From: an uncultured Bacteroidales bacterium
GTDB lineage: Bacteria; Bacteroidota; Bacteroidia; Bacteroidales; JACABE01
Direction of reading: 5' to 3'
NCBI GenBank assembly: GCA_903899825.1
Contig: CAIUKU010000358.1
Location: 1 to 32,302, forward strand
Length of the DNA: 32,302 bases
Notes under the pieces: generated by a model
The model's input: only the letters and a program-made list of their open reading frames with translations
What the model was told of the DNA's origin: nothing
Database searches by the model: none
Shown here: in pieces, positions 1 through 32,302 of the stretch
Position numbering within the stretch: position 1 is the first letter of the stretch
How the letters are laid out: each line of letters starts with the position of its first letter
Position numbers and translations under genes: made by a program

Positions 1-580
1 GGAATAAATAATCGAAACAACCACCAAAATGCCCTGCTAAAAGCGCCACTGAAATATAAAAATAAAAACTTGCAAAATAGAGAATTGCAGGTTTATGATG
101 AAGTATGGCTAAAAAAAGCATTGATACAACAGGGATAAACAGGAAAACTGAAGCTGAAAGAAGATTTGGATAAAAACTATACCCGAAATTAAAATTAATC
201 ACTAATATTTTTACCTGTACCACTATCATATAGATGGCAATTAGCCAGGTAGCCGGATTCGTGAGTAAAGGGTATTTTCTGGCATAAAAAGCCGATACCG
301 ATAAACCCAATATTGCCGGAAGAAAATAAAAAACAATAAATATCAATCCTTTACCTGCTGCTTCTTCATTTGGGCCTTCTTCTGTCAGGTACAAAAACCT
401 CATCAGCATATCATATAGACTGTATGGCCCTTGTGATGTATTAAATGAATAATATAAACCTATGAGGAGAAATAAAGAACCAAGAAAGATAAATAAGCCA
501 GAAGTTAAAAAACGTTCTAACCCACGTTTTTGACTACGGCTGCTTTTTATTCTGGTTTTGTGTTTATGTTTTCTTTCCAT
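1..580 (-). CDS. Multi-pass membrane protein, truncated by window edge
   Basis: An open frame begins at an ATG at 580 and runs without a stop to the window edge, giving at least 193 residues; the C-terminus lies outside. The first ~25 residues are strongly basic (MERKHKHKTRIKS...), consistent with a cytoplasmic N-terminus. About five hydrophobic segments follow, near residues 29-46, 77-100, 110-128, 138-158 and 163-183. It lies downstream of the polysaccharide deacetylase after a 336-bp gap, so it may belong to the same transcription unit or to a separate one. I recognise no family motif. It does not show the features I would expect of an exosortase, but the missing part could change that. 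Gene reality is well supported by codon-like structure and length; function is unknown. Confidence 0.7.
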   Translation of the reverse strand, partial: MERKHKHKTRIKSSRSQKRGLERFLTSGLFIFLGSLFLLIGLYYSFNTSQGPYSLYDMLMRFLYLTEEGPNEEAAGKGLIFIVFYFLPAILGLSVSAFYARKYPLLTNPATWLIAIYMIVVQVKILVINFNFGYSFYPNLLSASVFLFIPVVSMLFLAILHHKPAILYFASFYFYISVALLAGHFGGCFDYLF

Positions 581-916
581 AAATGTCTTTTGTTGTTGCA
601 GTATTTAAATGCAAAATTTATCTTTTTAATGTACAAATTTATAAAAAAAATGCTTAGATATGTTTATATTTTAATTTTGTTTGAAAATTGTTTATACATT
701 CATTTATAGAACTTTATCATTATTCTGTATGATACTGAAACTATGTTTAGTGAGAAATGCTTTGAAAGAAGATGCTGTCAGTCTTAGCTTTCAGAAAATT
801 TATTTAAATACTTAAATTCATCTAAATACTATACTCACTGACAATAAACCTGATTGTTTTTAATATTTATCGGGTTTGTCATTTGATTTTCAAAATGATA
901 AAACTATTTTTTCGAT
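581..916. other. Gene-free AT-rich spacer
   Basis: This 336-bp spacer lies between the deacetylase stop and the truncated membrane-protein start. Apart from the inverted repeat at 839-881, I see only AT-rich sequence. A loose match to the Bacteroidota promoter pattern (TTTG and a TA-rich TTTTG box) can be read on the minus strand near 620-645, but the spacing is short, so I do not call it. Confidence 0.4.
839..881 (-). terminator. Possible terminator-like hairpin after deacetylase
   Basis: On the minus strand TGACAAACCCGAT and ATCAGGTTTATTGTCA can pair, with one G-U and a two-base bulge, around a ~14-nt loop. It lies 36 bp past the deacetylase stop, where a terminator would be expected. No U-run follows, so an intrinsic terminator is only a possibility. 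Confidence 0.3.
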
Positions 917-1768
917 TTAAGATATTTTAATAACGGGAGCAGTTTCCCAATTATAAGATTCATCAAATTCATGAATATCAACAAATTTAAAATCAGATAA
1001 CCATTGCTCGAATTTTTTTTCTGCAGCGTGTAAACCGTAATAGGATTTAAATTTACGTGATAAGGACAATGCTTTGATCATTGGCTGACTGGCATCCAGA
1101 TCACGGGGATGCATATATGTCATTACATAATCAAGGTTTTGCGTCCAATATTTTATAAGGGGATAGGGGAAGAAGCGAAAATAGCCCCCTCCACCAAAAA
1201 CAATATTCTGTCCTAAAAATCTTGCAGTAGTTATAGGAAGTTCCTTGATGAGAATTCCCTTGCAATCAATAATACTGGGTTTTCTTGAAGGGAAATTTAA
1301 ATAGCCGCCTTGTATTCTGGAAGAAGGGAAAATAGAACTATCGTGGGTAATACCGAGATTTGCCAAAACCTCAAAAGCCCAGGGTGTTTCAGGTGTAAAC
1401 GAAAAACAGGGTGCACGGTAAGCAGTGATTTTTTTACCTAATATGTCTTCTAATCGTTTTACAGCTATTTCAGTGTCATTTTTAAAAGCTGCAGGCGTTA
1501 GTTTGTAAACCAGTTGGTGCTGATTGGAATGGCAACCTATTTCATAGCCTAATTGGTCGATTTGTTTGATAATCTCGGGATATTTTTTGGCAATCCAGCC
1601 CAAACAAAAAAAGCTCGCTTTTGCATTTTTTTCATCCAGTATTTTAAAAATTCTCTCCATGTTTTTATGTATCCGAACTTCGAAGGTGTCCCAGCTTGCT
1701 TCGGTATTGGAAAGGTTTTCGTCGAGCAGGTGAAACCACTCTTCTATATCAAATGTTAATATATTCAT
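917..1768 (-). CDS. Polysaccharide deacetylase, DUF3473/XrtA-type
   Basis: This 283-residue protein of the NodB-like carbohydrate esterase 4 fold should remove N- or O-acetyl groups from a polysaccharide or its lipid-linked precursor. It opens with LTFDIEEWFH, the FDxEEWFH signature of the exosortase-associated deacetylase subfamily, with the metal/catalytic Asp at residue 7. The metal-binding pair lies in GCHSNQHQLVY (His80, His84). The C-terminal half carries the DUF3473-type sequence GGGYFRFFPYPL followed by YMHPRDLD. There is no signal peptide, so action is probably cytoplasmic or at the inner membrane. Its ATG overlaps the stop of the upstream GNAT-like gene by ATGA, indicating translational coupling. 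The subfamily assignment is confident; the substrate is not known. Confidence 0.9.
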   Translation of the reverse strand: MNILTFDIEEWFHLLDENLSNTEASWDTFEVRIHKNMERIFKILDEKNAKASFFCLGWIAKKYPEIIKQIDQLGYEIGCHSNQHQLVYKLTPAAFKNDTEIAVKRLEDILGKKITAYRAPCFSFTPETPWAFEVLANLGITHDSSIFPSSRIQGGYLNFPSRKPSIIDCKGILIKELPITTARFLGQNIVFGGGGYFRFFPYPLIKYWTQNLDYVMTYMHPRDLDASQPMIKALSLSRKFKSYYGLHAAEKKFEQWLSDFKFVDIHEFDESYNWETAPVIKIS

Positions 1769-2730
1769 CTTACATCGTAATTAAATAAACCAAAATCCCA
1801 ATTATGGATATTGGAAATAAGGGCATCGTTTACTTTTTCAGGTATCAAAATATCAGAAGTGAAATAAAGATGCCTGGGCTCAAACTTAAAAGGTATTTTA
1901 AACAGCAGTAGCTGAAGAAAATTTAATTTTCCAACGAAAATTATAATATCAACAGAGTGCGTTGTAAGGATGGTTTGAATAGCCTTTTTTAATGCGGATA
2001 CATCTTTTTTCTCTTTGTTAATATTATAAAAATCAATTAAATAGCAGGTGCTTACACCCTTTTCGTTTACCATGCGGTAGGAAAAGTAAAATTTTTTATT
2101 TCTAAACTGAATATGATCTTGTGAGTAACGATGTTGCTCGATAATTTTATTATTCCGGTTTATTCTGATTTTGCTTAATGCTTCGGTTGAAGAAAAGAAG
2201 TTAGCAAAAAAAACCATTATGTATGAAAAAGCTTTACTCAAAGGATTTATGAAAACCGGTAATTTTGAAATCACAGCACCAAGTTTTACAGGCAGTGCAT
2301 AGTAATTTAAAAATCCGATGTCTTTCCATTTTACTACATTTTTCCAGTAAGGATAGGCTATATCGTTGGGAACAGCTATTACTAAGGCAATATCATTTTG
2401 TATCAATCCGGTTTTCAGTGCTTTATACATACGGTACAATGCATATGGATCTGTACGAAATTCCGGTAAAATAAAAACATCCACAGCAAGTCCAGTTTTA
2501 ATAATTTCTTCTTCAAAATAATACTCATAGGGAATCACTGTACATCCACCCACTATGTTGCTTTCTTCTTTGAGAAATACATGGTAAGACCGCGCATCCA
2601 TTGTAAGCAGGTATTTGTGTCGAAAAAAATGAATATCATGTTTTTTTTCAAATACCTGATTGAAAGCTGCTGTATAACTTTCCCATTCTGTGGGAGATAT
2701 ATCAGTTGTTGTGCGAAATTCAATCTGCAT
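1765..2730 (-). CDS. GNAT-like N-acyltransferase
   Basis: This 321-residue protein resembles GNAT acyltransferases found in polysaccharide loci. It shows the central GNAT strand-helix region around GLAVDVFILPEFRT (residues ~82-95), where the acetyl-CoA pyrophosphate loop normally lies, and then IAVPNDIAYPYW. The canonical R/Q-x-x-G-x-G/A loop is degenerate, so activity is not assured. In exosortase-type loci the comparable slot is held by a FemAB-like GNAT-fold protein, and this gene may be the analogue. It is translationally coupled to the deacetylase downstream (4-bp overlap), suggesting both modify the same glycan, perhaps by exchanging acyl groups. The acyl donor could be CoA- or ACP-linked given the ACP and ligase upstream; that is inference. 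Confidence 0.65.
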   Translation of the reverse strand: MQIEFRTTTDISPTEWESYTAAFNQVFEKKHDIHFFRHKYLLTMDARSYHVFLKEESNIVGGCTVIPYEYYFEEEIIKTGLAVDVFILPEFRTDPYALYRMYKALKTGLIQNDIALVIAVPNDIAYPYWKNVVKWKDIGFLNYYALPVKLGAVISKLPVFINPLSKAFSYIMVFFANFFSSTEALSKIRINRNNKIIEQHRYSQDHIQFRNKKFYFSYRMVNEKGVSTCYLIDFYNINKEKKDVSALKKAIQTILTTHSVDIIIFVGKLNFLQLLLFKIPFKFEPRHLYFTSDILIPEKVNDALISNIHNWDFGLFNYDVR

Positions 2731-2772
2731 TGCCTGGTAAATGTATTGGAATGATTGCGATTAATATTCTAA

Positions 2773-3160
2773 GAAACTGTCTAAATTTATTTATTTGAAA
2801 TTCATAGGGTTTAAATATTTGTTGAACCATGTTTAAAAATCAGAATAAACTTCTATCACTATAAGTTGTAATTATTTGATATTTAACTTTTGCCTTGATG
2901 CAAAAGTTACAAAAAATCAAGACTGCAAATCATTTACTTCAAAACTACGCTTTTTAAAATGCTGCGCAATACAAGTTATAGCGATATAATCATTATAGCA
3001 TTTATTTTAAAATTAGACTTCGCTATACTGTATTGCTTGCTAGTACCACCGCTATTTTAAAAAGCTTGTTTTGTGGCGTAAATGATTTGATGTCGGTCCT
3101 TTAACTTAACAAAGTTAATAATTAATAATTATTTTTTAAATGAAAAATTTAGACAGTTTC
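2773..3160. mobile_element. MITE-like element with 16-bp TIRs and TAA duplication
   Basis: GAAACTGTCTAAATTT at 2773-2788 is repeated as its exact reverse complement at 3145-3160. The direct repeat TAA lies immediately outside on both sides (2770-2772 and 3161-3163). The 388-bp interior has no credible ORF, so this is a non-autonomous element. A 3-bp TNA target duplication is known from some IS5-family groups, which is only a hint at the source of the transposase. A complete family I repeat (2885-3105) is nested inside. The element fills most of the 467-bp gap between the SDR and GNAT genes. Confidence 0.65.
2885..3105 (+). repeat. Dispersed repeat family I, copy A
   Basis: One of three ~215-bp copies (others at 6341-6549 and 31106-31317, both in the opposite orientation). 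It starts with a 9-bp hairpin, AACTTTTGC/GCAAAAGTT, with loop CTTGAT, followed after ACAAAAA by ATCAAG, the complement of the loop. The body is a long imperfect inverted repeat: CAAATCATTTAC at 2926-2937 pairs with 3078-3089, and GCTTTTTAAAAT at 2949-2960 pairs with 3054-3065. There is no ORF. It resembles a MITE or REP-like element. Confidence 0.85.
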
Positions 3161-3197
3161 TAAATATAGATATAAAAATTCAAACATTTCCCTGAAC

Positions 3198-3920
3198 TTA
3201 AATTGTTCCTGCATCCACATGGATATTTTGTCCTGTAATGGATTGCGATTGTTCCGACAGCAAAAAAACGATGGTTTCGGCTACTGAAGTTTTTTCAACC
3301 GCCTTTTTTAAAGAGGTACGCTGATAAATTCTGTTTTTCTGATCAGTTGTCAATGTAGAGCTCATTTCTGTTTCCATAAACCCGGCTATCAGAGAATTGG
3401 AACGAATTCCCACTTCACCCCATTCGCGGGCAGTATTTTTCGAAAAAGCTTCCAGCGCACCTTTGGTGGAAGCATACATGGATAGTCCTTTGTAACCTGT
3501 GTGAACACTGATAGAAGAAAGGTGGACGATACTCCCTTTTATCTGATGAAGCAAAAATTGCCGGATGATGTATTTTGTAATATTCATGGGTGTAAATACA
3601 TTTACCTTGTACATATCCGTTAAGGAAGCAATGTTTAAATTTGTAATAATATCATCATAAGCCAGGGCTGCATTGTTTACAAATCCATGCATTTCTGTTT
3701 CAAACCCAATCCAGTCTTTAAAGATATCATTTTTTACATTATCGGTATCTGATAAATCATAAGAAATCCAAAAAAGATGGCCAGGATAAGCATCTGATAA
3801 TTTTTGAAGTTCATTGCTCATGCTTCTGCTGATTCCATAAACATTCCACCCCTTTTGTAATATTGATTCTGTAATGGACAAGCCTAAGCCTTTTGAAACA
3901 CCTGTAACTAAAATATTCAT
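3198..3920 (-). CDS. SDR-family oxidoreductase, FabG-like
   Basis: This 240-residue classical short-chain dehydrogenase/reductase uses NAD(P)H to interconvert a hydroxyl and a keto group. The Rossmann motif TGVSKGLG starts at residue 6, NNAALAY follows the central strand, the active-site Ser is in VHLSSISVH, and the catalytic Tyr-Lys pair is in YASTK. The C-terminus ends with the SDR pattern ITGQNIHVDAGTI. Length and motifs fit 3-oxoacyl-ACP reductases. Context supports an acyl substrate: it lies directly downstream of an AMP-forming ligase and a stand-alone acyl carrier protein, so it may reduce an ACP-bound 3-oxoacyl group used to decorate the glycan. A sugar substrate cannot be excluded. 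The ATG at 3920 places the Rossmann strand right at the N-terminus, as expected. Confidence 0.85.
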   Translation of the reverse strand: MNILVTGVSKGLGLSITESILQKGWNVYGISRSMSNELQKLSDAYPGHLFWISYDLSDTDNVKNDIFKDWIGFETEMHGFVNNAALAYDDIITNLNIASLTDMYKVNVFTPMNITKYIIRQFLLHQIKGSIVHLSSISVHTGYKGLSMYASTKGALEAFSKNTAREWGEVGIRSNSLIAGFMETEMSSTLTTDQKNRIYQRTSLKKAVEKTSVAETIVFLLSEQSQSITGQNIHVDAGTI

Positions 3921-4028
3921 AAATAGTTGATTTAGGTTTGATAAATATGCTGAATAGGATTTTGTTTATTTAGATTGCCTTTGAATACTTATATTAAAAT
4001 GAAGAGATTAATTTTCTGCTTTATTCTT

Positions 4029-5255
4029 TTATCTTTTTATTTTACCTGTTCGTGTTGTTGTTAAACCATCCACAAACCTAATCACTCTGGGGATTTTAAA
4101 TTCCTGTAATTTGGATTGAAGATAGAGACGGATGCCCGTTTCATCCAATTCAGGATTGGACTTTACTATTTCACAGCAAATGATGTTCCCCAATACTGAA
4201 TTGGGTTTTGAGAAAATACGAACATCTGAAACACCGGATATATAGCGTATTACATCTTCTACTTCTGTTGGATTTACTTTGTATCCACCTGTATTGATCA
4301 TTTCGTTTTTACGTGATAAAAAACGAAATTTCACAGGCATAGTATCGATAATATCAACTAAATCTCCGGTAGCGTACCATTCTGAATGATTTAATTCTGA
4401 ATCTCCCATCAAACTTTGATGTATCAATAGTTCGCCATTTTCAATTTTAATCTGTTGCTGAATTTCCGGCTTAATGGTAAATATATCATCTTCAGCTGCC
4501 AGCAATGTTCCTGCTTCGGTAGAGGCATATACATTGGTGATTTTTGCATTGGGAAATATCTTTTTTAAAAGTTCAATGGTTTTAGAATCAAACTTTTCGC
4601 CTCCTGAAGTAATTCGCATTACGGAAGGATATAAGCCCTCTTTAGGTAATAATAATCTTAAGAAAGTGGGTGTAGCTGAAATATGCGTAATTCCGAAGTT
4701 CCTAATTTCTCTTAAAATCTCTTGCTGTGGTAATCCAAATAATCTGATAATAGTATTTCCATTCAAAAAAGCCTGAAAAAAAACCTGCAAACCGGCAATA
4801 TGGGTTGGATTATAGGCAAAACCCCAAACCTTGTCAGGTGTTGTTTTTTTTACAAAACGACTGATGGATTCAAATGAATGTGTGACTTTTTTTGGGATTC
4901 CTGTAGTGCCGGATGTAAAAAGTGTAATTTTCCATTCAGTTGACGATGTGTGGATGCAATCCAATAAATGTTCTTTAGATTGAATGAATTCATATTTTGT
5001 TCTGATGACAGGCTGAGTAAAAGAAGCATAATCAGCATATCCTGTCAGACTGAGCAATTCATCATCTGTAAAATCTGCATCCAATAATACCAGAGATTCC
5101 TCTAACAACAACGAAAGTATAATCTGTTTAAATATTGTATAATAATCTTCTGATTTACAATAAGCATTATAGAAATTGGATTGATTGAGATCATCAATGA
5201 GTGTTTCCCAATAGATTTCTGATTTTCCAACTGCATCTCTGTAAAATAATTCCAT
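4029..5255 (-). CDS. AMP-forming acyl ligase (ANL superfamily)
   Basis: This 408-residue adenylate-forming enzyme should activate a carboxylic acid with ATP and load it onto CoA or the neighbouring acyl carrier protein. Visible motifs are the ANL P-loop LFTSGTTGIPKK at residues ~112-123, the adenine-binding region around NVYASTEAG, the ribose-binding YATGDLVDI, the hinge region RKNEMINTGGYKVNPTEVE, and the C-terminal catalytic Lys in RTGKIK (Lys405). It is shorter than typical 500-600-residue acyl-CoA synthetases and closer in length to MenE-like or ACP-loading ligases; the N-terminal part is reduced. It starts 1 bp after the ACP gene, so the two are almost certainly co-translated partners. 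Acyl-CoA ligases of this type also occur in exosortase A gene clusters. Confidence 0.88.
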   Translation of the reverse strand: MELFYRDAVGKSEIYWETLIDDLNQSNFYNAYCKSEDYYTIFKQIILSLLLEESLVLLDADFTDDELLSLTGYADYASFTQPVIRTKYEFIQSKEHLLDCIHTSSTEWKITLFTSGTTGIPKKVTHSFESISRFVKKTTPDKVWGFAYNPTHIAGLQVFFQAFLNGNTIIRLFGLPQQEILREIRNFGITHISATPTFLRLLLPKEGLYPSVMRITSGGEKFDSKTIELLKKIFPNAKITNVYASTEAGTLLAAEDDIFTIKPEIQQQIKIENGELLIHQSLMGDSELNHSEWYATGDLVDIIDTMPVKFRFLSRKNEMINTGGYKVNPTEVEDVIRYISGVSDVRIFSKPNSVLGNIICCEIVKSNPELDETGIRLYLQSKLQEFKIPRVIRFVDGLTTTRTGKIKR

Positions 5256-5256
5256 T

Positions 5257-5481
5257 CTATTTTTCTATTTTCTGAAGTATTTCTCCAATTGTATTTACGA
5301 TACCATCTTCAAAAATATCTACATCGTATGCTGCTTCAATACGTACTGTTAATTCAGCCAAATCCAGCGAATCAAATCCAATATCATTTCGCAGATGAGA
5401 ATTTTCGGTAATTGCAGAAATTGGATTTTTACCACGGTTGCTAAGTACTGTGTTGATGATGATTAATAATTTATCCAGCAT
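5257..5481 (-). CDS. Stand-alone acyl carrier protein
   Basis: This 74-residue acidic protein shows the phosphopantetheine attachment motif GFDSLD with the modified Ser at residue 38, followed by the ACP helix LAELTVRIEAAYDVDI. Length and motif order match ACP/PCP carrier domains. The gene abuts the AMP-forming ligase, with a gap of a single base between stop and start. It is therefore likely a dedicated carrier for the acyl group that the ligase activates and the SDR may reduce, rather than the housekeeping fatty-acid ACP. The final acceptor may be the polysaccharide, through the GNAT-like protein or an acyltransferase outside the window; this is inference. Confidence 0.92.
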   Translation of the reverse strand: MLDKLLIIINTVLSNRGKNPISAITENSHLRNDIGFDSLDLAELTVRIEAAYDVDIFEDGIVNTIGEILQKIEK

Positions 5482-5540
5482 AAAAAGAATTTATAATGAT
5501 TAAAAATAAAAAGCTTGATTTTAAAATTGTGATTATTATT

Positions 5541-5921
5541 TCATTTTGAGGTTGATAATAGCTTCTTATTCTCAAATAAAAAGATATATAGTTTCCAAAC
5601 CAACAATCCGGGTATAAAACCGAATACATTTGCAGTTACATCCAATAAATCGAAACTACGTCCCATGTGGCTGACTTCCTGTATGATTTCCATTAATAAA
5701 CCCCATCCAAAAACAATGCATAGAATGATAATTTTATTGTTTTTGCGTTTTTTTTCGTTCCAAACCCAAAGCAGCAAAAAACTTAGTACTGCATACATGC
5801 AAATATGAACCAGTTTGTCAAAATATGGAAATACATTGATTTTTGGGAAATCGGAAGCAGGCATTACACTTAGCAATGTAATAATTGCAAAATGTATAAA
5901 TAGTAGAATTTTCTTAAACAA
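5541..5921 (-). CDS. VanZ-like membrane protein
   Basis: This 126-residue protein has four predicted membrane segments (about residues 3-19, 33-53, 64-82 and 97-115). It shows the VanZ-like pattern: LSVMPASD after the first helix, FPYFDKLVHICMYAVLSFLL in the second, and MEIIQEVSHMGRSFDLLDVTANVFG near the end. VanZ-like proteins accompany polysaccharide and exosortase loci; their biochemical role is poorly known. The reading frame begins with a TTG at 5921; an in-frame TAA lies immediately upstream and no upstream ATG is available. The next internal ATG would remove the first membrane helix, so the TTG start is preferred. It is the first gene of the VanZ-ACP-ligase-SDR-GNAT-deacetylase run. 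Confidence 0.85.
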   Translation of the reverse strand: MFKKILLFIHFAIITLLSVMPASDFPKINVFPYFDKLVHICMYAVLSFLLLWVWNEKKRKNNKIIILCIVFGWGLLMEIIQEVSHMGRSFDLLDVTANVFGFIPGLLVWKLYIFLFENKKLLSTSK

Positions 5922-6008
5922 TTATAATAATAAATTAAGGTTGTAGTTTATAATAGCATTGGTAATTACATCTCTCAAAAGGCTTAATAAAATGAGATAT
6001 TATTTATC

Positions 6009-6232
6009 TTTCTTTTTTCCTGATGAAAAAAGAAACAAAAAAATCAGTGCTTATGTTAATTTTGCTAAAAATCAATCCGTATTGAATCCCTTCCGCGCCC
6101 CCAGCCGTCACAAAATAAACTTTCATTTTTATAATTATTATTATCCGTTGTGACTTCGGGAGCGCTGCACATGCCTTCGCTTATTCAATACGTCTGATTT
6201 TTTACGCAAAATTCCCAGATGCACATCCTTTG
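6009..6232 (+). repeat. Dispersed repeat family II, copy 1
   Basis: Matches 30719-30935 over ~215 bp with scattered differences. The head is an 11-bp hairpin, TTTCTTTTTTC/GAAAAAAGAAA, with loop CTGAT, followed after CAAAAAA by ATCAG, the complement of the loop. The body contains inverted arms including GTCACAA/TTGTGAC and GCGCCCCC/GGGAGCGC, so the element can fold into a long cruciform or RNA stem. No ORF of its own. Confidence 0.85.
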
Positions 6233-6340
6233 CCTGCCCGGCAATAGGTTTCACCGAAACATTCTATTAATTATTTGACAAATAAAAAATATTATCATAT
6301 ACAGTGAATTAAAATAAAAAAGCAATCTTCGGAGAGGAGC

Positions 6341-6549
6341 GACATCTAAGAATTTACGATACAAAACAAGTTTTTAAAATAGCGAAAGTACTGGTAAGCA
6401 ATACAATATAGCGAAGTCTATCTGGAAAATAAATACTTGAATGTTTATTTCGCTATATATAGTATTGCGCTGGGATTTTAAAAACGTAGTTTTGAAGTAA
6501 ATTATTGGGAGTCTTGAACTTTTGTAACTTTTGTTTCAAGACAAAAGTT
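6341..6549 (-). repeat. Dispersed repeat family I, copy B
   Basis: A second copy of the element at 2885-3105, in the opposite orientation. Its head is at the right end: on the minus strand AACTTTTGT/ACAAAAGTT encloses loop CTTGAA, followed by ACAAAAG and TTCAAG. Both stems differ from copy A by compensating base changes. The body retains the long inverted arms (TTTTTAAAATAGCG..., AGCAATACAATATAGCGAAG). Confidence 0.85.
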
Positions 6550-6685
6550 AGAAATAAAAAATAAGCAAAATGCATAAATTTGGAATATTTACTTTTCCTA
6601 AATCACTATTATCCGGCAAATTTTTACAACAGTAATATTATTGAGATTTCTCACCACACCTTACTATATATTCCTATAATATATT

Positions 6686-6711
6686 GTCATTCTGAGTGAA
6701 GCGAAGAATCT
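6686..6711. repeat. Short GTCATTCTGAG...GAAGAATCT repeat
   Basis: The stretch GTCATTCTGAGTGAAGCGAAGAATCT resembles a short dispersed repeat that I recall as common between genes in Bacteroidota and some other bacteria. Only one copy is present here, so repeat status rests on recall rather than on this window. Confidence 0.4.
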
Positions 6712-6786
6712 ACATATTTTTATCGGACACTAATGATAAAAAATGAATACTTTAAGGAAAAATATAAAATCAACTTACTGTAATTA

Positions 6787-7887
6787 TCAGGATTTCACAT
6801 ACCAATCATACATTTTTGAAATCCCTTCTGCGATTTCAATTTTGTGTTGCCATCCCAAATGATGTAGTTTGGATGGATCGGTAAGTTTACGCATCGTACC
6901 ATCCGGTTTTGACGAATTAAATATTAGATTTCCTTTAAAACCGATAGATTCTTTAATAAGTTCGGCAAGTTTTTTTATTGTAATCTCTTTGCCTGTTCCA
7001 ATGTTAATGTGAGTATTACGGCATTCGCCAACAGTAGTTGTTTTCTCAGACTGAGCATTTACAATATCTTTAAAATCTATGTTTTCCATAATAAAAATAC
7101 ATGCATCTGCCATTTCTTCGCTCCAGAGGAATTCGCGGAAAGGCGCACCACTACCCCAAATTTCAACTGACATTCCTATAGAAGAAGAAAGTCCGTATTT
7201 TAATAATATATTCAGTATTTCTTCTTCAGTGTTTTTTCCACTAATTCCTTCTATAGGTCTTTTGTTCAAATCTTTGCGAACCGCTTCCCAGTTATTTTCT
7301 TTCAAACATTTTCCTAAATGAATTTTTCGAACCAACGCAGGCAGCACATGACTTTTCTCCAAATCAAAATTATCGTTAGGGCCATAAAGATTGGTTGGCA
7401 TCACTGCAATAAAGTTAGTGCCATATTGGAGGTTGTAACTTTCACACATTTTCAAACCTGCTATTTTGGCTATTGCATAAGGTTCATTGGTATATTCCAA
7501 TGGAGCGGTTAACAGACAATCTTCAGGCATGGGTTGTTGCGCATCGCGGGGATAGATGCAGGTAGAGCCTAAAAATAAAAGTTTTTTTACACCATTTAAG
7601 TAAGCCTGGTGAATGACATTGTTTTGTATTTGAAGGTTTTCATAAATAAATTCTGCCCTGTAGGTAGTATTGGCTACAATCCCACCAACCTTAGCCGCTG
7701 CAAGTATGACATATTCAGGTTTCTCCTGTTGAAAAAATGCTGCAACAGATTTTTGATCCATCAAATCCAGTTCGTCTATCGTTCTGCCTATAAGATTTGA
7801 ATATCCTTTTGAAAGCAGGTTATTCCATAATGCAGATCCTACCAGCCCTTTATGTCCGGCTATATATATTTTACTGTTTTTATCCAT
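6787..7887 (-). CDS. fcl: GDP-L-fucose synthase
   Basis: This 366-residue cytoplasmic extended SDR epimerises and reduces GDP-4-keto-6-deoxy-D-mannose to GDP-L-fucose with NADPH. The nucleotide-binding motif GHKGLVGSAL is at residues ~12-21, then AAAKVGGI, the substrate loop GSTCIYP, the catalytic Tyr/Lys in YAIAK, and MPTNLYGPNDNF typical of Fcl. It is longer than the ~320-residue E. coli enzyme because of an insertion of ~50 residues (around NNWEAVRKDLNKRPIEGIS), which I recall as usual in Bacteroidota homologues. It partners with GDP-mannose 4,6-dehydratase at 11494-12573. The kinase fusion, mutarotase, two S23 genes and several repeat tracts separate the two. Confidence 0.95.
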   Translation of the reverse strand: MDKNSKIYIAGHKGLVGSALWNNLLSKGYSNLIGRTIDELDLMDQKSVAAFFQQEKPEYVILAAAKVGGIVANTTYRAEFIYENLQIQNNVIHQAYLNGVKKLLFLGSTCIYPRDAQQPMPEDCLLTAPLEYTNEPYAIAKIAGLKMCESYNLQYGTNFIAVMPTNLYGPNDNFDLEKSHVLPALVRKIHLGKCLKENNWEAVRKDLNKRPIEGISGKNTEEEILNILLKYGLSSSIGMSVEIWGSGAPFREFLWSEEMADACIFIMENIDFKDIVNAQSEKTTTVGECRNTHINIGTGKEITIKKLAELIKESIGFKGNLIFNSSKPDGTMRKLTDPSKLHHLGWQHKIEIAEGISKMYDWYVKS

Positions 7888-7898
7888 AATTATAATTT

Positions 7899-8083
7899 AT
7901 TCAAAGATTCAAAGAAAAGGATTCAAAGATTTAAAGAAAACATTCAAAATTCAAAGAAAGTATTCAAAGATTCAAGGAAAAGAATTCAAAGATTCAAGGA
8001 AAGTATTCAAAGAATTTTGAATCTCTTCTTATTGAATTTTTGAATTTTTGATTTTTTGAATTTTTGAATTTTTAAATCTTTCA
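7899..8083. repeat. Cassette-1 hairpin tract T1 (7/21-bp units)
   Basis: The left arm on the plus strand is built from ATTCAAA-GATTCAA-GGAAAGT-type units (21 bp = 3x7). From about 8017 it switches to the complementary style (TTTTGAATC..., TTTTTGAA...), so the tract can fold back on itself. It fills the spacer between the fcl start and the stop of S23 gene 1; the S23 stop codon is its last triplet. Related tracts follow at 8498-8856 and 9199-9438. Confidence 0.9.
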
Positions 8084-8470
8084 ATCGTTATATTTTTCAC
8101 CTTTAAAACCTGAGTTTTTCAGATATTTAATTAATTGAAATAGCTCACGGGATATCTCTTCAGTCATAATAATCAGTTTATCAAACTCTGACTGGCTAAT
8201 GTATTTAAAATCAAAAGCACGCCAGCTTTGTGATCGGGTTTCTCCACATGATCCCTTTGCAATATAGAGAAACTGGCAGAATTCTTTATTGCCTCCTCTT
8301 TCGAAACCTTCCCCGATATTATCCATAATTGAACCCGATGAACTTCTTATCTGATCCCTGAATCGAAAATCCTTATTAAAATCACGTTCCTGAGTTAGTT
8401 GAAACACAAATAAAGATAATGATCTTGCTTTTTGCCATACCGGTAAATCTTCAAACTTTTTAACTGACAT
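8081..8470 (-). CDS. S23-type four-helix-bundle protein 1
   Basis: This 129-residue protein belongs to the 23S rRNA intervening-sequence (S23/IVP) four-helix-bundle family. Diagnostic stretches are FEDLPVWQKAR at the N-terminus, FRDQIRSSSGSIMDNIGEGFERG in the centre, and FCQFLYIAKGSCGETRSQ. The family's function is unknown; the fold resembles Avd of diversity-generating retroelements, which binds nucleic acid (family knowledge). It has no evident role in sugar metabolism, and sits between fcl and the mutarotase gene, bracketed by TTCAAAG-type tracts on both sides. It differs clearly in sequence from the other three S23 genes here, so they are not recent duplicates of one another. Confidence 0.9.
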   Translation of the reverse strand: MSVKKFEDLPVWQKARSLSLFVFQLTQERDFNKDFRFRDQIRSSSGSIMDNIGEGFERGGNKEFCQFLYIAKGSCGETRSQSWRAFDFKYISQSEFDKLIIMTEEISRELFQLIKYLKNSGFKGEKYND

Positions 8471-8497
8471 AGAAAATAATTAAATTGGTCAAAAATT

Positions 8498-8856
8498 TAT
8501 TCAAAGAAAAAGATTCAAATATTCAAGGAAGAAATTCAAATAAAGATATTCAAAGATGTAAGAAAATATTCAAAGATTCAAGGAAAGTATTCAAAGATTT
8601 AAAGGAAACATTCAAAGATTCAAGGAAAGTATTCAAAGATTCAAGGAAAACATTCAAAATTCAAAGAAAGTATTCAAAGATTCAAGGAAAGTATTCAAAG
8701 ATTCAAGGAAAACATTCAAAATTCAAGGAAAGTATTCAAAGATTTTTGAATCTTTTCATTTGAATTTTTAAATCATTAAATCATTGAATTATTGAATTTT
8801 TTGAATCCTTGAATCACTTCTTTTTGAATCCTTGAATTATTAAATCTTTTGAATTT
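8498..8856. repeat. Cassette-1 hairpin tract T2 (7/21-bp units)
   Basis: About 240 bp of plus-strand ATTCAAAGATTCAAGG-AAAGT/AAAAC units with a dominant 21-bp period and occasional 20-bp units, followed from ~8743 by the opposite polarity (TTTTTGAATC, CCTTGAATTATTGAA). It starts 28 bp upstream of the S23 gene 1 ATG and ends at the stop of the mutarotase gene. Apparent plus-strand ORFs here are products of the repeat. Confidence 0.9.
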
Positions 8857-8858
8857 AT

Positions 8859-9179
8859 TTAGCAATGAAAAATTTCTTCCATAGTATGCCACCATTCTCC
8901 GGGAGTAAGATTAAATGTTTCCTGACAGGGATCCGTTTCTTTCCACCAGCGCTGGGTTTCTTCATCTTTTGCTATAATGGCCATATCAGCTTCAAAATTA
9001 TCGCCAATGTATTCAAAATAAGCAAATAACATTGTATCGTTGAACAAAAAGATGGAATAATTCCTGATATTACATTCATTGATTTTTTTAAGTACACCTG
9101 GCCATGGGTTTGCATGTAGTTTGCGGTAATAATCTAATTTTTCAGGTTTTACCCTGATTACTTGTCCAAATCGTTGCAT
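8859..9179 (-). CDS. RhaM-type sugar mutarotase
   Basis: This 106-residue protein has the size and pattern of the L-rhamnose mutarotase (RhaM/YiiL, DUF718) family: RFGQVIRVKPEKLDYYRKLH at the start, the NIRNYSIFLF strand, FAYFEYIGDNFEADM, and the C-terminal TPGEWWHTMEEIFH. The family interconverts alpha and beta anomers of 6-deoxy-L-sugars. RhaM itself acts on rhamnose, but the immediate neighbours here (sugar kinase/nucleotidyltransferase upstream, GDP-fucose synthase downstream) make L-fucose or another 6-deoxy sugar a plausible substrate. A role in supplying the anomer that the kinase fusion accepts is inferred from gene order only. It is flanked on both sides by TTCAAAG tracts. Confidence 0.85.
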   Translation of the reverse strand: MQRFGQVIRVKPEKLDYYRKLHANPWPGVLKKINECNIRNYSIFLFNDTMLFAYFEYIGDNFEADMAIIAKDEETQRWWKETDPCQETFNLTPGEWWHTMEEIFHC

Positions 9180-9198
9180 GAGAAAATATATTTAAAAG

Positions 9199-9438
9199 TC
9201 AAGGAAAAGAATTCAAAGATTCAAGGAAAAGAATTCAAAGATTTAAAGGAAACATTCAAAATTCAAAGAAAGTATTCAAAGATTTAAAGAAAAGAATTCA
9301 AAGATTTAAAGGAAACATTTAAAGATTCAAGGAAAACATTCAAAGATTCAAAGAACGTATTCAAGGATTTTTGAATCTCTTCTTTTTGAATCCTTGAATT
9401 ATTAAATCCTTGAATTTTTGATTTTTTGAATCTTCAAT
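9199..9438. repeat. Cassette-1 hairpin tract T3 (7/21-bp units)
   Basis: Same unit family as T1 and T2 (GGAAAAGAATTCAAAGATTC and variants), switching to the opposite polarity at ~9368 (TTTTTGAATCTC, TCCTTGAATTATT). It lies between the mutarotase ATG and the stop of the kinase fusion, beginning within 5 bp of that stop in the direction of transcription. Unlike T1 and T2 it does not touch an S23 gene, so the repeat family has spread to a neighbouring gap. Confidence 0.9.
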
Positions 9439-9442
9439 TCCT

Positions 9443-10579
9443 CTAATTTTTCCTTATCCTTATTCTTAGCGCATTAGGAATTTCTTTTTCTGAAAACAAT
9501 ACAAGATAACCACCTCCACCTGCACCGCTGAGTTTATAGCCTAATACATCATCGGGGATTTCACTTATGGTTTCTTCAACCACCGGAGTAATCATGTTCG
9601 GAAACATTGCAGTTTGTGCCCTGAAGGAAGCGGTCATTGCATCTCCTACAGATTTTGCATCCCTTCTGAGAACAGCCTCCCATAGTTGATCGGCAGCAAT
9701 GGAGAGATTTTTAGCTTTTTGAACTGTAATATCTGTATGATCTGTTACGCTGAATCCATATTCACGCGGTTGTATGGCAAGGAGATAAATTCTTTCTTCA
9801 AGCCAGTCAAGCGTTGCTGCAGTTTGCTCATTGATGATTTTTTCCGGCCAGAATGCTCCGCTAGGATACCAGAGATAATTCAATCCGGGAAGTACTATGC
9901 CCAGAGAATCCTGAGAACCACTTACATAAGCAGAACCCGGAGGGTTTTCATAACAGAATAGCATTTTAGCTAATTTTTCCTTATCCCCTTCCGGAATATC
10001 AGTCTGCCATAATTCTATGGCTTTTTTACGGGTGCTGGTAGACATTCCGCTGCGATCGTTGAAATTATAATCAGGGTTGATGGAAATGGTGATTACGGGT
10101 CCCGGATGAAATTTTGAAACATAGGGCTGATCGAGCCAGCCTCCGGCTAAATCAATACGGTAAGGAATCAGACATTCACTTCTTAAAGAAGTTGTACTTC
10201 GCACCGGAAGATTTCCATGCGGAATACGTTTGCTTATTCTGTATTCAATACCCAGTTCCTCACATAATTTTTCTTTTTCATAAGAATGTCCGTCTTCATT
10301 TACAAAAAGGATATCAGGTTGAATACGGATGATATCTTCCCTGAAATCCAAGACACCCGAACCACGGTTCACCCATGCTTCTTTCACCGTTTTAAGGGCT
10401 TTTACCATGTATAATCTTTCCTGTTCTGTATTGATAGTTGAGCGCCCTTTTAGTTCCCTGATTGTCTTGTCGGAACCAATACCTACATATACCTCTCCCA
10501 ATGCAGCTGCTTCTTCAAAAAATGCAACATGACCAGAGTGCAGCATATCATAGCAACCAGAGACGAATATTTTTTTCAT
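9443..10579 (-). CDS. Nucleotidyltransferase-GHMP sugar kinase fusion
   Basis: This 378-residue protein combines two activities. Residues 1-~135 form a cytidylyltransferase-like (HIGH-superfamily) domain with HSGH at 14-17 and the RSTTSLR motif at 127-133. Residues ~136-378 form a GHMP kinase: motif 1 PYRIDLAGGWLDQ (139-151), a divergent phosphate loop NPPGSAYVSGSQDSLG (212-227), and motif 3 KLSGAGGGGYLVLF (349-362). It would phosphorylate a sugar at C1 and then form an NDP-sugar, much as HldE does with a different kinase fold. The neighbouring mutarotase and GDP-fucose genes suggest a 6-deoxy sugar. The start at 10579 was chosen because it yields the canonical MKKIFVSGCYD N-terminus; an upstream TTG at 10615 adds only 12 basic residues. 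Substrate and nucleotide are unknown. Confidence 0.85.
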   Translation of the reverse strand: MKKIFVSGCYDMLHSGHVAFFEEAAALGEVYVGIGSDKTIRELKGRSTINTEQERLYMVKALKTVKEAWVNRGSGVLDFREDIIRIQPDILFVNEDGHSYEKEKLCEELGIEYRISKRIPHGNLPVRSTTSLRSECLIPYRIDLAGGWLDQPYVSKFHPGPVITISINPDYNFNDRSGMSTSTRKKAIELWQTDIPEGDKEKLAKMLFCYENPPGSAYVSGSQDSLGIVLPGLNYLWYPSGAFWPEKIINEQTAATLDWLEERIYLLAIQPREYGFSVTDHTDITVQKAKNLSIAADQLWEAVLRRDAKSVGDAMTASFRAQTAMFPNMITPVVEETISEIPDDVLGYKLSGAGGGGYLVLFSEKEIPNALRIRIRKN

Positions 10580-10608
10580 TTTTCTTCTTTTTATCTTTAT
10601 TTGAGTAC

Positions 10609-10670
10609 GGAGCAAGGGAGCGATTTAAGCGAACTGAGCGAACTGAGTGAAGGGGCGAACGAAGCGAATT
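10609..10670. repeat. Cassette-2 left tract (GCGAACTGA units)
   Basis: GCGAACTGA-type units, with GGGGCGAACGAAGCGAATT at the S23 side. Its reverse complement has the same style as the right-hand tract at 11140-11495 (CGCTTCGTTCGCCCC, TTCGCTCAGTTCGC), so the two tracts are inverted around S23 gene 2 and can pair across it. Confidence 0.85.
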
Positions 10671-10682
10671 AAATTAGTCAAA

Positions 10683-11057
10683 TTAAAATGCCCAGTTTTC
10701 GGGTTTGGTACTCATATTAACTAACATTGCAATAATATGATCGTATTTGTCATTCAGAATTAAATGTGTTTCGTTATTGATATAGCCGGCTTTTAATGCA
10801 TAATCCAGCCAAACTTGAGTTTCTGCGGCTTCACCTTCTGAAATTGATAATTTTGAAATAAACGATTTAGGATAACGTCTTACTCTATATGCTTCTGCAA
10901 TATTTCCGGAAACGGAACGGGAAGATCTTCGGATTTGATCGGTAAGTGAATAAACTTCTTCTTTTGGAAAAGATTTGCTTAAAAAATAAATCTCCATCCC
11001 AGCCTCAAACGACAACTTAAATACATTCAATTCCCTATGAGTTTTTATTTTATCCAT
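10683..11057 (-). CDS. S23-type four-helix-bundle protein 2
   Basis: This 124-residue S23/IVP-family protein carries THRELNVFKLSFEAGMEIY at the N-terminus, LTDQIRRSSRSVSGNIAEAYR centrally, and KLSISEGEAAETQVWLDYA. The spacing of these blocks is the same as in the other S23 genes of the window, but the sequence belongs to a different subfamily (AEAYRVRRYP instead of AEGAARN). It lies between gmd and the kinase fusion and is enclosed by inverted octamer tracts rich in TTCGC. The gene is intact. Function unknown; a nucleic-acid-binding role for the repeat transcript or DNA is a hypothesis. Confidence 0.9.
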   Translation of the reverse strand: MDKIKTHRELNVFKLSFEAGMEIYFLSKSFPKEEVYSLTDQIRRSSRSVSGNIAEAYRVRRYPKSFISKLSISEGEAAETQVWLDYALKAGYINNETHLILNDKYDHIIAMLVNMSTKPENWAF

Positions 11058-11139
11058 TAAATAAATTTATTATTTATTCACTTCACTCTATTTTCTTAAT
11101 CCACTCATCCAAACATTTACTTATATTTCGTATGCCATT

Positions 11140-11495
11140 TCACTTCGTCTGCTCCTTCGCTCGCCCCTTCGCTTTGTTCTCTTTGTTCGCTCAGTTCGCA
11201 CTTTCGCTCCATCACCCTTTCCCTCAGTCTCTTAGTCTCCTCTTCGCTTCGTTCGCCCCATCGCCTCATCGCTCCCTCGCCCCTTCGCTAAGTTCGCACT
11301 TTCGCATTTCCCCTCAGTCCCTCAGTCTCCTTTTGTCCTCTTCGCTTCGTTCGCCTCTTCGATCAGTTCGCTTCGTTCGCCCCATCGCCTCATCGCTCCC
11401 TCGCCCGTTCGCTCAGTTCGCCCTTTCGCATTTCCACTCAGTCTCTCAGTCCTTTACTAACTTTTGCTAAGTTCGCCTTTTCGCTTCGTTCGCCT
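11140..11495. repeat. Cassette-2 right tract (octamers NNNNTCGC)
   Basis: Plus-strand pyrimidine-rich units of mostly 8 bp ending in TCGC (TCGTTCGC, CCCATCGC, CTCATCGC, TCCCTCGC, ACTTTCGC) with some 9-bp units and CAGTCTC-type units. A block of roughly 120-130 bp is present twice (from ~11244 and from ~11340), indicating a larger duplication. The tract overlaps the gmd stop codon (CTA on the plus strand at 11494-11496). A 112-codon plus-strand frame here is a repeat artefact. The 436-bp gap 11058-11493 holds nothing else. Confidence 0.9.
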
Positions 11496-12573
11496 AAATC
11501 TCCACCTTCGCTTCATGCAATTTCTTCACATATACCAGATCGTGTTTCATCATTTTTTTAACCAATTCTTTGAATGGTGTTTGTGTAGGATTCCATCCCA
11601 GTAAAGTTCTGGCTTTGGTTGGATCTCCACATAACTGTTCAACTTCTGCCGGGCGGAAATATTTGGCATCTATTTCTATCAGGACTTCTCCTGTAAGTTT
11701 ATGTACACCTTTTTCGTCAATACCTTTTCCCTGCCAGGTAATTTCAATATTTGCCTCAGCAAATGCCAGCTCAATAAATTCACGTACTGTATGCATTTCG
11801 CCGGTTGCAATTACAAAATCTTCAGCAACCCCATGTTGCAGCATCATCCACATACATTCTACATAGTCTTTGGCATAGCCCCAATCACGGAATGCATCCA
11901 GATTGCCCATGTATAATTTCTTTTGCAGTCCGTGCGCTATTCTACTGGCTGCTAAAGTGATTTTGCGTGTTACAAAAGTTTCGCCACGACGTTCGCTTTC
12001 ATGGTTGAATAAAATACCATTCACAGCAAACATACCGTAAGATTCCCTGTAGTTTTTTGTAATCCAGAAACCATATTGTTTAGCCACACCATAAGGTGAA
12101 CGGGGATAAAAAGGAGTCGTTTCTTTCTGAGGAACTTCCTGTACTTTACCATACAACTCAGAAGTAGATGCCTGATAAATCCTGCATTTTTTCTCTAAAC
12201 CCAAAATACGGACCGCTTCCAGCACACGCAATGTACCTAAAGCATCTGCTTCAGCCGTATATTCCGGTACTTCAAAGGAAACCTGAACATGGCTTTGAGC
12301 TGCCAGGTTATAGATTTCGTCGGGTTTTACGGATTGTATGATCCTAACCAACGAACTGCTATCGGTCATATCCCCGTAATGAAGATTAATGCTTCGTTTT
12401 TGCCGTGTATCCTTGATCCACTCTTCAAAATAAAGATGTTCGATACGCGCAGTGTTAAAAGATGAGGCCCGGCGCATCATGCCGTGTACTTCATATCCTT
12501 TTTCAATTAAAAACTCTGCTAAATAGGAACCGTCTTGTCCTGTTATTCCGGTTATTAAAGCTATCTTTGACAT
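11494..12573 (-). CDS. gmd: GDP-mannose 4,6-dehydratase
   Basis: This 359-residue extended SDR converts GDP-D-mannose to GDP-4-keto-6-deoxy-D-mannose in the cytoplasm, the first step to GDP-L-fucose. Signature sequences are [19 protein letters not shown] at residues ~8-26, [17 protein letters not shown], the AAQSHV loop, the SELYGK region, and the catalytic Tyr/Lys in [15 protein letters not shown] is highly typical of Gmd. Length matches the family. Its product would be used by Fcl at 6787-7887, or by the RmlD-like reductase at 13766-14662 if that makes another GDP-deoxyhexose. The ATG at 12573 puts the Rossmann strand at the N-terminus. The stop codon lies inside the cassette-2 repeat tract. 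Confidence 0.96.
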
Positions 12574-12618
12574 ATTTTTTTGTTTTTTGTAACACTATCC
12601 GATACATTATCATTTATG

Positions 12619-12681
12619 AGATTAGTCTAAAAAGATAAAACTTGATTATTTTAGTCATCAGATGACTTTTTAGACCAGTCT
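12619..12681. repeat. Nested inverted repeats between GT4 and gmd
   Basis: AGATTAGTCTAAAAAG (12619-12634) pairs at 14 of 16 positions with CTTTTTAGACCAGTCT (12666-12681). Inside lies a perfect 7-bp palindrome with a one-base centre, AGTCATC-A-GATGACT (12653-12667), so two alternative folds compete. No U-run follows in the direction of transcription. It may be an attenuator, a processing site or a small repeat remnant. Confidence 0.5.
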
Positions 12682-12689
12682 TATTTATA

Positions 12690-13766
12690 TTAAAACAAAT
12701 CCGCGTATTGCTTTGCTATATTTCGCCATAAATATTCATCTTTTAGTTGAGATATACCTGATTTTAATGCAATAAGCTTTTCATCAGTAATGTTTTCAGC
12801 AATTTCTTTTAAATCTTCAGTATTTTTAAAGAAAATTGCTTTTTCTTTGGTGGTTTCCCTGTTGGTAGGAACATCGAAACTAATAATGGCTAAATTTAAA
12901 CAAATGGCTTCGACCAGTGAAGGAGCTGTACCACAACGGGAATGTGAATGAATATATGCAATTGCATTGCTTCTGATACAATTTAATTCTTCTGCATCAT
13001 AAATGGCTTTCAACAAAATTAAATTTTCTGTATCTTTATATTTTTCATATAATTTATTTCCATATTCCGAGACGCTCCAGTTGGAAACCAATACCAGTAT
13101 TTTATCGGGTAATTGAGAGAATGCCTCTAACAACAAATGTAAATTATTATCAAGCTGTGCTCTTGAAACGCTTACATAATAAGGTTTGGAGAGGAAGCTG
13201 TATTTATTTAGCAGGCTTTCGCAGGGAATTACCGGTTTTGTATGATCACCACCGTAACGAATCACCCGTGCATCACTTTTAAAATATTTTTGCAGGCTTT
13301 CTTTCAGTATCGTATTGTCTGCAATATTATAAGTGGCTGCATTACATGCCAGTTTAAAATTAATGAAAAGGTATTTCTTTTCAAATACATTGAGTTTTTC
13401 ACGTTCCCATTCATTCAGACCTCCATAATTAACAATTAGTTTTTTACGGAAAATGAAATTAAGGGGCAAAATAAAACCGGCAACCGGACCTAATATCAAA
13501 AGGGTATCAGCCCTCAGCCAGGCATGTAGCGTCGCTATGCTATCAAAAAATATACTTTGCCATCCATTGGCAAGAAAAGGCAGATATACCAATTTTGCGC
13601 CGGGATAAGATTTTTCCCTTTGACTTTTAGGTGTTTTGCGACAATATACCGTAAAATCAAAGGCATTGCTCAATTCTTTTACGATATTCTCGGCAAGGGT
13701 TTCAAACCCACCATACCTGGCAGGCAAACCATTAATGCCTATGATAGCAACTTTTTTCTTTTTCAC
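12690..13766 (-). CDS. Family 4 glycosyltransferase with DUF1972 N-terminus
   Basis: A GT-B glycosyltransferase of about 358 residues in the DUF1972/rhamnosyltransferase-like group. The N-terminal signature KKVAIIGINGLPARYGGFETL is clear. The acceptor half includes YGGLNEWEREKLN, and the donor half contains YYVSVSRAQLDNNLHLLLEAF, AIAYIHSHSRCGTAPSLVEAICLNL and SFDVPTNRETT. It should add one sugar to the lipid-linked repeat unit at the inner face of the membrane; donor unknown. I place the start at a GTG at 13766, whose G is shared with the TAG stop of the upstream gene (TAGTG), giving a one-base overlap and a normal N-terminus. A TTG at 13820 would extend the protein by 18 residues into the neighbour without conserved sequence. 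Confidence 0.85.
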   Translation of the reverse strand: MKKKKVAIIGINGLPARYGGFETLAENIVKELSNAFDFTVYCRKTPKSQREKSYPGAKLVYLPFLANGWQSIFFDSIATLHAWLRADTLLILGPVAGFILPLNFIFRKKLIVNYGGLNEWEREKLNVFEKKYLFINFKLACNAATYNIADNTILKESLQKYFKSDARVIRYGGDHTKPVIPCESLLNKYSFLSKPYYVSVSRAQLDNNLHLLLEAFSQLPDKILVLVSNWSVSEYGNKLYEKYKDTENLILLKAIYDAEELNCIRSNAIAYIHSHSRCGTAPSLVEAICLNLAIISFDVPTNRETTKEKAIFFKNTEDLKEIAENITDEKLIALKSGISQLKDEYLWRNIAKQYADLF

Positions 13767-14662
13767 TACATATAGTCTTGATAATAATTGTCGATGTATT
13801 CTTTGAGGGCTATTTTCCAATCGCGCATCAGATTTAAATTCCTGATACGAAGTTTACGGTTGTCCAGTCTTTCGCAAGGCGGACGTTCTGCAAAATAAAT
13901 ATCTTTAAAGTAATCGGATGAAACCGCTGTTAATTTCACTTCATTTTCGAGACGAAGGAGGCTCAGTAATTCTTGCGCAACCTCATACCTGCTGGTTTGA
14001 CCACCGCATACCATATTGTACAAACCCCAGTATTCTTTTTCCAGCAATAATTTTACATTGATTGCAAAATCATGGGTATAAGTGGGTGTGCCATCTTTAT
14101 CATCCACTATAAAAAGCTCTTTTTTCCCGTCTTTCAATTGTTTCATCAGTTTCTGGATAAACTTCTTGTCCTTTTGAGGACCGGCACCCATCATCCAACC
14201 GGCACGGCAGACCAGGAATCTTTTTGCATTTTCAACTACAAATCTTTCGCCCATGTATTTGGAGCGTGCATATACGCCCAATGGATTGGGCATATCCCAA
14301 TCATCGTACAGTTCTTTGTTGCCATCAAAAATACCGGCTGTACTGATATACAACAACGGAATATCCAGTTGATTGGCCAGGTAAACTGCATTTTCAACCG
14401 CCAGGGTATTGGTATTATAGGTTTCGTCTGCATTTAATTCACAAAATTCCAAATCGGTATAGGCACCCAGGTGAAACAAATAATCTGGCTTGAAATCCAT
14501 CACATCTTTTTGATACGCCTCAAAATCACGAAAATCCATAAAGGACAACCAGGCTTCGTTTACATCCTTATCCGTACATTTGATTTCATAATCTTCCTTA
14601 AACTGTGTATAAAATGCTTCTCCCAGCATTCCGCCACATCCGGCGATATATATTTTCTTCAT
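13766..14662 (-). CDS. RmlD-like sugar-nucleotide reductase
   Basis: This 298-residue SDR of the RmlD/dTDP-4-dehydrorhamnose reductase-like group should reduce a 4-keto-deoxy sugar nucleotide. Visible are IYIAGCGGMLGEAF at the N-terminus (modified glycine motif), FHLGAYTDLEFCELN typical of RmlD-like enzymes, the active-site STAGIFDG, and the Tyr/Lys pair in YARSK, then CRAGWMMG. No RmlA, RmlB or RmlC gene is visible in the window, so dTDP-rhamnose is not demonstrated. The product of the nearby Gmd is one possible substrate; the enzyme could then make GDP-D-rhamnose or a similar sugar. It shares one base with the downstream DUF1972 glycosyltransferase. Confidence 0.85.
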   Translation of the reverse strand: MKKIYIAGCGGMLGEAFYTQFKEDYEIKCTDKDVNEAWLSFMDFRDFEAYQKDVMDFKPDYLFHLGAYTDLEFCELNADETYNTNTLAVENAVYLANQLDIPLLYISTAGIFDGNKELYDDWDMPNPLGVYARSKYMGERFVVENAKRFLVCRAGWMMGAGPQKDKKFIQKLMKQLKDGKKELFIVDDKDGTPTYTHDFAINVKLLLEKEYWGLYNMVCGGQTSRYEVAQELLSLLRLENEVKLTAVSSDYFKDIYFAERPPCERLDNRKLRIRNLNLMRDWKIALKEYIDNYYQDYM

Positions 14663-14669
14663 TTTTATA

Positions 14670-15140
14670 TTATTTTGTTATTTCTCTGTTTTTAATAAAT
14701 TTAGCTGGATTTCCTCCCCATATTGTATAAGAAGGAATATCCTTAGTAATTACTGAATTTGCACCAATTATAGCACCATCTCCTATTGAAACTGGTTTGA
14801 CAATTACAGTATTCATTCCAATAAATACATTATCTCCAACACATACGTTGCCAGTAAATTGGTGATCGAAATCATTATAATTAACATCCAGAAAATGAGA
14901 AAGTATTCTTGTACCTTCTGTGATAATAGTATTTGAACCAATACTTATTAAACCAGGATTTAAATCATCAAAATATACATTTTGACCAATAAAGCAAGTC
15001 TTTGGATTACTAAAATTAACACCTCCTGTTTTAAATAAATAAGCTCTTAGTTTTCCAGGAATAAATGGAAATTTAGATGCTATTAAGAAAATAAATTTCC
15101 TAAATACTCTTTTTAAGGAATAATCTTTTTTAAGTATCAT
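14670..15140 (-). CDS. Hexapeptide-repeat acyltransferase
   Basis: This 156-residue left-handed beta-helix acyltransferase probably O-acetylates a sugar of the repeat unit using acetyl-CoA. Hexapeptide repeats run from about residue 45 to 145 (ISIGSNTIITEGTRI, VCVGDNVFIGMNTVIVKPV, SIGDGAIIGANSVITKD), and the C-terminal DIPSYTIWGGNPAKFIKNRE is the classic end of colanic-acid/maltose-type acetyltransferases. The catalytic His of related enzymes probably corresponds to the one in LSHFLD or in FDHQFTG. The ATG overlaps the stop of the upstream glycosyltransferase by ATGA. Acetyl is the usual group, but another acyl donor is possible. Confidence 0.9.
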   Translation of the reverse strand: MILKKDYSLKRVFRKFIFLIASKFPFIPGKLRAYLFKTGGVNFSNPKTCFIGQNVYFDDLNPGLISIGSNTIITEGTRILSHFLDVNYNDFDHQFTGNVCVGDNVFIGMNTVIVKPVSIGDGAIIGANSVITKDIPSYTIWGGNPAKFIKNREITK

Positions 15141-16123
15141 TTTAATAAAATTTTATTGTAAATATCAATAAGTTCATTCGTCTTTTGCTCAACGGTTAAT
15201 TTATTGTTAGTCAGTATTTCTCTAAGATTATATTTTGGCATTTCAAAGATTTCCATTACTTTTTTAGCTATATCAACTGGATTTTGGTTTGTAATAAAAC
15301 AATTTTTTGAACCCTCAATAATTCTCTCAACATTTCCTACATTAGTACTAACAATAGGTATATTGCAACTTAATGATTCTTTTATTGAATTCGGAGAGCC
15401 TTCGTAGTCTGATGTTAATATATGAACTGATGAAGCATTAAAATAATAAATGCATAATTCTCTTGGAACATTTGATAATACTAATTCTTCTATATCATAT
15501 TTTTGGCAGTTAAGTTTTAAATAATCAATAACTTGCTTGAATACATCATATCTTTTTTCTTTACGAAATTTATCTTTGGATGAAACAAATAGTAAATATG
15601 TTTTATTGAAATCAAGGTTTAACTTATTGCATGCAATTTCTTTATTGATAGGATAAAAATCATTCAAATCAACACCATTTGGTAAATAAAATGATCTTTC
15701 AATTACATTTTTGTTTAAATAATTTGGAATTTTATGCTTAAAAATCGTATAAACTCTTTTTTTGTTTATTACAAAAAGATAAAATTTAATAATAATTGAG
15801 TTTATAATCTTATTATTTTTTAAACTTTCATATTTTAAATCACTTAAAAAGGAAGCTAATATTTTAATTCTTTTTGTTGACAAATATACAATTAACAGTG
15901 ATAAACCATGAAAACAATGAATAATATCATAATCTTTATAAGACTTATTAATTTTTTTAATTGCTTTAATATATTCAAAAATGCCATTTTCTCTTGCGTT
16001 GATAAATATAATATCTGATTGAATACCTGTTTTGCAGACATTATCTATCTGATCTTTTGTAAAGACACCATAATCAGGATTATTAACTGTAGGATATAGA
16101 TTTGTAACAAATAATATTTTCAT
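15137..16123 (-). CDS. Family 4 glycosyltransferase
   Basis: This 328-residue GT-B glycosyltransferase starts with MKILFVTNLYPTVNNPDYGVF, typical of GT4, and carries YLPNGVDLNDFYPI in the domain linker, YLLFVSSKDKFRKEKRYDVF at the start of the donor domain, and the C-terminal E-x7-E-like region VHILTSDYEGSPNSIKESLSCNIPIVSTNVGNVERI. The coding sequence is visibly richer in A and T than neighbouring genes such as asnB and capE, a hint of separate acquisition. It is translationally coupled to the acyltransferase through a 4-bp overlap, so the two may act on the same sugar. Donor and acceptor unknown. Confidence 0.9.
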   Translation of the reverse strand: MKILFVTNLYPTVNNPDYGVFTKDQIDNVCKTGIQSDIIFINARENGIFEYIKAIKKINKSYKDYDIIHCFHGLSLLIVYLSTKRIKILASFLSDLKYESLKNNKIINSIIIKFYLFVINKKRVYTIFKHKIPNYLNKNVIERSFYLPNGVDLNDFYPINKEIACNKLNLDFNKTYLLFVSSKDKFRKEKRYDVFKQVIDYLKLNCQKYDIEELVLSNVPRELCIYYFNASSVHILTSDYEGSPNSIKESLSCNIPIVSTNVGNVERIIEGSKNCFITNQNPVDIAKKVMEIFEMPKYNLREILTNNKLTVEQKTNELIDIYNKILLK

Positions 16124-16252
16124 TTTTTAATTTTAAAAGTTGAAAAAGCTTCTGCTGGTTTGAAGGATTTATTTAACATTACAGCTTTCATTTTTTATTC
16201 TTATATTTTTGGATTATTTTTTTAAATAACTTACATTGAAATAGTATCAAAA

Positions 16253-18106
16253 TTATTTTAATGCTTTATCCAGCATAATTAATGCCCATATAAAATTTCC
16301 ATTATCCATTGTTCCTTTGGCATTTTCATCAATAATCTCGCTTATGGTTTCGGAATTACAGATGGACCTGAGGTTAGTAAGGTCGAACAAAGGAGAGGCT
16401 GTATCCTCTTTAAACCATTCTCTCAAAGGAGTAGTGAATCCTTTTTTACTTGCATGCAATAAGGGAGGCGGGAGTTGTTTCCCTATGGTATGGCGCAATA
16501 TACTTTTGCGTTCCCATCCCTGGAGTTTGACATTTTTATCCACTTTAACCATAAACTCTATGAGCCTGTGATCTAAAAAAGGCGCCCTGGTTTCAATAGA
16601 GTTGGCCATGCTCATACGGTCTACCTTTACCAGGTAATCGTCCGGCAAATTGTGTTTAAAATGAGTATACATTAATTTGTAGAAATCGTCCTGATAAGGT
16701 ATTTTGTTCAGCATATCCGTGTAGAAATCTTCAATACTTATGCTGTCTTTGATAGCAGCTGTCAGTTTTTTTATGACGGGTATGGGTATAAATGCTGCTT
16801 TGTTGTACAAGCGTTGTACAAGCGGATAGCCTGCCGTTTCAAATACACTTTCTACCTGGTTGAGTTTGTAGCGTATGCTGTTGCTGGAAATTCCCGATAA
16901 CAAACGCACTCCCTTTGGTAGAGTTTTTTGTATCAGCAACGGTAATTGAGCGTATAGATGGCTGAACTTGATTCCTGCATAAGAGGGGTAGCCCGATAAA
17001 ACTTCATCCCCTCCGTCGCCGCACAATACCATTTTAACTTTTTGTGCTGCAAATTTCGATACCTGATGTACCGGAATGGCCGAACTGTCTCCAAAGGGTT
17101 CGTCAAAATGAAAGTCAGATCTCAGTATGGCTTCCATAATTTTAGAGGGACTGACCGTTCCTTCGTGATGATTCGTTTTAAATTTACTAGCAACTAGTCT
17201 GGCAAGATTTGATTCGTCGAATTTTTTCTGATGGAAGCCAATCGTGAAGGTTTCAACCGTGTGGGGTGAAATTTTTGACATCAAAGCCACTATACTTGAA
17301 GAATCCAGACCTCCACTCAAAAAAGCGCCAAAAGCTACATCGCTCCGCATTCTGATTTTTACAGCATCTTCAAACAAATAGGCAAACTCTTCATAAATGG
17401 AGGGTTTGTTGCTCAGCATATTCTTTTCGTCGATGGCAGGGAGGTCCCAGTATTTATGTTCTTTGATACCACTGGCATTGGCAATGATATAATGCGCGGG
17501 TCTGAGTTTGAAAATATTTTTATAAAAGCTATCCGGACCCGGTATATTGGTAAGCACCAGGTAAATTTCAATTAATTCGGGACGTATTTCACGGGGTACT
17601 CCATAGGCAAACAGCGATTTTATTTCTGATGAAAAAATCAGGTTGTTGTCGAAAAGGGTATAATTCAGGGGTTTTTCTCCGATTCTGTCTCTTGACAATA
17701 AAAGTTGTTGTTTTTTTTCGTCCCAGAGCGCAAAAGCCCACATTCCGTTGAAGCGTTGCTGGCAGTCAAGTCCCCATTCTTCATAAGCCCTGATAATTAC
17801 TTCCGTATCAGAAGTCGTTCTGAAATGATGCCCCAGTTTTTTGAGTTCCTCTTTTAGCTCTATATAATTGTAAATTTCGCCATTCAATACGATTACTATG
17901 CTTTTGTCATCATTAAACATGGGTTGGTCTCCGGTAGCCAGATCAATAATTGAAAGCCTCCGGTGACCCAGTCCGATGTTTTGATTCAGGTAAAATCCTT
18001 CACCATCCGGACCCCTGTGCCGGATGATATCGGTCATTTTACGCAGTTTTTCGCTATCAACGATACTGTCTTTGCTAAAATTAAAAATGCCTGTTATACC
18101 ACACAT
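16253..18106 (-). CDS. asnB: Glutamine-dependent asparagine synthase-like amidotransferase
   Basis: This 617-residue two-domain enzyme has an N-terminal class II glutamine amidotransferase domain (catalytic Cys2 in MCGITGIF; RHRGPDGEG; LNGEIYNY) and a C-terminal synthetase domain with the ATP-pyrophosphatase loop SGGLDSS at residues 264-270, CGDGGDEVLSGY and DHRLIEFM. The full length and all motifs fit AsnB. Such genes inside polysaccharide clusters are thought to amidate a carboxyl group on a sugar (for example a uronic acid) rather than serve general asparagine synthesis; that is inferred from location. A uronic acid dehydrogenase is not visible here, so the acceptor is open. It sits between two GT4 genes in a minus-strand run. 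Confidence 0.93.
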   Translation of the reverse strand: MCGITGIFNFSKDSIVDSEKLRKMTDIIRHRGPDGEGFYLNQNIGLGHRRLSIIDLATGDQPMFNDDKSIVIVLNGEIYNYIELKEELKKLGHHFRTTSDTEVIIRAYEEWGLDCQQRFNGMWAFALWDEKKQQLLLSRDRIGEKPLNYTLFDNNLIFSSEIKSLFAYGVPREIRPELIEIYLVLTNIPGPDSFYKNIFKLRPAHYIIANASGIKEHKYWDLPAIDEKNMLSNKPSIYEEFAYLFEDAVKIRMRSDVAFGAFLSGGLDSSSIVALMSKISPHTVETFTIGFHQKKFDESNLARLVASKFKTNHHEGTVSPSKIMEAILRSDFHFDEPFGDSSAIPVHQVSKFAAQKVKMVLCGDGGDEVLSGYPSYAGIKFSHLYAQLPLLIQKTLPKGVRLLSGISSNSIRYKLNQVESVFETAGYPLVQRLYNKAAFIPIPVIKKLTAAIKDSISIEDFYTDMLNKIPYQDDFYKLMYTHFKHNLPDDYLVKVDRMSMANSIETRAPFLDHRLIEFMVKVDKNVKLQGWERKSILRHTIGKQLPPPLLHASKKGFTTPLREWFKEDTASPLFDLTNLRSICNSETISEIIDENAKGTMDNGNFIWALIMLDKALK

Positions 18107-18132
18107 AATTTATTAATTTAAATTTTGCAGGA

Positions 18133-19347
18133 TTATTTAATTATAAATTCAGCCAGTTTATTGCCAATATTTTTATAATTCAAATGCAAATCCATCCAAT
18201 GAAAAGCATTAACAACAAGTTTTTCAGAAAGTTCAGGATTCATGATTAGTTTTTCGAAGCCGTTAACGATACTTTCAATATCTTCAGGTGTAACAATGAT
18301 CAGGTGTTCTTCGTTTTTAAAATGATAGGGAATATCGCCAACCCCGGTAATTACAACCGGTTTTTTGCATGCAAAATATTCACCCAGTTTTGTGGGAAAA
18401 CCGGCTTCGGCAAAAATCCCGTTCGGACGAGTCAATGTCAATATCTGACAGGCATTTAACAATTCAGGTATCTTACTGAAAGCTTGCAGTCCTGTAAATG
18501 TAATACTTTCAGCTACTCCAAGTTTATTGGCTTCCTCTTTCAGTTGAGGGATGAGGGAATTTCCGTTGATAACGTCTCCTATGATGAGTAAATGGGTAGC
18601 TGGATGTTTTTTATGTAAAACTGAAAATGCCTGGATTAAATCCATCACCCCGTCTTTTCGGGTAGGTGAACCGGTATAACCAATGGTAATTTTGCCACTG
18701 ATAAATGGCTTGCTTTCAGTTGTGCTGAAATTAAGCGGATCCATTATATTTGGCAATATAAAAACTGGTTTATTTACTTTGAGTGTTACTTCCAGGTATT
18801 TTTTTAAATAAGTCGATAGTACAATGTATCCATCGGCATACCTTAGCAGATATTTCATCCCGAAATAAAAATTATACCATTTTAACAAGCTCAGTGAAAA
18901 ATACTTACATTTTGGTTTTTCGTAAAACTCAGGAATGATGATAATGATTTTAATTCTGAATATTAGTTTAATAAAAAGCATAATAAGGGTAATGCTTACA
19001 CTGGTATTGTATACAATTATTTTATCAATCTTTTTCTTAAAGTTTGCTTTGAATACATAGAAAAAAGGTAAAATAAGTCCTAAAATTATATCTAAAAATT
19101 TTCCAATATAATTTCGGGGATGTTTTTTAAAAAATAAATGTTTGTAGGGAATATTTTCGGTAAAACCTTTCCTTTTGCCTGATACTTCAACATTGCAGCC
19201 ATAATTGTTTCCGGTGGGTAATATTACTTCAACATCCAGGTTTTGCTGAGCAAGTGCCATTGCAAAATAGCGGATAAAATTAGCAGGTGCACCGCCAAAG
19301 GGGAAGTTATCGTAAGTAAAAATGACTATTTTTTTATTCCGTTCCAT
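18133..19347 (-). CDS. Family 4 glycosyltransferase in WbuB position
   Basis: This 404-residue GT-B glycosyltransferase opens with KIVIFTYDNFPFGGAPANFIRYFA. The donor domain includes GKITIGYTGSPTRKDGVMDLI, LLIIGDVINGNSLI and the nucleotide-binding GIFAEAGFPTKLGEYFACKKPVVIT. A hydrophobic patch near residues 85-145 suggests peripheral membrane association. Gene order capE-capF-capG followed by a GT4 matches the fnlA-fnlB-fnlC-wbuB order known from E. coli-type O-antigen loci, so transfer of L-FucNAc is a reasonable prediction. It overlaps the capG end by 22 bp. It is similar in layout (FPTKLGEY) to the GT at 24352-25566, so these are probably distant paralogues. Confidence 0.88.
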   Translation of the reverse strand: MERNKKIVIFTYDNFPFGGAPANFIRYFAMALAQQNLDVEVILPTGNNYGCNVEVSGKRKGFTENIPYKHLFFKKHPRNYIGKFLDIILGLILPFFYVFKANFKKKIDKIIVYNTSVSITLIMLFIKLIFRIKIIIIIPEFYEKPKCKYFSLSLLKWYNFYFGMKYLLRYADGYIVLSTYLKKYLEVTLKVNKPVFILPNIMDPLNFSTTESKPFISGKITIGYTGSPTRKDGVMDLIQAFSVLHKKHPATHLLIIGDVINGNSLIPQLKEEANKLGVAESITFTGLQAFSKIPELLNACQILTLTRPNGIFAEAGFPTKLGEYFACKKPVVITGVGDIPYHFKNEEHLIIVTPEDIESIVNGFEKLIMNPELSEKLVVNAFHWMDLHLNYKNIGNKLAEFIIK

Positions 19348-20513
19348 AGATTACTTAGTTTTGCATTCCCGCTTATTAATTTTAATACACGCCAGGAAGT
19401 ATTGCCGATGGTATAGTCTGCTGCAATATGCTGATAGGTAGGGGAGGCCTTGAATTCGTCGATAAGTAACTGAATGCTGCTTAAAACCACGTCTTTATCA
19501 AATCCGGTAAGAATGATCGTAGCTGCATCCTGGGCTTCAGGCCTTTCCATGGATTCTCTCAATGAAATTGCCGGGAAGTTTAAGATAGATGATTCTTCGC
19601 TGATGGTACCTGAATCAGAAATCACACACTTTGCTTTTTGTTGTAAATGCACATAGTCTAAAAAACCAAAAGGTTTCATGAAACGGATGAGAGGATGGAT
19701 AGTGAAGTCAGACAGTTTATCTGCAGTTTTTGTATTTTCCTTCAGTTGATGCAATTCATTGAGCGTTTCTATGCGTTTACGGGTTCGTGGATGGGTAGAA
19801 ACAATCACAGGCAATTGATAAGTTTCAGCTAAAGCATTGAGAATATGAAGAATTTTTTGAAGATTTTCCTGATTGTCAACATTTTCTTCACGGTGAGTTG
19901 AAACCAGGAAATACTGATTTGCTTCAATTTCCAGGGTTTTGAGTGCACTGGAAGCATCAATTTTGGATTTGTAATAATCCAGCACTTCTTTCATGGGGCT
20001 TCCTGTCAGGTATATCCTTCGATGCGGCAGTCCTTCCGAAATAAGATGTCTGCGGGCGTGTTCGGTATATACCAGGTTAAAATCTGAAATATGATCTACT
20101 ACCCTGCGGTTTACTTCTTCGGGAACATTGAAATCATAACTGCGGTTTCCGGCTTCCATGTGGAAAACGGGAATATGCATTCGTTTTGCCATATAGGCAG
20201 ACAAACAAGAATTTGTATCTCCCAGTACCAGTAAAGCATCCGGTTGTTCCAACTTCAAAACTTCTTCTGTTTTACGAAGAATATCCCCAATGGCGCTGCC
20301 CAATGAGGTGGTATCCACATTCAGGAAATGATCGGGTTTGCGCAATTCCAGTTCTTTCCAGAAAATATCATTAAGTTCGTAATCGTAGTTTTGTCCGGTA
20401 TGAACAATTACCTGATGAAGGTATTGATCTAAAAGTGACATGGTTCGTGACAAACGGATGATTTCCGGTCGTGTACCTACCACTGTCATGACTTTAAGTT
20501 TTGATTTTGGCAT
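19326..20513 (-). CDS. capG: UDP-N-acetylglucosamine 2-epimerase-like, CapG/FnlC
   Basis: This 395-residue non-hydrolysing UDP-HexNAc 2-epimerase of the WecB fold has VMTVVGTRPEIIRLSR at the N-terminus, HTGQNYDYELNDIF, the catalytic-region HMEAGNRSYDFNVPEEVNRR, VSTHREENVDN, and the UDP-binding VISDSGTISEES. In the CapE-CapF-CapG pathway this enzyme performs the last step, epimerising C2 to give UDP-N-acetyl-L-fucosamine. The assignment as CapG/FnlC rather than plain WecB comes from its position after capE and capF. Upstream of its ATG lies a heptad repeat tract and the frameshifted S23 gene; its 3' end overlaps the next glycosyltransferase. Confidence 0.92.
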   Translation of the reverse strand: MPKSKLKVMTVVGTRPEIIRLSRTMSLLDQYLHQVIVHTGQNYDYELNDIFWKELELRKPDHFLNVDTTSLGSAIGDILRKTEEVLKLEQPDALLVLGDTNSCLSAYMAKRMHIPVFHMEAGNRSYDFNVPEEVNRRVVDHISDFNLVYTEHARRHLISEGLPHRRIYLTGSPMKEVLDYYKSKIDASSALKTLEIEANQYFLVSTHREENVDNQENLQKILHILNALAETYQLPVIVSTHPRTRKRIETLNELHQLKENTKTADKLSDFTIHPLIRFMKPFGFLDYVHLQQKAKCVISDSGTISEESSILNFPAISLRESMERPEAQDAATIILTGFDKDVVLSSIQLLIDEFKASPTYQHIAADYTIGNTSWRVLKLISGNAKLSNLWNGIKK

Positions 20514-20525
20514 ATAGTGTGAATT

Positions 20526-20602
20526 GTGATGAGTGATGCGTGATGCGTGATGTGTGATGCGTGATCTGTGATGTGTGATCTGTGATGTATGAGCTGTGAA
20601 TT
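20526..20602. repeat. Cassette-3 left heptad tract (GTGATNN x11)
   Basis: Eleven consecutive 7-bp units in unbroken phase: GTGATGA, GTGATGC, GTGATGC, GTGATGT, GTGATGC, GTGATCT and so on to GTGAATT. It fills the gap between the capG start and the stop of the S23 gene; that stop codon overlaps the last unit. The same unit appears inverted at 21134-21294. Confidence 0.95.
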
Positions 20603-20959
20603 ATATTCGGTTTGAAAGTGATTTTTTTAAACCTATCAGCATTTTTCTAATATCTACGAGCATAATTTCAAGCTCATTGAAGCTTACTTCATTTATATAT
20701 TTTAAAATTTTCGAAATTATCAGTTGTGTTTCCAGTTCAGAAATGGAACCCAATGAAATTGAAAGAAAATAACTAAATTCTTTTAGCGTTTTTCTGGCTG
20801 CACCTTCAGCAATATTGGAAGGAACAGAAACGGCTGAACGACGAATCTGACTGATAATACCATAGGTTTCATTTTTCGGGAAATCAGCGGTTCTTTGTAA
20901 ATCAATGTAACAAAATCTATAGCCTTTTTCCAGACATCTAAATCGTGATGAGTTTTCAT
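20601..20959 (-). pseudogene. S23-type four-helix-bundle gene 3, frameshifted
   Basis: Read as one gene it would encode about 119 residues starting MKTHHDLDVWKKAIDFVTLIYK, then shifting frame into ADFPKNETYGIISQIRRSAVSVPSNIAEGAAR and ELETQLIISKILKYI. The joined product aligns end to end with S23 gene 4 (MRTHKDLDVWK..., FPKNEIFGIVAQMRRAAVSIPSNIAEGAAR). The break lies near 20895, where AAAGAACCGCTG lacks one base relative to the frame needed for YKETADFPKNE. The longer open frames that read upstream through the heptad tract are artefacts. A single-base deletion means a pseudogene, a sequencing error, or less likely programmed frameshifting. It sits between capF and capG. Confidence 0.85.
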
Positions 20960-20972
20960 AAGGATGTTTTTT

Positions 20973-21294
20973 GTGAGCTGTGAAGTGTGATGCGTGATGC
21001 GTGAACTGTAATCTGTAATCTGTGAAGTGTGAACTGTAATCTGTGAACTGTAATCTGTAATCTGTAATCTGTGATGTGTGATCTGTAATCTGTGATGTGT
21101 GAACTGTAATCTGTGATCTGTAATCTGTGTCAACATCACTCATCACGCATCACTCATCACGCATCACGCTTCACTCATCACTCATAACGCCTCACTCATA
21201 ACGCATCACGCCTCACGCCTCACTCATCACACCTCATACCTCACACATCACTCATCACACATCACTCATTACACCTCACTCATCTCGCATTAAC
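20973..21294. repeat. Cassette-3 right heptad tract with polarity switch
   Basis: Twenty-two 7-bp units of GTGANNN/GTAATCT type (20973-21126), one transition unit GTGTCAA, then twenty-three units of CATCACN/CCTCACN type (21134-21294). Phase is kept at exactly 7 bp across the tract with substitutions only. The second half is the reverse complement in style of the first half and of 20526-20602, so it can fold on itself or pair across the S23 gene. It occupies the 347-bp gap upstream of the frameshifted S23 gene, ending 12 bp from the capF stop; GTGATGAGT-type sequence continues into that stop. Confidence 0.95.
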
Positions 21295-21306
21295 TAAAAC
21301 TACTCA

Positions 21307-22440
21307 TCACACCGTTTCGAAATATGTATCGGGGTCATTGGTATCAAAATGTTCGTTGATCCAGAAAAGGGTATAAAGTTCTTCTTCTCCAGCATTTTTA
21401 ATATTATGTGTATACCATACCGGCATGTCTACAAAGGAAGGATTTTCTCCATCCAGCTCGAAAGATAAGATTTCTTCGCTGCCAATTCTTCTCAATTCAA
21501 TCAATGCTTTTCCTTTGATAACTGCAAATCGTTCGGCCTTGCGGGTATGGAAATGGTTTCCGCGTGTAATTCCTGCAACAGTTGTCGAAAATGAAACCTG
21601 TCCTCCACTGTTTAATTTTACAATTTCAACAAAACTACCTCTGTTATCTGTATTTTTTTTCAATAGGAAAGGGAAAAATTTACGATGGTCGATGTAGCAA
21701 AGGAAGGTGATAAATAAATTTCTGTCAAAAGAACTGATTAATGAAGGGATTTCTCCTTTTTCAAAATAATTGGTTTTGAAGGTTGAAAGTTTTGAAAGCA
21801 ATTCAGATACCTTAATCGTTGAAGTGTGGGGTATCGTAATTGGTGATTGGTAATCAGTAATTGGTGATTGGTGATCAGTAATTTGCATGAGAATAATTTC
21901 TACCAATTCACCGACGTATATCAGTTTCATTTCACCATCTACGTCAATACGAGGGGTTTCGTTATGGGTAAGCTGATGACAGAATGTGGCTACTACTGAA
22001 TTATAGTAGGGATTCCCGAAAGGGCCGAATACATTGGGAATTACTAAACCTGTGAATCTTGCATGGTTTCTTGCAGCCCATTCTTCCAGCAAAGCCCTGC
22101 CTTCTTTTTTTGATTTTCCATATAAATTATCTCTTTCTTCCTGAGTGGATGAAGAAAATAAAATATGAGGCTTAGCCGCTGTTGTTTCGCAGGCAGCTAT
22201 CAGCTGTTTTACCAGACCAATGTTGGTATTGTATATTACTTCTGCATCGTTGTGACGGTTCATGGCTGCAAGGTGTACAATAACATCGCACTCCTTAACA
22301 AATTCGTTTAAAGTGTTTGTATTCTGGAAAAATTCATCTTTAAATGGGATACGAATAAATTTTTCGGGATAGAGCCCCAGGGTATTAAAAAGATGGGTTC
22401 CAACAAATCCGGCTTGTCCTGTTATTCCGATTTTTAGCAT
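21307..22440 (-). CDS. capF: Bifunctional reductase CapF/FnlB
   Basis: This 377-residue two-domain enzyme is the second step of UDP-L-FucNAc synthesis. The N-terminal SDR domain (residues 1-~250; GITGQAGFVGTHLF, VHLAAMNRH, SSSTQEERDNLYGKSKKEGR with Tyr/Lys) reduces the 4-keto group. The C-terminal cupin domain (from ~270; NRGSFVEIVKLNSGGQVSF, TRGNHFHTRKAERFAVIKG with metal-binding His, and the end WINEHFDTNDPDTYFE) epimerises the hexulose. Within the SDR domain, around residues 187-203, lies a low-complexity peptide ITDHQSPITDYQSPIT encoded by heptad DNA repeats (21835-21883), which looks like an in-frame insertion. Neighbours capE and capG complete the pathway. Confidence 0.94.
   Translation of the reverse strand: MLKIGITGQAGFVGTHLFNTLGLYPEKFIRIPFKDEFFQNTNTLNEFVKECDVIVHLAAMNRHNDAEVIYNTNIGLVKQLIAACETTAAKPHILFSSSTQEERDNLYGKSKKEGRALLEEWAARNHARFTGLVIPNVFGPFGNPYYNSVVATFCHQLTHNETPRIDVDGEMKLIYVGELVEIILMQITDHQSPITDYQSPITIPHTSTIKVSELLSKLSTFKTNYFEKGEIPSLISSFDRNLFITFLCYIDHRKFFPFLLKKNTDNRGSFVEIVKLNSGGQVSFSTTVAGITRGNHFHTRKAERFAVIKGKALIELRRIGSEEILSFELDGENPSFVDMPVWYTHNIKNAGEEELYTLFWINEHFDTNDPDTYFETV
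21835..21883. repeat. Heptad repeat array inside the capF coding sequence
   Basis: Seven 7-bp units in phase: CGTAATT, GGTGATT, GGTAATC, AGTAATT, GGTGATT, GGTGATC, AGTAATT. They are of the same family as the cassette-4 flanks (GGTAATT, AGTGATT). Read on the minus strand they encode a 7-residue protein repeat (ITDHQSP/ITDYQSP). Six units are 42 bp, a multiple of three, so insertion of six units would keep the frame. Confidence 0.93.
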
Positions 22441-22447
22441 AGTTTTT

Positions 22448-22496
22448 GGTAATTGGTAATTGGTAATTAGTAATTAGTGATTGGTTATTTGTGAAT
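22448..22496. repeat. Cassette-4 left heptad tract (GGTAATT)
   Basis: Seven 7-bp units: GGTAATT three times, AGTAATT, AGTGATT, GGTTATT, TGTGAAT. It starts 7 bp upstream of the capF ATG and ends 10 bp from the stop of S23 gene 4. Its reverse complement matches the right flank at 22871-22898, with one whole heptad extra on this side. Confidence 0.93.
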
Positions 22497-22505
22497 AGTT
22501 TTTTT

Positions 22506-22862
22506 TTATTTATTAGTCACTGACTTTATAAGTCCCTGAATCATTTTAGAAATTACATCTAATTTTTCAATTAATTCATCTGATTTATTTCGTTGAATAT
22601 AATCTAAATTTTGGGAAACTATAATTTGAGTATTTAACTCAGCTGCACTTCCTAATGCAATATATAAAAATTGTTTAAATTCATTTTGATGATTTCTTGC
22701 AGCTCCTTCTGCAATGTTAGATGGAATTGATACGGCAGCTCTTCTCATTTGTGCGACAATGCCGAAGATCTCATTTTTAGGGAAAAAAGCTGTTGTTTTG
22801 TAAATTTCCACAACAAACGATACACTTAATTTCCAAACATCTAAATCTTTGTGTGTCCTCAT
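22506..22862 (-). CDS. S23-type four-helix-bundle protein 4
   Basis: This intact 118-residue S23/IVP-family protein reads MRTHKDLDVWKLSVSFVVEIYK, FPKNEIFGIVAQMRRAAVSIPSNIAEGAARN, FLYIALGSAAELNTQIIVSQ and a C-terminal helix ending KSVTNK. This is the most common form of the family as I know it (DLDVWK; SIPSNIAEG). It is the closest relative of the frameshifted gene 3, yet the tracts flanking the two have different unit sequences. It separates capE from capF and is enclosed by inverted GGTAATT-type heptads. Role unknown. Confidence 0.92.
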   Translation of the reverse strand: MRTHKDLDVWKLSVSFVVEIYKTTAFFPKNEIFGIVAQMRRAAVSIPSNIAEGAARNHQNEFKQFLYIALGSAAELNTQIIVSQNLDYIQRNKSDELIEKLDVISKMIQGLIKSVTNK

Positions 22863-22870
22863 CTTTCACT

Positions 22871-22898
22871 AATTACTATTCACCAATCACTAATCACC
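22871..22898. repeat. Cassette-4 right heptad tract
   Basis: Four units on the plus strand, AATTACT, ATTCACC, AATCACT, AATCACC: the reverse complement of GGTGATT, AGTGATT, GGTGAAT, AGTAATT. It overlaps the last codons and TGA stop of capE (stop at 22894-22896) and ends 8 bp before the S23 gene 4 ATG. Confidence 0.92.
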
Positions 22899-23913
22899 AA
22901 TTTAAATCTTCTCTGATCATCTCCAGCTTCATCAAAAGCGCTTTCATCCCTTCCACATCCAGTCTTTCGGTATTGTGAGAATGATAATCTTCTACAGCAG
23001 AAACTTCTTCTTCGCCCTCGATAAAGAATTTATCATAATTCAAATCTCTTGAATCGCAGGGAATGCGGAAATATTTCCCCATGTCTTCACTTTTAGCCAT
23101 TTCTTCACGGGTCACCAGGGTTTCATATAGTTTTTCACCATGACGGGTTCCAATGACGCCCACAGTGGTTTTAGATTTATACAAAGAAATCAATGCCTTT
23201 GCCAGGGTATCCAATGTGGCTGCAGGAGCTTTTTGTACAAACAAATCCCCGTTATTACCATGTTTCCAGGCATAAATCACTAAATCTACCGCATCTTCCA
23301 GTGTCATCATAAACCTTGTCATATTGGGATCGGTTACCGTAAGGTTTTTGCCTGCTTTCAACTGTTCTGCAAACAAAGGAATCACAGAACCCCTGGAAGC
23401 CATCACATTGCCATAGCGCGTGCAACAAATGGTCGTAACAGCTTTACTTCCCAACGCACGCCCTTTGGCTATCGCCACTTTTTCCATCATGGCTTTGCTG
23501 ATACCCATGGCATTGATAGGATAACAGGCTTTATCGGTACTTAAAACCACCACTTTCTTTACACCATGTGCAATGGCTGCATCCAAAACATTTTCGGTAC
23601 CCAATACATTGGTTCTTACAGCCTGAATGGGAAAGAATTCACAGGAGGGAACCTGTTTTAAGGCTGCTGCATGAAAAACATAATCAACTCCGGCCATGGC
23701 AGCTTCCACACTTCGCTGATCACGCACATCACCAATATAAAATTTCAGTTTTGGATGTTGTAACTTATGACGCATATCGTCCTGCTTTTTTTCATCCCTC
23801 GAAAAAATACGAATTTCCTGAAACTCATCTGTATGGAGAAAACGCTGTAATACAGCATTCCCAAAAGAACCGGTGCCTCCGGTGATTAATAAAATCTTAT
23901 CTTTAAGCATCAT
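22894..23913 (-). CDS. capE: UDP-GlcNAc 4,6-dehydratase (inverting), CapE/FnlA
   Basis: This 339-residue extended SDR catalyses the first step from UDP-GlcNAc to the L-configured 4-keto-6-deoxy sugar used for UDP-L-FucNAc. Motifs are LLITGGTGSFGNAVL at residues ~8-22, IFSRDEKKQDDMR, the FHAAALKQVPSCE loop, VVVLSTDKACYPINAMGISKAMMEK, and RYGNVMASRGSVIPLF. The usual catalytic Tyr of YxxxK is replaced by Met (MGISK), a feature known for CapE-type enzymes. Met-Met at the start leaves two equivalent ATGs; the first is used. The last codons and TGA stop merge into the heptad repeat flanking S23 gene 4. Confidence 0.95.
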   Translation of the reverse strand: MMLKDKILLITGGTGSFGNAVLQRFLHTDEFQEIRIFSRDEKKQDDMRHKLQHPKLKFYIGDVRDQRSVEAAMAGVDYVFHAAALKQVPSCEFFPIQAVRTNVLGTENVLDAAIAHGVKKVVVLSTDKACYPINAMGISKAMMEKVAIAKGRALGSKAVTTICCTRYGNVMASRGSVIPLFAEQLKAGKNLTVTDPNMTRFMMTLEDAVDLVIYAWKHGNNGDLFVQKAPAATLDTLAKALISLYKSKTTVGVIGTRHGEKLYETLVTREEMAKSEDMGKYFRIPCDSRDLNYDKFFIEGEEEVSAVEDYHSHNTERLDVEGMKALLMKLEMIREDLNW

Positions 23914-24351
23914 AATTGAATTTATATTGAAAATGATTAGTTAGTTATATTCACTAAAAATTGGTTAATATACTGATAGTCAGTAGGTGAATTAAAAAAC
24001 ATTCATCATAAAAGACACCTGATAATCAATAAGTTACTCCGTAATTGCGGAATAAAGGTATAGTTAAATCATAAATTTTATGGGCTGTAGTTTAGATATG
24101 CGTGGTAAACCACTTCGAAATTCTTCATTCGTTAATCGTCGTTTGGTAATAATAATTTGTATGTTAATGAATTATGAATAAAGATTAACGAATATTGAAT
24201 AATGAAGTAAAAGATTTATATAGTTTTGCATTCAAAAGCCTTATTGCTGGCTAGCTCTGATTTAACAACGCAATTTTAAACTTGAACCATTTTATGTTAT
24301 AATTTATCTGATAAGCAGATTTATAAGAAACCTGATATTTATTAAAAATCA
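23914..24351. other. 438-bp intergenic region with inverted repeat
   Basis: No protein gene is visible. CTTCATTCGTTAATC at 24123-24137 is matched by its complement split in two at 24183-24207 (GATTAACGAAT, then AATGAAG after a short insert), giving a hairpin-capable 85-bp stretch. A promoter for the capE-onward operon would be expected here, but I found no clear TTTG/TAnnTTTG pair on the minus strand. Confidence 0.5.
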
Positions 24352-25566
24352 TCAGTCTTTTAGTTTAAGGATGAAATCCAGCATTTCAGCCCCCTTTTTT
24401 ATATGAGAAAAATTTTCTAATAAAAAGTTTTGTCCATTCTTTGCTACATTTTTTGCTTCCCCGTAATTAGCTAAAATATACTCTAATTTTTCAGCATATA
24501 GTTTGTAATCCGATGGTTCTGAAAAATAGACATGTATCTTGTCTTTTACATATTTTGAATTTTCCCCAACATTCGTCAACAAGGTAGGTACACCTGCTGC
24601 TAAATATTCACCCAGTTTAGTGGGGAAACCACCGCTGGCTCTCTTAGTGTCTGGTTGCGAAGAAACCAAAATTTTTGCATTTTTTAAAATTCCGGGCACT
24701 TCATGGTAATCTGCTTTTCCTTTTATTATTACTTTCTCTTTTAAATCAAGCTTAGTAATTAAATCTTCGATGATTTTCCTGTTTTCTTTATTCGGACTTC
24801 CGTATAAATGAAGCTGTATCTCTGAATATTCAGGCGAAATGACAGCAAAAGCCCTGATGATATTGTCAACATCATCTTTTGATAATTCCATATTCCCCAT
24901 ATAACATATATATGAATGTAGTGGGTGGTCTATAGGGGTGGTGATGTCAGTAAATCTTGAAACATCTGTTATGGTAGAAAGTATCAATGTGGGTTTCTCA
25001 ACAAAATTACAATAATATTCCTTTAGTTTCTGAGAAATGGAAATATAACCGCTTATATTGACTAAAACCATTTTATAAAGCGCTTCTTTATAGTAAGGGA
25101 TTTTGTCCTTTAATTTGTGTCTGATGGGAATAGGAAATTCATCAAAAATAAAAACAGATGAAATATTTAAAAAACGGGACAGTATCGAATAAACAAATAA
25201 GGATCTTATTGAGTCTGTGCTGATTATTATGCAATCGATGGCTTTGTTCTTGTGTTCTTTATAAATTCTTAAGCAGGATGTGGTATATGCAATCATTCTT
25301 CTTATCCCGGATAGGATGGCTATGGCCCTGATAATTTTATATTTGTTTTTTTTCCGCCCGCTGGTATAACAATATGATATATTCTGAAAATTCCCTTCCC
25401 CGGAAAATTCACTTTTTACCCCATAATTTTCAGTTGGGAAAGGTAAAAACACCCTGACTTCGGCAGCATTGGCTATCATCCCTTTGGAATAAGCAATGAT
25501 TCTGTTGGTGGCTGCTAATTCGTTAGGGAATTGATATATTGAAATAATTCCAATATTCTTATTCAT
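24352..25566 (-). CDS. Family 4 glycosyltransferase
   Basis: A 404-residue GT-B glycosyltransferase. The N-terminus NIGIISIYQFPNELAATNRIIA, the linker region PTLILSTITDVSRF, the donor-domain start SYICYMGNMELSKDDVDNIIRAF, and the nucleotide-binding SGGFPTKLGEYLAAGVPTLLTNVGENSKYV are characteristic of GT4. FPTKLGEY is shared with the glycosyltransferase at 18133-19347. It follows the wzy gene by 34 bp and is the last gene before a 438-bp gap. It should act at the cytoplasmic face on the undecaprenyl-linked repeat unit; sugar specificity cannot be read from sequence. Confidence 0.9.
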   Translation of the reverse strand: MNKNIGIISIYQFPNELAATNRIIAYSKGMIANAAEVRVFLPFPTENYGVKSEFSGEGNFQNISYCYTSGRKKNKYKIIRAIAILSGIRRMIAYTTSCLRIYKEHKNKAIDCIIISTDSIRSLFVYSILSRFLNISSVFIFDEFPIPIRHKLKDKIPYYKEALYKMVLVNISGYISISQKLKEYYCNFVEKPTLILSTITDVSRFTDITTPIDHPLHSYICYMGNMELSKDDVDNIIRAFAVISPEYSEIQLHLYGSPNKENRKIIEDLITKLDLKEKVIIKGKADYHEVPGILKNAKILVSSQPDTKRASGGFPTKLGEYLAAGVPTLLTNVGENSKYVKDKIHVYFSEPSDYKLYAEKLEYILANYGEAKNVAKNGQNFLLENFSHIKKGAEMLDFILKLKD

Positions 25567-25600
25567 TGTTTCTTTTATATTTGCGAATAATCAGACAGAT

Positions 25601-26821
25601 CTATTGCTGATATATTTTAAGATTTTTAGGGATACAGATGCTTAAAAACAAAAAACTCAGGTACAGATGCCGGGTAGTGATATCCTGTGAAAAGGCCAGT
25701 ATGAGCAACACAAAAAACAGTAAAAAAGTAAAGGTAGCTTTGTTGTTAGGTGTTATCATCCCTATGATTCTTTTGGAGGACATGTATAATAATACATAAT
25801 AAAACAGGGAAACAGGAATACCATAGGTTCTGATGATATTTGTCAGTCCATTGGGTGTGACGGAATTGGTGAGTTTCCAGTCAATTTCCCTGATGTTTAA
25901 GCCATGCCCCATCCAGGGGCTTTGCTGTATCTGGGCAAAATGTATAAGTGCAGCTCCAAAGCGGCTGTAACCTTTTTCAGAAGCAACATCTAAGTCGTTG
26001 ATGATTTTTGCACCAAAAAAATCGAGGTTCCAGACCAGAATAAAAACTATGAGTATGATGAGAAAAAAGATATAATTCAAAACTTTTTTGGTACCTTTTT
26101 GTGTGGAGATCAGGTAAATAAAGAACAAAGTAGTAAACATGGCCAGATAGCCGGTGGTTGATAGGGTTGTGATATTGGTAATTAAAAGAACCATGGAATA
26201 TTTGTTAAGAATACTGTTTTTAAGAATCAGGCTAAACAACAAGGCAATGTTGATAAAAATAGTAAACATCCCCGGTTCCCAGAAAGGGCCGCTGTTACGC
26301 GAAAATACCTCATTAGCACCCCCGTTAAATGTATACAATAAAATATTGGGATTAAAATCTACATTATTATAGGCATTTGCATCACCTGATAAAGGGTGGA
26401 AATTAACAGATACCACATCTATATAAAAATTAAGTATGGGTTCATAAAGTGAAGTAAAATAAAAGAATAAACTGATGATGCATATATAATAGATGACCCT
26501 TACAAAGGTAAAAACGAAATTTTTTGCCAGTACTGAAATCACAAGATAATAGGTCAGAAAACGCAAAAACAATCCGGGTACAATGGAAGCATCCAGCTTA
26601 TAAAAGATGGCATGTAACGTATAAATAAAAATAAAAGGAATAATAATAATAAAAAACCGGTAGTTAAATGTAAGTTTACGTTGTACAAAAGTGATAAACG
26701 CAAAAAACAATAAATAGTAAATTAAGCCTGTACTTCTGTAAAAGTACTCAAAGCCCGTGAGTGCAATTAAAAAAGTAAACAAAAAGGAATCAACTATGTT
26801 TTCTAATTTTATTTTTTTCAT
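25601..26821 (-). CDS. wzy: O-antigen/capsule polymerase, Wzy-like
   Basis: This 406-residue, highly hydrophobic protein has about ten to twelve predicted membrane segments and a larger non-membrane stretch near residues 130-185 (EPILNFYIDVVSVNFHPLSG... and FSRNSGPFWEPGMF), the layout expected of Wzy polymerases with a large periplasmic loop. NSGPFWEPGMF and the later SPWMGHGLNIREID resemble motifs often seen in O-antigen ligase/polymerase-type proteins. It would join repeat units at the periplasmic face of the inner membrane. Position next to wzx supports Wzy; an O-antigen ligase is the main alternative. Confidence 0.85.
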   Translation of the reverse strand: MKKIKLENIVDSFLFTFLIALTGFEYFYRSTGLIYYLLFFAFITFVQRKLTFNYRFFIIIIPFIFIYTLHAIFYKLDASIVPGLFLRFLTYYLVISVLAKNFVFTFVRVIYYICIISLFFYFTSLYEPILNFYIDVVSVNFHPLSGDANAYNNVDFNPNILLYTFNGGANEVFSRNSGPFWEPGMFTIFINIALLFSLILKNSILNKYSMVLLITNITTLSTTGYLAMFTTLFFIYLISTQKGTKKVLNYIFFLIILIVFILVWNLDFFGAKIINDLDVASEKGYSRFGAALIHFAQIQQSPWMGHGLNIREIDWKLTNSVTPNGLTNIIRTYGIPVSLFYYVLLYMSSKRIIGMITPNNKATFTFLLFFVLLILAFSQDITTRHLYLSFLFLSICIPKNLKIYQQ

Positions 26822-26989
26822 GTATTTATATTTTATTAAACAGCTGATATAGTTATTGTTAAAATATTCAAGTTTGTTAATTTCATTTTATGGTAGTTGC
26901 TTACAAATTAAGACAATATACATGATTAATTTCTTTCTTATTTGTTCTTTAAAATTTGAACATTTTATAATGAGATTCTACATTAATTT

Positions 26990-28354
26990 CTAACGGTTCC
27001 AGATACCTGTTGCCTTCAAATTGATTACCTTGTAATATTGTACATAGGTAAAAATATTGTAAGGGATTGAAGTTAAAATCATGGAAAAAATCATTCCATT
27101 CACCCCCCAATTCAGGTATTTGACAAAAATGACGGCAATAATGATATTAAAAACAGCTAAAAAAGAAGAAATGTAAATTTGAATGGCAAGTTTACCAATG
27201 CCATTTAAGAAAAATCCATACGAACTTCTGAAGGTGTAAACCATAAAATAAATTCCTGTTAATATTACCGTACTATTGGGTATCAATACTTTATCGCCAA
27301 TCCATATTTTAAAGAACAACTTCGAAAAAACGATCATAATAATAGTAAAGCCACACATGGCCAGCCACAATATATTTAGTTGTTTGATTGATTTTCGGAT
27401 CCAGTTAAATTCTTTTTTAAAATAGGCATCTGTAAAACCCGACCAGAAAGGTGTATTGATTGTAAGGATAATAAAGCTTATAATTGACATATAAGTATAG
27501 GCTAAATTATAAACCGTAACATTTTCGCTTCCTGCAAAATAGTTGATAATAAAATTACCTGTAGAAAAAATGATGATAAAATTTACCTGTAATAGAAAAA
27601 ATTTACTTCCCAGACCCAATAAGTCCTTAACATATTTGAGTTTAACATATTTCAGCGAAGGTATGTATTGTAGATAACTTGTTCTGAAAAAAAAGATATT
27701 GGCAGCGATAAAAACAATAACCGGCATTAAACTGCTGATGATACCAAAGGTTAGCAATGTAACCGATGATTTATCAAAATAGTACATGATAAAGAGGGAA
27801 ATGAGCACAAAAGTACTTCCAATCGAATTAACCAGACTGCTTAAAAAAGTCTTCTGGTCAGCTAATAAAACAGAGCATATTAATTGAGTAATCAGTCGTA
27901 TGAAAAAGAAGAGAAAAATAAAAATGATGAGTATATTCAATTCTTCTTTCGAAATAAGGGAAGTATTTAATATTTTTTGCCAGTTCAGGAAGTTATTTAC
28001 TACCATAAACATCAGGAATAACAAAAAGCAAATGATAGTGATAGAAAAATAGGCAGTGCTGGTATATACTTTTATTATTTTTATTTTACCTTTGGCTTTG
28101 TTTTCTGCAAACTTATTTCTTAATCCATGTCCTAATCCGATATCAAATATGGCAAACCATCCTATTATTGAGTTGATGGTAAGCCACAATCCATATCTTT
28201 GGGCATCAAGACAAGAGATGGACAAGGGTACCAATAAAAAAGAAATTAAGACAGTATAGGCTTTTAATACAAAAGTACCAATAATATTTTTCTTTATAGT
28301 AACCGTACGCTGATGGCCTTTATTAAAAAAATCAAGGATTTTTTTTATAATCAT
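26990..28354 (-). CDS. wzx: Repeat-unit flippase, Wzx-like
   Basis: This 454-residue integral membrane protein of the MOP/polysaccharide-transporter type has about twelve predicted membrane helices. The N-terminal NIIGTFVLKAYTVLISFLLVPLSI, then LDAQRYGLWLTINSIIGWFAIFDIGLGHGLRNKFAENKA, is a clear Wzx signature (the GLWLT...DIGLGHGLRN region). It should translocate undecaprenyl-linked repeat units across the inner membrane for the Wzy polymerase encoded next. The spacer of 168 bp to wzy is AT-rich without visible signals. The first ~20 residues are basic, consistent with a cytoplasmic N-terminus. Confidence 0.92.
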   Translation of the reverse strand: MIIKKILDFFNKGHQRTVTIKKNIIGTFVLKAYTVLISFLLVPLSISCLDAQRYGLWLTINSIIGWFAIFDIGLGHGLRNKFAENKAKGKIKIIKVYTSTAYFSITIICFLLFLMFMVVNNFLNWQKILNTSLISKEELNILIIFIFLFFFIRLITQLICSVLLADQKTFLSSLVNSIGSTFVLISLFIMYYFDKSSVTLLTFGIISSLMPVIVFIAANIFFFRTSYLQYIPSLKYVKLKYVKDLLGLGSKFFLLQVNFIIIFSTGNFIINYFAGSENVTVYNLAYTYMSIISFIILTINTPFWSGFTDAYFKKEFNWIRKSIKQLNILWLAMCGFTIIMIVFSKLFFKIWIGDKVLIPNSTVILTGIYFMVYTFRSSYGFFLNGIGKLAIQIYISSFLAVFNIIIAVIFVKYLNWGVNGMIFSMILTSIPYNIFTYVQYYKVINLKATGIWNR

Positions 28355-28384
28355 TTAGTGGATTTGAAATAAATGCTTAGATTT

Positions 28385-29389
28385 TTATAAATTTTCCCAA
28401 TACCATTTTACGGCTTCTTTTAAGCCTGACTGTAAATTATGCGAAGGCTGGTATCCCAGCAATGTCTTAGCTTTTTCGATACTTGCCAGGGAATGTGGGA
28501 TATCGCCTTGCCTGTTTGATCCATATTTGATTTCAACATTGGAAATAGCAGAATCATACTCACTTAAGTATTGCTTAAGGTAGTTTACCAGCATATTCAA
28601 ATCGTTTCTGTCGCCTACCGCTGTATTGAATACTTCGCCAACTGCTGCTTTGTTTGTTGTGGTTGCTGCAAGGTGGTTCATCTGAATTACATTGTCGATA
28701 TAGGTAAAATCGCGGGAGTTGGTTCCATCACCATTGATGAGCGGCGATTCATGTGCCATCAGTTGCATGGTAAATTTAGGAATAACCGCTGCATAGGCAC
28801 CATTTGGGTTCTGACGTCTGCCGTATACATTAAAATAGCGCAGACCGATAATATCCATGCCGTAATTCAGTCCGAATACGTGGGCATAAAGCTCGTTTAC
28901 ATATTTGGTGACAGCATAAGGTGAAAGTGGCATACCAATCACGTTTTCGACTTTGGGCAGATTAGGAGAGTCGCCATAGGTAGAAGAGCTGGCTGCATAT
29001 ACCAGTCTTTTTACTTTTGCATCCCGGGCAGCAAGCAATACGTTTAAAAATCCGCTGATATTTACTGCATTGGAAGTGAAAGGGTCGTTCAGTGAGCGGG
29101 GAACTGAACCCAAAGCAGCCTGTTGCAATACAATTTCAACGCCTTCCATGGCTTTCATGCAGTCTTCCTGGTTGCGGATATCACCTACTATTAATTTGAA
29201 ATCCGGGTTGAACAAATGTTCTTTCAGGTTTTCGATGCGGCCTGTAGCGAAATTGTCCAGACATACAACCTGGTTGCCGTATTTTAATAAATCTTCACAA
29301 AGGTTGGAACCAATAAAACCAGCACCTCCGGTAACCAGGACACGGCTGTTGCTGATTCTTTGATATGCTGTTAAATCTGCATTTATCAT
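28385..29389 (-). CDS. UDP-GlcNAc/Glc 4-epimerase, WbpP-like
   Basis: This 334-residue extended SDR most resembles WbpP/TviC-type UDP-N-acetylglucosamine 4-epimerases, which make UDP-GalNAc. Motifs are VLVTGGAGFIGSNLCEDLL at residues ~18-36, LDNFATGR, QQAALGSVPRSLNDP, YAASSSTYGDSPNLPKVE (WbpP-like), the Tyr/Lys pair in SPYAVTKYVNELY, and RYFNVYGRRQNPNGAYAAVIP. The ~15-residue N-terminal extension before the Rossmann strand is also common in WbpP relatives. UDP-GalNA or UDP-galactose production is possible. Positioned as the second gene of the operon, ahead of wzx. Confidence 0.9.
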   Translation of the reverse strand: MINADLTAYQRISNSRVLVTGGAGFIGSNLCEDLLKYGNQVVCLDNFATGRIENLKEHLFNPDFKLIVGDIRNQEDCMKAMEGVEIVLQQAALGSVPRSLNDPFTSNAVNISGFLNVLLAARDAKVKRLVYAASSSTYGDSPNLPKVENVIGMPLSPYAVTKYVNELYAHVFGLNYGMDIIGLRYFNVYGRRQNPNGAYAAVIPKFTMQLMAHESPLINGDGTNSRDFTYIDNVIQMNHLAATTTNKAAVGEVFNTAVGDRNDLNMLVNYLKQYLSEYDSAISNVEIKYGSNRQGDIPHSLASIEKAKTLLGYQPSHNLQSGLKEAVKWYWENL

Positions 29390-29455
29390 CAGATAGTTGG
29401 TTTAAGATTTGATATTATTTCGGTTAATTATGCGTTTCTTTTTGTTTTATTCTTT

Positions 29456-29893
29456 TCAGAACTTCCAGTAATCCAATGGGAATCTTATTAAATCTTTTGC
29501 TGATTCATCATTGTCCATATTGGAAAAGACCATTAATTTTGAATTTTCTTCCAGGGCTTTAAATCCATTGACATAGCCCTGAGGGAGGACTAAAATATTG
29601 CTTTCGTTTTCATTTAATACAAAGGTTTCAGCTGAAAGATTTGCAGAAGGATTTTCCCAATTGCCAGCACGAATGGCTTTTATCATAAACGAACCTTTGA
29701 CTACATAAAAGTATTTCCGCTCGTTTTTATGTCCCTGCCAAGCCCGTATAACTGCAGTATCGGCATGTTCAATAATGTAAAACCGTTTTACATCTTCTAA
29801 ACAAAAATCATTTACAAAAGATAAGGAACCACGCGAATCACGGAAATTTCCTCCGTGTATGATGTGTGGCTTGTTGAGGTTTGATGGCATCAT
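29456..29893 (-). CDS. Cupin sugar epimerase/isomerase, WxcM/RmlC-like
   Basis: This 145-residue single-domain cupin starts at the first of two adjacent ATGs. NFRDSRGSLSFVNDF and FYIIEHADTAVIRAWQGHKNE match the opening of RmlC/FdtA-type cupins; YFYVVKGSFMIKA and LVLPQGYVNGFKALE complete the barrel. Family members isomerise or epimerise keto-deoxy sugar nucleotides. The RmlC catalytic signature GLHYQ is replaced by AWQGH, so a true dTDP-4-dehydrorhamnose 3,5-epimerase is unlikely, and a 3,4-ketoisomerase or an uncharacterised epimerase is more probable. It is the first gene of the locus in the direction of transcription. Confidence 0.8.
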   Translation of the reverse strand: MMPSNLNKPHIIHGGNFRDSRGSLSFVNDFCLEDVKRFYIIEHADTAVIRAWQGHKNERKYFYVVKGSFMIKAIRAGNWENPSANLSAETFVLNENESNILVLPQGYVNGFKALEENSKLMVFSNMDNDESAKDLIRFPLDYWKF

Positions 29894-30015
29894 CAGTTGT
29901 TAAGGCTTTTATTCAACGTATTTTTTGTTTATTTACTTTAGGCGGGTTCTAAAAAGATATTTCCCCAATTATTTAATCGTAATATGGTTTTCCTGCTTTA
30001 ATATTTCAAATTAGC

Positions 30016-30082
30016 AAGTCACGGGGTGACTTATTGATTGTCCGGAAATTTTATAATTCATGCATTATTAAGTCACCCCGTG
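30016..30082. repeat. Hairpin plus inverted partial copy (AAGTCACGGGGTGACTT)
   Basis: AAGTCAC-GGG-GTGACTT at 30016-30032 is a perfect 7-bp stem with a 3-nt loop. CACGGGGTGACTTA at 30020-30033 recurs as its complement TAAGTCACCCCGTG at 30069-30082. Alternative local and long-range hairpins are possible. It lies ~125 bp upstream of the first gene. Confidence 0.6.
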
Positions 30083-30176
30083 TCTATCAATGTCTGAATC
30101 AGAAATCTTATCTTTATGCTTTTCTGTCTTTTTCCATTTCCTTCTCGTACTTTTCTCTTTTTAAAGTTTTGGAAAA

Positions 30177-30325
30177 CCAAGAATAAGAATATTGAATATC
30201 AGTAATTTATAGCTGAAATTCGGGATGTGTTAACACAGCTTCGCCTTGTCAGTTACATGAAAAATAATGTTCCAACAAGGCTAAATCGAATGCAAAAATA
30301 ATGATTTTTATTAACTTATTCTTGG
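30177..30325. repeat. Nested inverted repeats, possible structured element
   Basis: CCAAGAATAAG (30177-30187) pairs with CTTATTCTTGG (30315-30325), and inside this GCCTTGT pairs with ACAAGGC. The 149-bp stretch could be an old MITE or a structured leader segment of the locus transcript. Confidence 0.4.
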
Positions 30326-30718
30326 CTTAATTATATATTTTGTATATACTTTTGATATTAACCTTGTAATGACTTATTTGTTTATTTTTTTATATTTATG
30401 ATTACATTTATATACGTTGCTTTTCTTTCTGTCTTCTCTGTGTTGCTCTATGGTTAAAAAAAACTTAAACGCAGCGCAATGCGACGTTTTATATATAGAG
30501 CCACAAATCAGGTAGTTGTTATACAATCTTTTGGTTGTAGTTTAGTTAAGCGTTGGTAATTTAATTTCTTAAATAACGTAATATATAATGATTTAGAAAT
30601 AGAAAAATCATGGCACTCCAGAATAATCCATCAAACAGTAAGATATCAGAAAACACTTCATCATTTAATAATTACTTTATAATAAATCAAGCTTTTCAGG
30701 AAAATTATTTTATTTTCT

Positions 30719-30935
30719 TTACTTTTCCTGATGAAAAGTAACAAAAATCAGCGCTTACGATAATTTTGCTAAAAATCAAACGTATTGAATACCTGCCGCG
30801 CCCCCAGCTGTCACAAAATAAACATTTTTTTCATAGTTAAGATTATCCGTTGTGACTTCGGGAGCGCTGCACAGGCCATCGCTCATTCAATTCGTCTTGA
30901 TTTTTAACGCAAAATTCCCGAAGGCGCGTCCTTTA
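30719..30935 (+). repeat. Dispersed repeat family II, copy 2
   Basis: Full-length partner of 6009-6232. The head is TTACTTTTC/GAAAAGTAA with loop CTGAT, then CAAAA and ATCAG. The body has inverted arms TAAAAATCAA (30770-30779) and TTGATTTTTA (30897-30906), GTCACAA/TTGTGAC and GCGCCCC/GGGAGCGC. As at 6009-6549, a family I copy follows in converging orientation. Confidence 0.85.
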
Positions 30936-31105
30936 CATGATGATTATTTTAAATTTAAAAAAAATGAAGAGAAAGCCTGGCTACGAAGCCCTTCCAACCT
31001 CATCCCCACCCCTTCTCCTGAAATGAGAAGGGAGGTTCTTCGAATCAAATCTATCCTTATTTCAAATTAAAAAAAAGACAAAAACATTATCCACGAAGCA
31101 GGAAC

Positions 31106-31317
31106 GACCTCAAATCATTTACGCTACAAAACAAGACATTAAAATAGCGGTGGCCTTGCAGCAAGCAATGCAGGAGATGGCGAAGTAATTCAATAACTTA
31201 AAAGCAATAAATATTTTTCGCCACGGCTTGTATTGCGCAGGAATTTTAATGTCGTAGTTTTGAAGTAAAGGATTTGCAGTCTTGATTTTTTGTAACTTTT
31301 TTATCAAGAAAAAAGTT
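31106..31317 (-). repeat. Dispersed repeat family I, copy C
   Basis: Third copy of the family I element, same orientation as copy B. On the minus strand the head is AACTTTTTT/AAAAAAGTT with loop CTTGAT, then ACAAAAA and ATCAAG. The far end CAAATCATTTACGC matches copy A exactly. A 62-codon minus-strand frame within it is incidental. Confidence 0.85.
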
Positions 31318-31384
31318 TGAGGAAAAATAAAAAATCTAACATTTATTGAGAATGTTACTTTTGATAAAATGTTACTTTTTTATT

Positions 31385-31464
31385 TTACTTTTCCTGATGA
31401 AAAGTAACAAAAATCAGCGCTTACGATAATTTTTAACGCAAAATTCCCGAAGGCGCGTCCTTTA
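31385..31464 (+). repeat. Family II repeat, internal deletion derivative
   Basis: Identical in style to copy 2 at both ends (TTACTTTTCCTGATGAAAAG... and AACGCAAAATTCCCGAAGGC) but only 80 bp long. The central ~137 bp is missing, with the join in the T-run of GATAATTTTTAACGC. The head and its pairing partner are intact. Confidence 0.85.
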
Positions 31465-31500
31465 CCCCATGCTTTACTTTAAATTTTAATTAAAAGAATT

Positions 31501-31584
31501 CCTCGATGCTATGCATCGGGGTAAAAAAATAAATATGTCTGCTTTGCAAACTCCATTATGATACCTCGAGGCTCTGCCTCGGGT
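31501..31584. repeat. Two small CCTCG/CGGG hairpins
   Basis: CCTCGATGC-TAT-GCATCGGGG (31501-31521) and ACCTCGAGGC-TCT-GCCTCGGGT (31563-31584) are short hairpins of the same design: CCTCG...CGGGG stems with three-base loops. I recall similar hairpins as frequent between genes of Bacteroidota. Neither follows a gene here, so a terminator role is not supported. Confidence 0.5.
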
Positions 31585-31688
31585 AGATTCATTTTGTGAC
31601 TTTGTATCCCAATTTCCGACTGGCAGGTTAGTTGCTATAATTTAGTTTCTTATATTTTTCAATTCTTGATTGGCATTAGTATTTAAGT

Positions 31689-31837
31689 GGCTGTCTCAAA
31701 ATACAATTAACACTTAAATTAAGACTCTGAGATTCTCTGTGTATTCTCTGTGATTCTCTGTGTAATAATATTTTACAAATCACACAGAGTGACACAGAGC
31801 TTTTCACAGAGTTCCACAGAGAACTTTTGAGACAGCC
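31689..31837. mobile_element. MITE-like palindromic element (GGCTGTCTCAAAA ends)
   Basis: The termini GGCTGTCTCAAAA (31689-31701) and TTTTGAGACAGCC (31825-31837) are perfect 13-bp inverted repeats. The 149-bp element is almost fully palindromic, with repeated CTCTGTG on the left and CACAGAG on the right and a loop near TAATAATATTTTACAA. There is no ORF and no clear target duplication. Ends of this type resemble IS termini, so it is probably a non-autonomous element. Confidence 0.6.
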
Positions 31838-32302
31838 TCTTTCCGGAATAATCATCCACCTGTGTCTCGCTTTTACGAGATGAATGTTTCAACTGTTTAT
31901 TATTTTTATATTGATGAATTTTATTTCTTATAAAACCGCTTAGCGGTTATCTCAATTTTCACTATTTAAGTTTTCTTTTAAGCAAAATAAACAACTAAAA
32001 TTTGCAAATTATCATATATTGTTTATAGAATTTTGATATAAATGGACGAAAAATATCGACCAAAATATATTTTTTTTTATTTATTTTTCTTTAGAAATTT
32101 TCAGGCTCTTTTATTTTTAAATTTTGTTATATATTAAAATACAATCAGATAAGATTTATATTTTGCTGATAAATTCCTTAGATGCTCCCTTCTCTTATTT
32201 AGAATGATTATTAATTAACGTTATTTAACATTTTTTTAATCTGAAAGTAATTTTTACTAAAAAAATGTGTTACTTTTACGAATTCATAAATAAAAACATT
32301 CA

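Follow-up and report, generated by a model that had tools for sequence, protein, structure and literature searches.

The STRR of Calothrix is one of the heptameric simple sequence repeats known from bacteria. Further heptamer repeats have been described as GGGAATC in Xanthomonas and GGGGAYT in Nostoc (PMC4692102) and as TAACTGA in Beggiatoaceae and some Bacteroidetes (PMC4679880), and the passages of PMC4692102 on Xanthomonas give 70–75 convergent (inverted) pairs of GGGAATC. The passages of these two papers that deal with the repeats make no mention of an IVP/S23 gene, and no paper joining the two subjects was found in the open literature, subscription journals being outside the scope of the search. 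A 23S rRNA intervening sequence with an S23p open reading frame is known from Leptospira and Coxiella burnetii; it measures 428–444 nt in Coxiella, and its mobility has long been suspected (PMC4990558). S23p is a pentamer of four-helix bundles (PMC4990558), and the family PF05635 is homologous to Avd (PMC10053308). The link between tandem arrays and IVP/S23 genes that is reported here, with the arrays as element ends, is new.

The DNA analysed, called the window throughout, is a 32,302-nt stretch from an uncultured Bacteroidales bacterium (contig CAIUKU010000358.1). Fourteen IVP genes were found in this genome, four of them within the polysaccharide cluster of the window (Table 1, cassettes 1 to 4), and most of the 14 are flanked on either side by short tandem arrays whose unit is specific to the locus. 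Like the 23S rRNA intervening sequence, the cassettes hold an S23p/IVP gene inside complementary inverted ends, and their size is similar, at 414–416 bp on the Trichormus and Scytonema plasmids described below. Unlike it, they lie between the protein genes of operons and in rRNA at none of 80 GTDB loci with IVP relatives; an Rfam search of the window and these 80 loci recovered no rRNA or other known RNA at the gene. Their ends are tandem arrays of 7–9 nt units, in contrast to the 28-bp stem described for Coxiella (PMC4990558), they occur in many copies per genome, and empty sites and duplicated target bases were found for them. The cassettes are best read as free-standing relatives of the 23S rRNA intervening sequence with short tandem array ends. 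The arrays also resemble the heptameric repeats as these are described in the passages cited above, in unit length, intergenic placement and variable copy number; they consist of tandem 7-nt units that change by whole units, as expected of a heptameric simple sequence repeat.

Table 1. Cassettes and heptad arrays in the window (positions on the forward strand)
Feature	Position	Strand	Unit or evidence
Cassette 1	7898..8829	-	IVP gene 8081-8470, flanked on each side by phase-broken ~8 nt arrays (ATTCAAAG/TTTGAAT)
Cassette 2	10683..11470	-	IVP gene 10683-11057; irregular upstream CGCTCAGTTCG-type arrays
Cassette 3, downstream arm	20517..20600	-	12 heptads; plus strand GYGTGAT/CTGTGAT; gene's strand C-rich ATCACNN
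Cassette 3, 23S_rRNA_IVP/S23 (TIGR02436) gene	20601..20959	-	Frameshifted near 20892; Pfam PF05635; tblastn frame change
Cassette 3, inner upstream array	20971..21131	-	22 heptads and a transition unit; plus strand CTGTRAW; gene's strand C-rich
Cassette 3, outer upstream arm	21132..21292	-	23 heptads of reversed polarity; gene's strand G-rich TGATGMG
Heptads within capF	21836..21883	+	Seven, in frame (GTRATYR); missing from the G001 ortholog and seven other CapF
Cassette 4, downstream array	22446..22499	-	Plus-strand unit TTGGTAA; gene's strand C-rich
Cassette 4, 23S_rRNA_IVP/S23 gene	22506..22862	-	Intact, between capE and capF; PF05635 E=9.5e-40, TIGR02436
Cassette 4, upstream array	22865..22901	-	Gene's strand G-rich; inverted relative to 22446-22499

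The three intact window genes scored 135.5, 111.1 and 105.3 bits against PF05635 (cut-off 33.8), with 130.5 bits for TIGR02436 (cut-off 24), and the frameshifted gene of cassette 3 reached 103.3 bits. Residues 1–22 and 24–118 of the latter fall in different frames (tblastn), which marks either a pseudogene or an assembly error; the frameshift and the array lengths of cassette 3 rest on a draft assembly of 526 contigs. The capF-capG gap measures 17–35 bp in several relatives and holds an IVP cassette with GTGAYNN arrays in the window and in two further loci (L181, L184). The cap operon of the window has been invaded by two cassettes. The heptads within capF encode the peptide ITDHQSPITDYQSP, in a loop, and represent array growth inside a coding gene. 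Open frames that run through arrays (20601-21146, 20783-21139 and 11132-11470) are mechanical, with repeats of the ITDYRLQ and RSLAPSL types, and array-derived stretches elsewhere could likewise carry protein annotation.

Arrays without an IVP gene of their own stand at two other places in the window. At 9190-9440, beside a mutarotase-like gene, two arrays of opposite polarity (ATTCAAAG-type followed by TTGAATT) have the look of cassette 1's ends copied without the gene. At 31725-31764 a short array with a 10–11 nt unit (CTCTGTGATT) resembles others in the genome (L047 at 12661, L062 at 2032).

The heptad phase of cassette 3 far exceeds chance. Self-identity at a lag of 7 was 0.79, 0.77 and 0.75 in its three arrays and equally high at multiples of 7, and TRF returned period 7 with 0% indels at 20517-20592, 20972-21129 and 21134-21284. 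The strict 7-bp phase of the original prediction is thus borne out inside each array; it does not continue from the left to the right arrays, which stand 6 (mod 7) out of register on the two sides of the S23 gene (TGTGA at 20518 and at 20972). The composition given for the right flank, of 22 units, a transition unit and 23 units, was recovered, as was the single switch of polarity, at ~21125-21133; the left flank has 12 units rather than the 11 counted before, the outermost being degenerate. Unit positions 1, 2, 5 and 7 vary and G3-T4-A6 is nearly fixed. The middle array, of 23 units in all, uses just 9 words, and at least 10 substitutions are needed for its 27 deviations. Unit order was a weak sign of block duplication, seen at lag 2 in the left array only (p = 0.007); a pooled count of unit types was left out because registers are mixed. 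The outer upstream arm is complementary to both the inner array and the downstream arm, and the upstream pair is predicted to fold as RNA at -126 kcal/mol (z -7.9). Strict phase is not general within the window, since cassettes 1 (7898-8829) and 2 (11132-11470) have many phase breaks, which we take qualitatively because extension of the realignment into flanks inflates indel counts at the edges.

The association of arrays with IVP genes extends across phyla. The 80 GTDB loci represent many phyla and were picked by similarity to the window protein, so that they may favour its branch of the IVP family; arrays were scored for units of 5–12 nt. Within 300 bp of an IVP gene, 43 arrays were counted (0.91/kb), none lay between 300 and 600 bp, and 23 were spread over the remaining 341 kb (0.07/kb), a thirteen-fold enrichment next to the gene. 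Many IVP loci are without detectable arrays. A sample of 540 kb from the window's genome contained 48 arrays, 15 of them no more than 400 bp from an IVP gene. Of the other 33, ten have a unit that also occurs in one of this genome's IVP cassettes, where 3.5 were expected and 200 shuffles gave at most 8. Units beside IVP genes are mostly 7 nt long (85 arrays), with 30 arrays of 8 nt and 13 of 9 nt.

The two flanks of the gene are inverted copies of each other. Inverted flanks beat all 40 dinucleotide shuffles in 90 of 129 elements, compared with 27 for direct repeats, and were found in 40 of 65 named loci, whereas control intervals taken from the same DNA gave 5 of 195. Arm units include AGTGACA/CTTGTCA, TCGTATG/ACGACAT and AACGTGACG/CACGTTCGT, and GGGAGTA/TACTCCC in Nostoc. 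The nearest upstream array has more G than C in 51 of 53 cases and the nearest downstream array more C than G in 55 of 65; since one arm is the inverse of the other, the two counts express a single rule, a G-rich 5' arm on each strand. Compound cassettes also occur: read on the gene's strand, cassette 3 is G-array, C-array, gene, C-array, and another locus (L164) is G, C, gene, G, C. The flanks of one IVP gene in a KSB1 MAG (L148) are strongly direct rather than inverted repeats (score 48 vs 10 in shuffles).

These blocks are gained and lost whole at exact sites, and their edges are the arrays. The Trichormus and Scytonema conjugative plasmids hold a block of ~414–416 bp composed of arrays, IVP gene and arrays, which is missing from the Aulosira, Nostoc linckia and Tolypothrix plasmids, whose backbones are ~97% identical; TAAT (or GTAAT) stands on both sides of the filled site and once in the empty one. 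Two adjacent gene junctions of a single Nostoc operon form a reciprocal pair of filled and empty sites (L252, L253, L255, L258, L259), and one insertion has TTCTA on both sides. At the junction that follows a TraM-domain gene, Nostoc C052 and N. edaphicum carry the insertion and C057, at 95% identity, does not; in strain ATCC 53789 this junction is occupied by a pair of arrays without a gene. Calothrix PCC 7716 and NIES-4105 provide another comparison of this kind. Backbone identity between filled and empty plasmid sites ranges over ~88–97%. Target duplication is readable at two sites only, where it is short and AT-rich (TAAT/GTAAT; TTCTA), and none is clean at a third. Similar elements were also found with unrelated flanks (L003/L070, L009/L075, L071/L074, L168/L175). 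The sequence comparisons place the insertions at gene junctions in operons.

From these comparisons, cassette 3 is probably a broken-gene copy of a small mobile element in which a G-rich array, the IVP/S23 gene and a C-rich inverted array follow each other, so that the arrays seen as insertion edges would be the element's ends, terminal inverted repeats of 7–9 nt units. Points against this reading are the extra inner array of cassette 3, which a simple two-arm model does not predict, the frameshifted gene of that cassette, the many IVP loci without detectable arrays, the scant target duplication, the lack of a known transposase motif, and units that track the protein only among close relatives. 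In common with insertion sequences and MITEs, the cassettes show inverted repeats at their termini, empty sites with clean edges, short duplicated bases at two sites, and derivatives without the gene; unlike these, they have no recognisable transposase, and their inverted repeats are tandem arrays whose unit differs between elements. On a Picosynechococcus PCC 7003 plasmid (L254, 1492-1848), a type III-B CRISPR operon has an IVP gene inserted between cas10/cmr2 and cmr3. "23S rRNA IVP" appears among CRISPR-linked proteins (PMC10910872), and insertions of this kind could explain that listing.

The IVP protein is maintained by purifying selection, as the low ratios between close pairs indicate (pN/pS ~0.12–0.38; dN/dS ~0.07–0.23), even for copies at different places. 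Residues Q38, S45, N49, E52 and E75 are near-invariant, at 96–98%. No known transposase or nuclease motif was recognised in the protein, scans with Pfam, NCBIfam and PADLOC named no enzyme domain between the arms, where only the IVP gene lies, and the window IVP had no match in the phage collection. Structure 2GSC shows five four-helix bundles joined in a pentameric ring, and the protein shares homology and the four-helix-bundle fold with Avd/bAvd of diversity-generating retroelements. Matches of the window protein to Avd profiles are weak (PF22296, E=5.6e-7; NF033474, E=4.3e-5 and 23.8 bits with a cut-off of 80) and both fall below the cut-offs, whereas it passes those of PF05635 and TIGR02436. 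Neither a TR/VR pair nor a reverse transcriptase was seen next to those cassettes that were examined, and no reverse transcriptase was recognised in the part of the window's ORFs that was scanned. In the mechanism that we propose, the two arms would pair, either by forming a hairpin when the DNA is single-stranded or in the RNA, as a stem like that of the 23S rRNA intervening sequence, which RNase III cuts, and the pentameric IVP protein would bind the arms and help the movement or maintenance of the element.

The second form of pairing could by itself be what matters: RNase III would excise the stem of paired arms from the operon transcript, and it would be this function of the RNA, not mobility of the DNA, that keeps the arms and their phase matched. 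The anatomy is that of the Coxiella intervening sequence, in which the S23p gene lies within complementary ends cut by RNase III (PMC4990558), a strong stem is predicted, and the insertions stand between operon genes, where a processed stem would harm little. Against this, LSU rRNA was detectable near the gene at 0 of the 80 IVP loci, and some cassettes are antisense to the host operon (L172, L173). We regard an RNA role as a real but minority possibility; it is compatible with a mobile element and does not exclude one.

A similar standing is given to mobilisation in trans, which we hold to be plausible though on the lesser side of even: the cassettes would be non-autonomous and moved by a Y1 (REP-type) transposase or a reverse transcriptase, with IVP as accessory or passenger. 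Y1_Tnp and RVT_1 genes are present in all four genomes of the genus, but because such enzymes are common their presence does not discriminate, and no array was tied to a gene for either. Avd, the homolog of IVP, is the partner of a reverse transcriptase (PMC10053308). Array-hairpin-array elements without IVP are abundant on cyanobacterial plasmids, where those akin to the Aulosira ones occupy 89 places in 42 plasmid records. On the Aulosira plasmid itself (L175, 1188-5300) there are several, with TCAGAAT-type heptads as in a nearby IVP element.

Arrays change length by whole units. Orthologous insertions differ by exactly 14 bp, or two heptads, between L169 and L174 (~97% identical), and by exactly 7 bp, or one heptad, between L251 and L256 (88%); by eye, the other aligned orthologous arrays (L252/L258/L255, L008/L072, L135/L122) showed substitutions only and no indel smaller than a unit, whereas the spacer beside aligned arrays has indels of 2–13 bp. 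The array lengths of L014/L083 were excluded, as one array runs off the contig end. A comparison of strains, to see if only whole heptads change, had been proposed as a check, and its outcome here is in keeping with whole-unit change. The special unit-wise synthesis proposed along with it is dispensable, since slippage or unequal exchange gives whole-unit change, and the strict heptad phase would have arisen in this way. In a slippage-mutation simulation at this divergence with 5–10% indels per substitution, phase was kept in ~10–75% of single arrays (small samples), and less often jointly across arrays; without unit turnover it was kept in 8–24% of cases for one array and in <4% for three. 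At these rates slippage explains the phase tolerably, and a modest extra constraint is possible, perhaps through selection for two arms that can pair.

A constraint of another kind, in which the spacing would be selected to suit a fixed 7-nt footprint of the IVP/S23 pentamer or some other array-binding protein, appears improbable. It would fit the strict phase across 12–23 units, the ring of five four-helix bundles (2GSC; PMC4990558) of this Avd relative (PMC10053308), and the sharing of unit length with the nearest protein neighbour (0.69 vs 0.51 expected, p = 0.0035). However, units of 8 and 9 nt take the same position and role in the same family, and arrays of these lengths can match heptads in strict phase (L135/L122, L106), while phase breaks are frequent, including in cassettes 1 and 2 of the window. 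The unit is common to 85% of IVP pairs with at least 65% identity and to 18% at 55–65%; closely related proteins can have different units, and with all pairs included a Mantel test showed no significant relation between protein and unit (p = 0.12). A fixed footprint is therefore unsupported, although the S23 protein suspected in the original prediction was the right one in that the arrays do belong to the S23 gene.

Least probable of all, and very unlikely in our view, is that the heptads are ordinary simple sequence repeats born of slippage whose position close to the S23 gene is a matter of chance or of the long intergenic space there: the published heptamer excess of bacterial genomes, as given in PMC4679880 and in PMC4692102 citing Mrazek 2007, the small unit dictionary with whole-unit length changes, and the 33 of 48 arrays away from IVP genes would all suit it, but slippage accounts for phase and not for placement, which is enriched thirteen-fold within 300 bp of the gene and nil at 300–600 bp, with inverted arms of fixed polarity, exact insertion edges at empty sites, and units shared by distant arrays and IVP cassettes well above expectation.

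Returning to the mobile element, we tentatively suggest, at rather less than an even chance, that IVP/S23 proteins are the mobility factors of widespread, so far unrecognised minimal transposable elements of one gene (~120 codons) with renewable tandem-array ends, in which the unit is free to change as long as both arms have the same unit and the 5' arm is G-rich. Many of the heptamer repeats in bacteria, and the intervening sequences of 23S rRNA, would then have one of their origins in this class. The plasmid pairs named above already provide filled and empty sites for further work. Should the cassettes prove mobile, heptad arrays would mark the ends of elements, and two old puzzles would be joined, namely the over-representation of heptamers in bacteria and the purpose of S23/IVP proteins and rRNA intervening sequences; the family mis-named "ribosomal protein S23" would then gain a testable role.
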